Below, in pieces: positions 1-60,482 of a stretch of DNA of 60,482 bases. Source of the DNA: an uncultured Cocleimonas sp. GTDB taxonomy: Bacteria; Pseudomonadota; Gammaproteobacteria; Thiotrichales; Thiotrichaceae. Under the pieces are notes generated by a model. The model saw only the letters and a list, made by a program, of their open reading frames with translations, had not been told where the DNA came from and did not search any database. Both the position numbers and the translations under genes were made by a program. Position 1 is the first letter of the stretch. Each line of letters starts with the position of its first letter. The stretch is taken from contig NZ_CANLZW010000030.1 in NCBI RefSeq assembly GCF_947495625.1, forward strand, positions 1 through 60,482, read 5' to 3'.

Positions 1-83
1 AAGCCGCTTGGAATGATAACTTTCGGTTCAAAACGCTGTTTAACTTATGATTATAATGCGTTTGCCCTGGGGGGGGGGTCTAA

Positions 84-112
84 GTCACCCCCCTACTTTT
101 AGGCACTTTTTT
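84..112 (+). repeat. Dispersed C6-TACTTTTAGG element, copy 1
   Basis: A solitary half-site: GTCACCCCCCTACTTTTAGG followed by CAC and a T-run. It sits just beyond the stop of the leftward hydrolase gene, in the orientation opposite to that gene. A run of ten G lies just upstream at about 69-78. The same core recurs through the window, so this is one member of a dispersed family. Alone it cannot form a long hairpin. Confidence 0.85.
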
Positions 113-130
113 GTATCTTGTTAAATCTAC

Positions 131-1111
131 TTATTCGTTTTCAGCCTCTAGCACCGCAATACTGATTAGCTTGCCTATAGTATCGTCGAAGCTTTCCCAG
201 TCTTTGTATTTTGCGAGCTTCTCAACAATCACAGGCTTCATTTCAAATGCTTCAGCATCATCATCTAGCATTTCTTTACTGGTTTCATAGATAATACTGA
301 GAAAGTCTCGGAAATTGCTTAACACCTCTTTTCCACCAGATGGACCATGACCGGGTATAACAACATCGACATCCAGTTTCATTGCGTCTTCTAACACTTT
401 TATATTACCCGGAAAGCTTCCATCATCGAGTCTTGGCATTCTTTGATTAAAATTATTATCGCCAGTAACTAGTACTTTATCTTCAACGATAACAAACATC
501 GCATCGGTTTTAGTGTGTGCAATCTCACTCAAATAGGCTTTGATAGTTATATTATCTACCTTTACTTCCTGCTCATTTTCTAAGGTTATTGAAGCTATTA
601 CAGCTTCAGTGCCATCGGTAGCGCCTTCTGTTAAATTATGCATGAGATTTATCCAGCTTTCGGCTTCGCCTGCCTTTGCTTCTTCTATCATCACAGGATG
701 AGCATAAATTTTCACGTCAGGGTAAGCGTTTTTAATCGCTTGATTACCCAACCAGTGATCACCATGCACGTGGCTATTAAAAACGTGAGTAACAGGTTTA
801 TCTGTTTGTTTTTTTATTTTTTCCAGCAAAGCTTCACCAACCTGCAAGCTCGACCCTGGATCTATTACAATCACACTTTTATCGGTGATGGTGAATAAAG
901 GATTATTCATAAACCCTTTATTTTGAGGATTAGGTGGCGTTAACGGACCAAATACAACCCAGGAGTACTCTGCTACTTTTTTAGCCTCAAAAGCATCCAT
1001 AATGCCGTTACCTTTAGCAAAACCCACTTTTGCGAATAAAAGCGACAATATGCATAACGATACTGCGCATAACAAAACAGCATTAAATTTTAATTTAGCA
1101 GTAGATTTCAT
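131..1111 (-). CDS. Exported metallo-beta-lactamase-fold hydrolase
   Basis: 326 residues. An N-terminal hydrophobic stretch (about residues 10-27) ending near FAKG suggests export to the periplasm. The metal-binding motif HVHGDH places ligands at H114, H116, D118 and H119. Further likely ligands are H199, D218 and H255 (in PGHGP), so the dinuclear zinc site looks complete. The family includes beta-lactamases, lactonases, SoxH-like and quinoprotein-associated hydrolases, and the sequence does not say which substrate is used. The gene stands alone. No strong Shine-Dalgarno is seen before the ATG at 1111. The fold and the intact metal site are firm; a true beta-lactamase role is not supported. 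Confidence 0.88.
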   Translation of the reverse strand: MKSTAKLKFNAVLLCAVSLCILSLLFAKVGFAKGNGIMDAFEAKKVAEYSWVVFGPLTPPNPQNKGFMNNPLFTITDKSVIVIDPGSSLQVGEALLEKIKKQTDKPVTHVFNSHVHGDHWLGNQAIKNAYPDVKIYAHPVMIEEAKAGEAESWINLMHNLTEGATDGTEAVIASITLENEQEVKVDNITIKAYLSEIAHTKTDAMFVIVEDKVLVTGDNNFNQRMPRLDDGSFPGNIKVLEDAMKLDVDVVIPGHGPSGGKEVLSNFRDFLSIIYETSKEMLDDDAEAFEMKPVIVEKLAKYKDWESFDDTIGKLISIAVLEAENE

Positions 1112-1440
1112 GGAGTTAATTCCGCAATATAAAGCGCTTTATACTACTTAGATTCGTCTAATTTAGACATTAGTATAAACACCCATTAACACCAAGGTTA
1201 GTCACAAGTTTGAAAATTAAATTCAAAAGCGCAGCACCGTTTATTTATGAAAAAAAGAACATGTGAAACACAGAATTGGGATTAATTGGGGATTTGGAAA
1301 TAGATCGGTTTAAAAAAAGTAACATGCAGTATCGTTATACGATTTCAAAATTTTTAAACGATGATTGTGAACACTTATATGGATATGGAAAAGATAAAGT
1401 GTTTGTGGATAAAGCAAGAAGTGGTACTAGAAGCTTAAAA
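1112..1440. other. Intergenic region without recognised gene
   Basis: About 330 AT-rich bases between the hydrolase start and the 3' end of tRNA-Phe. It should carry the promoter of the leftward hydrolase and the tRNA 3' trailer. I see no convincing hairpin plus T-run and no coding sequence. An open frame that runs through here into the tRNA is rejected. Confidence 0.5.
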
Positions 1441-1516
1441 TGGTGGCCCGAGGTGGAATCGAACCACCGACACGAGGATTTTCAATCCTCTGCTCTACCG
1501 ACTGAGCTATCGGGCC
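1441..1516 (-). tRNA. tRNA-Phe (anticodon GAA)
   Basis: The minus strand gives a 76-nt cloverleaf starting GGCCCGA and ending CGGGCCACCA, with CCA encoded. The acceptor stem pairs GGCCCGA with TCGGGCC. The D arm contains AGCTCAGTCGGTAGAGC. The anticodon stem GAGGA/TCCTC encloses the loop TTGAAAA, giving anticodon GAA for phenylalanine. The T arm contains GGTTCGATTCC. All canonical features are intact. Confidence 0.98.
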
Positions 1517-1531
1517 TTAAGCGAGGGCGCT

Positions 1532-1560
1532 ATTAGAGCGTTTTCGTATTTAGTTGTCAA
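1532..1560 (-). promoter_or_regulatory. Sigma-70 promoter of tRNA-Phe
   Basis: On the minus strand a perfect -35 TTGACA (1555-1560) is 17 bases from a -10 TCTAAT (1532-1537). A GC-rich discriminator (AGCGCCCTCGC) follows before the tRNA. Such discriminators are typical of stable-RNA promoters under stringent control. The predicted start is near 1525. Confidence 0.75.
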
Positions 1561-1617
1561 GAGATAAGTTAACAAGATTTCTTTTGTTTTTAAAATTATA
1601 AAAAAGTAATTAAATAT

Positions 1618-2082
1618 ATGATTGATATAGCGCTCTTTGAGCCTGAAATACCGCCAAATACGGGAAACATTATGCGTCTTTGTGCAAATACTGGATCACG
1701 CTTACATTTAATCCATCCTCTTGGTTTTGATCTCGATGAGAAGAAATTAAGACGCGCAGGAATGGATTATCGGGATATGGCAACTATTCAGGAACATGAA
1801 AACTATCAAAGCTTTCTAGAATTTATCGGCGATCGACCTGTTTTTGCTTTAACAACCAAAGGAAAAACTACTTACACAGATGCGAAATTAGTAACAGATT
1901 CAGTACTGTTATTTGGTCCGGAGACACGCGGTTTGCCTGATGAGGTATTGGCAACGTTTGCCGAAGAAAATAAATTACGTTTACCAATGCTAAAAGATAG
2001 TCGCAGTTTGAATCTTTCGAATACCGTTGCAATTGTCACATATGAAGCACTTAGGCAAAACCATTTTGAAAGTTTGGGTTAA
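1618..2082 (+). CDS. trmL: tRNA (cytidine/uridine-34 2'-O)-methyltransferase TrmL
   Basis: 154 residues, full length for TrmL. This SPOUT-class enzyme uses SAM to methylate the ribose of the wobble base of tRNA-Leu isoacceptors. Recognisable motifs are PEIPPNTGNIMRLCANTG near the N-terminus, LLFGPETRGLP around residue 100, and LRLPM...SLNLSNTVAI near the C-terminus, which forms the trefoil-knot cofactor site. It starts 58 bases beyond the tRNA-Phe promoter and reads away from it. ribF follows 9 bases after its stop, so the two are probably co-transcribed. No clear Shine-Dalgarno precedes the ATG. Confidence 0.95.
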   Translation: MIDIALFEPEIPPNTGNIMRLCANTGSRLHLIHPLGFDLDEKKLRRAGMDYRDMATIQEHENYQSFLEFIGDRPVFALTTKGKTTYTDAKLVTDSVLLFGPETRGLPDEVLATFAEENKLRLPMLKDSRSLNLSNTVAIVTYEALRQNHFESLG

Positions 2083-2091
2083 ACTTTACAG

Positions 2092-3021
2092 ATGAATTTT
2101 ATCCGACACATAGACACGCAAAAAAAGAATAATTCTGCGTGTGTTGCCACTATTGGAAACTTTGATGGGCTCCACTTAGGTCATCAAAAAATTATCAGCA
2201 AGCTGAAACAAAAAGCCCAGGAATTACAGTTACCTTTAACGGTGCTTAGTTTCGAACCATTGCCTGCTGAATACTTTAGCCCTAATCCTCCAACGCGAAT
2301 TTATCCGCTGCGCGACAAGATTCGTTTATTAGAACAACTAGGCGTGAATAACTTTCTCTGCTTAAAATTCGATAAAGCATTTGCGAATATGCCCCCTGAA
2401 GTCTTCGTCAAAGACATACTGCAAGATTACCTGAATGTTAAACATCTCGCTGTCGGTGATGATTTTAAATTCGGCTATAACCGGGGGGGTGACTTTGCTA
2501 TGTTAAACGACTTAGGAAAACATTCTGGAATGACAGTGGTTGATACCCCCACTGTAGAAAAAGAAGCGCAGCGTGTGAGCAGTACAAGGATTAGAAAAGC
2601 ACTGGAACAAGGTGACATTTCATTAGCGAATAGCTTACTAGGATACAACTATCAACTAAGCGGGAGAGTTCGCCATGGTGAGAAGCGTGGTCGAACTATA
2701 AATTTTCCTACCTTAAACTTAAAACTCCCTGAAAATATTTCACCGAAACGCGGTGTTTATGCTGTTCGTGTTCATGGTTTAAATGATTCTATTCATACAG
2801 GTGTGGCTAATTTAGGTAATCGTCCTACCGTCTCAGGAAGTCGGAATAGGTTAGAAGTGCATTTATTTGATTTTTCAGATTCTGTCTATGGAAAATACGT
2901 CTGCGTAGAATTACTTGAGTTTATTCGTGAAGAAAAACGATTTGAAAACCTCGATAAATTAAAAGAGCAGATTTTGATAGATGCTGAAAAGGCTAAAACA
3001 TTGATAGCTAAAATGACTTAG
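2092..3021 (+). CDS. ribF: Bifunctional riboflavin kinase / FAD synthetase RibF
   Basis: 309 residues, normal length. It phosphorylates riboflavin to FMN and adenylates FMN to FAD in the cytoplasm. The N-terminal nucleotidyltransferase domain carries GNFDGLHLGH (about residues 22-31) and SSTRIRKAL (about 164-172). The C-terminal riboflavin kinase domain begins near residue 185, with GRVRHGEKRGRTINFPTLNL. In many gammaproteobacteria ribF lies beside ileS and lspA; here it follows trmL and no ileS is present. Both catalytic modules look intact. Confidence 0.96.
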   Translation: MNFIRHIDTQKKNNSACVATIGNFDGLHLGHQKIISKLKQKAQELQLPLTVLSFEPLPAEYFSPNPPTRIYPLRDKIRLLEQLGVNNFLCLKFDKAFANMPPEVFVKDILQDYLNVKHLAVGDDFKFGYNRGGDFAMLNDLGKHSGMTVVDTPTVEKEAQRVSSTRIRKALEQGDISLANSLLGYNYQLSGRVRHGEKRGRTINFPTLNLKLPENISPKRGVYAVRVHGLNDSIHTGVANLGNRPTVSGSRNRLEVHLFDFSDSVYGKYVCVELLEFIREEKRFENLDKLKEQILIDAEKAKTLIAKMT

Positions 3022-3087
3022 ATTTGAGTACACAGTGTTTTCGTTATAAGCAGGTATTGTTGTTAGAAGATCCTGTCACTAAAAAAC

Positions 3088-3657
3088 CTAAAGAGAACTA
3101 ATAAATTCTTCTGGAAGCTCATCCTTATATTTGGTGACGTAGCTTTGCACCGCGTTGCGATACTCATCCACATATTGCTTAAAGCTCTTGAGATTCTTAT
3201 CAAATTCGCCAATTTTATTGTCAAACTTTACGATTTGATTGATTTCAATAAAAAACGCATCACTTAAAACATCATGTTTACTTTGATGAGACATGGCCCT
3301 TGGATAAGATTGATCGACTAATGTCTTACTAAAATCTGCCAGTTGCTGACACGAAACAAGCAAAGATCTCGTATCCTCATCGTCTGTTTTTAATTTGCGA
3401 ATAGCAATATCGTAAGTATTGATAATATTTCTGGTAGTAACATGATCAAACTCTTTAGTCTGCTCATATGAGTCTGAAAACTTGTCTGGATTGAAATAGT
3501 GGAATAATTTTACGTAGTTGGCTCGTGCGTAAAGGATTGATTCTCCCCCTAATACGGTACATTTTTTTAATGCAGATACCCGATCATCGCTACTACATGC
3601 AACAGTAAAGACTAAGGTATAAATAACCAATAAAAATAAAAACAACGACTTCATCAA
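3088..3657 (-). CDS. Putative lipoprotein of unknown function
   Basis: 189 residues. A hydrophobic N-terminus (FLFLLVIYTLVFTVAC) ends in a lipobox-like TVAC followed by SSDD, so this is a probable lipoprotein cleaved before C21. The remainder is soluble and probably helical, with no domain I recognise. It is convergent with ribF and shows no operon partner. An Asp just after the lipid-modified Cys region could favour inner-membrane retention, but the exact +2 residue here is Ser, so outer-membrane sorting is also possible. Confidence 0.7.
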   Translation of the reverse strand: MMKSLFLFLLVIYTLVFTVACSSDDRVSALKKCTVLGGESILYARANYVKLFHYFNPDKFSDSYEQTKEFDHVTTRNIINTYDIAIRKLKTDDEDTRSLLVSCQQLADFSKTLVDQSYPRAMSHQSKHDVLSDAFFIEINQIVKFDNKIGEFDKNLKSFKQYVDEYRNAVQSYVTKYKDELPEEFISSL

Positions 3658-3871
3658 TACAGTGGTAGGGGACAGTTAACTCAGAATCTAAAATACTAGT
3701 CGAGTTTGACAAAAATTCAACAATCTTTACATTCCTTTATTGCAGGCTTTAATGCAGTCATCATTATTTTGTGCACCTTTATCTGTTACCAGCATGGTTT
3801 CAAGCGCTTCCTATCTATACTAATTCATTAAATCAAACTGTTTAAGAAGTCGTACTTCACCGGGGAATACC

Positions 3872-4504
3872 ATGCAAAATACTAAGCGCAAGCAGCATTT
3901 AACTTTCATCACACTGTTAATTCTGAGTTTGAATGTCATTTCAGTGAGCCATGCGCAAGATTATGTCGCTGATCAAGATACTTTTGAACAACAGAGAATA
4001 CGCGAAATGCGACTTCTTGAATGGTATGCGCAACAGCAACAGACAGAACAGGGGATGCCACAATCTTCTGCTCAAAATGTATCTAGCAATCAACCGTATA
4101 ATCCACCCAGTGCACCTGCCCCAGTTGCAACACCAGAAGCTGATGATTTATTTGCTGCAGCAAATGCAGGTAACGTCAATCAACTTAGAACGCTTTTGTC
4201 TCAAGGTTTGGATATCAATATCTCAAACCAAGAAAGAGAAACTGCATTGCACATGGCTGCCGCTCGTGGTCATTATTCTGCAGTCATATTTCTAGTAAAC
4301 AAAGGCGCTTACGTTAACGCCAGAACAGTAAAGAACTGGATACCTCTTCATCATGCGGTACGTTTTCGTCACCCGAATATTGTTAATTTTCTGGTTAATC
4401 ATGGCTCACCTGCATACTCAAGAACCTCAGATGGATTGACTGCTGTAGACATGGCAAGAAATGTAAATGACCAACGTTTACTATCAATATTAGGCGCACG
4501 ATAG
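3872..4504 (+). CDS. Secreted ankyrin-repeat protein
   Basis: 210 residues. A signal peptide of about 29 residues ends at VSHAQ. A Gln/Pro/Ser-rich linker follows to about residue 90. The remainder is about three to four ankyrin repeats, with repeat signatures such as ETALHMAAARGHYSAVIFLV, WIPLHHAVRFRHPNIVNFLV and GLTAVDMAR. These repeats mediate protein binding; export suggests a periplasmic role. The protein encoded at 9448-10272 has the same architecture, so the two are probably paralogues. No catalytic domain is present. The partner is unknown. Confidence 0.85.
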   Translation: MQNTKRKQHLTFITLLILSLNVISVSHAQDYVADQDTFEQQRIREMRLLEWYAQQQQTEQGMPQSSAQNVSSNQPYNPPSAPAPVATPEADDLFAAANAGNVNQLRTLLSQGLDINISNQERETALHMAAARGHYSAVIFLVNKGAYVNARTVKNWIPLHHAVRFRHPNIVNFLVNHGSPAYSRTSDGLTAVDMARNVNDQRLLSILGAR

Positions 4505-4522
4505 GTTTAGAGTGGCTCTTAG

Positions 4523-4551
4523 GTCACCCCCCTACTTATAAGCATTTTTTT
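4523..4551 (+). repeat. Dispersed C6-TACTTTTAGG element, copy 2
   Basis: A solitary half-site, GTCACCCCCCTACTTATAAGC plus a T-run, beginning 18 bases after the stop of the ankyrin gene and in the same direction. One or two bases of the core differ from the consensus. Confidence 0.85.
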
Positions 4552-4651
4552 ATAATCAAATAAATAGTCAGCCTAAGCAACAAGCCATATACTTTGGCTT
4601 TTGTAACTTCGCGATTTTAAGGTCATGGCCAAAATCGTATACTGACTTTAA

Positions 4652-5821
4652 ATGCGAAAAACACAATACACTCAGCTTTCAGCTTTCTACTTCTTTTATT
4701 TCGCGGGCCTGGGTGCATTTCTACCCTATTGGTCACTCTATCTAAAGTCTCTACATTTCACAGCGAATGAGATTGGTGAACTGCTTGCCATTGTCATGGC
4801 GAGTAAGGTCATATCACCCTATCTGTTTAGCTGGATCTCTGATCACATAGAAAAGCGTTTAGTTATTATTCAGGGATCTATGTTTATATCCGTGATTGTA
4901 TTTGCGGGCGTCATTCCCTATCAAAGTTTTTGGTGGTTTGCCTTGGTAATGGCTTTTTTCGGCGTTTTCTGGAACGCCGCATTACCCTTATATGAAGCGC
5001 TCACACTCAATCATCTAGCGCATGATACAAATCGGTATAGTGACATAAGACTTTGGGGCTCAGTTGGCTTCATTGTGGTGGCTTTGGTTTTGCCGATGAT
5101 TATTGGCGGCAGTAATATTTCTCTGCTGCCACTGATAATACTGGCGTTACTGGTAGCAAGCACTGTCACAACATTTTTAGTTGGAGATAGAGCATCACAT
5201 CATAGCTATCAAAGTAAACAAACACATATTATAGAAACGCTTAAAAAGCCGATTGTCATGGCATTATTATTAGCCTGCTTCTTTCAGTCTTTAAGCCATG
5301 GCGCCTACTACACTTTTTTCTCTATTTATCTGGAAGGCCATGGATATTCGCGTGATTTCTCAGGTGCCATGTGGGCATTAGGCGTTTTTGCGGAGGTAGT
5401 ACTTTTTCTTTTAATGAGACGTTTACTGACTAAGTTCAGTGTCTGTCATTTATTTGCTATCGCCTTGTTTATCACAGCTTTAAGATGGGTAATGTTGGCG
5501 CTATGGGTTGATAATCTTATATTGCTGATCATCTCTCAACTGTTTCACGCTGCAAGTTTTGGCTTATTTCACGCCTGTGCTATTTACCTTATTCATACTT
5601 TGTTCCCCGGACGACTTCAAGGCCGCGGCCAAGCACTTTATGCTGGAATGAGTTTTGGTTTAGGAGGAACTTTAGGTCATTTACTCAGCGGTTATGCATG
5701 GGACTCTATGGGTGCAGTCTGGACATTCTTATCATCTGCAATTATCGCTTTAATTGGTGCTATTATAGCCTTCAAATATATTACCGAAGAGCGCTTGCCT
5801 GCGTATGCCGACAAAACATAA
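4652..5821 (+). CDS. MFS transporter, HcaT / 3-phenylpropionate transporter-like
   Basis: 389 residues with about twelve hydrophobic segments. The N-terminus (FYFFYFAGLGAFLPYWSLYL) matches the MFS_1-like/HcaT group, which is common in gammaproteobacteria and has mostly unknown substrates. It probably acts in the inner membrane as a proton-coupled or facilitated carrier. Its last 17 bases overlap the start of birA, suggesting translational coupling with biotin ligase. That neighbour might hint at a coenzyme-related substrate, but this is inference only. The Shine-Dalgarno is weak. Confidence 0.85.
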   Translation: MRKTQYTQLSAFYFFYFAGLGAFLPYWSLYLKSLHFTANEIGELLAIVMASKVISPYLFSWISDHIEKRLVIIQGSMFISVIVFAGVIPYQSFWWFALVMAFFGVFWNAALPLYEALTLNHLAHDTNRYSDIRLWGSVGFIVVALVLPMIIGGSNISLLPLIILALLVASTVTTFLVGDRASHHSYQSKQTHIIETLKKPIVMALLLACFFQSLSHGAYYTFFSIYLEGHGYSRDFSGAMWALGVFAEVVLFLLMRRLLTKFSVCHLFAIALFITALRWVMLALWVDNLILLIISQLFHAASFGLFHACAIYLIHTLFPGRLQGRGQALYAGMSFGLGGTLGHLLSGYAWDSMGAVWTFLSSAIIALIGAIIAFKYITEERLPAYADKT

Positions 5822-6629
5822 ACCTTATGATATTGATCTGATCTTAGGTGAAACTAGTTCCCATATTCCTGGAAAAATTCATTATTTTGACGAAATAAAT
5901 TCTACCAATACATGGTTAAAAGATAATGGTCAATGTGGAGATGTTTGCCTATCCGAAAAGCAATTCAATGGCCGTGGAAGGCGTGGCAATAACTGGGTTT
6001 CACCAGACAGTGGTAATATTTATTTATCATTTTGTTTTTGCCTGCTTGATGAAACTCAGCACCGTTCTCTATTAGGTTTAGTCACGGGCATTGCAATTGC
6101 CGAAGCATTAAAAGATATTGGATTGAAAGGGCATGGCGTTAAGTGGCCCAACGATATTTACTGGCAAGGTAAAAAGATGGGAGGTATTTTGATAGAAACG
6201 TCAAACTACTCAGATCAATTTATTATAGGCATCGGTTTAAATATCTCTTTAAACGGAATAGAGGCAGACAATATTAATCAGGGCATTACCTCGGTAAAAG
6301 ATGCAATGCATGATAATGAATTTTCACGCGATGAACTTTTGATCAGCATTATCCACAGACTATCTATCCACCTTAAAAACTTTGCTACCATGGACTTTCA
6401 CCACTTTAAAAAATTATGGGCAGAATGGGATATTTTGCAGGGGGAAAGTGTAAATTTTCAGCATCAAGGGAGCATTATCTCAGGTAAAGTTGATGATATT
6501 GATCAACATGGAAGACTCGGGATTATAAGCTCTTCAGGTGAAATCCAGTTTTATTCTTCTGCCGATATAAGGCTTGATAAAAAATCGTTGCAACAGTTTA
6601 CGCAGTCAAACAACCACAGGCTCAACTAA
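5805..6629 (+). CDS. birA: Biotin--[acetyl-CoA carboxylase] ligase, catalytic form without HTH
   Basis: 274 residues. It activates biotin with ATP and attaches it to the carboxyl carrier protein. The catalytic core has GRGRRGNNW (about residues 54-62), matching the GRGRRG biotinyl-5'-AMP loop, then VKWPNDIYWQGKKMGGIL, which contains the conserved lysine. A small C-terminal SH3-like domain follows. The sequence starts directly with the catalytic domain and lacks the N-terminal winged helix of bifunctional BirA, so it cannot act as the biotin operon repressor. It overlaps the MFS gene by 17 bases and is followed after 3 bases by coaX, the same order seen in pseudomonads. Confidence 0.94.
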   Translation: MPTKHKPYDIDLILGETSSHIPGKIHYFDEINSTNTWLKDNGQCGDVCLSEKQFNGRGRRGNNWVSPDSGNIYLSFCFCLLDETQHRSLLGLVTGIAIAEALKDIGLKGHGVKWPNDIYWQGKKMGGILIETSNYSDQFIIGIGLNISLNGIEADNINQGITSVKDAMHDNEFSRDELLISIIHRLSIHLKNFATMDFHHFKKLWAEWDILQGESVNFQHQGSIISGKVDDIDQHGRLGIISSSGEIQFYSSADIRLDKKSLQQFTQSNNHRLN

Positions 6630-6632
6630 TCA

Positions 6633-7484
6633 ATGAAAACACTATTAATTGACGCTGGTAATTCACACCTTAAATGGGCCACTTTGAGTGATGAAAACTC
6701 ATTATCTGAACAGACTTCAGCATCCCATCAATACGAATTACCCATAGAGGTTTACGAAAAAATAGTTACTTCCAATAATGATAGTCATACCGTGATTATG
6801 GTCTCAGTATTGGGCGGTACATTCTCTCGTGCTGCCGAAAAAATTGCTCTTGAACAGCAAATGAAATTTATTGAAGTCGCCTCTGTAAATGAACTGAGCA
6901 ATATAAAAAACGGCTACGCGGATCCAACTAAATTAGGCACTGACCGGTTTGTTGGAATAATCTCTGCATATCATCTACATAACAACTCAACGAATGGAAA
7001 CAGGGCTTGTATCGTGGTGGATTCAGGAACAGCAACAACTATCGACGCGGTTGATAAAAATGGACAGCATCTCGGGGGCGTTATTCTTCCCGGCCTACAT
7101 TTGTGTTCCGAAAGTTTATTAGAAAATACCGAGCTTCTTGGATTATGGGGCAATGAGTCCCATGTATTTACCCCTGAATGCTTTTCTAAAGAAACCACAC
7201 AAGCAATAGCAAGTGGATGCTTATTGGGCCATGCTGGTGCAATAGAACATATTTGTAACATGATGGAACAACAACTTATCAAACAGTCTCAGCTTACTAG
7301 TAAGAATGACCCTGAAAATGGCATTAACCAAAACCAAAAAGACGAACTTGAAATCAAAAGAGTTATTTGTGGTGGCGCAGCAGAGAGCTTATTGCCATAT
7401 ATGGAAAGTGAATACGACTTGCAACCAGACCTTCTAATGTATGGCCTTAAAGTGATCAAGGAAGATTTAGCAAGAAATGTCTAA
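6633..7484 (+). CDS. coaX: Type III pantothenate kinase CoaX
   Basis: 283 residues, slightly longer than the usual ~250. It carries out the first step of coenzyme A synthesis: ATP-dependent phosphorylation of pantothenate, without feedback inhibition by CoA. Motifs of the ASKHA fold are LLIDAGNSHLKW at the N-terminus, DPTKLGTDRF (about residues 97-106) and VVDSGTATTIDAV (about 128-140), then GGVILPGL. A Gln/Asn-rich insertion near residues 215-240 accounts for the extra length. The 3' end overlaps the next gene by 8 bases. Confidence 0.95.
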   Translation: MKTLLIDAGNSHLKWATLSDENSLSEQTSASHQYELPIEVYEKIVTSNNDSHTVIMVSVLGGTFSRAAEKIALEQQMKFIEVASVNELSNIKNGYADPTKLGTDRFVGIISAYHLHNNSTNGNRACIVVDSGTATTIDAVDKNGQHLGGVILPGLHLCSESLLENTELLGLWGNESHVFTPECFSKETTQAIASGCLLGHAGAIEHICNMMEQQLIKQSQLTSKNDPENGINQNQKDELEIKRVICGGAAESLLPYMESEYDLQPDLLMYGLKVIKEDLARNV

Positions 7485-8139
7485 TTCACTTCTTAAAAAC
7501 ATCATAATCGTTTTACTCGGTCTAAATGCCTTTTATTTAATATGGACCCTAACGATGGGGAAGAATTATGACACCCCCCCACTTTTAGTGGAAAAAAATG
7601 TTCCCAGCTTAACATTGCTGCCTATACAAAATAACGATATCTACCAAAGTGATAGCTCAACACGACAAAGTAGTTGCTACACCTTTGGGCCATTTAACAG
7701 TGAAAAAACAGCCAAAATAATCGCACAAAATATAAATAATTTTGGCTTGGCAACAGAAATACATAAACAAAAAACCATGCAGACGCTTAATTTTTTGGTA
7801 TACCTGGAACCTTTTAGTAATCGTTCAGAAGCTATCAAAGTTATCAACGATATTAGAAATCAGGAAGTCACTGACTTTAAAATTATCGATTCAGGGCCGT
7901 ATAAAAATGCCATAGCATTGGGATCTTTTGATTCATTAGGCGAAGCACGTCGACATTCCGAATATATTCGTTTTCTTGGCTATGACGCAAAATATACAAC
8001 GCAGAAAAAGCAAAAAGAAGTTTACTGGATTGATTATGACGAACCATTTGGTAGTAATGCACCCGTCATTGATTGGGCAAATGATATAGACCCAAGAAAC
8101 AGCGCACAAAAGATTCCTAAAGCGTGTGCTTTTTTGTAA
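7477..8139 (+). CDS. Membrane-anchored SPOR-domain-like protein
   Basis: 220 residues. A single N-terminal transmembrane segment (IIIVLLGLNAFYLIWTL) is followed by a periplasmic region. Residues ~65-180 contain two SPOR-like halves (CYTFGPFNSEKTAKIIAQN and AIALGSFDSLGEARRHSEYI); SPOR domains bind denuded septal peptidoglycan. SPOR genes commonly follow birA-coaX in gammaproteobacteria, which supports the call. Its coding sequence contains a copy of the dispersed C-rich repeat at 7570-7597, translated as part of TPPLLVEKN. The 8-base overlap with coaX suggests coupling. Confidence 0.82.
   Translation: MSNSLLKNIIIVLLGLNAFYLIWTLTMGKNYDTPPLLVEKNVPSLTLLPIQNNDIYQSDSSTRQSSCYTFGPFNSEKTAKIIAQNINNFGLATEIHKQKTMQTLNFLVYLEPFSNRSEAIKVINDIRNQEVTDFKIIDSGPYKNAIALGSFDSLGEARRHSEYIRFLGYDAKYTTQKKQKEVYWIDYDEPFGSNAPVIDWANDIDPRNSAQKIPKACAFL
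7570..7597 (+). repeat. Dispersed element copy inside a coding sequence
   Basis: GACACCCCCCCACTTTTAGTGG followed by A-rich sequence. It matches the GACACC-type variant of the family also seen near 9356 and 37436. It lies within the SPOR-like gene, in frame, in the linker after the transmembrane segment. This is the only copy found inside a gene. Confidence 0.6.
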
Positions 8140-8202
8140 AATTAGCGATTAGTAGAATAGAAGCTATATCTTAAAGCTTACCGAATAGACAGGCACAAAA
8201 AA

Positions 8203-8391
8203 GGGTGCCTACCAAGATATCGCAAAGTGTACATTGACCTTGAACCAGTAAGGTTCAAGTGGGAGTCTTTAAAAGCTTATTAGGCTTACCGCCGTAGCAG
8301 TCATGCTCACAAAACTTTCTCTAACCCCCGGAGTTTGTAATTAGGCTCAAGGGACTACCCGCACACTTTCCGAATACCACAGAGGACACCC
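8203..8391 (-). ncRNA. ssrS: 6S RNA (SsrS)
   Basis: The minus strand holds the conserved landmarks of gammaproteobacterial 6S RNA in order: GTAGTCCCTTGAGCC in the 5' half, GTGAGCATGACTGCT near the apical side, AAGCCTAATAAGCTTTTAAA, then CTTGAACC...GGTTCAAGG in the 3' half. The ends GGGTGTC (8385-8391) and GGCACCC (8203-8209) pair to close the long rod. The length of about 189 nt is typical. 6S RNA mimics an open promoter and sequesters sigma-70 holoenzyme in stationary phase. In many relatives ssrS sits between zapA and fau/ygfA; here it is convergent with the SPOR gene and neither partner is present. Confidence 0.9.
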
Positions 8392-8399
8392 GTAACTAA

Positions 8400-8428
8400 A
8401 TACTAATATAAATAGTAAAGGTTGTTAA
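8400..8428 (-). promoter_or_regulatory. Sigma-70 promoter of 6S RNA
   Basis: On the minus strand, -35 TTAACA (8423-8428) is separated by exactly 17 bases from -10 TAGTAT (8400-8405). The predicted start falls at or near 8391, the first G of the closing stem of the 6S RNA. Agreement of promoter and RNA end supports both calls. Confidence 0.65.
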
Positions 8429-8677
8429 GCGATATTGGATTAACACGATGAAGTGATGGGTATTTTGAAGATAATTCAATGCAGTTTTTAAAATTCAACC
8501 CATAAATAATAGTTGATATTATTCTTTATTTTCAGCCACTTACTATACCTTAAAAACCATTATGGCTGTAATCTGTCAAATTAAAAAGATATGTTTATCT
8601 ACTCATTTTTTTCTTTGATACTTATCCTGAGTACTCCTGTGGTATTTCAATACAAACGCAAGTAATTGAAATAACTC
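8429..8677. other. Intergenic region between 6S RNA and LexA-like gene
   Basis: About 250 AT-rich bases separating the two divergent promoters. I found no gene, no CTGT-N8-ACAG SOS box and no stable hairpin with a T-run. Confidence 0.5.
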
Positions 8678-8706
8678 TTGTAAGTTTCTTTTTTGTTCGC
8701 TATAAA
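8678..8706 (+). promoter_or_regulatory. Candidate promoter and dyad of the LexA-like gene
   Basis: -35 TTGTAA (8678-8683), 17-base spacer, -10 TATAAA (8701-8706), giving a leader of about 22 bases before the ATG at 8735. An imperfect inverted repeat, AGTTTCTTT (8683-8691) and AAAGAAAACT (8704-8713), spans the -10 box. It is a possible autoregulatory operator, unlike the classical SOS box. Confidence 0.5.
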
Positions 8707-8734
8707 GAAAACTGAGAAACAAAGGGAGAACGAT

Positions 8735-9322
8735 ATGTTGACATCAAAACAATCATTGGTTTTAAATACCATCCAGGAAATGGCCCAGGAAATGGGTTAC
8801 TTGCCTACACTGGAAGAAATAGGACAGCATATTGGTATTGGTCGCAGCACCATACATAAACATATTCGTACCTTAATAAATAATAACTACCTGCAAGAAG
8901 CTGATGGCAAAGCAGCTTATCAATTAATTGAGCCTTTCGAAGAGGAAGGTAGCCTACCTTATATGGGAAGAATCGCGGCAGGATTTCCCATTGAAGCAAT
9001 ACCAGATCAACAAAATATCAATCTTGCCCAGTTATTTTGTGGTCCTGGACGGTATGTATTAAAGATTGCTGGTGACTCTATGATAGAGGCCGGTATCTGG
9101 GACGAAGATTACGTAGTCATACAAAAGAAAAATTCGGCCAGAGAAGGTGAAATTGTTGTTGCCTTGGTGGATCGTTATGAAGCGACACTCAAATATTATC
9201 ATCCTAAAGATACAGGAGTAGTTGAATTAAGACCCGCTAATAGTCAATTACAATCAATGTTCTATCCTGCTGATCAAGTGGAAATACAGGGTGTAATGAT
9301 TGGTGTATTCCGTAGCTACTAA
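8735..9322 (+). CDS. LexA-like self-cleaving transcriptional repressor
   Basis: 195 residues from the ATG at 8735, preceded by AAGGGAG; a longer frame reaching back to a TTG at 8693 lacks such a site. An N-terminal winged helix (about residues 1-65) precedes an S24 peptidase domain. The cleavage site is A82-G83 in RIAAGFP, the catalytic serine S115 in GDSM, and the catalytic lysine K153 in ATLKYY. All self-cleavage residues are therefore present. The recognition helix (GIGRSTIHKHIRTL) differs from the enterobacterial FRSPNAAEEHLKAL, so the operator is probably different. It could be the cell's LexA or a second LexA-type regulator. It stands alone, with no recA, sulA or imuB beside it. Confidence 0.88.
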   Translation: MLTSKQSLVLNTIQEMAQEMGYLPTLEEIGQHIGIGRSTIHKHIRTLINNNYLQEADGKAAYQLIEPFEEEGSLPYMGRIAAGFPIEAIPDQQNINLAQLFCGPGRYVLKIAGDSMIEAGIWDEDYVVIQKKNSAREGEIVVALVDRYEATLKYYHPKDTGVVELRPANSQLQSMFYPADQVEIQGVMIGVFRSY

Positions 9323-9355
9323 ACACGTTTTACAACGACAAATACAAGATAAAAG

Positions 9356-9382
9356 GACACCCCCCGGCTTTTAGGTGATTTT
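9356..9382 (+). repeat. Dispersed element, copy with GACACC end
   Basis: GACACCCCCCGGCTTTTAGG followed by TGATTTT. It lies 34 bases after the stop of the LexA-like gene, in the same direction. The core has GG instead of TA, so it is a diverged member. Confidence 0.7.
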
Positions 9383-9447
9383 AGAATTATCTATGAAATA
9401 TTCTGTTAGAATATGACCAATAATAATTCTCGAGTTCAGGACGGGCC

Positions 9448-10272
9448 ATGAATAAGCACAAAATCTTAATTAATACGTTTCATTGTGCGCTTTTAATTAT
9501 TAGCGGGATTGTTCTTAGTTCTAGCGCTACTGCAAAACAAACAGCATTACTTGACGCAAATGGACAGCCTTTGTCTGAAGAAGTTTTGATGTTATTAAGT
9601 TCCGGCTCAGAGAAATTCAATTCGAGTAAGTCATCTAACAAATCAAAGAATAAGCCAGAAAAACAAGACCTTAAAACCCTTCCAAAAAAACCTAAAAGAA
9701 ATAAACCGCCATCTAACCCTGTACTTGAAGTCGAATTGCTAGAGGCACTGAAAGCTGGAAAAACTCAGCGAGCGAAGCAACTTCTCAAAGCAGGAACCTC
9801 TCCTACCTATAAAAACTTAGAGGGTGAAACTCCTCTCGGTATTGCGGTATCTAGAGGCTGGGCATCAATGGTTATTGATCTTATCGATAACGGTGCAGAT
9901 GTTAATGAAAAAGGAGCAAGAGGGGTTACTCTTCTTCATATAGCTAGTGCGAATGGCCTGATTGATGTTGCTAAAGTACTGGTTAAACATGGCCTCAATC
10001 CAGGCCAAAAAACTGATAAAAACTGGACTCCTTTACACGTCGCCGCGCGCTATGGTCACTGGCAATTAGTTCAATACTTCTTATCAGTTGGTGTGGACCC
10101 AGATATAAGAAACTCAGACGGTAAAACAGCTCTGGGACTTGCCCGTCATTTAAAGCATCAAGGCATTATTAAAATTCTTGCTCGTGTTACTACAGTTAGG
10201 TCTTTAGATTTCGCTAAAGTGAAAAAAAGCAAAAAGAAGAGCAAAAAAAGACGTAAATCGAAACGCAAATAA
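9448..10272 (+). CDS. Secreted ankyrin-repeat protein with basic tail
   Basis: 274 residues. The N-terminal signal peptide ends near SSSATAK. A Lys/Ser/Pro-rich linker (about residues 50-90) precedes four ankyrin repeats, with signatures such as ETPLGIAVSRGWASMVIDLI, GVTLLHIASANGLIDVAKVL and WTPLHVAARYGHWQLVQYFL. The extreme C-terminus is a strongly basic tail rich in Lys, Arg and Ser, suitable for binding an acidic surface such as nucleic acid, phospholipid or teichoic-like polymer. It is a probable paralogue of the protein at 3872-4504, with more repeats and without the Gln-rich linker. Shine-Dalgarno-like AGGACGG precedes the ATG. Confidence 0.85.
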   Translation: MNKHKILINTFHCALLIISGIVLSSSATAKQTALLDANGQPLSEEVLMLLSSGSEKFNSSKSSNKSKNKPEKQDLKTLPKKPKRNKPPSNPVLEVELLEALKAGKTQRAKQLLKAGTSPTYKNLEGETPLGIAVSRGWASMVIDLIDNGADVNEKGARGVTLLHIASANGLIDVAKVLVKHGLNPGQKTDKNWTPLHVAARYGHWQLVQYFLSVGVDPDIRNSDGKTALGLARHLKHQGIIKILARVTTVRSLDFAKVKKSKKKSKKRRKSKRK

Positions 10273-10296
10273 TTAAATGCTCGAAAAAACTAACTA

Positions 10297-10962
10297 CTAA
10301 AGAACAAACCATTTACAGATATCTTTGGCTGTTTCAAAACTTTTGTTAATACTGTTAAAAGAAACCAGCGGGTAATCAATCTTTTCTAATAAGTCTTCAT
10401 AATTATTCATATTATGACTACTAGAATTACTACCTTCAATATTATTTAAAACAACACCTAACAATGTTAATCCCGCCTTTTCAATGGCTTCAATACTGAG
10501 CAATGTATGATTAATGCAGCCAAGACGATCTGCCACCACTAAAATAACCGGTAAATGTAACGCTATCGCTAAATCAGCATTTAAACCATCGGAACAAATT
10601 GGAGAATAGAACCCTCCTGCCCCTTCTACATATAAAAAATCATCCTCAGCGTTATAATTCTCGACACACTGCGAAGACAACTGTTTAATCGTAATTAGCT
10701 TACCTTCAATTTTGGCAGCCCTGTCTGGAGAAATAGCTGCCAGGAATCGATTAGGACAGATAGACTCTAATTTATCTTCTTTATTAGAAGCATGAGATAG
10801 TTTCCACGCATCACTTTGTGTAATGTCATCAGGCCAGCCTGACTCTATCGGTTTTCTTGGTTCTACAGAAATACCATCCTTGGTTAACTGTTGAATGATT
10901 TTCTGTCCTACCCAAGTCTTTCCAACGTCGGTATCTGTGCCTGTTACAAAAACACCTTTCAT
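10297..10962 (-). CDS. bioD: Dethiobiotin synthetase BioD
   Basis: 221 residues, normal length. It catalyses the ATP- and CO2-dependent closure of the ureido ring of dethiobiotin, the penultimate step of biotin synthesis. The P-loop GTDTDVGKT lies at residues 7-15; EGAGGFYSPI (about residue 112) and the VVADRLGCINHTLLS segment are family signatures. Its ATG overlaps the stop of the upstream signal peptidase gene (ATGA). The rest of the bio operon (bioA, B, F, C) is not in the window, although the biotin ligase gene lies about 4 kb away. Confidence 0.93.
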   Translation of the reverse strand: MKGVFVTGTDTDVGKTWVGQKIIQQLTKDGISVEPRKPIESGWPDDITQSDAWKLSHASNKEDKLESICPNRFLAAISPDRAAKIEGKLITIKQLSSQCVENYNAEDDFLYVEGAGGFYSPICSDGLNADLAIALHLPVILVVADRLGCINHTLLSIEAIEKAGLTLLGVVLNNIEGSNSSSHNMNNYEDLLEKIDYPLVSFNSINKSFETAKDICKWFVL

Positions 10963-11576
10963 TTTATTTCTCCGCCCGACTTACCATTAGCACTGTAAAT
11001 TATAGCTGTCGCTTTACCCACCACATCTGACTTTGAAATAACGCCAAACATTCTACTGTCATTGCTATTGTCCCTATTATCACCAAGTACGAATAGTTTA
11101 TCTTTAGGGATCTGAATCTCAGTCATGTTTAAAGAATACTGTTTTATTTTATTCGCACTTTTTATATAAGACTCAGATATCTGTTTACCGTTAACATATG
11201 TAAAACCTTTGTGAATTTTCAAAAGATCTCCAGGCAAAGCCACTACGCGTTTTATAAAAGGGATGACTTTACCGGTCTTTTCATTAGGCTTGCGATTAAA
11301 CACTATAATTTCGTTCCGATTTATTGCCGTTTCTAAATAAGCCTTATTAGAAATCACGATAACATCTCCAGGATTTAACAATGGCTGCATTGATTTACTT
11401 GGTATTCGATAGATATCCATTCCGATGATACGAGGACGAATATTATTAGATTTAATGTTATAGGGATTAATAAAGTACAAAGAAATCATCGCAGTAATTG
11501 CAAACACGACTATTCCAATTACTATAAAATGTAAGCGTCGAAATAATAACTTTAATAATCTTAGTAACAATTGCAT
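10959..11576 (-). CDS. lepB: Signal peptidase I (S26), short form
   Basis: 205 residues. One N-terminal transmembrane segment (about residues 16-36) anchors a periplasmic catalytic domain. The nucleophile is S62 in PSKSMQP and the general base is K109 in FIKRVVALPGD. FVLGDNRDNSNDSRMFG is the conserved box E. It is much shorter than enterobacterial LepB, which has two transmembrane segments and an extra domain. It is a compact signal peptidase and may be a second enzyme for particular substrates or plasmid-type TraF-like maturation. It is coupled to bioD by a 4-base overlap, an association with no obvious functional logic. Confidence 0.88.
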   Translation of the reverse strand: MQLLLRLLKLLFRRLHFIVIGIVVFAITAMISLYFINPYNIKSNNIRPRIIGMDIYRIPSKSMQPLLNPGDVIVISNKAYLETAINRNEIIVFNRKPNEKTGKVIPFIKRVVALPGDLLKIHKGFTYVNGKQISESYIKSANKIKQYSLNMTEIQIPKDKLFVLGDNRDNSNDSRMFGVISKSDVVGKATAIIYSANGKSGGEIK

Positions 11577-11602
11577 CGACGATATATTAACAACAAAATT
11601 AA

Positions 11603-12562
<960 letters not shown>

Positions 12563-12571
12563 TAGGGAATG

Positions 12572-13825
12572 TTAAGGCTTTGGAGCTTTAAAAACGGCTA
12601 ATGCTTTACTAGCATTAATAAGGCCTTCACCATACTCATCGTCTCTTCCAGGCTTACCTAGATCAACAGCTGTTTTGGTAAGCGCTGAGTTTAGATTATT
12701 ATTACTCTTCTGCGAAAGCAGGAGGGCAACGATTCCACTAACATGCGCTGAAGAAATTGAAGTACCAGTCGCTAATTTATATTTACCCTCAGGGGCAATC
12801 GTTAATATATTTACGCCAGGTGCTGAGTAATCTATAAAACGACCTTTATCAGCCATATTGAATAATTTCTTATTCTCATCAACTGCGGTAGCTCCGATCA
12901 CTCCCGGAATTAGGGCTGGGTATATTGTACTACCCCAATTTCCACCATTTCCGGCAGCGGCAACAACAACAATACCTTTTGCGACCGCTTTTCTAACCAT
13001 CTTTTCTACAATAGAATCTTTGCCGCCAGTAAAACTTAAATTGATGACATCTACATCATGCTGGATACAAGCATCAATAGCCTTTGCAACATCAGCTGAA
13101 GAACCTTTTAACACTGAAGGATGATTCTTTTCAGCTTTAAAAGCACCAATGGAATATAGCTTTGCCTTAGGCGCTATACCTATATGTGGATTTTGACTGA
13201 CTAATACACCCGCAACAGATGTTCCATGAAGCAAAGCTTCCTGGTTTTTTATATCAACTTCAAATAAGTCTTTTGTTTCAATATGAGCATTAGATAACGA
13301 TGGGTGGAAAATATCGATTGGAGTATCAACCATGCAAATGGTTGTGCCTTTGCCTTTGGTAGTTTCGTGTACGTAACTAACACCCGTCTCATACATCGAA
13401 TAAGCATTTTTATAGGATGCTGAAGCAGTTTTGAAAATATTGTTAGTCTCAGCGTTTACACTTTTTTCTTTTTTGTTTATTGATGCACTGAGATTTAAAG
13501 GATCTTGGCCATTAGTTTTAGCGACAAGCATCCCTGTTTTAACTGAAGCAAGAACCGTACTACTTGCAGGATTTAAATTATACTTTTGAGTAATATTCTT
13601 AACTTTTGAAATATCTTCAGTTGCATACAACAATACAACTTCATCTTTAATATAATTTGATCTTCTTGGTTTTTTTACTATTTTTGGTTCATAGACAAAA
13701 TCAAAATACAATGGCTCTTTGTTTTCGTCATCCAAAGCATATTCATCGGCTTGAACTGCGCCAATAGCAAGGCTGCAAATAGCAGCACTACTTAAAATAG
13801 ATAATTTAATATGCTTCACCGGCAA
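12572..13825 (-). CDS. Exported subtilisin-like (S8) serine protease
   Basis: 417 residues. A signal peptide (about 1-26, ending VQA) and a propeptide-like region (DEVVLLYATEDIS onward, about 60-130) precede the catalytic domain. The triad is intact: D167 in MVDTPID, H200 in LLHGTSVAG, and S356 in GTSIS; oxyanion N293 is in AAAGNGG. The start overlaps the anti-sigma gene by 20 bases; TTG at 13825 or GTG at 13819 are the candidate start codons. It is the third gene of an ECF sigma/anti-sigma/protease operon, so it may be an effector of the sigma regulon or a protease that processes the regulator. Its length and composition suggest secretion or a periplasmic location. Confidence 0.88.
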   Translation of the reverse strand: MPVKHIKLSILSSAAICSLAIGAVQADEYALDDENKEPLYFDFVYEPKIVKKPRRSNYIKDEVVLLYATEDISKVKNITQKYNLNPASSTVLASVKTGMLVAKTNGQDPLNLSASINKKEKSVNAETNNIFKTASASYKNAYSMYETGVSYVHETTKGKGTTICMVDTPIDIFHPSLSNAHIETKDLFEVDIKNQEALLHGTSVAGVLVSQNPHIGIAPKAKLYSIGAFKAEKNHPSVLKGSSADVAKAIDACIQHDVDVINLSFTGGKDSIVEKMVRKAVAKGIVVVAAAGNGGNWGSTIYPALIPGVIGATAVDENKKLFNMADKGRFIDYSAPGVNILTIAPEGKYKLATGTSISSAHVSGIVALLLSQKSNNNLNSALTKTAVDLGKPGRDDEYGEGLINASKALAVFKAPKP

Positions 13826-14531
13826 ACCATATCAAGTCTTTGTTAGAAGATAGAGAAGATAATACTTCTTTTATCTGGGCATTATTCAACTTTTGATTAA
13901 AACTAATTTGGTACATGCCTTCCTTACCTGGAACAGACTCAACTTTCTTAAGCTTTCCTTTAAGCAAAGGGAGTGACTGTAACGAATCCATTGAACCATT
14001 AGTACCTACAAGCAAAATGGTAGTTGATTTATCGTTGACGACTTCCGCAGATTTTGCAGCTGCTGGTGTAAACTCACTATCTGCTGTAAACAAAGGAGCT
14101 ACAAAAGCCATCATTACTGATAAAGATATTACTAATAAAGCAACACTAGCAAAACGTGCATACTCAGTCACACCAAACGTGGCTGGCACCCATACTGAAA
14201 TAGCACTTTTAATTTTATCTACGAAACTTTGATTTTCATTAGTTGAAATACTTGATGGTGTTTCGACTGAAATATTGTCGATCTGCTTGAAAACATTTTC
14301 AAGTCTAGATTCTGGTGACGCAAGCGTTGATAAACCTATTAATGATTTATCCTCTGTCATTAGATTAAAAACGTTACGTTCTTCCTCTACGAGTGATTCA
14401 AGCACACTATTAGACTGTAATACTTCTTTAAAGTAAGCATTATCTTCAGAAGAAAGCTGTCCAGTTACAAACCAAGGTAGTAACTCTAGCGCCCTTTCCG
14501 GGATTTCATTATTCTTAGTATCAATATTCAT
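13806..14531 (-). CDS. Transmembrane anti-sigma factor
   Basis: 241 residues. The cytoplasmic N-terminus has the ALELLPWFVTGQLSSEDNAY pattern typical of proteobacterial anti-sigma domains, but without the Cys/His zinc residues of ZAS proteins. A single transmembrane helix (about residues 125-150, ASVALLVISLSVMMAFVAPLF) leads to a periplasmic domain. The gene overlaps the sigma gene by 11 bases upstream and the protease gene by 20 bases downstream, so the three are tightly coupled. The periplasmic tail ends in an alternating beta/alpha module that resembles the C-terminal part of other anti-sigma proteins. The cue sensed is unknown. Confidence 0.8.
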   Translation of the reverse strand: MNIDTKNNEIPERALELLPWFVTGQLSSEDNAYFKEVLQSNSVLESLVEEERNVFNLMTEDKSLIGLSTLASPESRLENVFKQIDNISVETPSSISTNENQSFVDKIKSAISVWVPATFGVTEYARFASVALLVISLSVMMAFVAPLFTADSEFTPAAAKSAEVVNDKSTTILLVGTNGSMDSLQSLPLLKGKLKKVESVPGKEGMYQISFNQKLNNAQIKEVLSSLSSNKDLIWFAGEAY

Positions 14532-15126
14532 GGTCTAAAAGATCTGTATTTGAAAGAAGTGATTTCAAGTGCTTTCTTGCGTAGAACATCCGAGTTTTAA
14601 CGGTATTTTCAGAGATATCTAACATCACTGAAATATCTTTTATAGACAATTCACGATAGTAAACTAATTCTATAACTTCTCTATGTTTCTCGCTAAGCTT
14701 TGCTAAATTGTCGACTATTTCCTGGTCTCTCTCTGAAATAATCACTTCTTGTTCTGGTAATAGATCTGTGTCCTCTATATTTAGTTGTTCAAAATCATCA
14801 TCCTGCAATAACTCTTTGTTCTTCCTTAAATAACCGATCATCCTAAAACGTGCGATCGAATGTATCCAGGTAGATGGTTGTGAAAGTCCTGAAAAGCTAC
14901 CAGCTGATTTCCATACTTCAATAAGTGCTTCATCGGCAATATCCGCAGCCAATGCAACATCATATTTCAACATACGACTACAAAATTTAATAAGCCTTGG
15001 TTGGTAGCTTATATATAACTCTGTAAATGCGTCACGATCACCTTCAGATATCTTTTTTAATAACTCGGTATCACGTATCGTCTTTTCTTCAACTGTTTGC
15101 TTATTGTTCTTCACAACTGCGTCCAT
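14521..15126 (-). CDS. ECF-type RNA polymerase sigma factor
   Basis: 201 residues. Sigma-2 region around residues 30-95 (AFTELYISYQPRLIKFCSRML, then ADEALIEVWKSAGSFSG). Sigma-4 region around 130-190 (LAKLSEKHREVIELVYYRELSIKDI, ending in SENTVKTRMFYARKHL). There is no sigma-3 domain, as expected for ECF factors. It is the first gene of the sigma/anti-sigma/subtilase operon. Shine-Dalgarno is not evident. The regulon cannot be read from this window, although an autoregulatory promoter just upstream of 15126 would be normal. Confidence 0.92.
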   Translation of the reverse strand: MDAVVKNNKQTVEEKTIRDTELLKKISEGDRDAFTELYISYQPRLIKFCSRMLKYDVALAADIADEALIEVWKSAGSFSGLSQPSTWIHSIARFRMIGYLRKNKELLQDDDFEQLNIEDTDLLPEQEVIISERDQEIVDNLAKLSEKHREVIELVYYRELSIKDISVMLDISENTVKTRMFYARKHLKSLLSNTDLLDHEY

Positions 15127-15199
15127 TGATTCTGTAGTTTCGACTAAATAAAATGTTCAAAATAATTTATTTTATCCAAAATGATAAAAAAAAGACAAT

Positions 15200-15227
15200 T
15201 TAACACAAATAAATGAACCTTTATTAA
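15200..15227 (+). promoter_or_regulatory. Candidate promoter of a structured RNA
   Basis: -35 TTAACA (15200-15205), 16-base spacer, -10 TATTAA (15222-15227), predicted start near 15234. It lies immediately ahead of the structured RNA candidate and about 220 bases upstream of gshB. Confidence 0.45.
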
Positions 15228-15233
15228 ATGAAT

Positions 15234-15378
15234 TGCCACAGAGCATGTGTGAGACGGTTAAGTTGGGCTTGATCAAAGGGGATTTGTAGACCAACCATAT
15301 TCACGAGCAAAATCTAGCGGTTTGCTCTGTACCGACTCCCTCGCAACTTTGGGCGGACTTTATGTCCGCCTTTTTTTT
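15234..15378 (+). ncRNA. Structured RNA candidate ending in a terminator (sRNA or gshB leader)
   Basis: No protein is encoded here, but the sequence folds well by eye. A closing stem GAGACGGT (15251-15258) with ACCGACTC (15331-15338), one A-A mismatch, encloses two hairpins. The first is GTTGG (15262-15266) with CCAAC (15291-15295). The second is GAGCAAA (15305-15311) with TTTGCTC (15321-15327). A strong intrinsic terminator follows. This is the form of either an independent small RNA or a three-way-junction leader that attenuates gshB. I do not recognise the family. Confidence 0.55.
15352..15378 (+). terminator. Strong intrinsic terminator ahead of gshB
   Basis: Perfect stem GGCGGAC/GTCCGCC (15352-15358 and 15364-15370) with loop TTTAT, followed by eight T. 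It ends a transcript that begins upstream of gshB, since no rightward coding gene precedes it. Confidence 0.88.
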
Positions 15379-15451
15379 GCGTATTTCTAATTGCTTATGT
15401 TCGTTTTAGCATACAATATTGATGTCTTTCATTATTGAACACTGTTTATCT

Positions 15452-16417
15452 ATGCAAAAACAAATCAGCTTAGGGGTCGTCATGGACCCTATTCAATCAA
15501 TAAATATTAAAAAAGATAGCTCTTTCGCAATGATGCTCGAAGCACAACGAAGAGGTTACTCTATATATTATATTACCCAGAAAGACTTATATGTTAAAGA
15601 TGGTATAGCTTTTGCCAATATGTCTAAGGTTAAGGTCACTGATAATCCTGATTCCTGGTATGAATTAGAAGAATCCAGTGACAGACCGTTACATGAACTA
15701 TCCTGCATAATAATGAGAAAAGATCCTCCATTTGATATGGAGTACATTTATTCCACCTATATTCTAGAATTGGCTGAACAAAAAGGATGCTTAGTCGTCA
15801 ACAAACCTTCTAGTATACGAACCGCTAATGAAAAACTTTTTACTGCCTGGTTTCCAGAATTTTCCCCCGAAACACTTGTTACCAGAGATATTCAGCGGAT
15901 CAAAGCATTCCATGAGCAGCTTAAACGAATTGTTGTAAAACCCCTTGATGGTATGGGTGGTTCAATGGTATTCCAAATTCAGGAAGGTGATGCCAATAGA
16001 AGTGTCATTCTAGAAACAATAACAAATAACGGCACTCAAACCGTGATGGCTCAACGCTTTCTTCCAGAATTCAAAAATGGGGATAAAAGAATATTAGTCA
16101 TTAATGGAAAACCATTTCCTCATGGATTAGCAAGAATACCTGCGAAAGGTGAAAGTCGAGGTAATTTAGCGGCTGGTGCCAGCTATGAAGGCGTAGACCT
16201 TACCGAAAGAGAATTCGAGATTTGTAATGCAATAGGACCAAAACTGAAAGAAATGGGCCTCATATTCGTAGGGTTAGATGTCATTGGAGACTATGTTACT
16301 GAAATCAATGTCACCAGTCCTACCTGCATTCGCGAGTTAGACACAATCTATTCGGCAAATATATCTGGCTTATTAATGGATGAAATTGAAATTAGTCTTA
16401 AAGAGAATTTACAATGA
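15452..16417 (+). CDS. gshB: Glutathione synthetase GshB
   Basis: 321 residues from the ATG at 15452. That start gives the family's usual N-terminus, LGVVMDPIQSINIKKDSSFA; an in-frame ATG at 15419 would add 11 residues not found in relatives. It joins gamma-glutamylcysteine and glycine with ATP (ATP-grasp fold). Signatures are KKDSSFAMMLEAQRRG, IIMRKDPPFDMEYIYSTYIL, VVKPLDGMGGSMVF and the C-terminal VTEINVTSPT. Its stop overlaps the OsmC-type gene (ATGA). It may be controlled by the structured, terminator-bearing region just upstream. Confidence 0.97.
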   Translation: MQKQISLGVVMDPIQSINIKKDSSFAMMLEAQRRGYSIYYITQKDLYVKDGIAFANMSKVKVTDNPDSWYELEESSDRPLHELSCIIMRKDPPFDMEYIYSTYILELAEQKGCLVVNKPSSIRTANEKLFTAWFPEFSPETLVTRDIQRIKAFHEQLKRIVVKPLDGMGGSMVFQIQEGDANRSVILETITNNGTQTVMAQRFLPEFKNGDKRILVINGKPFPHGLARIPAKGESRGNLAAGASYEGVDLTEREFEICNAIGPKLKEMGLIFVGLDVIGDYVTEINVTSPTCIRELDTIYSANISGLLMDEIEISLKENLQ

Positions 16418-16824
16418 ATACAAGGGTGAAATGGCTCGATAATATGAGCTTTGTAGGGGAATCAGGAAGTGGGCATTCAGTCGTTATGGATGGGCCTCCT
16501 GAACACGGCGGCAGAAACCTTGGCATACGTCCAATGGAAATGCTTCTATTGGGTTTAGGTGGCTGTGCTTCTTTTGATGTTGTTTCCATGCTTAAAAAAA
16601 GTAAACAAGACATCGTTGATTGCGAGGTTGAAATAACCGCAGAACGCGCTGAAACCGAGCCGAAGGTTTTTACCAATATACACCTCCACTTTATTATCTC
16701 TGGAAATGATATATCAGAAAAAAGAGTGGTAAGAGCTATAGAACTTTCCGCAGATAAATACTGCTCTGCTTCTATAATGCTTGGAAAAACAGCCAAAATT
16801 ACTCATGATTATGAATTAAAGTGA
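16414..16824 (+). CDS. OsmC-family protein (YhfA-like)
   Basis: 136 residues, normal for the family. The two conserved cysteines are visible: one in LGLGGCASFD (about residue 51) and one in DKYCSAS (about 112). OsmC/Ohr proteins are thiol-dependent peroxidases; the YhfA branch is less well characterised. The 4-base overlap with gshB makes co-translation very likely and fits a thiol/peroxide-defence pairing with glutathione synthesis. It is not Ohr proper. Confidence 0.88.
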   Translation: MNTRVKWLDNMSFVGESGSGHSVVMDGPPEHGGRNLGIRPMEMLLLGLGGCASFDVVSMLKKSKQDIVDCEVEITAERAETEPKVFTNIHLHFIISGNDISEKRVVRAIELSADKYCSASIMLGKTAKITHDYELK

Positions 16825-16952
16825 CTAAAAAGACTCCAGTCATCAGTTGCAGTTGCTGAATAAAATAATTTAGCCTAATATTCGCGCGGATTTTAAAATC
16901 TAACCAAAAAAACAATAATATTTAGATATATAGGCACATCAAAGGGGAAATT

Positions 16953-17510
16953 ATGAAACGCTTAAAAGCAGTTTCAATGAGTTTAATTATAGTTAGCTTG
17001 TTTTGTATTCAAGGGACAAGTTTTGCTAATAGCTCAAAAAAGAAAGTCGATATTGATATAAACCAAGCTTACGATTTGCTAATTAAAGGCAATACAAAAG
17101 CTAAAACTAATCGAGCTTCTAAGGCTAAAAATAATACGCCGCACAAATATAAAGCACTTCAAGTGGCAAAGAAGCAAATAAATAAGCGCTATAAGTGGGG
17201 GGGTGACAATCCTAAAAAGGGATTCGATTGTAGCGGTCTCATCCAATACGCTTACAAAATGATAAAAGTAAATCTTCCAAGATCTGCTGCAGCTCAATAC
17301 AAACATGCAAAAAGAGTGGCTTTAAAGCACCTGGAAGTTGGTGATTTAGTCTTCTTTCATACGAGAAGAACCCGAGCTAAAGTAAATCATGTTGGTATCT
17401 ATCTAGGCGGGAATAAATTCATTCATGCCCCCAGAAGGGGCAAAAACGTTTCTGTGGCCAGTTTTAATAGCTACTGGCGAAAGAAATTTGTAGGCGCAGG
17501 ACGCGTCTAA
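16953..17510 (+). CDS. Exported NlpC/P60 (C40) cell-wall peptidase
   Basis: 185 residues. Signal peptide of about 25 residues (ending TSFA). A basic linker leads to the C40 domain from about residue 67. The catalytic residues are C93 in FDCSG, H146 in VNHVGIY and H158 in KFIHAP. It should cut gamma-D-Glu-to-diamino-acid bonds in peptidoglycan stem peptides. No SH3 or LysM targeting domain is present. AAGGGG lies eight bases before the ATG. Confidence 0.92.
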   Translation: MKRLKAVSMSLIIVSLFCIQGTSFANSSKKKVDIDINQAYDLLIKGNTKAKTNRASKAKNNTPHKYKALQVAKKQINKRYKWGGDNPKKGFDCSGLIQYAYKMIKVNLPRSAAAQYKHAKRVALKHLEVGDLVFFHTRRTRAKVNHVGIYLGGNKFIHAPRRGKNVSVASFNSYWRKKFVGAGRV

Positions 17511-17513
17511 TAA

Positions 17514-17960
17514 CTAATCTGCTGTTGATGTCTCAGTAGCAGGCTTCGCGCCAGCTTCATCTGTATTAGTAGCTTCTTTCTTTGTTTCTTCCATTGCAGG
17601 AACCGCTTCTTCTGTTGCTGGAGCCTCTTCTGTCTCTGGTGCGCTTTCTGCAGCGGGCTTCTCTGTTGCAGGTGTATTTTCTTCAACTGGGGCAGTTTCT
17701 GGTTCTGTATTTTCTTCAGGTTCAGCCTTAACTTCAGGAGTTTCTACAGCATCGGTTTCTACTGCTTCAGATTTTGCAGCTTCTTCTACTTTAGGAGCAA
17801 CTTCTTCTGCAGGTGAAACAGCGCTAGCTTGAGACGAGATTGGAACTCCAAAATTTAATGCATTACCTTCAACAGCCGGACGCTTGGCCATAAAAAAGAA
17901 AACAGCCGCTGCCAAAATTGTAAAAATTAATATACCGATTGAGTTATTAGATAGTTTCAT
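17514..17960 (-). CDS. Membrane-anchored acidic low-complexity protein
   Basis: 148 residues. One N-terminal transmembrane helix (SIGILIFTILAAAVFFFMA) is followed by about 110 residues rich in Glu, Ala, Pro and Thr, with repeated PATE/PETE/EEAP-like blocks. This part is almost certainly disordered. No domain is recognised. It ends 3 bases from the convergent NlpC/P60 gene. The length is probably variable between strains because of the repeats. A spacer or cell-envelope tether function is conceivable but unsupported. Confidence 0.65.
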   Translation of the reverse strand: MKLSNNSIGILIFTILAAAVFFFMAKRPAVEGNALNFGVPISSQASAVSPAEEVAPKVEEAAKSEAVETDAVETPEVKAEPEENTEPETAPVEENTPATEKPAAESAPETEEAPATEEAVPAMEETKKEATNTDEAGAKPATETSTAD

Positions 17961-18081
17961 TACTTCGATCCATGGTTTAATTAAATAGAATCATATCATT
18001 GATTTAGCTGATACAAATCTTACGGTTAAACTTTATTAAATTTAATATTTTTTCTAATTCTCTAGATTTAAGAAGTTTATA

Positions 18082-19062
18082 TTAAGTTGTTCTGCTTAAA
18101 GAATAATTTGCCAAATTAGATAAAGCAGATTTAAATTCTGAATCTGGTAATACCTTTAAGCAATCAGTTGCCAAGATCGTTTCTTTTTTAGCAACTTCAA
18201 TTGTATATTCTAAGGACTTGGTCTTTTTAATGATGTCCGTTATCTCTTCAATTAAATCAAGGCCACCTTCTTCGATCGCTTTTTTTATCATATCGGCATC
18301 TTCTGTATGCCCACTCTTTTCACTTTCGCTTAGTGCATAAATTAGTGGCAATGTAGGTTTACCTTCTGCCAAGTCGTCTCCAACATTTTTACCCATTTCA
18401 TCACTGTCTGCACTGTAATCTAAAATATCGTCAACTAATTGAAATGCTGTACCTAAGTGCGTTCCAAATTTTGCAACAACAAGCTCATCTTCCCTAGACA
18501 GACCTGATAAAACGGCACCGAGCTGGCAAGCTGCTTCAAAGAGTTTGGCGGTTTTGGAGTAAATAACTTCTAAATAACGCTCTTCGCTAGTATTAGCATC
18601 ATTTATATTAAGTAGTTGTAATACTTCACCTTCAGCAATAATGTTGGTAGTGCTTGCCATGATATTCATAACGCGCATTTCATTGACATCTACCATCATT
18701 TCAAAAGCACGTGAATAGAGAAAATCACCGACTAATACAGCTGCTTGATTTCCCCAAACATTATTTGCCGTATCTTTGCCTCGTCGCATATCAGACTCGT
18801 CCACTACATCATCATGCAATAAGGTGGCTGTATGGATGAATTCAACGATAGCAGCAATATCTACATGCTTTTTTCCATCATATCCACAGGCACGGGCCAT
18901 CAGAAGTGCCAACATAGGTCTTAACCTTTTGCCGCCACTATTAATAATGTAATGACTCAATTGATTGACCAGTACAACATCTGATTGGAGTCTATTTTGA
19001 ATTAAGGCATCAACAGCCTTCATATCTGATTCAACCAGATTCTGTATTGTTTTATAATCCAC
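18082..19062 (-). CDS. ispB: Octaprenyl (polyprenyl) diphosphate synthase IspB
   Basis: 326 residues, normal length. It extends farnesyl diphosphate with isopentenyl diphosphate to make the quinone side chain. The two aspartate-rich motifs are present: LLHDDVVDESD (about residues 79-89) and FQLVDDILDYSAD (about 206-218). GGKRLRP (about 43-49) binds the pyrophosphate. It diverges from rpmA, as in most gammaproteobacteria. The chain length made (C40 or other) cannot be fixed from sequence alone. Confidence 0.96.
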   Translation of the reverse strand: MDYKTIQNLVESDMKAVDALIQNRLQSDVVLVNQLSHYIINSGGKRLRPMLALLMARACGYDGKKHVDIAAIVEFIHTATLLHDDVVDESDMRRGKDTANNVWGNQAAVLVGDFLYSRAFEMMVDVNEMRVMNIMASTTNIIAEGEVLQLLNINDANTSEERYLEVIYSKTAKLFEAACQLGAVLSGLSREDELVVAKFGTHLGTAFQLVDDILDYSADSDEMGKNVGDDLAEGKPTLPLIYALSESEKSGHTEDADMIKKAIEEGGLDLIEEITDIIKKTKSLEYTIEVAKKETILATDCLKVLPDSEFKSALSNLANYSLSRTT

Positions 19063-19179
19063 GCAAATTCTTTGACTTAATGTTATTGAATTAGGGAATG
19101 CTAGGTAGATGCAGGGTAAGTGTCAAGGCAGATGTCGAAATTCACTGCGTTTTATTGATTAAAATAGCAAATATAATAT

Positions 19180-19208
19180 TTGACTAAGTATATAAGTGCT
19201 TGTAGACT
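19180..19208 (+). promoter_or_regulatory. Candidate promoter of rpmA
   Basis: -35 TTGACT (19180-19185), 17-base spacer, -10-like TAGACT (19203-19208). It lies about 65 bases before the rpmA start. Since rplU is missing from its usual place upstream, rpmA needs its own promoter, and this is the best candidate. Confidence 0.45.
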
Positions 19209-19274
19209 TTCGCGGCTTAAACAAATTATATATTAACTGGGATTTTACTCCGGTTTATTACAGAGGTTATTAAA

Positions 19275-19532
19275 ATGGCTCATAAAAAAGCAGCGGGTAG
19301 TACACGAAACGGTCGTGATTCAAATTCAAATCGCCTTGGTGTTAAGCGCTTTGGTGGCCAATTAGTTTCTGCTGGAAGCATTATAGTTCGTCAACGTGGA
19401 ACTCACTTTCACCCGGGTACAAACGTAGGCTGTGGCAAAGACCACACTTTATTTGCAAAAACTGACGGGGTTGTTCTTTTTGAAGTAAAAGGCCCGAAAA
19501 ACAGAAAGTTTGTAAGTATCCAAGCGGCATAA
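19275..19532 (+). CDS. rpmA: Ribosomal protein bL27
   Basis: 85 residues. It begins [18 protein letters not shown], the typical N-terminus of L27 that reaches the peptidyl-transferase centre, and contains [20 protein letters not shown]. Length is standard. AGAGG precedes the ATG. Usually rplU (bL21) is directly upstream; here only about 210 bases separate it from ispB, too little for rplU, and no fragment of it is visible. A terminator follows at once. Confidence 0.98.
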
Positions 19533-19553
19533 GTTACTCACAACTTTAATAAA

Positions 19554-19576
19554 AGCCCCGCTTGTCGGGGTTTTTT
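19554..19576 (+). terminator. Intrinsic terminator after rpmA
   Basis: GCCCCG/CGGGGT stem with loop CTTGT, followed by six T. It lies 22 bases after the rpmA stop and 41 bases before obgE, so obgE probably depends on readthrough or its own promoter. Confidence 0.85.
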
Positions 19577-19607
19577 ATTGCCTGTTATTTTTATTAGATT
19601 CAGATAA

Positions 19608-21774
<2,167 letters not shown>

Positions 21775-21810
21775 TTTATAGCGAATAATCCTGCAAATAA
21801 TCTAAATTAG

Positions 21811-21837
21811 GTCACCCCCCTACTTTTAGGCCTTTTT
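21811..21837 (+). repeat. Dispersed C6-TACTTTTAGG element after proB
   Basis: A perfect half-site, GTCACCCCCCTACTTTTAGG, then CCTTTTT. It begins 37 bases after the proB stop in the same direction. Confidence 0.88.
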
Positions 21838-22054
21838 CTCTCATAAATCGAGCATTTTATAGAGATTAGGTAATAGATAGGAAGACTTCATAGCACCGTT
21901 TGATCCGTTTAACTTCTATTTTTAATAAATTATCTTGATAAGACGCGCGCTTATCGGAGTTTTATTGAATAGATAACCCCTTAGACGTTAAAGTTTAGCT
22001 AATGAAATAGAACTAACACTCTATCTAAAATATAAAAATTATAAGGTTACAGTC

Positions 22055-22897
22055 ATGATTTTAGTCGGCTCACTCATTTTAGCGTTTCTCATCACTCTTT
22101 TCTTGGTAAGTAAAATAGCAAGTATGCTTCATGCTAAGAAACCAGATATGGGAAGAATTTTCTTAGCATCCATTGTAGGAAGTATTGCAGCTGCTATCAC
22201 TCTTATCCCTTTAGGAATTTTCCTTGGTGGTATAGACCCAAACATCATGCTGATTTTATCCATTGCTATCGTCTTTATAGTTTCTAGCATGGCGTTCAAA
22301 TACATCAATGTAATGACATGGGGTAGTGCCATTACAACGAATATTGCAAATATCGTATTAAGTCTAGTTGCCTTAACTGCCTCGGTTGTTTTGAACGGCG
22401 GATCAATTAACGAAACTGTCGCTAAAATGACTAGTGTTGCTAAAGAAAATGCGAATATGGTTCAAAGTGTAGCAACAGGCGATTTAAATGCTGTTTTACC
22501 TAATGACTCAGAAAATACTGATGAAGTTAATCAGGATGCAAGTATGGATCAGAATGGAAATGTAATCGCAGCGAATGACGAAGAGATATCACTTGATGAT
22601 GATCTCGAACCTACTTTTAAAGAAAATGACTTGTTACCAGCAGCAACGGTCAGAGAACTGAAGGCAAAAGAAAAGAAAGTATATATTGAGCCAAAATTTA
22701 GAGTGGTTAGTATTTCAAGAATCCGCTCTGCAGTAGGCAAGAATATTAGAATTTTAAATACAAATGACACTAGCATTACTGGCTTGCTTAGAAAGGTAAA
22801 AGGAAACAATGCTGTCATTGAGCAGCACTTAGGCGGAGGTATTGCAACAACACCAGTGTCATTAGCTAAAATTCGTAAACTTGAAGTTTACAGGTAA
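22055..22897 (+). CDS. Multi-pass membrane protein with soluble C-terminal domain, unknown
   Basis: 280 residues. Four hydrophobic segments occupy about residues 1-130 (starting ILVGSLILAFLITLFLV). A disordered Asp/Glu/Asn-rich stretch follows (about 145-195). The last 75 residues form a small beta-rich region (GKNIRILNTNDTSITGLLRK... AVIEQHLGGGIATTPVSL) that could be an SH3- or Sm-like barrel; that fold is my inference. I recognise no family. It is flanked by a repeat upstream and a bidirectional terminator downstream, so it is monocistronic. AAGG precedes the ATG. Confidence 0.75.
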   Translation: MILVGSLILAFLITLFLVSKIASMLHAKKPDMGRIFLASIVGSIAAAITLIPLGIFLGGIDPNIMLILSIAIVFIVSSMAFKYINVMTWGSAITTNIANIVLSLVALTASVVLNGGSINETVAKMTSVAKENANMVQSVATGDLNAVLPNDSENTDEVNQDASMDQNGNVIAANDEEISLDDDLEPTFKENDLLPAATVRELKAKEKKVYIEPKFRVVSISRIRSAVGKNIRILNTNDTSITGLLRKVKGNNAVIEQHLGGGIATTPVSLAKIRKLEVYR

Positions 22898-22927
22898 ACA
22901 TAAAACAAAAATCAGTTACATAAAAAA

Positions 22928-22952
22928 AGCCCAGTTTACTGGGCTTTTTTTA
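22928..22952. terminator. Bidirectional intrinsic terminator
   Basis: Perfect stem AGCCCAGT/ACTGGGCT with a TT loop, flanked by A-run and T-run. It can serve both the membrane-protein gene on the plus strand and the CbiC-like gene on the minus strand. Confidence 0.9.
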
Positions 22953-22972
22953 TGTTCTTTTTATTTACAACT

Positions 22973-23629
22973 TTAACTATCATCTGTTTCTTTTCTAATT
23001 TTTAGTAAAGTATTGATGGCTGCAGAGGCAACATCACTACCTCCCTGGTGACCTAATACTGTAATACAGGGAATATCAAGTTGTTCATGGTTATCCCATA
23101 AATAATTCTTGGATCCGATTGTTCCGGTAAACCCTGAAGGTGTTGCGATAATTAAACTTGGCTTTTTGTAATTTTCGTCGTCTTTTGATTCTTCAAGGAC
23201 TTCTAGTAAACGATAGAGTGCGGTAGGCTCTCTACCAATAACGACAAAACTATCAGATAGATAAGGCTTCCATAGATCGACCGCTTCCATGCTTCGTGTA
23301 TGCCTATTAGACTTCGCTTGTGAAATTACACTGGCTTTATTTATCAAGCAAATGGGCTCGTCTTTTAAATATTTTTGCTTCATCGCGCATGCAACATTTT
23401 CTGTATCACATAGAAGATCAAAATCTTCTTCGAGCGCTTCTAAAGCAGCATCTATCGCGCCCTCGCTAAACCGGATATTTTCAAGAAGCGAAACATCCCC
23501 TGCTGCTGCTATCATCTGCAGTGCAACTGCTTTTTCATTATCGTTGAAGTGAGATAAATCAGAATTTTCTTGAATAGTTTTTAATGAGAGTTTTTGAATA
23601 TTTTTTGGGTTTTTTTCGTATTTAATCAT
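22973..23629 (-). CDS. Precorrin-8X methylmutase (CbiC/CobH) homologue lacking the catalytic His
   Basis: 218 residues. The fold-defining motifs match CobH/CbiC: HTRSMEAVDLW (about residue 114), REPTALYRLLEVLEE, ATPSGFTGTIGSK and GHQGGSDVASAAINTLL near the end. In the family these read ...TRSxxA, NAPTAL, PVGFVGAAESK and GRxGGSxxxAAxxNAL. The family's proton-transfer histidine, in the MVHACG-type motif, is replaced: the aligned segment is MIAAAG with A41 in its place. No other cobalamin-synthesis gene is nearby. It may be a precorrin-isomerase-like protein with another role or a weakly active enzyme. The homology is clear; the function is not. Confidence 0.8.
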   Translation of the reverse strand: MIKYEKNPKNIQKLSLKTIQENSDLSHFNDNEKAVALQMIAAAGDVSLLENIRFSEGAIDAALEALEEDFDLLCDTENVACAMKQKYLKDEPICLINKASVISQAKSNRHTRSMEAVDLWKPYLSDSFVVIGREPTALYRLLEVLEESKDDENYKKPSLIIATPSGFTGTIGSKNYLWDNHEQLDIPCITVLGHQGGSDVASAAINTLLKIRKETDDS

Positions 23630-23804
23630 AAATCAGACATCGTCAAATAAAGTGACTGTCCTAAATGGAATGGTAGTGAGTATAGAAGAACTTTTGATAA
23701 ATTTGATAAAAATTAGAATTTATTTTTAAGCATTACATAGCACTTGTTGTTTCTGTTCGATAAAATACAGTGATTATTTATTCAGCTATTTCCGAAGTGA
23801 AACG

Positions 23805-24692
23805 ATGCCAACTCCAGTATTTGAAACAAATTTAGAGCACTTACCTTTGATTACGCGAGGTAAAGTTCGTGATATTTATGACGTGGATGATAATCACATG
23901 CTTATTGTCACCACTGATAGATTATCTGCATTCGATGTTGTTCTTCCTCAACCCATTCCTAACAAGGGGGTTGTGCTTACACAAGTTTCTAATTTTTGGT
24001 TTGATAAACTCTCTCACATTGTGCCAAATCATTTTAGTAATCTAACTCTTAATGACTTGAAACTAACAAAAGTTGAGAGAGAAATTCTTGAAGGCCGCAG
24101 CGTTATCGTTAAAAAGCTAAAACCTTTACCGGTTGAAGCCATTGTACGCGGATATATAATTGGCTCTGGCTGGAAAGATTACCAAGAAACAGGCCAAGTC
24201 TGTGGCATTGACCTGCCTGAGGGCTTACAACAAGCAGAAAAATTACCCGAAGTAATCTTCACCCCTTCCACAAAAGCTGAAGTGGGTGGTCATGACATCA
24301 ACATTACTTTTAAACAAATGCATGCTCAGATTGGTGGTTTTTTAGCAGAAGAGGTTCGCCGCATTAGCATTGAACTTTACACAGAAGCATCTGAATTTGC
24401 TTTATCAAAAGGCATTATCATTGCTGACACCAAATTTGAGTTTGGATTAGATGATAGTGGCCGATTAATACTCATTGATGAAATACTATCACCTGATTCA
24501 TCAAGATTTTGGCCTGCGGATCAATACAAAGAAGGCACAAGCCCCCCGTCATTCGACAAACAATTCATTAGAGATTATCTAGAAACTCTAGATTGGGATA
24601 AAACACCACCTGGCCCGCATTTACCCACAGAAATATTAGAAAAAAGCGCTGAAAAATATCAAGAGGTTGCAGACTTATTATTAGGTTCGTAG
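23805..24692 (+). CDS. purC: SAICAR synthase PurC (long form)
   Basis: 295 residues, the longer class of SAICAR synthase rather than the ~237-residue E. coli type. It joins CAIR with aspartate in purine synthesis. Signatures are TRGKVRDIYDV near the N-terminus, TDRLSAFDVVL, VEAIVRGYIIGSGWKDYQ (about residue 109) and LIDEILSPDSSRFWP (about 224-238). Monocistronic by spacing. Confidence 0.95.
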   Translation: MPTPVFETNLEHLPLITRGKVRDIYDVDDNHMLIVTTDRLSAFDVVLPQPIPNKGVVLTQVSNFWFDKLSHIVPNHFSNLTLNDLKLTKVEREILEGRSVIVKKLKPLPVEAIVRGYIIGSGWKDYQETGQVCGIDLPEGLQQAEKLPEVIFTPSTKAEVGGHDINITFKQMHAQIGGFLAEEVRRISIELYTEASEFALSKGIIIADTKFEFGLDDSGRLILIDEILSPDSSRFWPADQYKEGTSPPSFDKQFIRDYLETLDWDKTPPGPHLPTEILEKSAEKYQEVADLLLGS

Positions 24693-24772
24693 AACCAATA
24701 CTTAAGCAAAGAGTCCAACCTACATTCCAGCCGCTTTCTGTAGTATTATGTCGGCAAATAACCTAGAGCAGT

Positions 24773-25696
24773 ATGATGAGCGCAACTTTACAATCAAAAC
24801 CAAAACTTCCAAGTTTTATCAGTCTTCTGCTTGTAATTGCCTTGGGTATTTCGTTAGCAAAACTGATGTGGTTAATTTTGACTCCAACTCCCCAAATTAG
24901 CACTTTTTCTGCAACTGAAACCAGCAATCTCATCACGCCTCAAGCTAAAATAAATTATGGCAAACGTATAGCAGATCAACACATATTTGGAGAAGTTAAG
25001 ATTGCGCCAGTTGCCGCTGTAGTAAAAAAACCAGTTGCAGTAAAACAGGCAGTCGTAGCTCCTACCAAATTAAATTTAAAACTCCATGGCATAGTCGCTT
25101 ATAAATCTAAAGAAGGCTTTGCTTTAATATCAGCAGCTAACGGCCCTCAAAAAGTATATGGCAAAGGAGAAACCATTCAAGAAGGTGTAACTGTCAGTGA
25201 CATCTTTCCAGAGAAGGTGGTATTAGATAACCGTGGTAAAACTGAAGAATTATTATTGCCTGTTAATAAAGCAGCACCAAACTCAAGAAGACGATCAAAT
25301 AATTCAGCTTTAGGCGGTGTGCCGTTACCCGGAAGCGAAACTCAAAAAAAACCTAGCCGCTCACCATTAGCCTCTGCTAATTCTGCACAACCCAATCTTG
25401 CAAAATTAAGAGAAGATATCATATCTAATCCAACTAAATTAATGGATGTAGTAAGGCCTTCACCTGCAATCGTAGATGGTCAATTTATAGGATTTCGCAT
25501 CAAACCTGGAAAAGAAAGAAGAATGTTTAACCAATTAAACTTTCGCTCCAACGATATAATTACTGAAGTAAATGGTATTGTGTTAGACGATCAAAACAAA
25601 GGCGCAATGGTATTAAATGAATTATCACAAGCCGCCAGCATTTCAGTAAAAGTAAAGCGCGGTAACCAAGAAATATTAATCGATCACGCTTTTTAA
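24773..25696 (+). CDS. gspC: Type II secretion protein GspC
   Basis: 307 residues. One N-terminal transmembrane helix (FISLLLVIALGISLAKLMWLI, about 15-36) is followed by the periplasmic homology region (LNLKLHGIVAYKSKEGFALIS...YGKGE, about 100-140). A C-terminal PDZ-type domain follows (IGFRIKPGKERRMFNQLNFRSNDIITEVNGI, quoted in pieces around 235-275). GspC links the inner-membrane platform to the GspD secretin. Two tandem ATGs (24773, 24776) are possible starts. Usually gspC leads the gsp operon with gspD next; here apbE follows and no other gsp gene is present, so gspC is detached. Confidence 0.9.
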   Translation: MMSATLQSKPKLPSFISLLLVIALGISLAKLMWLILTPTPQISTFSATETSNLITPQAKINYGKRIADQHIFGEVKIAPVAAVVKKPVAVKQAVVAPTKLNLKLHGIVAYKSKEGFALISAANGPQKVYGKGETIQEGVTVSDIFPEKVVLDNRGKTEELLLPVNKAAPNSRRRSNNSALGGVPLPGSETQKKPSRSPLASANSAQPNLAKLREDIISNPTKLMDVVRPSPAIVDGQFIGFRIKPGKERRMFNQLNFRSNDIITEVNGIVLDDQNKGAMVLNELSQAASISVKVKRGNQEILIDHAF

Positions 25697-25709
25697 GCAC
25701 AATTTTAGT

Positions 25710-26714
25710 ATGTTGCTTCGTCTTTTATTTCTTTGTTTCATAAATTTTTTCTTAGTTTCATGTTCTGATAATACTAGCTTGTCCAATAAAGTAGTTTTGC
25801 AAGGCAAAACCATGGGCACAAGCTACCACATTACCCTAGTTGCTTCTAAAAAAGATCTGACTAAGCAAAAAGTCATACAATCCGAAATAGATGCACTGTT
25901 AATAGATATCAATAATAAGATGTCCACTTACCAATCAGATTCAGAAATTAGCCTCTTTAACGCCAACCCTTCGTTAAATTGGATTCCTATATCAAAAGAT
26001 TTTTATCACGTAGTAGATAGTGCTCTATCTATTTCAAAACTTTCTAAGGGCTACTTTGACATCACTATTTCGCCTTTAGTAGATTTATGGGGTTTTGGCC
26101 CAAAAATAAAAGTTAAAACACCAAAGAAACAAAATATTGAGCTAATAATGTCACGCATTGGTTATCAAAAACTTAAGGCAGATGAGAGTCAATATGCACT
26201 TAAGAAAAAGGATCCTTTACTAAAAATAGATTTATCTTCAATAGCCAAAGGATATGCCGTTGACAAGGTAAGTGAGTACTTAAGCAGTAGATCTATAGAC
26301 AACCACTTAGTAGAAATTGGTGGTGAAGTACAAGCAAAGGGTAAGAACCCTTCTGGTAAAAAATGGCGTATAGCTATTGAAAATCCAGAAACAGAAAACA
26401 GAACCCTTAATAGCACCATTGAGCTAAATAATACTGGTGTAGCAACCTCAGGTGATTATAGAAATTATTATGTAGAAAACAATGAAAGGCTTTCACACAT
26501 CATAGATCCTAAAACTGGCCACCCTATAAATCATAAGCTCGCTTCAGTTACGGTAATAAATGATTCAACAATGCTAGCCGATGCTTGGGCAACGACTCTA
26601 ATGGTACTTGGTGAAGAAAAAGGAAAAGAATTAGTTTTGGAACAGGATTTAAGTGTTCAGATGATTATTAGAAACGATAATGGGTTTTCAACCTGGAAGA
26701 ATAAAATACCTTAA
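25710..26714 (+). CDS. apbE: FAD:protein FMN transferase ApbE
   Basis: 334 residues. A lipobox-like LVSC ends the N-terminal hydrophobic stretch, so it is probably lipid-anchored on the periplasmic side. Motifs are TMGTSYHITL (about residue 35), MSTYQSDSEIS, DLSSIAKGYAVDKVSEYL, VEIGGEVQAKG and HIIDPKTGHPI. It transfers FMN from FAD to threonines of NqrB, NqrC and RnfG. The nqr or rnf targets are not in the window. It starts 13 bases after gspC and is probably co-transcribed with it. A bidirectional terminator follows. Confidence 0.93.
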   Translation: MLLRLLFLCFINFFLVSCSDNTSLSNKVVLQGKTMGTSYHITLVASKKDLTKQKVIQSEIDALLIDINNKMSTYQSDSEISLFNANPSLNWIPISKDFYHVVDSALSISKLSKGYFDITISPLVDLWGFGPKIKVKTPKKQNIELIMSRIGYQKLKADESQYALKKKDPLLKIDLSSIAKGYAVDKVSEYLSSRSIDNHLVEIGGEVQAKGKNPSGKKWRIAIENPETENRTLNSTIELNNTGVATSGDYRNYYVENNERLSHIIDPKTGHPINHKLASVTVINDSTMLADAWATTLMVLGEEKGKELVLEQDLSVQMIIRNDNGFSTWKNKIP

Positions 26715-26773
26715 AGTCAGCACTCAACTTTAAATTCTGTATATACAGAGCCAAGTCATTTTTTCAGACATTA

Positions 26774-26808
26774 AAAAAGGAAGGGTGCTTTGAGCACCCT
26801 TCCTTTTT
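26774..26808. terminator. Bidirectional intrinsic terminator apbE/fba
   Basis: AAAAAGGAAGGGTGCT pairs with AGCACCCTTCCTTTTT around a TTG loop. The A/T-rich flanks provide a T-run on both strands. It separates convergent apbE and fba. Confidence 0.9.
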
Positions 26809-26832
26809 AACACTTAGAAAAACTACTTCAAA

Positions 26833-27897
26833 TTAAGTAATTTTCTGATCTAATTCACCGGCTGCATAACGCTGTGACATAACATCTAGTGAAATCGGTG
26901 TAATCTTTGACGCATTTCCTGCACTGCCGAATGATTCGAAACGTGCTTTACAGATTGCTTTCATTGCGTTCGTAGATTCTTTCAAGAATTTACGTGGATC
27001 AAATACTGATGGATTTTCAGCCAGGAACTTACGAATTGAACCTGTAGAAGCCATACGTAAATCTGTATCAATATTTACCTTAGCTACTCCGTTCTTGATA
27101 CCTTCAACGATTTCGCTAACTGGAACACCATAAGTTTGTCCCATATCTCCACCGTAGTTATTGATTATTTCTAACCAATCCTGTGGTACAGACGAAGAAC
27201 CGTGCATAACTAAGTGGGTGTTAGGAAGACGTTCGTGGATTTCTTTAATACGATCAATACGTAAAATATCCCCATCAGGTTCTTTAGTAAATTTATAAGC
27301 GCCGTGAGATGTGCCGATTGCGATTGCTAGTGCATCAACATTTGTTGCTTTTACAAAATCAGCTGCTTCTTCTGCAGAAGTTAAAAGCATGTCCATATCA
27401 AGCTTGCCTTCAGCGCCATGACCATCTTCTTCGCCCATTTCTCCTGTTTCAAGAGAACCTAAACAACCTAATTCACCTTCAACAGAAACACCACCAGCGT
27501 GGGCCATTTTAACTACTTCAGCTGTTACGCCTACGTTGTATTCAAAACTTGCAGGGGTTTTCATGTCTGCTTCAAGCGATCCATCCATCATTACTGATGT
27601 AAAGCCAGATTGAATAGAGCGCAAACATACTGCTGGCTCTGAACCATGATCCTGGTGCATCGCAACAGGGATATGTGGGTACATTTCCGTTGCTGCGGTA
27701 ATTAAATGACGTAAGAAAGGCTCGCCTGCATAAGAACGCGCTCCTGCAGAACCTTGTAAAATAACAGGTGAATCAGTTTCGTCAGCAGCTTGCATGATCG
27801 CATGCACTTGCTCCATGTTATTTACATTAAACGCTGGCATACCGTAGCCATTTTCTGCTGCATGATCTAGCAGCTGTCTCATCGAAATTAGGGCCAT
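26833..27897 (-). CDS. fba: Fructose-bisphosphate aldolase, class II
   Basis: 354 residues from ATG 27897, which is preceded by AAGGAG; a longer frame to 27951 adds an unconserved basic leader. It is the zinc-dependent aldolase of the 354-residue type found in Calvin-cycle and many proteobacterial operons. Signatures include [27 protein letters not shown] with the zinc histidine, [10 protein letters not shown]-like [37 protein letters not shown] and MHGSSSVPQ. It is the last gene of the leftward tkt-gap-pgk-pyk-fba cluster. Confidence 0.96.
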
Positions 27898-28026
27898 TGA
27901 GGATCTCCTTTTATTTTTAAAGTATCTATTAAATTTCAAGCAGGCTAACAATCTACCCCATTATCAGCTTGCGCTTTTTACTTCATGTAACCGGATAAAA
28001 ACATTTAGGTCACACATAAAGATTTT

Positions 28027-29475
28027 TTAACCATTCTGGTGAGAACCGACACGCATAACCTTCATTTGGTTGGTGCCGCCATCGGTTCCTGTTCCTAATA
28101 AATCACCTTTTGTGACTATGACTAAATCACCATCTTTAACTATTTCTTGTTCAATTAAATGCTCAACCACAGTTATGTTTGCTTTTTTCGGATCTGTTAA
28201 AGGCTCATGAATCCAAACAGGATAAACGCCTCGATACATACAAACTTTACGACAGGTTTCTTTATGTGTCGTCATTGCATAAATTGGTATACCCGAACTT
28301 ATGCGAGACATCCATAAAACCGTTGAACCTGATTCAGTCAAAGCACCAATTCCTTTGACGCCCATATGGTTTGCAGCATACATCGCTGACATTGCGATTC
28401 CTTCGTCTATACGATGAAAACGTTTGCCTATACGATGTCTTGATTTCTTTTGCGACGTAGATTGCTCGGCTTCAATACAAATAGAGGCCATCGCAGCAAC
28501 CACTTTTGCAGGGTGTTTACCGACGGCAGTTTCACCGGATAGCATTACTGCATCGGTGCCGTCCATAACGGCATTAGCAACGTCAAATACTTCCGCTCTT
28601 GTCGGTATCGTATTATCAATCATCGTTTCCATCATTTGTGTGGCTGTAATTACCGCACAATTCAGGTTTCTCGCACGTTTGATTAGCTTTTTCTGCATCA
28701 AAGGCAAATTAGCGTCACCAATCTCGACACCCAAGTCGCCTCTGGCAACCATGATTACATCAGACGCACCGATAATATCGTCCAGGGTAGGTTGCTCAAC
28801 CGCCTCTGCACGTTCTATTTTAGCGACAATGGCAGCATCACCACCTGCATCTTGCATTAACAGCCTTGCATACTCTAAATCTGCTGCACTTCTTGGGAAT
28901 GAAACTGCTAAAAAGTCGACACCAATTTTGGCTGCAGTTTTGATGTCTTCTTTGTCTTTTTCAGTTAGAGCTTCCGCTGAAATTCCACCGCCCCGCTTAT
29001 TAATTCCTTTGTTGTTCGATAGACCTCCACCTACGATTACTTCGGTGTGGATCTCAGCTCCCTGAACATCTGTAACTAGTAATACTATTCGGCCATCATC
29101 TAGAAGGAGTTCATCTCCCTTATAAACATCGTTTGGAAGATTTTTATAAGCGATGCCTACTCTTTCTTGCGTTCCTGAAAACTTGTCCATGGTCGCATCA
29201 AGAATGAATGAGTCTCCAGCATTAATGGTAACCTTATCGTTTACAAAACGATCAATACGAATTTTAGGCCCTTGTAAGTCACCTAAGATTGCGACAGCCC
29301 ATCCTAATTTATCTGCTGCATCTCGTACCATTTTCACACGGCGAATATGGTCTTCGACCTCCCCATGTGAAAAGTTCATGCGTACAACATCTACACCAGC
29401 ACGGATCATTGCTTCAACGGATTCCGGAGTATCCGTTGCAGGTCCCATAGTGGCTACTATCTTAGTTCGTCTCAT
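28027..29475 (-). CDS. pyk: Pyruvate kinase
   Basis: 482 residues, full length and similar to PykA. It converts phosphoenolpyruvate and ADP to pyruvate and ATP. Motifs: [14 protein letters not shown] at the N-terminus, [54 protein letters not shown] and [13 protein letters not shown]. No good Shine-Dalgarno precedes the ATG, so translation may depend on coupling within the operon. It lies between pgk and fba, a position typical of glycolytic/Calvin clusters. Confidence 0.96.
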
Positions 29476-29530
29476 AGCTTATTCATTCTAGTAAAAGGTC
29501 TGATTATATTGCGACATTATGACTAGATTA

Positions 29531-30712
29531 TTAACCCTTCGCTCTTTCTTCTAGCATGGCAACAACAGGCAATTTTTTACCTTCTAAAAACTCGAGGAAA
29601 GAACCGCCACCTGTAGATATATATGAAACTTGATCCGCAATACCGTATTTATCTACTGCGGCCAATGTGTCACCACCACCTGCTACAGAGAAGCCTTTTG
29701 ATTCTGCTATGGCCATAGAAATCGCTTTGGTGCCTTCACCAAATTGATCAAATTCAAAAACACCTACTGGACCATTCCAGACAATCGTTCCTGCATTTTT
29801 AATCACTTCAGCAAGTTCAGCAGCAGATTTAGGACCGATATCAAAAATCATATCGTCATCAGAAACATCGCTAACATCTTTTACTGTAGCTTCAGCTGTT
29901 TCAGAAAATTCTTTAGCGCAAACCACGTCCACCGGTACTGGAATATCTCCACCGTTCGCTTGTGCTGCTGCTTTAAGATTTTTTGCTGTTTCTACTAGAT
30001 CTTCTTCGTAAAGGGACTTACCAACATTATGGCCTTCGGCTGCGATAAATGTATTTGCTATACCACCACCTACGATCAATTGATCCACAACTTTTGATAG
30101 CGACTCTAGAACCGTTAGTTTTGTTGATACTTTAGAACCACCAACCAGTGCAACCATAGGACGAGCAGGATTATCCAGAGCTTTACCGAGGGCTTCTAAT
30201 TCACCAGCAAGAAGAGGTCCAGCCGCTGCTGTAGGCGCAAATTGACCAGCACCATGCGTAGAAGCCTGTGCACGATGAGCAGTACCAAATGCATCCATGA
30301 CGTAGATATCACAAAGTGCGGCATACTGTTTTGAGAGTGTTTCATCATTGGCTTTTTCGCCTTTATTGAAACGTACGTTTTCTAATAAAACGACTTCTCC
30401 GTCGGCAACTTCCGGTGCAGTTTCCAGGTAATCAGTGATTAATCTAACAGGTGTTCCAAGAAGTTCACCCATATGATCTGCAACTGGCGCTAACGAAAAT
30501 TCACTTTCAGGAGAGCCTTCTGTTGGACGGCCCAAGTGAGACATGATCATAACTTTTGCGCCAGCAGCGATAGCCTTCTCAATCGTTGGCATCGATGCAC
30601 GAATACGCTTATCAGAAGTTACTTTGCCATCTTTAATAGGGACATTAAGATCTTGGCGAATAAGAACACGCTTACCAGCGAGGTCTAAGTCAGTCATTTT
30701 GATTACAGACAC
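29531..30712 (-). CDS. pgk: Phosphoglycerate kinase
   Basis: 393 residues. The start is GTG at 30712, seven bases after AGGAG; an internal ATG at 30697 would be too far from it. Signatures: [51 protein letters not shown] and [11 protein letters not shown], then GGGDTLAAV. It acts reversibly in glycolysis and gluconeogenesis. A repeat and a perfect hairpin separate it from gap, so its message level may be set apart from gap. Confidence 0.97.
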
Positions 30713-30770
30713 GGAGAATCTCCTATAAATTTTCAGATTGATTAAATAAAGATACTAGTAACTTTATTAA

Positions 30771-30798
30771 GTCACCCCCCTACTTTTAAGGGCTTTTT
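30771..30798 (+). repeat. Dispersed C6-TACTTTTA element between gap and pgk
   Basis: GTCACCCCCCTACTTTTAAGGGC followed by a T-run, read on the plus strand. It opposes the direction of the gap-pgk cluster and lies inside the operon, 58 bases before the pgk start. In the mRNA it appears as its complement, with G6. Confidence 0.85.
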
Positions 30799-30834
30799 GA
30801 GGAAGGGAAACTAGTCTATTTATTTAATAAATCT

Positions 30835-30855
30835 GTGGGTATGTAACATACCCAC
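30835..30855 (-). terminator. Perfect hairpin after gap
   Basis: GTGGGTATGT pairs with ACATACCCAC around a single A. It lies 58 bases beyond the gap stop in the gap-pgk space. A long T-run does not follow on the minus strand. It may be a weak terminator or a 3' stabilising hairpin that raises gap over pgk message. Confidence 0.6.
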
Positions 30856-30912
30856 AAAAGTATTTCTTTTTTGATAGCTGTTTAGTTTAGAGACTAAACA
30901 ATAACCAAATCA

Positions 30913-31911
30913 TTATGAAATATGGTCAACCAAACGCAGCATGTTACAAGTGTAACCGTACTCGTTGTCGTACCATGAAACGACTTTAACGAATGTGTCG
31001 TCAAGTGCGATACCAGCACCTGCATCAAAGATTGAAGAAGCACTAATACCACGGAAGTCAGAAGATACAACCATCTCATCAGTGTACTGAAGTGTGCCTT
31101 TCATAGAACCTTCAGAAGCTTCTTTCACTTTCGCACAAATTTCTTCGTAGGTAGCTGGTTTATCTAGCTCAACCGTTAGATCAACAACAGAAACATCAAC
31201 AGAAGGGATACGGAAAGCCATACCAGTTAATTTGCCGTTAAGCTCAGGAAGTACAACACCTACCGCTTTAGCAGCACCTGTTGAAGATGGGATGATGTTC
31301 TCAAATACAGAACGTCCACCACGCCAATCTTTCATAGATGGGCCATCTACAGTCTTTTGAGAAGCTGTTGCTGCGTGAACAGTTGTCATAAGACCACGCT
31401 TAAGACCCCAGTTATCATTAAGGATTTTAGCAACTGGCGCTAAACAGTTTGTAGTACATGAAGCTGCTGAAACAATTGCCTGACCCGCATAATCTTCATG
31501 GTTAACACCGTATACGAACATCGGAGTAGCATCTTTAGAAGGTGCAGACTGAACAACTTTTTTAGCACCTGCATCAATGTGTGCCTGACAGCTTTCTTCA
31601 GTAAGGAAGAAACCAGTACAATCAAGAACCACATCAACATCAATATCGCCCCACTTAAGATCAGCAGGATTACGCTCAGCTGTCAGACGGATTTTGTTGC
31701 CATCAACAGTGAAAGACGTCTCATCGACTGCAGTTACTTCACCATCAAAACGACCATGAGCAGTATCGTACTTAAGCATGTATGCAAGGTAATCGTTATC
31801 GAGTAAGTCGTTGATTCCAACTACTTCAAGGCTAGGAAAGTCTTTTTTGATTGCACGAAATACCATACGTCCGATACGTCCAAAACCATTAATGCCGATT
31901 TTTGTTGTCAT
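30913..31911 (-). CDS. gap: Glyceraldehyde-3-phosphate dehydrogenase
   Basis: 332 residues. N-terminal NAD-binding motif [14 protein letters not shown], then the active-site [12 protein letters not shown] with the catalytic cysteine, and the C-terminal [12 protein letters not shown]. The phosphate-binding residues appear intact. TAAGGAGA precedes the ATG. It is the second gene of the leftward tkt-gap-pgk-pyk-fba cluster, and NAD rather than NADP use is suggested by the GINDLLDN segment at the end of beta-2. Confidence 0.97.
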
Positions 31912-31955
31912 GGGTTTCTCCTTAGAAAAATATAAAAATTGATAAAAGATAAAGA

Positions 31956-31987
31956 CAATAGCGCCCCGATTTGATCGAGGCGTATTG
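31956..31987. other. Imperfect intercistronic hairpin between tkt and gap
   Basis: CAATAGCGCCCCGA pairs with TCGAGGCGTATTG, leaving one bulged base and one mismatch, around a TTTGA loop. It occupies the 86-base gap between tkt and gap. It may affect processing or relative expression; it lacks a T-run on the minus strand. Confidence 0.4.
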
Positions 31988-31997
31988 GCTAATTAAT

Positions 31998-33998
31998 TTA
32001 GGCTACTTCGTTAATAGCGTTAACTACATTGTCTACTGTAAAGCCAAAGTATTCAAATAACTCAGGTGCTGGTGCTGACTCACCAAAAGTAGTCATACCT
32101 ATCACTTTACCGTTCATACCAACGTACTTCCACCATCCGTCCATAATTGCTGCTTCAACTGCAACACGGGCAGTAACTGCTGCAGGCAGAACTGATTCTT
32201 TATAAGCATCATCTTGCGCTTCGTAAACATCAACCGAAGGCATTGATACAACACGTACTTTTTTGTCAGATGCTTCAGCGGCTTTAACAGCAAGATCAAC
32301 TTCAGAACCCGTTGCGATGACAATTGCATCAGGCGTACCATCAGTATCCACCAGAATATAGCCACCTTTTTCGATATTAGCAATTTGTTCTGCTGTACGT
32401 GGTTGATGCGCAAGGTTCTGACGAGAGTAAATTAAAGTGGTTGGACCATCTTTTCTTTCGATAGCATGTTTCCATGAAACAGCCGTTTCAACTGCATCAC
32501 AAGTACGCCAAACCGACATATTAGGAATCATGCGTAACGTTGGAATTTGCTCAACAGCCTGATGAGTCGGGCCATCTTCACCTAGACCAATTGAATCATG
32601 GGTATACACAAAGATGCTTTGAATCTTCATTAATGCAGCCATGCGTAAAGCATTACGTGCATATTCTGAGAACATCAGGAAAGTTGCGCCGTAAGGTAAT
32701 AAACCGCCATGTAATGTTATGCCATTCATGATTGCTGACATACCAAACTCACGAACACCATATGAAATATAATTTCCGGCGAAATTCATTTCTGTAGAGC
32801 CGTGGTTATCATTGATATTTACACTGCATTCGTTGAAGGTATTATTTGAAGGCGTTAAGTCTGCAGAGCCACCAAGGAACTCAGGTAGTTTAGGAGCAAA
32901 CCCATTAAGCGCCATTTTTGAAGATATACGCGTTGCCTGCGTAGGGGCTTTTTCATTAACATGTGCAATGAATTTTGCTGCGTGATCATCCCAGTCAACT
33001 GGCAATTCACCCGCCATACGGCGCTCAAATTCAGCTGCTTCTTCTGGATAGGCTTCTGAATATGCTGAGAATTTCTTATTCCATGCATTTTCTGCAGCTT
33101 GTCCTGCTTCTTTAGCATCCCAGCCCGCATAAACTTCATCTGGAATATCAAATGGAACATGGCTCCACTGCAAATGCTCACGAGCGGCTACGATTTCTTC
33201 GTTCCCTAGAGCCTCACCATGAACGTGATGTCCACCTTCTTTGTTTGGTGCGCCTTTACCGATAACTGTCTTACAACAGATCAATGAAGGTCTTTCAGTT
33301 TCTGCTATGGCAATCTCAGTAGCTTTCTTGATTGCATCAGGATCATGACCATCAACTGATTGAACATGCCAGTCGTAGGCTTCAAAACGCTTCGGTGTAT
33401 CATCAACAAACCAGCCATCAACGTTACCATCAATGGAAATGTCGTTGTCATCATAAAAACAAATCAGCTTGCCCAGGCCGAATGAACCAGCCAGAGAACA
33501 TGCCTCATGCGAAATACCTTCCATCAAACAACCATCACCTAAAAATACATAGGTATTGTGATCAACAATTTCGTGCCCTTCTTTGTTGAATTGCGCAGCA
33601 AGCACTTTTTCTGCAAGAGCCAGACCAACAGCATTAGTAATGCCCTGACCTAGTGGGCCAGTTGTAGTTTCAATACCTGGAGTGTATCCATATTCCGGAT
33701 GTCCCGGAGTCTTGGAATGCAATTTACGGAAACCTTTTAAGTCATCAATCGACAAATCATAGCCAGTTAAGTGTAATACCGAATAAGGCAACATTGAGCC
33801 ATGTCCATTTGACATCACAAAACGGTCGCGGTCTGCCCATTTTGGATTTGTTGGGTTGTGCTTCATAAAGTCGTTATAAAGTACCTCGGCGATATCTGCC
33901 ATTCCCATAGGTGCACCAGGGTGACCAGAATTAGGAATTTGAATGGCGTCCATGGTAAGGGCACGGATGGCGTTAGCCAGAGTTGCGCGATTAGACAT
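31998..33998 (-). CDS. tkt: Transketolase
   Basis: 666 residues, full length. Thiamine-diphosphate enzyme of the pentose phosphate and Calvin pathways. Visible motifs are [13 protein letters not shown] (about residues 23-35), [17 protein letters not shown], the Th[15 protein letters not shown] (about 155-167), TTGPLGQGI, and the C-terminal [19 protein letters not shown] precedes the ATG. It is the first gene of the leftward cluster tkt-gap-pgk-pyk-fba. The same order is used in autotrophs, but no RuBisCO or phosphoribulokinase gene is in the window. Confidence 0.97.
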
Positions 33999-34600
33999 TA
34001 AGCTCTCCTTAGATTGTTTTAGCTTTAAATCAATATTAATCAGATTAACAAAATAGTGTCGATAATATATTTCTGTATAGCCTCGAGTTACATTGAATGC
34101 TTAAGCTATATAGAAATGTATTATTTAACTGCGTCTCGGTTTTAACTAGCCTGTTATTGAGAATTAAGCCATATAAAAAGAGACAAAAATCCTGAGTTGT
34201 AAATTTATTGAAAAGACAGATAACACATTCTGTTGCAATTCATTTATAAACTAAACTAAATATTACCTACTTCTTATATAAGCATTACTTATATATTTGG
34301 GGCTTACTAAAATTAAATTTAGACTCCTTTTCTTAGTCAATACTCAAACTTTTGGATCCACATTTATTAAAAAAGGATCGCTATGGTTTTGTATTAGAAA
34401 CTAAATAATCCTTATTATTAAAGCATTTACTATACTCAGCAAAGTAGGGGGACGGATTATAAGTGGCACATATTGTGATCGACTTAGACTAACTGAGCAA
34501 CCTCTAATCAGAGGTATTATTAGGTTCTTTAAGCGGTACTTGCTTAATCATAAAGGGTACTAGAAATAGTTTTATTTTTACGATAGAATACTGCCCCCTT
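33999..34600. other. Long intergenic region between divergent tkt and the metK riboswitch
   Basis: About 600 AT-rich bases with no gene. It should hold the tkt promoter on the left and the metK promoter on the right; a -10-like TAGAAT at 34584-34589 may serve metK. Visible items are a G5 remnant of the dispersed repeat (AAAGTAGGGGGAC at 34441-34453) and a small hairpin CCTCTAATCAGAGG at 34501-34514. No recognised RNA family besides the riboswitch that follows. Confidence 0.5.
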
Positions 34601-34705
34601 GCTTGAGGAGCGTTGCGATCCGATATTTTTTTCTAAAATATTAGACTAGGCTCAAGCTAATTAAACAGTCCGTAATGGTTGTTTGATGAATATGCAACGA
34701 CGCTC
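34601..34705 (+). promoter_or_regulatory. SAH riboswitch upstream of metK
   Basis: The core agrees with the S-adenosylhomocysteine riboswitch: GAGGAGCGTTGC, later AGGCTC, then GCAACGACGCTC. P1 is the perfect 7-bp stem GCTTGAG (34601-34607) with CTCAAGC (34651-34657). P2 is capped by ATATTTT/AAAATAT. The pseudoknot strand GAGCG+TTGC (34608-34616) pairs with GCAA and CGCTC (34694-34705), with a small hairpin between. The metK Shine-Dalgarno AAGGAG starts 12 bases later. The class normally turns genes on at high SAH. It is best known ahead of ahcY and metF/metH; here it sits before metK. Confidence 0.88.
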
Positions 34706-34730
34706 AGCTAATATTTAAGGAGAACTTAAT

Positions 34731-35885
34731 ATGGCTGGGAATCATTTATTCACATCCGAGTCGGTTTCTGGGGGTCACCCCGACAAGTTGGCAGATCAAA
34801 TTTCTGATGCTGTCCTTGATGCAATTCTAGAACAAGATACAGATGCACGTGTAGCCTGCGAGACTATGGCTAAGACGGGCATGATCATTCTTGCTGGTGA
34901 AGTAACTACTAGCGCTGTTGTCGATTATGAAAAAATCGTACGTGATACAGTAAAAGAAATAGGTTACACCAGTTCAGAAATTGGTTTTGACGGCGACTCA
35001 TGTGCCGTTATTAACGCACTAGGTCAACAATCACCTGATATCGCAATGGGTGTAGATCGCGAAGACAAAGAATCACAAGGCGCTGGAGACCAAGGCTTAA
35101 TGTTTGGTTACGCAAGTAACGAAACTGATGTTTTGATGCCTGCTCCAATCACCTACTCACACCTTTTGGTTGCGAAACAAGCTGAGCTAATGAAAAACGG
35201 CAAACTACCTTTCTTGCGTCCAGACGCTAAGAGCCAGGTAACTTTCCGTTACGAAGGCGACAAGCCAGTATCAATTGATGCAGTCGTTTTATCTACTCAA
35301 CATAGCCCTGATGTTAGCCAAGCTGATCTTCAAGAAGCAGTTATGGAAGAAATCATCAAACCAGTTCTTCCTGCTGAATGGTTAAATTCAGACACGCTTT
35401 ACCACATCAACCCAACAGGCCAATTTATTATTGGTGGTCCAGTAGGTGATTGTGGTCTTACAGGTCGTAAAATCATCGTTGATACTTACGGTGGAATGGC
35501 GCGTCACGGTGGCGGTGCATTCTCTGGTAAAGACCCATCAAAAGTTGACCGTTCTGCTGCATACGCTGGTCGTTATGTTGCTAAGAATATTGTTGCTGCT
35601 GGTCTTGCTGAGCGTTGTGAAATTCAGGTTTCATACGCAATCGGTGTTGCTGAGCCTACTTCAATATCAATCGAAACGTTTGGCACTGGCACAATCTCTG
35701 ATGAAAAAATCGAAGCGCTAGTGCGTGAAAACTTCGACCTACGTCCTTTCGGCATTATGACAATGCTAGATTTACTTAAGCCAATCTACAAACAAACTGC
35801 TGCTTACGGTCACTTCGGTCGTGAGGACATTGGTTTGCCTTGGGAAAAGACTGACCGGGCTGAAGCACTTAAAGCTAGCGTTTAA
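34731..35885 (+). CDS. metK: S-adenosylmethionine synthetase MetK
   Basis: 384 residues, full length. It makes SAM from methionine and ATP. Signatures include [20 protein letters not shown] near the N-terminus (metal and ATP site), [12 protein letters not shown] (about 117-128), [20 protein letters not shown] (about 260-280) and FDLRPFGI near the C-terminus. A strong TAAGGAG lies nine bases before the ATG. It opens a rightward metK-ahcY-metF set for the methyl cycle, with SAH riboswitches before the first two genes. Confidence 0.98.
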
Positions 35886-35893
35886 ATAAATTT

Positions 35894-35982
35894 GCTACTT
35901 TTCTGAGGAACGCTGCACCAGATCACTTATTGAGTGATTATGGGAGGCTCAGAAAAGTAGCTAAAACTTTAAACTGCGTTCC
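35894..35982 (+). promoter_or_regulatory. SAH riboswitch between metK and ahcY
   Basis: P1 is a perfect 14-bp stem: GCTACTTTTCTGAG (35894-35907) with CTCAGAAAAGTAGC (35948-35961). P2 is ATCACT/AGTGAT. The pseudoknot pairs GGAACGC (35907-35913) with GCGTTCC (35976-35982). The conserved core GAGGAACGCTGCACC and AGGCTC is intact. It lies 36 bases ahead of the ahcY start, whose weak AGGA sits near 36006. SAH, the substrate of AhcY, should activate its own hydrolysis. Confidence 0.94.
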
Positions 35983-36017
35983 TAAATTTTTACTTTAAAT
36001 TTAATAGGAAAAATATC

Positions 36018-37418
36018 ATGACTAAAGCTCAAGACTATATTATTGCTGATATAACACTTGCTGATTGGGGTCGTAAAGAACTCAATATCGCGGAAAATGA
36101 AATGCCTGGTTTAATGGCGTTACGTGAAAAGCACGGTACAGATAAGCCACTTACTGGCGCTCGTATTGCTGGCTCTTTACACATGACTATTCAGACAGCT
36201 GTGCTTATCGAAACGTTAACTGCATTAGGTGCAGAAGTTCGTTGGGCAACGTGTAACATTTTCTCTACTCAAGACCACGCTGCTGCTGCAATCGCTGCAT
36301 CTGGTGTTCCTGTATTCGCGGTTAAAGGCGAGTCTTTAGATGAGTACTGGGATTACTGCCACAGAATTTTTGAATGGCATGACGGTGGCACTCCAAACAT
36401 GATTCTTGACGATGGCGGCGACGCGACTGGCTTGATCGAGTTAGGTGTTAAAGCTGAAAAAGATATATCTGTACTGGATAACCCAGGCAGTGAAGAAGAA
36501 ATCTGCATGTTCAACTCTATCAAAGAGAAATTGAAGACAGATCCAACATGGTACTCAAACATTCGTCCAAACCTTCAAGGTGTTACGGAAGAAACGACTA
36601 CTGGTGTACATCGTTTATACGAAATGGTTAAAAAGGGCGAGCTAGCTTACCCAGCAATCAACGTAAACGATTCTGTAACTAAATCAAAGTTCGATAACTT
36701 ATACGGTTGTCGTGAGTCTTTAGTTGACGGTATCAAGCGTGCTACTGACGTAATGATCGCGGGTAAAATCGCTGTTGTATTAGGTTACGGTGACGTTGGT
36801 AAAGGTTGTGCACAATCACTACGTGGTTTAGGCGCGACTGTATGGGTTACTGAAATCGATCCGATTTGTGCACTGCAAGCTGCAATGGAAGGCTACCGCG
36901 TAGTAAACATGGATGATGCTGCTTCACAAGGCGATATCTTTGTAACAGCTACCGGTAACTTCCACGTAATCAATGAAGAGCAAATGCTACAGATGAAGCA
37001 TGAGTCTATCGTTTGTAATATCGGTCACTTCGATAACGAAATCGCTGTAGCAGATATGGAAAAATACGAGTGGGAAAACATCAAACCACAAGTTGATCAC
37101 ATTATCTTACCTAGCGGTAACCGTATCATCCTTCTTGCTCAAGGTCGTTTGGTAAACCTGGGTTGTGCAACAGGTCACCCAAGCTTCGTAATGTCAGCTT
37201 CTTTCACTAACCAGGTGTTAGCTCAGATCGAATTATTCTGTCATGGCGAAAAGTACGAAAACGATGTTTACATGCTACCTAAAGCATTAGATGAAGAGGT
37301 TGCTCGTTTACACCTTGATAAGATCGGCGCTAACCTAACTGAATTAACTTCAGTACAAGCTGAATATCTAAATGTTGATAAGAACGGTCCTTACAAAGTA
37401 GAACATTACCGTTACTAA
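36018..37418 (+). CDS. ahcY: S-adenosylhomocysteine hydrolase
   Basis: 466 residues, the long form. NAD-dependent hydrolysis of SAH to homocysteine and adenosine removes the inhibitor made by all methyltransferases. Signatures are [18 protein letters not shown] (about residues 79-96), [20 protein letters not shown], the NAD-binding [16 protein letters not shown] (about 254-269) and the C-terminal [12 protein letters not shown], whose Lys-Tyr reaches the NAD of the neighbouring subunit. Controlled by the preceding SAH riboswitch. Confidence 0.98.
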
Positions 37419-37435
37419 TAGTTAGTTTTATAAAG

Positions 37436-37494
37436 TACACCCCCCCACTTTACGGCAGTTTTTCTAAAAAATGTGCTTAAAGTAGGGGGGTGTC
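37436..37494 (+). repeat. Inverted pair of dispersed elements after ahcY
   Basis: The left arm ACACCCCCCCACTTTACGGC plus T-run faces the right arm CTTAAAGTAGGGGGGTGTCA. Pairing of ACACCCCCC.ACTTTA with TAAAGTAGGGGGGTGT is nearly complete. It follows the ahcY stop by 17 bases and is a plausible terminator. Both arms are of the GACACC variant. Confidence 0.85.
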
Positions 37495-37694
37495 ATTAAT
37501 AGTACTTTATATTTCTGAGGTCTTTTCGCCATTATCTGGCGAGTTAAATACGAATAATTTGATATTTTTTTCATAGAAATGAGAACAATAGATTTACTGT
37601 CGTCTGAATTTTGATGGTGGGAATAAATTATTCTATCTGACTATTCAGCCACTATATTGGTCATAAGATCTCTTCTTAACCAGGAGTAACGACC

Positions 37695-38537
37695 ATGAAA
37701 GATCATTCATATAGCTTTGAGTTCTTCCCTCCTAAAACGGAAGTTGGTATAGAAAAACTCTCACAAGTTAGCAAAGAATTATCCCAATTGAATCCAGCGT
37801 TTTATTCTGTCACCTACGGTGCTGGTGGAACTACACAGGAAGCGACAAAGGGGACAGTTTTAAGTATTCAAAAAGAAACAGGTATTCCAACAGCGCCTCA
37901 CCTTTCGTGTATTGGATCTGATAAAAAACAAGTTCGTCAGATGCTGAACGAATACAAAGACAACGGTATTAATCGAATCGTTGCGCTACGCGGTGATTTG
38001 CCTTCAGGTATGCGTGAAATTGGTGATTTTCATTACGCCAATGAATTGGTTGAATTCATTCGTGCTGAGACTGGCGATCATTTTCAAATTGAAATAGCTG
38101 CCTATCCTGAAAAGCATCCTCAATCTAAAACCTTTGATATTGATATCGAAAACTTTGGACGAAAAGCAAAAGCAGGTGCAGATCGCGCTATCACTCAGTA
38201 TTTTTTCAATGCAGATGCTTATTTCAACTTTATCGATAGTCTGGAAAAGGCACAGATTGATATTCCCGTAATGCCGGGAATTATGCCTATTACTAACTTT
38301 TCACAAATGGCGCGTTTTTCTGATGCTATCGGCGCAGAAATCCCACGCTGGTTACGCATGCGTTTTGAGTCATACGGCGAAGATATAGATTCGATTCAGA
38401 AACTAGGTAATGAGTTTGTCACTGGAATGTGTGAGCGCTTATTAGAACAAGGTGTACCAGGCTTACATTTCTATTCAATGAATAGAGTTGAACCGAGTTT
38501 AGCTATCTGGAATAACCTAGGGCTTTCAGAGGCTTAA
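37695..38537 (+). CDS. metF: 5,10-methylenetetrahydrofolate reductase MetF
   Basis: 280 residues, normal. FAD enzyme that makes 5-methyltetrahydrofolate for methionine synthesis. Signatures: YSFEFFPPKTEVGIEKL at the N-terminus, SVTYGAGGTTQ, HLSCIG, RNIVALRGDLP-like IVALRGDLPSG, and ITQYFFNADAYF. AGGAG lies before the ATG. It completes the metK-ahcY-metF set but is separated from ahcY by a paired repeat and about 275 bases, so it probably has its own promoter. No SAH riboswitch is found before it. Confidence 0.97.
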   Translation: MKDHSYSFEFFPPKTEVGIEKLSQVSKELSQLNPAFYSVTYGAGGTTQEATKGTVLSIQKETGIPTAPHLSCIGSDKKQVRQMLNEYKDNGINRIVALRGDLPSGMREIGDFHYANELVEFIRAETGDHFQIEIAAYPEKHPQSKTFDIDIENFGRKAKAGADRAITQYFFNADAYFNFIDSLEKAQIDIPVMPGIMPITNFSQMARFSDAIGAEIPRWLRMRFESYGEDIDSIQKLGNEFVTGMCERLLEQGVPGLHFYSMNRVEPSLAIWNNLGLSEA

Positions 38538-38551
38538 TACGAATTTACTGA

Positions 38552-38598
38552 ATAAGTAGATAAGTAGATAAGTAGATAAGTAGATAAGTAGATAAGTA
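38552..38598. repeat. 8-bp tandem repeat after metF
   Basis: ATAAGTAG is repeated head to tail about 5.9 times with no mismatch until the last base. It begins 14 bases after the metF stop. Such a repeat is prone to slippage, so copy number should vary between strains. It encodes nothing. Confidence 0.95.
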
Positions 38599-38605
38599 AA
38601 ATATG

Positions 38606-38653
38606 CCTAAAAGTAGGGGGGTGACTTATAAAGGTCACCCCCCTACTTTTAGG
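38606..38653. repeat. Perfect inverted pair of dispersed elements
   Basis: Two full half-sites face each other: CCTAAAAGTAGGGGGGTGAC (38606-38625) and GTCACCCCCCTACTTTTAGG (38634-38653), separated by eight bases. Every one of the 20 bases pairs. A T-run follows on the plus strand and AT-rich DNA on the other side. It lies between convergent metF and the DUF1501 gene, so it can stop transcription from both sides. Confidence 0.97.
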
Positions 38654-38678
38654 TGTTTTTTTTCTAACGATTTAAGTG

Positions 38679-39818
38679 TTAAACAAACGGAATCGGTCTG
38701 AATTGTTTTTCCCAGGGATTCGGCCTTCTCCACCAACGTTGTGCTAGCGTCGCATATACTTCACGGAAATCTACCGTGTGAATCAAATCGCCATCGTGTA
38801 ATTTATCTGGGTTTAAACTAGGTTGTTTTCCATACAGTCCACCTCGAACACGACCACCAATGGCAAAGTGTGGCGCTGCTGATCCATGATCTGTTCCGCC
38901 GCTGTTATTTTCAGCAACTCGACGTCCAAATTCAGAGTAGGTGATAACCATGACGTTATTCCAAAGACCTGCTCGTTTCATTGCCTCTGAGAAAGCCTGT
39001 AATCCACCACCTAAGTGATTCATCAGGTTATTGTGCTGGTCTACTTGTGAAGCGTGGGTATCAAAACCTTCAAGTGATACTTTATAAACAGGTGTATCCA
39101 TGCCGTTTATAATCATCTGAGTGACCTGTTCTAGTTTTCGACCAAAATGACTAGGCGGAAAACGTACAGGTGAGCGTTTGCCGTTATGAATTCGACCAAG
39201 CTCTTTTGCTGCTGTATTGATTTGATTTTGTACATTAAGCATATGCGCTAAGGATGAGTTAGCTGGGCGGAAACCTTTTTTATTTAAATATTTTGTCTGG
39301 CGTAAGAAGGTCTTTGGGTCTTCCATTGCGACGGCAGAGCTATTTGCACCAGCCATTGGGCCAAGATTATTATCGCCTAACACTATGCCATTCACTGAGT
39401 TCTGGCGAACTGGTAAAACACGAGACAACCAACCACGCGTCTCATCATGTTTAATAGATGCCGTTTCCCAAATATCTATTGAATGAAAATGAGAACGACT
39501 CGGATTGGTATAACCCACACCTTGAATCCAGGCCATATTACCTTCTTTCCAGAGTGGTAATAGCTTTTTCAAGTAGGGGTTCATTGCCATATTATCTTTT
39601 AATGGAATGCCATTTTTTACGCGTAGCGTAGGTCTTGCACGATGATAATCAGCATCTCTAAAAGGGATCAGTGTGTTTAAACCATCATTGCCGCCTTTTA
39701 ATTCAACCATCAAAAGAATCTGATCGGGTCGATTGCCTTGTCCGGCCGCAAATGCACCGGGAGCCATACCAGCAAGCGGAACTAAGCTGGCGTATTGTAA
39801 AAAATCACGTCTATTCAT
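38679..39818 (-). CDS. Tat-exported DUF1501 family protein
   Basis: 379 residues. The N-terminus MNRRDFLQYASLVPLAGMAPGAFA has the twin-arginine RRDFL motif, so the folded protein should cross by the Tat system. The remainder matches DUF1501 (sulfatase/alkaline-phosphatase-like): VELKGGNDGLNTLIP, SRSHFHSIDIWETA, SLEGFDTHASQVDQHNNLM, VMVITYSEFGRRVAENNSGGTDHGSA (quoted in parts) and HTVDFREVYATLAQRWW. Function is not established. DUF1501 and DUF1800 proteins are nearly always encoded together; here DUF1800 lies 43 bases upstream. Confidence 0.92.
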   Translation of the reverse strand: MNRRDFLQYASLVPLAGMAPGAFAAGQGNRPDQILLMVELKGGNDGLNTLIPFRDADYHRARPTLRVKNGIPLKDNMAMNPYLKKLLPLWKEGNMAWIQGVGYTNPSRSHFHSIDIWETASIKHDETRGWLSRVLPVRQNSVNGIVLGDNNLGPMAGANSSAVAMEDPKTFLRQTKYLNKKGFRPANSSLAHMLNVQNQINTAAKELGRIHNGKRSPVRFPPSHFGRKLEQVTQMIINGMDTPVYKVSLEGFDTHASQVDQHNNLMNHLGGGLQAFSEAMKRAGLWNNVMVITYSEFGRRVAENNSGGTDHGSAAPHFAIGGRVRGGLYGKQPSLNPDKLHDGDLIHTVDFREVYATLAQRWWRRPNPWEKQFRPIPFV

Positions 39819-39861
39819 TAATTTATTATCTTTTCTTTTATCTTATCTAAGTTAAGCAGCC

Positions 39862-41151
39862 CTATTTAAGCTGAAACACCGGATCTAAAATTAACGCACG
39901 CACCATGCGTCGTTTTCCCGGGGTAGTGGGCAAAGGTAAAACAGGTGCTAATGGTAATAACCATTGAACAACTTCTGATCCTGTTGTTTTTGGTAAATAT
40001 GACTGTACCTTTGCCGATTCACGACTATGTCGCGTTAGTTTATTGAGTAATGAGGTACGCACTAATAATGTTTGCGTATCAATCCAGTCATTACCGCCTG
40101 ACCAACCCTTTACTGTTGGCGGATCAAATAAGTCCTGTCCTAAGAGTTGTGAAATGTGCACAAGTTCCGTATCGGGTAATTTTGGGAAAGGTAACGCGCG
40201 TAATGTGCCTACCAGCAGATCAATAGGTGACTTGGTTAAAGTCCCTTTATAACGAGGAGACCAGAAGGCTTCACTATTAAGCACTTCAGAATATAGCGTT
40301 CTGATATTGTAATTTGATTTTCTAAACGCAGCTCCCCAGTTTCGGATATATCGGTAATCTGGAGCTGTATCGCTGACAAACTCTTTCCAGAATTTTTCTG
40401 CAATGTATTCGGCAGTTCTTGGTTTTTCTAAAATAATATCGATGATTTGATCACCAGAGAAAGAGCCTCGTCGTCCCATAAAAGTCACAGGTCGAGCATC
40501 ATGCTGTCTGGCATCATAAACATAGGTGCCGTTATTACGATTTACACCCCAGCCGGTAAAAGCGATGGCTGCAGCCTTGATGTCATTTTCGTTGTAATGC
40601 CCTCTGCCTAGCGTAAATAATTCGAGCAATTCTCTGGCAAAGTTTTCATTTGGACTGCCTTTGACATTCTCAGAGCCATCCAGATAGATAAGCATGGCAG
40701 GATCACGGGCAACTTTATGTAACAATGTTCGGAAGTTACCCATTGCGTTGTCACGCAGTAATTTGTTCTGATTTAACATCAGATTAGGCTGTTCAACTTT
40801 TTCTAGTGAAGAGGTGAAGTGGTTATGCCAGAACAATGTCATGTGTTCGTTAACAGGTGTATCTGTTTTCAAGAGATGCAGCATCCACCAGCGTTTCAGC
40901 GTTTCACCTTCTCGCATCATCATTTTTCGGGCTTGTTTTTTCCCTGCGCCATTGCGCATACGCATGCGATTGACATTAGCCCACGGTGTTAATCTTGGTG
41001 ATGGGGGTGTTTTTGTGGCAGACGGAGACAGCAGAATGCTAATGGCTTCCGCTCGGGTTTTACCTTCTAACGCTTTTACGTCACCCCACTCTTGCCCTAA
41101 AGCAGTCCGTGTCACTAGATGCCGTGTGTCTGAGAAACTCAGCCTTCCCAT
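39862..41151 (-). CDS. DUF1800 family protein
   Basis: 429 residues. Family signatures include LSFSDTRHLVTRTALG near the start, WWMLHLLKTDTPVNEHMTLFWHNHF (in parts, about residues 90-115), DGSENVKGSPNENFARELLELFTLGRG (about 155-180) and FTGWGVN. The N-terminus lacks a clear signal peptide, whereas the partner DUF1501 protein has a Tat signal; the pair may move or function as a complex, but that is inference. First gene of a two-gene unit with the DUF1501 gene. Biochemical role unknown. Confidence 0.92.
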   Translation of the reverse strand: MGRLSFSDTRHLVTRTALGQEWGDVKALEGKTRAEAISILLSPSATKTPPSPRLTPWANVNRMRMRNGAGKKQARKMMMREGETLKRWWMLHLLKTDTPVNEHMTLFWHNHFTSSLEKVEQPNLMLNQNKLLRDNAMGNFRTLLHKVARDPAMLIYLDGSENVKGSPNENFARELLELFTLGRGHYNENDIKAAAIAFTGWGVNRNNGTYVYDARQHDARPVTFMGRRGSFSGDQIIDIILEKPRTAEYIAEKFWKEFVSDTAPDYRYIRNWGAAFRKSNYNIRTLYSEVLNSEAFWSPRYKGTLTKSPIDLLVGTLRALPFPKLPDTELVHISQLLGQDLFDPPTVKGWSGGNDWIDTQTLLVRTSLLNKLTRHSRESAKVQSYLPKTTGSEVVQWLLPLAPVLPLPTTPGKRRMVRALILDPVFQLK

Positions 41152-41342
41152 TCCATTACCCTACCTAAACTACCCCGCAGTGCCTATAAGTACCACTAAG
41201 TTTTTATTATTATTTGAGTCTTGAGCCCAATATACACTCTGCTTTATGAAGAGATTATGAACGATTTTTTGAATCATAAATCTCCCCGACAAGCGGTACT
41301 ATAGGGCCGACAGTATACCTACACTTATTTTGGAATCAAGGT

Positions 41343-41672
41343 ATGAACATTGATGTAGATCACAAGGAAGTTGCAAAGCTGGAGGAAACACTCAATGATT
41401 TCAAACAGGAGTGGGAAGATATACAAAACAAACGCTCACACACATGGCGCAAATACTTTGTTATTTGTTTTATAGCTGCTCTACTAGTCTCTTTATTAAT
41501 CCCATCACTATGGTGGTGCGGGATCTTTGTCATTGGTTATTTTGCGGGGTCACTATTTGCCATGTTAAGGCAAAATGCCAAAACAAGTTCGCAAATAACA
41601 GAACACCAGCAACAGCTTAAACTGGTTAAGCTGTTGCGCAATTTCGAGACTTCACCTTTTTCTGAAAGGTGA
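41343..41672 (+). CDS. Small two-helix membrane protein with coiled coil
   Basis: 109 residues. A charged helical N-terminus (EVAKLEETLNDFKQEWEDIQ) suggests a coiled coil. Two transmembrane segments follow (YFVICFIAALLVSLLIPSLW and CGIFVIGYFAGSLFAML), then a helical, basic C-terminus. AAGG precedes the ATG. No family is recognised. It is convergent with the NarL-type regulator gene; its stop codon lies within the inverted repeat TTCACCTTT/AAAGGTGAA (41651-41673). Confidence 0.75.
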   Translation: MNIDVDHKEVAKLEETLNDFKQEWEDIQNKRSHTWRKYFVICFIAALLVSLLIPSLWWCGIFVIGYFAGSLFAMLRQNAKTSSQITEHQQQLKLVKLLRNFETSPFSER

Positions 41673-41686
41673 ATTAAAACCTCAAT

Positions 41687-42286
41687 TTAAATGAGGCCAT
41701 ATCGTTTCGCGCTTTTTACAGCCGCTGTTCGATTAGATACTTTTAAGTGTTTGAACAAATCATGCACGTGAGCCTTTACGGTATTGGCTGAGATATTTAA
41801 CTCACTGGCAATCTGTTTATTGAGTAATCCTTGAGACAATAAATAGAGAACCTCTTGTTGTCTTGTGGTTACATGGCCATGAATCTCTGTATTTTCAGGC
41901 AAAGGTTTAGATAAGTAAGATTGACCACATAACAATTTCTGGACTGCTTCCAACATGACTTCAATTCGACTGCATTTAGAAATGAAACCTAATGCACCTT
42001 TTTCCATAGCCATCGTTGCAATGGTTGGAGAATCATTGGCTGAGACAATCAAAACAGGTATTTTACTATCCATTGTATTTAAATACTCAAATAGTCGAAA
42101 ACCTCTGACTCCATCTATATTTATATCTAGCAAAATTAAATCGGGTTTACCATTATCTCGAATAAAAGCATAACCGTTATCTACATTGTCTACACATGCT
42201 ACCTGATTCGATTCATCATAATTCTCTATAAGATTCTTCACTCCTTCAGCAAATAGAATCTGATCATCTATAATTAATATTTTCAT
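41687..42286 (-). CDS. NarL/FixJ-type response regulator
   Basis: 199 residues. The receiver domain has ILIIDDQILFAEGV with the acidic pair, the phospho-acceptor aspartate in LILLDINIDG (about residue 55), and the Lys in FISKCS (about 105). The C-terminal LuxR-type HTH is TTRQQEVLYLLSQGLLNKQIA...ISANTVKAHVHDLF. No histidine kinase gene lies beside it, so it is an orphan regulator. A CRP-type site lies about 150 bases upstream, near -40 from a TATATT -10 box on this strand. Confidence 0.9.
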   Translation of the reverse strand: MKILIIDDQILFAEGVKNLIENYDESNQVACVDNVDNGYAFIRDNGKPDLILLDINIDGVRGFRLFEYLNTMDSKIPVLIVSANDSPTIATMAMEKGALGFISKCSRIEVMLEAVQKLLCGQSYLSKPLPENTEIHGHVTTRQQEVLYLLSQGLLNKQIASELNISANTVKAHVHDLFKHLKVSNRTAAVKSAKRYGLI

Positions 42287-42431
42287 CTGCGCTCCCTAGA
42301 TCTTCCTTAAGCACCCCCTATGCTCATTTTTGATCGATTAATCTCCATAACTCTTCTTTTGCAGTTTTTGGCCCTTTTTTTAATTTACTAAACTGTCTTG
42401 AATACAATATACATAAGCCTTTTCAAAATTT

Positions 42432-42447
42432 TGTGACAAAAGTCACA
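42432..42447. promoter_or_regulatory. Consensus CRP-type binding site between regulator and typA
   Basis: TGTGACAAAAGTCACA matches TGTGA-N6-TCACA perfectly, inside the longer palindrome TTTTGTGAC-AAAA-GTCACAAAA (42429-42450). On the minus strand a TATATT -10 (42406-42411) puts the site near -40 for the NarL-type regulator. On the plus strand a TATACT (42474-42479) puts it near -46 for typA. So a class II-like arrangement is possible in either direction. The rest of this 320-base region holds no gene. Confidence 0.7.
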
Positions 42448-42606
42448 AAAAAAATCAATCTTTAATTAATTGTTATACTACATATTAGCAATTCCAAATA
42501 TAGTAACGAATAAGGGGTATTATTAATGCACAACACCTTGTATAATCGCGCGCCTCGGTTAATTGTGAATAAATAACCCTCCTTATATAAAACAGAGACT
42601 TTTGTC

Positions 42607-44424
42607 GTGATAGAAAATTTAAGAAATATTGCCATTATCGCCCATGTTGATCATGGTAAAACAACGTTGGTTGATAAATTGCTAGAGCAATCTGGCACTC
42701 TTGGTGATCGCGCTAATGTCTCTGAGCGAATGATGGACTCGAATGCCATCGAGCAAGAACGCGGTATTACCATCCTTGCAAAAAACACTGCCCTTAAATG
42801 GAAAGATTACCGAATTAACATTGTAGACACACCCGGCCATGCCGATTTTGGTGGTGAAGTTGAACGTGTTTTATCGATGGTTGATTCTGTATTGCTTCTT
42901 GTTGACGCAGTTGATGGCCCAATGCCTCAGACTCGCTTTGTAACATCTAAAGCATTCGCAATGGGCTTTAAGCCGATTGTTGTTATCAATAAAATTGACC
43001 GTCCTGGCGCACGTCCTGATTGGGCACTTGACCAAACTTTCGATTTATTCGATAAATTGGGCGCGACAGATGAGCAACTCGACTTCCCAGTAGTCTATGC
43101 ATCAGCGATTAATGGCTATGCTGGTATGGAAGACACAGTTGATAGTGGCGATATGACACCTCTATTCCAGACTATTGTTGATAGTGTAAGTCATCCAGAT
43201 GTTGATCCAGACGCTCCTTTCCAAATGCAGGTTTCTCAGCTGGACTACAACTCATACACTGGATTGATCGGTATTGGTCGAATCAAACAAGGTAAAATCA
43301 AAAAGAATTCAGCGGTTAAAGTTATCGATGCTGAAGGTAAGATTCGTAGCGGTCGTATTCTTCAGCCAATGGGCTTCAATGGTCTTGATCGCGTTGATGT
43401 AGACACAGCACAAGCTGGAGACATCATAGCCTTCACTGGAATGGACAAACTACATATTTCAGACACTTTATGTGACCCTGATAACGTTGTAGCGCTTCCT
43501 GCAATGACTGTAGATGAGCCAACAGTAAGCATGACTTTTCAGGTAAATAACTCACCGTTTGCTGGTAAAGAGGGTAAATACGTTACTTCTCGTAATATCC
43601 AGGAACGTCTTGATGAAGAGCTTTTACACAACGTTGCTTTACGTGTTGAGCCAGGTGACGATATTGATAAATTCAGAGTATCGGGTCGTGGTGAATTACA
43701 TTTAGGTATCTTGATTGAGAACATGCGTCGTGAAGGTTTCGAAGTAGCTGTTTCTCGTCCTGAAGTTGTTGTACGTGGCGAAGGCGATAGCCGTGAAGAG
43801 CCTTATGAGAACTTGACGATAGATATCGAAGAGACTCATCAAGGTAGCATCATGGAAAAGATGGGCGAACGTAAAGGCGCTCTTCAGAACATGGAAACTG
43901 ATGGCAAAGGACGTATTCGTCTTGAGTATGTTATTCCATCACGTGGCTTGATTGGCTTCCAAACAGAATTCATGACATTAACATCTGGTACTGGCTTGAT
44001 GTATCACTCTTTTGATCACTATGGTCCTTTCATTAAAGAAGAGATTGGTCAACGAAGTAGTGGTGTATTGGTTTCTAACGCAACCGGTAAAGCATTAGCA
44101 TTTGCAATCTTCAACCTTCAAGAGCGCGGTAAGATGTTTATCGACCACGCACAAGAAGTTTACGAAGGTCAGGTAGTTGGAATTCACAGTCGTGATAATG
44201 ACTTAGTTGTTAACCCTCTTAAGGCAAAACAATTAAATAATATCCGTGCTGCGGGTACTGATGAAAACTTGATTCTAGTTAAGCCTATCAAATTTACACT
44301 TGAGCAAGCATTAGAGTTTGTTGATGATGATGAGCTTGTAGAAATCACACCAGAGAGCATTCGTATTCGTAAGAAAGTACTTAATGAAAGCTTACGCAAA
44401 GCGGCGACTCGTTCTTCAAAGTAA
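42607..44424 (+). CDS. typA: Translational GTPase TypA/BipA
   Basis: 605 residues, full length, starting with GTG. The GTP-binding domain has [20 protein letters not shown] (P-loop), [27 protein letters not shown], and [12 protein letters not shown]. Elongation-factor-like domains II, III and V follow, then the BipA-specific C-terminal region ([26 protein letters not shown]-type, read in parts). It acts on the ribosome in 50S assembly and stress or cold adaptation. A CRP-type site lies upstream. A paired repeat just after the stop is a plausible terminator. Confidence 0.97.
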
Positions 44425-44489
44425 GTGATTCATTAAAAATTTCATACTCTACTAAATAGAATATGGAAATTAAGTTTTAAAGGATATAC

Positions 44490-44535
44490 ACCTCCCCACT
44501 TACAGGCCTTTTTTATTGCCTTTAAGTGGGGTTTT
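44490..44535 (+). terminator. Paired repeat-derived terminator after typA
   Basis: CCTCCCCACTTACAGGC...TTTTTT and GCC TTTAAGTGGGG form an imperfect inverted pair (CCCCACTTA with TAAGTGGGG) about 65 bases after the typA stop. The arms are diverged copies of the dispersed C-rich element, shortened to four or five C. A T-run lies in the loop and another after the stem. Confidence 0.65.
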
Positions 44536-44618
44536 CGTATTAACAATACCTATTTATAAAAATACTATTTATGTAAATTTGTATTCGTACTATGATCTGA
44601 TCTTTTGGGCTTCCGTCT

Positions 44619-45203
44619 ATGTTTAAGATCCTACTCCCTTCACTTTTAACTCCTATTGTTTTTCTCTCAACACTATTTTCTCAACCCGCCTTTTCACATG
44701 GGGCTCATTATGAGGTTCAATTAAAGAGTGAGCTTCAAGTTAATACAGATGACCTTATCAGTAGTGTAGGCATGATTTGGGTTTATGATCCAATAGTCAG
44801 TGCAAATATGTTAAAAGACGATTCTGATTTAAAGAAGCTAGAGGAGTCTATACATAGTAATCTTGAGCGTTTCAAATTTTTCACTAAGATTACTGCAGAT
44901 GATAAAGCGCTTGCGATAGGCAAAGCACAAAATTTCAAACTAGAAGAGACAAAAGATGGAGATGTAATTAATTTACAAATTAGTTTTACTTTGCCATTTG
45001 CAACACCACCTAAACTAAACAGCGTTAAAAAAATCGATTTTGATTATGCTGACCCTACCGCAACGGCCATTTTATATTATGAAAACCCTCAAGATCTAAG
45101 TCTTGGTTTTGGACTTAAAGATAAATGTAAAACTAACCTTACAGAGAAGCCAAGTTTTAAAGAAGGTGAGTTTCCTCAGATCGTTACCATATCCTGTAAT
45201 TGA
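44619..45203 (+). CDS. Exported DUF1007-like protein
   Basis: 194 residues. A signal peptide of about 26 residues ends at PAFSHG. SHGAHYEVQLKSEL and LISSVGMIWVYDPIVSANML resemble the start of DUF1007 proteins, which are exported and often lie beside metal or nickel/cobalt transporters. No such transporter is nearby. Family membership is tentative; no catalytic residues are expected. It is a single gene between typA and the convergent response regulator. Confidence 0.6.
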   Translation: MFKILLPSLLTPIVFLSTLFSQPAFSHGAHYEVQLKSELQVNTDDLISSVGMIWVYDPIVSANMLKDDSDLKKLEESIHSNLERFKFFTKITADDKALAIGKAQNFKLEETKDGDVINLQISFTLPFATPPKLNSVKKIDFDYADPTATAILYYENPQDLSLGFGLKDKCKTNLTEKPSFKEGEFPQIVTISCN

Positions 45204-45245
45204 TTTAATCTCATTACATTTTAATTCAGTTAAGCAAATTTTCAG

Positions 45246-45929
45246 CTACTCATAACGATAACCGACCCCATGTACCGTTTTAATTAAGACGGGTTCTGTG
45301 GGGTTGTCTTCAATGAGCTTACGTAATTTAGAAATATGTTGATCAAGCGTTCTGCTATTCGGCATATGATCATACCCCCAGCATTCATTAAACAATTGAT
45401 CACGTGTAACCACTACACCCTGATGATTTGAAAGGGTCTGTAATACTTTTATCTCACGCAAACTCAAATCGATAAAACCATCTTCCTTTTTTGCTCTTAA
45501 TTCATTTGGGTAGATTTCTAACTCACCAAAAAGGAAACTGTTTTGCTCAGTTGGGGTGTTATTTGTTTTTAGATAGCGACGAGTGATTGCCCGAATTCTT
45601 GCTACGACTTCACGAGTACCGAAAGGCTTACTAATATAATCATCGGCACCTAACTCCAGACCAATCACTCGATCTATTTCTTCTGATTTAGCGCTCAAGA
45701 ATATGATTGGAACATCAGCATCCATACTTCTAATTTCTCGACAAACTGCATAGCCATCCATCTCCGGCATCATGATATCCAGAATCACGAATTGCGGTTT
45801 ATGTTGCTTAAAACGTTCGAGTGCAATTTTGCCATTTTCTGCCGCATCAATCTCATAGCCTTCTTGCGAGAGTAAGTCATTTAAGCCTTGTCGAATATTA
45901 TGATCATCTTCTGCGATTAGTATTTTCAT
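45246..45929 (-). CDS. OmpR/PhoB-type response regulator
   Basis: 227 residues. The receiver domain has ILIAEDDHNIRQGL, the phospho-acceptor aspartate in FVILDIMMPEMDGY (about residue 51) and KPFGTREVVARI with the conserved Lys. The C-terminal winged helix ends in CWGYDHMPNSRTLDQHISKLRKLI and IKTVHGVGYRYE. The gene follows its likely cognate kinase by 49 bases and is the last gene of a VWA-kinase-regulator unit. Targets are unknown. Confidence 0.94.
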   Translation of the reverse strand: MKILIAEDDHNIRQGLNDLLSQEGYEIDAAENGKIALERFKQHKPQFVILDIMMPEMDGYAVCREIRSMDADVPIIFLSAKSEEIDRVIGLELGADDYISKPFGTREVVARIRAITRRYLKTNNTPTEQNSFLFGELEIYPNELRAKKEDGFIDLSLREIKVLQTLSNHQGVVVTRDQLFNECWGYDHMPNSRTLDQHISKLRKLIEDNPTEPVLIKTVHGVGYRYE

Positions 45930-45978
45930 GATTATTTCTACCCTGCCTGTTTTACCCAGTTTTATTTTGTCTTGTTAT

Positions 45979-47793
45979 TTACTTAGTAGGTATACGTAAT
46001 TCAAAGCAAGCGCCTTGACTCACTTCAATATATTCTAAAGAACCACCCAAATGTTGAGCTTGTTGTCGGGCGATCGTCAGACCAATACCAGTACCGCTAA
46101 CACCCTCTGTTATCTTGTCATTGATGCGATAGAATGGTTTGAAGATATGTTTACGCTCGCTCTTTGAAATCCCGTCACCGTAATCTCTAACTGATAAGTG
46201 ATACTGGCCATTCTTTATTTCACTTTTTATAGTTAAACGTTTGCCTGAAGCAGCATACTTTTCAACATTGCTTAATAGATTATTCAAGATTTGTTCTAAG
46301 ATATCTGGATCGCTTGTTATTTCTTGATCGGCCTTCAAAGCTAACTCTAAACTAATCTGCTTCGCTTCTAAACTAGGTGCAAAATGCTCAATAGATTGTT
46401 GTATAACATCATCTGGGTAAATTTCACGCTTATGAATTCTCGGTGCTCTTGAGAAATTCAGAACATTTGAGATGAGACGAGATAATCGTTTACTCTCATC
46501 GGTAATGACTTGGACATAGCGTTTAGGTTGCTCTTCATCTTCGATCTGTTCTTCTAAAAGCTCTGCATACATTCTGATATTAGTCAGCGGTGTTTTAAGC
46601 TCGTGAGATACCTGACTGACAAACTGCACACGTTGCTCAGCCAAACGCATCTCGCGCGTTTGTTCCCGATATAAAAACCACGCCAAAGCAGATATCAAAA
46701 AAGCAAAACCTAGAAAGGTAAGTAACAAGGTATATCGAGATAAAGAAGACTGATTAAACGGCTCTCCATGATATTCAAGAGCCCAGCTAGAAAGTGGGTA
46801 ACTCAAAGGACGCCTTTGTTGAGGAACATCTTTAGAAGTACTTAATTCATAATTGCCCCATTGATAAACCACTTGCCCAGCGGTATCCAATAAACGTAAA
46901 CGAAAATCACTGCTTTCATCACCCGGAACGGTATCTGGCAGGCGGCTAATCAAATCAGCCTTTACACGCACCGGTTCCATCTCTACACCGACAATTATGC
47001 CGTTGTCTTTCTGCTGCCAAAAGATCAAATTAGAATCGCTTCCCCAGTGCCACATATACCAACCTTGCCGATTAGCCTTGTTACTATTTTTGAGGGCAGC
47101 TGTTCTACTCTTAGACCTTTCAACAATCTTGCTAGGCGCAGATTTTGCTAATGGTGCCATTTCTGCTTGCTCATTCATTTGAACACCCGCTTCATTTTCT
47201 GCTTGCGCAATCGCATCACTACTCACATTTGAAGATGACGATAAAGAAGGTGATAAAGAAGGGAGAGAAGAAGTGTTATAGGAAGAAGCTGATGGAGAGA
47301 TAGTACGAGAATTCTTTTTTGTAAGTGCCGCTATTTGCGGTGATGTTGAATCACCAAGTTCTATTTGATTACTTCGGTTTGTTATCAACATTTGAGGATC
47401 ACGCCAAATCAATTCCAACCTATCTACAAAGGTTTGCTCTGATTGCGTTACTGCAGCATTTCTAGGAGGGAATTGGCGTTTGTTTTGAGCATCGATAACA
47501 AATATTTGGCGGATATTCCCATTATCATCAATGCGCTTTCTAATCTGATCATTGCCCAAGTTCCATTGCTGGATTTGCAGTCCCCACTTAATTTGCATCT
47601 CTTCAAAATAGCTTTGAATAACGGTATCTACCTGATTCAATCTGGCGCTTACCAAACTATTAAACCGTGCACTATTTAGTTGTTTATTATCTTGGTCAAT
47701 TTTCCAGCCCTGCCATCCAAGCATTAGTAATGGAAGCACTACTATCAATACCAAGATGATCATTAACTTTTTATGTTTCGTGCTTTGAGGCAT
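45979..47793 (-). CDS. Sensor histidine kinase with large periplasmic domain
   Basis: 604 residues from ATG 47793; a frame to 47907 adds a leader with no Shine-Dalgarno. Transmembrane helix 1 is at about residues 10-27 and helix 2 at about 355-375, enclosing a long periplasmic sensor. That sensor includes a Ser-rich low-complexity stretch (about 165-195) of probable linker. The H-box FVSQVSHELKTPLTN has H397. The ATPase domain shows NVEKYAASGKR (N-box), RDYGDGISKSE (G1) and GTGIGLTIAR (G2). There is no HAMP domain. It lies between a VWA protein gene and its response-regulator gene, suggesting that the kinase senses the state of the exported VWA protein or the envelope. Confidence 0.93.
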   Translation of the reverse strand: MPQSTKHKKLMIILVLIVVLPLLMLGWQGWKIDQDNKQLNSARFNSLVSARLNQVDTVIQSYFEEMQIKWGLQIQQWNLGNDQIRKRIDDNGNIRQIFVIDAQNKRQFPPRNAAVTQSEQTFVDRLELIWRDPQMLITNRSNQIELGDSTSPQIAALTKKNSRTISPSASSYNTSSLPSLSPSLSSSSNVSSDAIAQAENEAGVQMNEQAEMAPLAKSAPSKIVERSKSRTAALKNSNKANRQGWYMWHWGSDSNLIFWQQKDNGIIVGVEMEPVRVKADLISRLPDTVPGDESSDFRLRLLDTAGQVVYQWGNYELSTSKDVPQQRRPLSYPLSSWALEYHGEPFNQSSLSRYTLLLTFLGFAFLISALAWFLYREQTREMRLAEQRVQFVSQVSHELKTPLTNIRMYAELLEEQIEDEEQPKRYVQVITDESKRLSRLISNVLNFSRAPRIHKREIYPDDVIQQSIEHFAPSLEAKQISLELALKADQEITSDPDILEQILNNLLSNVEKYAASGKRLTIKSEIKNGQYHLSVRDYGDGISKSERKHIFKPFYRINDKITEGVSGTGIGLTIARQQAQHLGGSLEYIEVSQGACFELRIPTK

Positions 47794-47918
47794 TAAAAAG
47801 ATTTTTTCCCTTTCATTAATGTAACAGTCAAAATTAACAGTAGATTCATTATTATATAGAAAAGAAGTTAGAAAAAACGAGATCCATACTTTATGGACCC
47901 CGTTCACTTTAATATCTA

Positions 47919-49274
47919 TTAATAAGATTGCTGCTTATCTAACTTGTACTGTTTTGCTTTGAATGACTTACGATTCTTATTCCATTCTTTCTCTTCCACA
48001 ATCACTTCTGCATCCTGGCTGATTGATGAACTAAAAGAATTTAATATGCCAGCCTCAGATCCACCCAGCATTTCTGCTTTACGCTTTATTACACGCGCAC
48101 TTCCTTTCAATACTTCCTGCGCTTCTTTTAACTGACCTTGATCGCGTAAACGTAATGCCTTCTTGCTCGCTTCGTTTGCTACTTGTTTAGTCGCTGTCAC
48201 TTCAACACTTCGGTTTAAAGCACGCTTCACATCATCTTGAGACGCGCTATAAGCGATCTGCATATTATCCGCGAGTCTGTCTTGCTTTTTACTCTGCATA
48301 TTCTGATAAGCCACACTCACATCGGCTAACGATACTTGCTGTTTTGCTTTACCTGCAGGTACTTCAACTTCTATTAAGACGAACTTTTCCTGTTCACTAT
48401 AAAGCTGGCTCATATTAGTTTTTACGGTTTGACCTAAAATGGTTCCGTCGCGACCTAGAATTCGAATCGGTCTGATACCATTTTTACACTGAATTATTAT
48501 TTCTACATCTTGGGCAACGACTGATAACACATCACCAAATTCGTATTTGAATATCTTTTCCAGATCTTCTGCGTCTTTAACGAAAGCATGATTTCCATCG
48601 CTAAAACCGGCAAGGTTTGCCATTAAGTCTTCGTTATATCCAGTGCCTAAGCCAATCGTTGTTACAGTAATACCATCTTTACTTAACGATGCGCCTAAAT
48701 CACCTAATTGGCTTGGTGAACTTGGGCCAACATTAGCCTGACCATCTGATAATAAAATAACGCGATTAACACGATCCTTATCTAAAAACTTGCGAATTTC
48801 TGCTGCACCTTTACTAACACCTGCAAACAATGCGGTTTTCCCGTTAGAGCGCATTCTGTCGATCGCTTTATTAATTGCTCTTTTATCGCTTACTTTGGTT
48901 GCTGGTACCAGTACGTTTACGGTTGAGTCATAACTTATAATTGAAATAATATCGTTTTCATTTAACAGGTTGACTGCCATACGTGCCGCTTGTTTAGCGC
49001 TTTGTAACTTCTCACCGCTCATCGAACCAGATTTATCTAATACGATGGCGATATTTGCAGGTGTACGATCAGATTCGTTGTCTAATTTAAAACCTGTGAG
49101 CGCAATCTTCAGGAAAGTGGTTTGTTTTCGACCGGCTTCAATTACTGGGCTTCCTAGCTCTGCTCGTAACTCAACCTGTTTTGCGTGTGCAGATGTCATT
49201 GCCAGAGCACTTCCCAGTAGGGTGCACGATGCCATACCAACAGCACTCAATAGTTTTTTCCAATATGGTTTCAT
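47919..49274 (-). CDS. Exported VWA-domain protein (Ca-activated chloride channel-like)
   Basis: 451 residues from ATG 49274, preceded by AGGGAA; a start five codons earlier at 49289 is less likely. A signal peptide ends near SAHA. The VWA domain starts around residue 72, with the metal-ion site D80, S82 and S84 in LDKSGSM; LLSDGQANVGPSS supplies the later aspartate. A helical C-terminus (about 330-451) rich in Lys, Gln and Arg follows. No VIT domain and no LPXTG sorting signal is present. It leads a unit with the sensor kinase and response regulator, and diverges from a ChaN-PDZ lipoprotein gene. Confidence 0.9.
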   Translation of the reverse strand: MKPYWKKLLSAVGMASCTLLGSALAMTSAHAKQVELRAELGSPVIEAGRKQTTFLKIALTGFKLDNESDRTPANIAIVLDKSGSMSGEKLQSAKQAARMAVNLLNENDIISIISYDSTVNVLVPATKVSDKRAINKAIDRMRSNGKTALFAGVSKGAAEIRKFLDKDRVNRVILLSDGQANVGPSSPSQLGDLGASLSKDGITVTTIGLGTGYNEDLMANLAGFSDGNHAFVKDAEDLEKIFKYEFGDVLSVVAQDVEIIIQCKNGIRPIRILGRDGTILGQTVKTNMSQLYSEQEKFVLIEVEVPAGKAKQQVSLADVSVAYQNMQSKKQDRLADNMQIAYSASQDDVKRALNRSVEVTATKQVANEASKKALRLRDQGQLKEAQEVLKGSARVIKRKAEMLGGSEAGILNSFSSSISQDAEVIVEEKEWNKNRKSFKAKQYKLDKQQSY

Positions 49275-49420
49275 ATTATTCCCTGTCATCTTGTCCTACC
49301 TTTATTTCTTGTTTGTGGAAAAGTGACTTTAATGGAGACAGAACAATCATAAGTGAAAACGGTGTATACACTTTGTAAAAATATTGTAAAAAGGTCTCTT
49401 GTAGCTTGTACAATGAAAGC

Positions 49421-50698
49421 ATGAAATATACTACATCAATACAAAACCTATTATTTCGAAATGTCTCTTTACTACTTCTTGTGATGTTTGGTTTTACAGC
49501 TTGTTCCCATAATGCTGCAACCAATAAGACCAGTAAACATTCAACACAAAAGACTTTGTCGCAGTCTGAGCATGACAAGCAGATTCGTATTTTAGATTTG
49601 AAAGCTATTCAGCCTTTAGATTCATTTTCAAACAAGCTCGGGCAATATCGCGTTATTTTTGTCGGCGAATCACATACTGATTACGGGCATCATCTCAACC
49701 AACTGGCTATCATCAAAAAAACCCATCAAAAGTGGGGTGACTTAAGCATTGGATTAGAGATGGTTCAACGACCTTTTCAAGCAGCGCTGGATGATTATAT
49801 CGCAGGTCGAATTAATGAACTTCAGATGCTAAGAAAAGTAGAATGGTATAAACGCTGGAAATACGATTTCCGTTTATATCGACCGATCTTTGATTACGCA
49901 AAAGCCAATAAAATCCCATTGATTGCTTTAAATATTCCCTATGAAGTTACTAAACGGGTATCAAAAGATGGCATTAAGGGACTTTCTAACAAAGATCGTG
50001 CTCTTTTACCAAAAACACTTGATAGATCCAATAAGGATTATGAAGCGCGTTTAAAGTCAGTTTATTCAATGCATTCTCATGGAGTAAACAATAACAGCAA
50101 AGCTTTTGAGAACTTCTACGATGCACAGTTAGCCTGGGATGAAGGAATGGCCTTTGCAGCTTCTAAATATCTAAAAAAAGACTCAAAACGAAAAATGATA
50201 GTGATTGCAGGAAGCGGTCATGTAATCAACCGAGAAGGAATTCCCGCCAGATTAGATCGATTGCTAGGTCAACAGATGGGAAAACACTCAGCAGTAATTT
50301 TAAGTAAAAGTAGTATTGATAACATGAGTGACAAGGGAGAGCAGCCGTCCTCTAAAAACGCAGATTATTTACTGTATTCACCAGACGTTAAATTACCACC
50401 AGCAGGACTCATCGGCATTAGTATGGATGATAGTAAGAAAGGTGTGAAAGTAGGTTCAGTGATAAAAAAAGGTGCCGCAGAAAAAGCAGGTATCAAAGCG
50501 AATGATGTGATTGTCGCTATTAATAATCAAACGATTAAAGAAACAAGCGATGTCAGTTTGTGGCGTTTAGATAAAAAACCAGGCGATAAAGCGACAGTGA
50601 AATTACTAAGGAATAATAAGGTGCTTTTAAAAACGTTAGTGCTTGGTAAGCCGATGCAACAAAGCATGTTTGATTTCAGCAGGATTCATAAAAAGTAG
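49421..50698 (+). CDS. ChaN-like haem-binding/TIKI-type lipoprotein with PDZ domain
   Basis: 425 residues from ATG 49421; a TTG start at 49406 is possible but lacks support. Signal peptide with lipobox FTAC, so lipid-anchored. Residues about 70-290 match the ChaN family (haem-binding uptake, PF04187), with VIFVGESHTDYGHHLNQLA, LGLEMVQRP-like IGLEMVQRPFQ, and IAGSGHVINREGIPARL at the end. A PDZ domain follows (about 330-415; GVKVGSVIKKGAAEKAGIKANDVIVAINNQ, read in parts). The ChaN + PDZ fusion suggests recruitment to a membrane target. Iron or haem acquisition is the usual inference, and the alternative is a TIKI-type peptidase. Confidence 0.85.
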   Translation: MKYTTSIQNLLFRNVSLLLLVMFGFTACSHNAATNKTSKHSTQKTLSQSEHDKQIRILDLKAIQPLDSFSNKLGQYRVIFVGESHTDYGHHLNQLAIIKKTHQKWGDLSIGLEMVQRPFQAALDDYIAGRINELQMLRKVEWYKRWKYDFRLYRPIFDYAKANKIPLIALNIPYEVTKRVSKDGIKGLSNKDRALLPKTLDRSNKDYEARLKSVYSMHSHGVNNNSKAFENFYDAQLAWDEGMAFAASKYLKKDSKRKMIVIAGSGHVINREGIPARLDRLLGQQMGKHSAVILSKSSIDNMSDKGEQPSSKNADYLLYSPDVKLPPAGLIGISMDDSKKGVKVGSVIKKGAAEKAGIKANDVIVAINNQTIKETSDVSLWRLDKKPGDKATVKLLRNNKVLLKTLVLGKPMQQSMFDFSRIHKK

Positions 50699-50717
50699 AT
50701 TAACTAATAACAAATAA

Positions 50718-50746
50718 GTCACCCCCCATCTTTTGGGGCATTTTTT
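50718..50746 (+). repeat. Dispersed element copy after the ChaN-PDZ gene
   Basis: GTCACCCCCCATCTTTTGGGGC followed by a T-run, starting 19 bases after the stop. The core has ATC in place of TAC and GGGG in place of AGG; the latter lets CCCC pair with GGGG, making a small terminator hairpin of its own. Confidence 0.8.
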
Positions 50747-50831
50747 AAAAAAATTCGTGTTTCTTAAAGTACTCAGTATTTCCGGCATGCTTCAGTAATC
50801 TAAAGCTTATATCATGCAATAGCAGTTACGA

Positions 50832-51500
50832 TTAAGGCTGAGGATTCTTTTGAGCTTTGTTATCGTTATAGTTAATAGTGTATAGACCTGTGCGGCAACG
50901 ATTGGCATATAGCCTCAGTCTTTTATCTGATGTTTCGCTGCTTTGGCGGAAACTAAACCATTCTCCGTCATAGCCTTGGCCATGTGCTTTTCCAAAGCGA
51001 GCTTCCAGCTCTTTTGCCAGCTCTTTTACCTTATTTTTGCATGTTTTCCGAAGGATTTTCTGCTGCTTCACTTTACCAGCCTGTTTACCTTTGGCAATCT
51101 CGGTCTGATATTGGTACTCACCCTGGATAGCGTAAATACTGCCATCAACCGTAGTTTTAACTGTATATTTTTGAAAACGCTGATCTGGTTTGTTGGGTTC
51201 AACCTGATATATCTTTCCTTTTAGCTTGGTGCTTTCTGCTCCTTTGTATAACTGCGGTTCTTCACTGAGTACTTTAGTAACCATGGAGTGTTCGAATTTT
51301 TTACCGAGAGGAATTCCAAATGCACCCTGAATAGTTTCGAATGTCTTTTCGGGGGTTATGGTTTTTTTAATCTCAGTAGTTGTCACTGATACTGGCTCTG
51401 GGATAGCCTGGGTCACTTCACTGTCGCTGGTCTTTGCCAACACGACTGTGGATTGTAAAATAAGCAGCGAAATTATCGTACTAGTCAATTGTGTGTTCAT
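50832..51500 (-). CDS. Exported protein of unknown function
   Basis: 222 residues. A signal peptide ends near VVLA. The mature part is basic and mostly beta-predicted, with a repeat-like KYTVKTTVDGSIYAIQGEYQY and a tail CRTGLYTINYNDNKA. Two cysteines (CKNKVKEL and NRCRTGLY) may form a disulfide. I recognise no family. It begins after the terminator that follows the large secreted-protein gene, so it is a separate unit. The Shine-Dalgarno is not clear. Confidence 0.7.
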   Translation of the reverse strand: MNTQLTSTIISLLILQSTVVLAKTSDSEVTQAIPEPVSVTTTEIKKTITPEKTFETIQGAFGIPLGKKFEHSMVTKVLSEEPQLYKGAESTKLKGKIYQVEPNKPDQRFQKYTVKTTVDGSIYAIQGEYQYQTEIAKGKQAGKVKQQKILRKTCKNKVKELAKELEARFGKAHGQGYDGEWFSFRQSSETSDKRLRLYANRCRTGLYTINYNDNKAQKNPQP

Positions 51501-51517
51501 ATGATTCTCGTGTCTAG

Positions 51518-51556
51518 AAAAAAACCGGGAAGAGAGTATACCTCCGCCCGGTTTTT
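51518..51556 (-). terminator. Intrinsic terminator of the large secreted-protein gene
   Basis: On the minus strand AAAAACCGGG (51547-51556) pairs perfectly with CCCGGTTTTT (51520-51529) and a T-run follows. It lies about 78 bases beyond the stop of the leftward 1348-residue gene. Confidence 0.8.
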
Positions 51557-51633
51557 AAGTTTAGCTTTTAAAACACATCAGACTCTATTTCAGCAATCCG
51601 ATGTGCTTTGGTTCTGCGCATCACTGCGCGGGT

Positions 51634-54600
51634 TTAGTTCTCAGGATCCGGATCACCCGTCTGGCTAGAACCAGGCAACGTGTAAGCGTTATCTGGAGAG
51701 ATGTAGTCATCCAGGTACATGACGCGGCGGAACATGGAGTCTCCGTCGATGAACTCACCGGTTTCCGAGTCTACATTGAACTGACCCCAAACACCGTATA
51801 GGAAGTCACCGCCCGCGCTGGCCGTGATACTAGCTTCTTCGGACAGAGCATCCTTGAAGCCTTCCAGTGTATCGAACTCATTACAGAATCCGGTACCTGC
51901 TGCCCAGGCTACGTCCGGATCACCATGGGCGTTACTAGGATAACAATCGGCAGCTGGATCACTTACACCAGTATCAATCTCACTCCACACTGTGAAGTGA
52001 TCACCGAAGCGCTCAGCTCTACCATAAGCCAGATTCAAAGGCTCTGCTTCACCAAATTCAACCGTAGTGTTATCACCGTCTTCAAAGACCACGAAGTTGC
52101 GTGATGGGTTCAGGATATCAGTTGGGTTAATAGCCTCAAAGGTACCCCACTCAATGTTCCCAGGATCGGTTACACCTTTGGGTGGAATCCCACCAGCAGC
52201 TGTGTAGCGTGGATCAAGGATAGTGTTTTTCATTGACTTCAGCTGTGACACATTACGAGACTGCTCGGGAACACCTGCTGCATAAGCAGTACACATGTGC
52301 GTACTATTAATGGAGTCTGCATCGCGCATGGTTTCACAAGTAGTTGTACCGCTGCCACTGTAAGTCAAACCATTGCTAGCGGTAAAGCTCGTTGGAGTTG
52401 TACCCCAAGTGAGACCTCCATCGAATGAACGTCGAGTATAAAGCTCATAACGATCGTTACCTACTTTATTGAGTTTCCAGTTGGGAGACCAGGCGTAGAT
52501 CATCATGATATGATTACCATCAAGGTAACCTCGATGCGCTTTAGATACCTCAAGCGGATTATACCAGGATGCATCATCCATATTGCTCATGAGCATTGCA
52601 CTATCGGGCTCAGTTCCACAAGTTGCGGGATTTTGAACAGCATCACCACTGATATTTGCACCATTCCACCCCGGACATTCGTACCAGCTCACTAATTTAT
52701 CGTAAGTTTTATTGTCTTCAGGATTGTTCTCTGAAGAGCAAAGTTGACCAAATGCCGCGTCATCCACACAAGTCATATCAGAAACACCAGGGCAAGAGCC
52801 ATCAGCCTCACCACTAGCCTCACACTTATATGGCGTACGAGCAGATAAGTTTATCGGGGCTGACATACATAGGCCGTAAGGATAGTAAGGGTTGGAACCG
52901 TCAGTGAAATACTTCACACCTTGGTGCTCACCACCTTCACCGTCATACCAAGCACAGACCATATTATTTGCTGAGTAAGGGTTTTCCGTTCTTTCATCCA
53001 CTGCGGCCATGGTAGTGACTTCTTCGTCACAAGCAGGAGGGATCGGACCTGAACAGTCTGCTGGGGCGTTTTCGACCGCTATCCAAGGACCAAACTCCAG
53101 AGAACCATCAACATCCGCCAACTGTATAGAACACGGAACTGGTCGAGTGCTGCCTGGGCCTACCGCGATCCTGAAAAGGAAATCCTCTGTGGACTCGGTC
53201 CATGCATCATCAGCATCGTAAAACCGCTGAACAATCTTATCATCGGTTACAGCGTTGTTCACACGCACCTGAGTTGTTAGATCTCCATCAAGGCCATCGA
53301 CCTGTAACTCGATTCTCCCTTTCCCATTCGGCAGTAAGAAATACCGAGCGGAGTCAACGCTGGGGACATCCGCATCAACCTCGATGGGGCATGTTTCTCC
53401 GCTTCCTGTATTGACAACAAAACGACGGGTACTAATATCAGCAGGTCCACCCTGATTGACGATACCCTGTTTCCACAATGGCATTGCTACCAGTCCATTA
53501 CCAGATAGAGCCTTGCTAAGCGGCTGTGACATCATACTGGTACGACGTGCAATCTCAGTATTGAAAATCAGGTAATTAAGATCAACACTATCATTTGAAA
53601 AGTCCCACATCTGCTCCGTACTCATAGGCGGATAGTAGGTTCCGGTGCGCCAGTTAACTTCAGGTTGGTTAAGCTGAGCGCCTTGAGACAGAACGTTACT
53701 CACTAGACTATACTCGACACCAACACCCGCAGAGGTATTTGGTGAACCTAGATTGAAACTAGTCCAGAACACATTTTTACCAATGTCAGCCTTTTGACAA
53801 CCAGTCTCTTCATCAGGTTGCTGAGGTGGGTCAATACAAGTCTCTTCTGCAGTATCTTCCAAATTACCAAGCTCCCATTCTTCGGTATTTATAAAACCGT
53901 AGCGACCCAGACCCTTGTCCTCTTCAGATACAATCACCACCCAGGCATCATCCACAACCCCATCACCATCAGAATCGCGTGGTTGCAGATTCAATCGAGG
54001 ACGACTAGCTGCATTATTGGCCAGATTAGGCATGTCACCAGCATTCATAGTGCCGTCTTTGTTCGAGTCAACGACACATACTGGATTCAGATTACCCGCG
54101 TTTCCAAAAGGAACTTCAACCGAACCTACGCACTGATTAATAATGCCATATGGAGCAGCTAAAGAATTATTACAGAAACTTGCATCTTCAGGGTCAACTG
54201 GGAATGTACAACGATCATTATTAGTTAGACGAACTGCAGACATCATAGGCACATAAGGCACTGGACGATTGGTATCGAATACTTCCTCTAAGCCATTATC
54301 AGCCAGTGGTAGTGGCTCGCCATCATTGTCAACGATATCGAAGTCTTCCCACTCAACAAAGCTGTACCAGATATCGGTTTTACTGGCAGTTGTTGCGCCA
54401 GACCAGCCCGTTCCCGGACCTTCACCTTCACCTGGGCGAACACCTTCCGGGTCTTCCTGCCAGGTAATAGCACAACCGGCACCAGCTACACAGGATGTTT
54501 CGACACGGTTTACATCACGTGCACCAGAAGTCAATCTTTCAGCCTGAAACCAGACCATTTGTGATTTACCTTCATTTACAGGATCTTCGCGCATTACACC

Positions 54601-55680
54601 ACGTGCACTCCATAGACAACTGTAGGGTACTTCGCCTACTGGAGCAGCATCAAGCTCGTTGTAATTTGTTGAATCTTGCGAGCCCGCAGCACCAAACATA
54701 TCAGTTAAGTAGAGATCGCTGGTGTTATCAACACCAAGATAAGCGGCAACTTCTTCACGAGGAAACTCACTACTCCAGACCGGGTTACCCGAAGAACAAA
54801 ATTTACTATGCCAGGCGACCAGAACCTTATTACCTGCCACTGCGTGGAAGACATTAGGTACGTCACCAGGGTAGTCAGTAATCAGTGTGTTGCCACCAGT
54901 ATTAGGGCCGACACACTCCTCGCTTGAGCCTTCGACTTCCAAAGCAGGCCCGAAAACACCATCGACTCCTGCTTGAATGAAACAGGGATCATCGGACAGC
55001 CTACGCTCTTTCTCGAATTCTCCCGTTTTTTGGGATCTGACTGTAAACAGATCATCCTTGGTAACGGCATTGCGGATGGTGACTTGCTCACGTTTATCCG
55101 TCTCTGTATCACCGTGGACATGAAGCTTACCACCATTGTTTTTGGCGTCCCATGAAACCTCTTCGAGTGTCGGGCCAGCAGGATCAAACTCAATCACACT
55201 GCCTTCACCTTCGGCAACACCAGGATCCTGCAATGGAGTTGAAACAGCAAAAGAACTTTTATCTGCAGAGTTGGACAGATTGGTATTTTTCCAGGTTTCG
55301 CCATCATCTAAACTCACCGCAACAAACGCATCACGTCGACCGTGACCAGAGAAACCTGAAGCCTCAGGGTTCTCAAAACCAACAACCGGGCCGTAAACGT
55401 ATGCATTAATCAGGGGCTTGGCCTTGGTCTCGGTTTTAACCAACACTTCATCAATGTTTTTGTACTCAATCGGCACTAGTTCACCAGCCGCATTCTGGCT
55501 TGGCACATGAAAGTTCATCATTTTAATAAAGGCGTGTTCACCTTCGGGTTCCGGGTTTTCGGTATTTCCGGGTGAACTGGATACATTCCTTACCAGTCGT
55601 TCACCATCATCAGCATAAGCATTGAATGTGCTTAAACTTAGAGCAGTGAGAACTGTTGATAGAATAATTCTATTTTTCAT
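51634..55680 (-). CDS. Very large exported protein, choice-of-anchor/sialidase-like beta architecture
   Basis: 1348 residues. A signal peptide ends near NAYA. The mature protein is Asp/Gly/Asn/Pro-rich with many cysteines and blocks such as SLDDGETWKNTNLS and SFDGGLTWGTTPTS (Asp-box-like), which are typical of sialidase-type beta-propellers. It contains calcium-type Asp-rich loops (DSNKDGTMNAGD, DSDGDGVVDDAW). It resembles proteins called 'choice-of-anchor O' in gammaproteobacteria, but I cannot confirm this by search. There is no C-terminal sorting motif; the end, SSQTGDPDPEN, is short. Its G+C is visibly higher than neighbouring genes. A palindrome lies in the 5' region. Monocistronic. Confidence 0.8.
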   Translation of the reverse strand: MKNRIILSTVLTALSLSTFNAYADDGERLVRNVSSSPGNTENPEPEGEHAFIKMMNFHVPSQNAAGELVPIEYKNIDEVLVKTETKAKPLINAYVYGPVVGFENPEASGFSGHGRRDAFVAVSLDDGETWKNTNLSNSADKSSFAVSTPLQDPGVAEGEGSVIEFDPAGPTLEEVSWDAKNNGGKLHVHGDTETDKREQVTIRNAVTKDDLFTVRSQKTGEFEKERRLSDDPCFIQAGVDGVFGPALEVEGSSEECVGPNTGGNTLITDYPGDVPNVFHAVAGNKVLVAWHSKFCSSGNPVWSSEFPREEVAAYLGVDNTSDLYLTDMFGAAGSQDSTNYNELDAAPVGEVPYSCLWSARGVMREDPVNEGKSQMVWFQAERLTSGARDVNRVETSCVAGAGCAITWQEDPEGVRPGEGEGPGTGWSGATTASKTDIWYSFVEWEDFDIVDNDGEPLPLADNGLEEVFDTNRPVPYVPMMSAVRLTNNDRCTFPVDPEDASFCNNSLAAPYGIINQCVGSVEVPFGNAGNLNPVCVVDSNKDGTMNAGDMPNLANNAASRPRLNLQPRDSDGDGVVDDAWVVIVSEEDKGLGRYGFINTEEWELGNLEDTAEETCIDPPQQPDEETGCQKADIGKNVFWTSFNLGSPNTSAGVGVEYSLVSNVLSQGAQLNQPEVNWRTGTYYPPMSTEQMWDFSNDSVDLNYLIFNTEIARRTSMMSQPLSKALSGNGLVAMPLWKQGIVNQGGPADISTRRFVVNTGSGETCPIEVDADVPSVDSARYFLLPNGKGRIELQVDGLDGDLTTQVRVNNAVTDDKIVQRFYDADDAWTESTEDFLFRIAVGPGSTRPVPCSIQLADVDGSLEFGPWIAVENAPADCSGPIPPACDEEVTTMAAVDERTENPYSANNMVCAWYDGEGGEHQGVKYFTDGSNPYYPYGLCMSAPINLSARTPYKCEASGEADGSCPGVSDMTCVDDAAFGQLCSSENNPEDNKTYDKLVSWYECPGWNGANISGDAVQNPATCGTEPDSAMLMSNMDDASWYNPLEVSKAHRGYLDGNHIMMIYAWSPNWKLNKVGNDRYELYTRRSFDGGLTWGTTPTSFTASNGLTYSGSGTTTCETMRDADSINSTHMCTAYAAGVPEQSRNVSQLKSMKNTILDPRYTAAGGIPPKGVTDPGNIEWGTFEAINPTDILNPSRNFVVFEDGDNTTVEFGEAEPLNLAYGRAERFGDHFTVWSEIDTGVSDPAADCYPSNAHGDPDVAWAAGTGFCNEFDTLEGFKDALSEEASITASAGGDFLYGVWGQFNVDSETGEFIDGDSMFRRVMYLDDYISPDNAYTLPGSSQTGDPDPEN

Positions 55681-55713
55681 TTGATTCCCTCATTCTCATT
55701 AAGTTAAAAAATA

Positions 55714-55754
55714 TAGAAATGTAAGAACAAAAAAACCATCTTTTTACATTTCTA
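55714..55754 (-). promoter_or_regulatory. Palindrome upstream of the large secreted-protein gene
   Basis: TAGAAATGTAA (55714-55724) and TTACATTTCTA (55744-55754) are perfect 11-bp inverted arms, 19 bases apart. They lie about 34-74 bases upstream of the gene's start, within its probable leader or promoter. This is either an RNA hairpin or a protein-binding dyad. Confidence 0.5.
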
Positions 55755-55982
55755 AATGGGCTTAATTATTTTTATACCCTGTGATAGCGCTTATATTTAA
55801 AAACAAAAGAAATGTGTTTCAAAAAAGAAAAAATAAGCGTGCGTGCAAATTACAATAACTTCAAAAAATTTAGACAGACAGTGAAAAGTTCAAAAGAAAA
55901 TGAAGATTTTCAACATTCTTGATTTATATCATTACTTTTTATTTTATTAATCAACAATTGTTAATTTGCTTAAATATGGTGA

Positions 55983-56012
55983 TTGACATTTGCTGGTTGA
56001 AGATCTCAGTAT
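55983..56012 (+). promoter_or_regulatory. Candidate promoter of the Thr/Ser/Asp-rich lipoprotein gene
   Basis: A perfect -35 TTGACA (55983-55988) with an 18-base spacer to CAGTAT (56007-56012). It lies some 260 bases before the ATG, which would give a long leader. Support is moderate at best. Confidence 0.35.
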
Positions 56013-56279
56013 GGTACTCCTAGTGCATGAATTTACTAATTTTTTAAATATTTCGCCTTACAACAACAGTATTTTTCCTTTAATAGGGACAACATAAAAC
56101 CGACATTGGATAAGGATTTTCAATGCGATAGTGCTTATAGATAAAAACTAGATAACAACGTTTTTGTTTTCATGAATGATCAATGTATCCAGACCTTTTA
56201 CCTTTAAACAAAATCAGTCAGGCAGATTAAGAACAAAAAATTGGAATTCAAAATATAATTAAATATGGGAGATAAAAAA

Positions 56280-57065
56280 ATGAAAAAATTCAAGATATTA
56301 AGTACAATTTTACTTGTTTTAGGACTTGCGGCATGTGGGGGTGGAGACAGTGAAGTCGATACAACTGAAACAAGCGATGCAACTGAATCAAGCGAAGCCA
56401 CAGATGTAAATGATACTTCTGATTCAACTGATTCAACCGATACCTCTGATTCAGACGACATCGGTCCAGACTTTTCAACAACAATCCCATTCACCTGTTC
56501 TGATGTAGAAACCTTCGATGTTGGGGGAGTTGCAAATACCTCAACATCTCAATCGGGCAGCGATGGCGATATTATTTATGACTGCCTATATGACAATGTG
56601 AGTAGCAAATTCACGCTAGAAGACAGTGACAGTGGTAGTGCTATTCCCAGTTTAAATGTTGTAGATGTTACCAAAGTCGAAACTGCTGACATTAGTTGTT
56701 CTGATGGATCTTCAGCAAAAGGAAACATCACCTATAATTACAAAAGTGGCGTCGTTAATATTGCGGCAACGGTAAATGGACAGGAGATGAATTGTGAATC
56801 ACATTTTACTTCGGTCTTACCGGCTACACTGACAGATCATGATTCGATCGCTACACTGCTTGAAGACTGGGGTACCGATACTGACAGAAATAATGGCGCG
56901 CAGTCTGGATTGACAAACACTAATTGCCCTCAAGATGACGGGCTTGATGATGAAATTAATCCATTATTAAGCATTTGTAAGGGCTATTTACAAGAGCAAT
57001 ACACGATAACTGATGATAAAGGTAAAGTGCATAAAATCGCTATTAGATCTTCCATTAATAAGTAG
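56280..57065 (+). CDS. Acidic Thr/Ser/Asp-rich lipoprotein, unknown
   Basis: 261 residues from ATG 56280, preceded by GGGAG; the ATG at 56265 lies before that site. The lipobox LAAC at the end of the signal peptide predicts lipidation, followed by GGG, often an outer-membrane sorting context. A low-complexity region rich in Asp, Thr, Ser and Glu (about residues 22-65) is a flexible spacer. The remainder is a soluble domain with several cysteines (FTCSDVETF, YDCLYDN, ISCSDGS, MNCESHF, TNCPQDD, SICKGYL), suggesting disulfides. No family is recognised. It diverges from the large secreted-protein gene, so the two may share control. Confidence 0.78.
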   Translation: MKKFKILSTILLVLGLAACGGGDSEVDTTETSDATESSEATDVNDTSDSTDSTDTSDSDDIGPDFSTTIPFTCSDVETFDVGGVANTSTSQSGSDGDIIYDCLYDNVSSKFTLEDSDSGSAIPSLNVVDVTKVETADISCSDGSSAKGNITYNYKSGVVNIAATVNGQEMNCESHFTSVLPATLTDHDSIATLLEDWGTDTDRNNGAQSGLTNTNCPQDDGLDDEINPLLSICKGYLQEQYTITDDKGKVHKIAIRSSINK

Positions 57066-57131
57066 TAACCGAAACTGAATTTTCTTTCCGTTATTTTACA
57101 GTGAAGAAAAGAAATGCTTTGTTAGACGTAA

Positions 57132-57191
57132 GTCACCCCCCCTACTTTAAGGCACTATTTCCAAAAAGTGCCTTAAAGTAGGGGGGGTGAC
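57132..57191. repeat. Perfect inverted pair of dispersed elements
   Basis: The arm GTCACCCCCCCTACTTTAAG(GCACT) at 57132-57156 and its exact reverse complement at 57167-57191 are separated by ten bases. All 25 bases pair, making it the longest pair in the window. It lies between the convergent lipoprotein and rdgC genes and can act as a bidirectional terminator. Here the C-run is seven bases and the core is TACTTTAAGG. Confidence 0.97.
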
Positions 57192-57211
57192 ATTTTTAAT
57201 TAATATAATGG

Positions 57212-58105
57212 CTAATTAAGCACTCGCATCAAGTCTTTCAGCATTAACGAAACTTCGCCGGTCATCAAAGAGAACTGAATATCCATATGCTCTTCGTGTG
57301 ATTCTGGATCGTTATCATTTAATTCTTCTTCAAGCACATCAAGGAATTTAAGCTTTTTGATCTGTAAGTCTTCACTTAATACAAAGCTGATTTTTTCATC
57401 CCATTCCAAAGCCAGCTTCGCTGCATATTTACCCGCTTCTAAACTTTTCTGTACTTCATCCAGGGTTAGATCATGTTGCTTGAATGTTGCACTGCCTTTG
57501 TCATCGCCCTGATTTTTTAACTCACACTCAAAACCTAACTCAAAAGGCTCAGGTGTTTTAGAACTGCTTAACCATTCGGTCATAGCAACTGCTGGAGACG
57601 TTTCTGATTCTGGCAATGTCACTGGTAAAGTACCCAATGTGCTACGAAGTAATTTTGTGAATGCTTCTGCACGAGGTCCCGAAGGTGTATTTATAATCAA
57701 CCAACCATTTTTAGGATCTATCCACGCATCCATTTTTTGAGTGCGTTTGAATGCTCTTGGCAACAATTCGTGCTCGATATCTTCGCGCAAATCTTTCTTT
57801 TCACGAGAACTCACTTTACGGTTTTCTTTAAGCTCGATCGCTTCTACTTTTTCATCTAAGGTTTCTTTAATCACAGATGCAGGAAGAATACGTTCCTGAC
57901 GTGCCATGCTTAATAAAATATAACCATTTGATCCATGCGTGAATGAAGTTGCGTTCTTACCTAAAGGAGGAATCCAACCCGCACTTTCACGTTGAGTAGC
58001 AGAACACGGAACAAAAGGCTTCTTCGCCAATTCTTCATGCAACTCCTCTGCATTTAAGGGAAATTCTTTTTCAAAGTTATAAAGATAGAGATTTTTAAAC
58101 CACAT
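57212..58105 (-). CDS. rdgC: Recombination-associated protein RdgC
   Basis: 297 residues, typical length (~300). RdgC forms a ring around double-stranded DNA and restrains RecA. The sequence begins MWFKNLYLYNFEKEF and has GWIPPLGKNATSFTHGSNGYILL (in parts), LPASVIKETLDEKV, PRAFKRTQKMDAWID and a C-terminal MTGEVSLMLKDL, all characteristic. Monocistronic. It begins 162 bases from the next leftward gene. Confidence 0.96.
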   Translation of the reverse strand: MWFKNLYLYNFEKEFPLNAEELHEELAKKPFVPCSATQRESAGWIPPLGKNATSFTHGSNGYILLSMARQERILPASVIKETLDEKVEAIELKENRKVSSREKKDLREDIEHELLPRAFKRTQKMDAWIDPKNGWLIINTPSGPRAEAFTKLLRSTLGTLPVTLPESETSPAVAMTEWLSSSKTPEPFELGFECELKNQGDDKGSATFKQHDLTLDEVQKSLEAGKYAAKLALEWDEKISFVLSEDLQIKKLKFLDVLEEELNDNDPESHEEHMDIQFSLMTGEVSLMLKDLMRVLN

Positions 58106-58267
58106 AATTTGTCCTTGTTAGCCCTTTTTTGTTTTTAAAACTGTGTTTTTAAGGGCGGGAATTATGCAGTAAATGGGATGTTGTTAATAGAAAAACTCTT
58201 AACATTCTTATTAAAAATGCCTTAAAAAGGAGGTGGAGATTCTAATATTGAAACTATTATGTATGTG

Positions 58268-59086
58268 TTAGTTAGTCGAGTTTTGAGACTTCTTAGATAT
58301 TATCGGCATCAGAAGGAGTTGATCTAGTCTGTTATCTTTAGCTTCTCTACAGTATTCAAGACCGACCTCCATTTGAGGCAATTCGTTATAAGGTAAACGA
58401 GTTGCTGTGCCAAAAAAGTAATCGAAAATGGGAAACATGACGCAAAAATTACTATCAGTATATTTTCTCTGACTTGAATGATGCATACGATGAAAATCAG
58501 GAGTTGCTATAAATTTTCGTAAGTAAAAATCAAGTCGTTCTGGTAAAACAATATTGCTATGGCTGAAGTGTGCGATTGCGGCATGGAGAATATTAACCAT
58601 TGCAATGACTATCACCGGGGCACCTAGAAAGATAATAAGTGGTGTCGCGATAAGCCCGTTAATCATAGGCTCAAGTGGATGATGGCGATGACCTGTGGTT
58701 ACATCTATCTCAACATCAGAATGATGAACCGCATGGATTTTCCAAAGTAATGGGGATTTATGAAAAGCACGATGTAACCAATAGGTAATGAACTCCATCA
58801 AAAAAACAAGAAATATGAAAATGTTAATATCTGATATTTGAAAATGGCGAACAAGTGTTGTGTCAGAGTGTAGCTTTTGAATAACAAAACCTAGTCCGAT
58901 TGAATAGAATAGAACAATAAAATGATTAAAAAAAGCTAGACCAATATTGTTAAACCATCTCCCAGTTTGATTTTGACTGGGGTTTCGACGAGGAATAAAA
59001 CCTTCAAGTATAAAAAAAACAAACATGCCACCAAAAATGATGGCAAATTGAAGTTCGTAATAATTATTTTGAATGTAATCAGCCAT
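58268..59086 (-). CDS. Membrane sterol-desaturase/fatty-acid hydroxylase family protein
   Basis: 272 residues from ATG 59086; the frame can begin at a TTG at 59092. Several transmembrane helices are seen (FAIIFGGMFVFFILEGFI, FFNHFIVLFYSIGLGFVI, IFIFLVFLMEFITYWL and others). The di-iron histidine clusters are HRAFH (about 108-112), HAVHHSD (about 120-126) and, further on, HRMHHSS, plus HHP. It is a di-iron oxygenase of the FA_hydroxylase superfamily; substrate (lipid, carotenoid or sterol-like) is undetermined. No operon partner. Confidence 0.88.
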   Translation of the reverse strand: MADYIQNNYYELQFAIIFGGMFVFFILEGFIPRRNPSQNQTGRWFNNIGLAFFNHFIVLFYSIGLGFVIQKLHSDTTLVRHFQISDINIFIFLVFLMEFITYWLHRAFHKSPLLWKIHAVHHSDVEIDVTTGHRHHPLEPMINGLIATPLIIFLGAPVIVIAMVNILHAAIAHFSHSNIVLPERLDFYLRKFIATPDFHRMHHSSQRKYTDSNFCVMFPIFDYFFGTATRLPYNELPQMEVGLEYCREAKDNRLDQLLLMPIISKKSQNSTN

Positions 59087-59126
59087 TTTCAATATCTAAT
59101 GAAAATAACAACAGCTCTCTATTATC

Positions 59127-59981
59127 TTAAAGTTTCTGGTTATAAAAGATATTCTCTGGAGAGGCCTTCCATTGATTTAAAGTAATCATTTTTAAACCGA
59201 TAGATCCATAATTAACGGCGTAATGATTATCTTCTGTTTTGATCACTGTATCTTTAAATCTAGAATCATTCAGAAGATCTTGAGCCATAACACCAACTTG
59301 TGCCTCTCTAGAATTAGACACACTCGTAAGGTATTTAAAAGAATAGATCTTCAAACCATTTTCAAGAGTACGGAGATATTTGATATTTTGTTTGAGGCGT
59401 ATATCTGAAACTTCAACAATAGCATCACATTGAAGGTCACAAACACTTCCATTTGAAATTTCAAGAGATTCGGTACAAGTTGACAGTGTTGGTAATGCCA
59501 AAGTTTGTGGCTTTCCTTCTAATGCTATTGTTGCGCCACAAGAATAACCTGGCGTATTAATTTTCTGAATTGTTACAGTTTGAGCATTTTGATTTTCAAA
59601 AATATTAAAACCCGGATACAAATCTACTTCGCCCGTTGTAGGACCAGTATTCAAAGGTAAAGAAGCTCCCATTAAAGCTTTGGCATCAGATACCAATTTA
59701 ATCCCACTACCACCAATAGATAATGCACTAACACCAATCAACGTAATAAACATCTTTCCAGCGCCTTTCTGCTTGGCAACCCTAAAAGCAACCGCAAATA
59801 ACAATAAACTAAGTGCAATAAGCATCGTGCCGCTTAACGTAGGGACTGCTGTAGCTCCCGGAATACTATAGGTCATAGTACCTATTGGATTAGGTGTACC
59901 TGCAAATACGTTTGAGGTTAAAACAAAAGATAGTGCTATGCTGAATCCAACTTTAGTAAAAAATTTTTCTCGCTTTTTCAT
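59127..59981 (-). CDS. Exported protein with midcut (XrtH-type) motif and C-terminal S74-like domain
   Basis: 284 residues. Signal peptide ends at VFA (about residue 27). A VPTLSGTMLIALSLLLFAVAFRV segment at about 46-68 followed by a basic QKGAGK and a second hydrophobic stretch resembles proteins that are cut in the middle by the exosortase variant XrtH ('midcut-by-XrtH'). The C-terminal ~90 residues (SDIRLKQNIKYL...GLKIYSFKYL... VGVMAQDLL) match the S74/endosialidase-type intramolecular chaperone domain. Four cysteines lie between the two. AGGAAGATACAGG precedes the ATG. Recognition rests on motifs alone; no XrtH gene is in the window. Confidence 0.72.
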   Translation of the reverse strand: MKKREKFFTKVGFSIALSFVLTSNVFAGTPNPIGTMTYSIPGATAVPTLSGTMLIALSLLLFAVAFRVAKQKGAGKMFITLIGVSALSIGGSGIKLVSDAKALMGASLPLNTGPTTGEVDLYPGFNIFENQNAQTVTIQKINTPGYSCGATIALEGKPQTLALPTLSTCTESLEISNGSVCDLQCDAIVEVSDIRLKQNIKYLRTLENGLKIYSFKYLTSVSNSREAQVGVMAQDLLNDSRFKDTVIKTEDNHYAVNYGSIGLKMITLNQWKASPENIFYNQKL

Positions 59982-60139
59982 CCTGTATCTTCCTTAAGTA
60001 TTGGTTAAAATTACTGAATCAGAGACAGATAATGGAGTGATTATTTTTATATTGTTTAATTATCTTGAATACAGTCTAGCACAAACGATTTACTATAAAA
60101 AAGAAGCGCACCTTCAATTAACATAGGTATTTATTAAGA

Positions 60140-60361
60140 ATGTTCTGGAAAAAACACCAAAAAAACATATTACTTGCGCTAATCATCATCATCGCAGCTG
60201 CAATGATTTTAAACTTATCCTACTATTTTTATGGCTCTCAAGAGTTATATCCAACTCAGGAGGAAGATGACAAAGTTAAATTGTTTAGTGGGCTCGTTTT
60301 CTTCGTTCTGTTATTGATAGAATCAGCTTTGGTGAATATATATCGAAAGCTGACTCCTTAA
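60140..60361 (+). CDS. Small two-helix membrane protein, unknown
   Basis: 73 residues. Two hydrophobic segments (ILLALIIIIAAAMILNLSYYF and FSGLVFFVLLLIESALVNI) are separated by an acidic loop (YPTQEEDDKVK), and the ends are basic. No Shine-Dalgarno is obvious. It lies just before a copy of the dispersed repeat. No homologue is recognised; coding status rests on composition and the amphipathic design. Confidence 0.6.
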   Translation: MFWKKHQKNILLALIIIIAAAMILNLSYYFYGSQELYPTQEEDDKVKLFSGLVFFVLLLIESALVNIYRKLTP

Positions 60362-60383
60362 ACTTAAACCATTCTAAAAAAAC

Positions 60384-60405
60384 GGCTCAAAGTGGGGGGG
60401 TGACC
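60384..60405 (-). repeat. Dispersed element copy after the small membrane gene
   Basis: GGTCACCCCCCCACTTTGAGC on the minus strand, 23 bases after the stop of the small membrane-protein gene. The core has CCACTTTGAG in place of TACTTTTAGG. Confidence 0.75.
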
Positions 60406-60482
60406 TCACTACTGTCCCACAGTTTACCATTAGAAAGCGAACTTCATCTGAGGCTCGCTTTTCTTATGTCTGGGAGGATCTG

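Follow-up and report, generated by a model that had tools for sequence, protein, structure and literature searches.

The stretch at positions 15234–15378 of the analyzed DNA most probably constitutes the small RNA (sRNA) arm of a stress response governed by an extracytoplasmic function (ECF) sigma factor, acting in trans through the 11-mer CUCCCUCGCAA. The window, i.e. the whole stretch of DNA under analysis, comprises 60,482 nt of an uncultured Cocleimonas sp. (contig NZ_CANLZW010000030.1). Comparison of related genomes shows that a promoter motif, the 11-mer (hereafter the seed) and a terminator are conserved, and that they are inherited together with the sigma gene. From these patterns we infer transcription of the RNA, its dependence on the sigma factor, Hfq binding, base pairing and repression.

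The stretch is located between a leftward operon and the rightward gshB-osmC genes. The operon (minus strand) contains (i) a gene encoding an ECF sigma factor of 201 aa (14521–15126), identified by matches to Pfam Sigma70_r2 and r4 and NCBIfam sigma70-ECF, (ii) a gene for a probable anti-sigma factor of 241 aa (13806–14531), whose role is suggested by the gene order and a hydrophobic segment, and (iii) a subtilase (peptidase S8) gene (12572–13825), recognized by a domain match. The 241-aa protein has no match in Pfam or NCBIfam; a single hydrophobic segment was recognized by eye, and its gene overlaps the end of the sigma gene. A subtilase gene also adjoins the sigma gene in loci of genera g2, g4 and g5 and in genome G031 of g3 (the genus groups are defined below). 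The gshB gene (15452–16417, plus strand), for which the fit to a glutathione synthase model places the start at the twelfth codon of the ORF as listed, is regarded here as a downstream neighbor outside the unit.

As originally stated, the stretch is not accounted for by any gene. One ORF of 14 codons begins with an ATG at 15245, at the predicted start of the RNA, and the possibility that it encodes a small protein was rejected, since Cocleimonas flava, a member of the same genus, has ATA in place of the start codon (by eye). A 40-codon ORF of the minus strand (15172–15294) also overlaps the stretch. The original prediction did not recognize an RNA family, and in agreement with this no Rfam 15 family, riboswitches included, matches within the stretch at the gathering score. 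The Rfam matches of the window (tRNA, 6S RNA and SAH riboswitch) all lie outside it, the 6S RNA at 8205–8388 (minus strand) and the SAH riboswitch, above the gathering score, at 34599–34712 (plus strand).

Upstream of the RNA, on the plus strand, a −35 element TGAACC (15214–15219) is followed, after 16 nucleotides, by a −10 element CCAC (15236–15239). The 5′ end of the RNA was placed at the seventh base past the −10 element, which, together with the terminator, predicts an sRNA of approximately 133 nt (15246–15378). Position 15234, at which the RNA had been thought to start, thus lies inside the promoter. All 48 sRNA-bearing genomes outside genus g8 have the motif TGAAC[CT]-N16/17-NAC upstream of the seed (47/47 parsed loci, plus L095, which was read separately), compared with 1.65% of shuffled upstream regions. 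Its spacing is identical in 45 of the 47 loci; in L003 and L010, the spacer lacks one base. Almost all relatives have CGAC, CTAC or CCAC as the −10 element, and L003, L004 and L005 have TTAC or ACAC. Judged by this pattern, the sRNA promoter looks ECF-type. A scan for sigma-70 promoters revealed no plus-strand site that would start an RNA near 15246; one 9-of-12 site (15126–15154) could give rise to a longer transcript, its start lying some 85 bases upstream.

A similar motif (TGAACA at 15159–15154 and CTAC at 15137–15134, minus strand) precedes the divergent sigma gene. With the looser pattern TGAAC-N16/18-NAC, such a motif was found before the sigma gene in 21 of 47 loci (the g4 locus is outside this set), namely in 11/11 loci of g1, 7/7 of g7, 3/4 linked loci of g3 and 0/24 of g2 and g5. 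In many g1 and g7 relatives its spacing to the ATG is similar to that in the window (15126–15159, minus strand). Since this promoter ends 7 nt before the ATG, the sigma mRNA may be leaderless.

The distribution of the sRNA was analyzed with a covariance model of 46 positions, run over 63 genomes of the family Thiotrichaceae grouped as genera g1–g8; the order-level sample consisted of the same 63 genomes. The 3′ core of the RNA (seed plus terminator) was detected in 56 of them, the seed, promoter and neighbors being read in one locus per genome. Because of the kinship among these genomes and the incompleteness of several, the counts cannot be treated as independent. By genus, the sRNA is present in 11/12 genomes of g1, 16/16 of g2, 5/6 of g3, 1/1 of g4, 8/9 of g5, 0/3 of g6, 7/7 of g7 and 8/9 of g8. 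A raw tally of 59/63 was set aside because it includes matches to the terminator only. The low-scoring g4 copy (E 0.0018) was retained on the strength of its seed, its promoter and its location. Five other family matches (L094, L096, L099, L100 and L101) were discarded, as the seed is missing from them (by eye). A nucleotide search of 57 genomes detected the 3′ end in 23, including the genome of origin, the match often extending just from the seed to the terminator. The closest relative of the window sRNA (96% across the RNA) is found in G003. In G007, a second exact seed string (L122; C113, 15597–15607) occurs right after a TATAAT-like box and is not followed by a terminator stem; it may be due to chance or represent a degenerate second RNA.

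An exact 34-base pattern yielded 17 loci among 84,980 species, titled Cocleimonas or Leucothrix (9), Thiotrichaceae bacterium (7) and Proteobacteria bacterium (1). This pattern is insensitive, as it gave 17 loci although the sRNA is carried by 56 genomes of the family. With the covariance model, no copy with the seed was found outside the family among 369 genomes of the class; three matches in this sample were rejected as terminators without the seed. Weaker relatives may exist outside the family, since the cut-off of the class scan also missed two sRNA-bearing genomes of the family (G014 and G015).

The sRNA and the sigma gene are inherited together. Outside g8, both are present in 48 genomes and both are absent from six (G006, G057, G016, G021, G027 and G071, with a completeness of 69–97%); no genome has one without the other. 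In 47 of the 48 the sigma gene is divergent from and adjacent to the sRNA; in G014, for example, the sRNA copy lies next to the sigma gene of that genome. The exception is G031, where the sigma gene is located on a different contig and the sRNA has kept the promoter motif; mis-binning is possible in this case, because the genome is a draft. No sigma match at E ≤ 1e-30 was found outside the family in the 369 class genomes.

The pattern in genus g8 is different. Eight of its nine genomes lack this sigma gene, and the only match, in G062, is a distant relative (38%) in its own, unlinked operon; the sRNA is nevertheless present in 8/9. In these eight loci (L102–L104 and L138–L142, all from MAGs) the ECF motif is absent (0/8; only 127 bases of upstream sequence are available for L139), the seed is exact (8/8), and a different upstream block, starting with TTGAYA or TAGACA, is shared by all (by eye). 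A promoter motif inherited along with the sigma gene is a feature of the ECF/sigma-E-dependent class of trans-acting sRNAs, and it is seen here (48/48 genomes outside g8). Comparison lends good support to the original prediction of an independent sRNA that has a promoter and a terminator of its own.

In the window, the seed (15336–15346, plus strand) is followed by CUUU and then by an intrinsic terminator with a U tail (15351–15378, plus strand), a possible Hfq site; a gene encoding Hfq is present in the same genome. The strong terminator noted originally was confirmed, with a stem at 15351–15371 followed by T8. Within 4 kb, six terminator-like sites were detected against 2.2 expected, and two of the six are the sRNA terminator in two registers. 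The 11-mer is exact in 52 of the 56 genomes carrying the sRNA (51 of 55 parsed loci, plus L095, read separately), and the four deviating seeds are CUCUCUCGCAA, UUCCCUCGCAA and two copies shorter by one base. Across 18 relatives of several genera, 96.8% of the cells of the terminator stem are paired and 11 cells are changed on both sides, a level attained in 0/500 shuffles; three pairs show a both-side change, which is reached in 131/500 shuffles. The part between the promoter and the seed measures 27–139 nt and bears no likeness from one genus to another (47 RNAs; L095 is not in the set), with predicted RNAs outside the genus of the window being as short as 71 nt and, in most of g2, about 85 nt long. 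The mean unpaired probability in the 47 RNAs is 0.72 for the seed versus 0.52 for the 5′ part, and the seed is predicted to be open in most RNAs from other genera. What is conserved between genera is one pyrimidine-rich box adjoining the terminator, with no aptamer-like core. The near-invariant seed, the compensating terminator stem and the variable 5′ part form a pattern expected from an sRNA that acts by base pairing and not from an aptamer.

The fold was examined more closely within the genus of the window. The fold energy is by itself weak evidence, being modestly better than chance (z = −1.96 and 8/200 shuffles as good for 15234–15378; z = −2.09 and 9/200 for 15246–15378). Two internal hairpins had been predicted, and both appear in the lowest-energy fold of the plus strand: hairpin 1 at 15262–15295, with a GGGGA whose GGG lies in the loop and GA in the stem, and the genus-specific hairpin 2 at 15305–15327. 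In an alignment of 11 congeners (four rows of which, L005, L008, L009 and L012, align poorly in the middle of the RNA), 96.6% of the terminator stem is paired, compared with 80.2% of hairpin 2 (both-side changes in 7/8 pairs), 88.6% of the inner stem of hairpin 1, 63.6% and 37.0% of its two outer stems, and 65–71% of the closing helices. On this alignment, hairpin 2 and the inner stem of hairpin 1 are retained, and the outer stems of hairpin 1 and the closing helices are weaker. The closing stem described originally has to be divided: its outer CAGAG/CUUUG part is probably not in the RNA, because GCCAC (15235–15239) holds the −10-like element, while an inner closing helix, joining the 5′ end to the seed, is possible in the modeled RNA.

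Pairing of the seed within the RNA is also suggested by other folds. In the lowest-energy folds from the predicted start, part of the seed pairs with the 5′ end in 9 of the 11 congeners (by eye), and the unpaired probability of the seed in this genus ranges from 0.13 to 0.73. The GGGGA of hairpin 1, present in 9/11 congeners, is complementary to the UCCCU of the seed, and the consensus fold pairs these two elements, with neither hairpin 1 nor hairpin 2 present. Covariation cannot decide on this pairing, since the seed hardly varies. A tentative and rather doubtful interpretation is that the RNAs of the Cocleimonas relatives are self-locked, the 5′ end and GGGGA being set against the seed, and that during evolution the target module has stayed fixed while the transcriptional input and the activity control were exchanged. 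Such an RNA would stay inactive as long as its seed is not freed by processing, by a partner RNA or by Hfq. This interpretation also draws on g8, where the seed was kept and another upstream block is found after the loss of the sigma gene.

Could the stretch instead be a cis-acting leader of gshB-osmC, either a riboswitch or an attenuator, with a thiol or glutathione as the sensed ligand, as was originally considered? The terminator is there, and the RNA lies on the same strand directly 5′ of gshB in 24 of the 56 genomes. The position ahead of gshB is not conserved, as the other 32 have no gshB at this place. Fifteen of the 32 loci were read (one of each neighbor kind was checked against Pfam and the rest were assigned by eye; L095, L097 and L134 are outside these 15), and they contain a co-directional fbp gene in eight cases (g2 and g5), a convergent class I/II aminotransferase gene, probably bioF, in five (g3) and a convergent MFS transporter gene in two (g1). 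Moreover, a TACAAT box is located between the terminator and gshB in 16/16 loci of g1 and g7 (1/8 in g8), which points to a distinct promoter for gshB. A linear seed makes up the conserved part, with a 5′ domain that differs between genera. The leader was therefore rejected on genomic context, and we consider it extremely improbable.

A further alternative is that the conserved box is merely a piece of a longer terminator, or the last segment of an ECF-driven leader, with no function in trans. The strongest conservation does lie on and beside the terminator, and our searches found no target. Terminators can, however, dispense with CUCCCUCGCAA, and this box stays nearly constant as the stem undergoes compensatory change; in addition, the next gene is convergent in g3 and in two g1 genomes, so that there is no mRNA to lead. 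We regard this explanation as unlikely. The RNA might also be a sponge or decoy that titrates another RNA or a protein, e.g. CsrA through GGGGA, instead of pairing with mRNAs. The GGGGA of hairpin 1 in 9/11 congeners would suit this role, the seed could pair with G-rich RNAs, and a precedent is provided by CrfA, described in PMC12559287 as a sponge of alpha-r8 RNAs. The hairpin-1 element is nevertheless seen in the genus of the window alone, the RNAs of other genera being as short as noted above, and a sponge seems very improbable. An sRNA that pairs in trans through its seed is the reading that we prefer.

Several searches for its targets were performed. The full 11-base complement of the seed was found in G000 and G003 solely within the sRNA itself; eight other genomes yielded six more complement sites, in four of them, and none lies within 100 bases before a long ORF. 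ATG-anchored patterns did not exceed the control in G000 and G003. The pattern GCGAGGG-N2-14-ATG is 2–5 times more common than its reversed control in G076 (130/28), G035 (85/39) and G022 (57/24), is also more frequent in G011 (22/12) and G026 (48/30), and shows no excess in G000 (14/20), G003 (17/16) and G028 (32/37). The seed paired no better than shuffled seeds with the starts of OMP_b-brl genes (30 loci), nor, in the median, with those of the sigma, anti-sigma, subtilase and gshB genes (0.45–0.72). Single starts among these neighbor genes rank well, the sigma start of the window being equaled by 2/60 shuffles. Among the 68 ORFs of at least 100 codons in the window, four have starts that 0/60 shuffled seeds match as well; as about one is expected, this result is a lead only. 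The lead is a gene of the window at 55680 (minus strand); its product, 1000 aa or longer, begins with a segment resembling a signal peptide, and a GAGGGA before the ATG allows a 6-base pairing with the seed.

The regulon of the sigma factor was also searched for. The ECF motif with CGAC showed no genome-wide excess over the reversed control in nine genomes; 20 of the 58 places in the motif listing were read. In four g2 genomes, TGAACC-N16-CGAC occurs ahead of a BON-LysM gene in three (L177, L183 and L187), a Sel1-repeat gene in three (L178, L184 and L188) and an Lcl_C gene in two (L179 and L189), the domains having been assigned by Pfam on the G035 copies. These genes are possible members of the sigma regulon in g2, and the ECF response may concern the envelope.

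MicA and RybB pair through their 5′ ends. The sRNA described here differs from MicA, RybB and the Fox RNAs in having another seed, placed beside the terminator, another sigma factor, and a gene divergent from the sigma operon. No OMP target was seen for it among the OMP_b-brl starts of the 30 loci. The article PMC11005410 lists as sigma-E-dependent MicA and RybB of E. coli, VrrA/MicV of Vibrio and FoxI/FoxJ of Fusobacterium. According to the same text, FoxI, FoxJ and rpoE share a promoter motif, as do the sRNA and the sigma gene here, and the Fox RNAs are likewise short, with a conserved pyrimidine-rich seed, in their case a cytosine stretch. The alpha-r8 RNAs (MmgR, SisA-D), as presented in PMC12559287 and PMC7143759, also carry a single-stranded, anti-Shine-Dalgarno-like CUCCCU before a Rho-independent terminator; their 10-mer is UUUCCUCCCU, compared with (N)CUCCCUCGCAA here, and they belong to Alphaproteobacteria and to other regulators, unlike the Thiotrichaceae sRNA. 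The article PMC8307010 describes SorX (RF02784) and CcsR of Rhodobacter as controlled by stress sigma factors, as we propose here, and as derived from mRNA 3′ UTRs, in contrast to an RNA with its own promoter motif. Alpha-r14 NfeR1 likewise has an anti-SD motif, CCUCCUCCC (PMC10746234).

Tests of whether the new RNA belongs to alpha-r8 or SorX were negative. The best sub-threshold Rfam matches (Bp1_781, SorX, suhB and SorY) rest on the terminator, SorX and suhB also on CUCCCU. The covariance models of alpha-r8/suhB (RF00519) and SorX gave 21.9 and 22.6 bits against gathering scores of 41 and 46.6, respectively. The alpha-r8 10-mer was not found in the RNA, which has CUCCCU alone in common with it, the upstream bases being variable. 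No sRNA work on Thiothrix, Leucothrix, Cocleimonas or Thiotrichales was recognized among the literature matches listed, and the sole listed match to three 12-base strings (the seed plus the next base) concerned a Streptomyces toxin-antitoxin system. By analogy, it appears to be a new regulatory sRNA that would work like MicA/RybB/FoxI and the alpha-r8 RNAs.

In the mechanism that we propose, release of the sigma factor by the anti-sigma factor would activate the holoenzyme, which would transcribe its own operon leftward. From the facing TGAACC-N16-CNAC promoter, the same holoenzyme would produce a short RNA rightward, ending at the strong terminator. The CUCCCUCGCAA box just before the terminator would base-pair with target mRNAs at ribosome-binding sites that are purine-rich (GAGGGA-like), and the sRNA would repress these mRNAs, probably with Hfq bound to the U-tail.

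The family provides a natural experiment: where the sigma gene is present the motif has been kept in 48/48 genomes (including one in which sRNA and sigma gene are unlinked), and where it is missing the motif is gone and the seed is kept, in seven genomes and in one more that has only a distant sigma relative. The near-invariant 11-base box would offer a direct route to the targets, and, if the proposed mechanism is correct, an sRNA arm would be added to an ECF response of the Thiotrichaceae sulfur bacteria.
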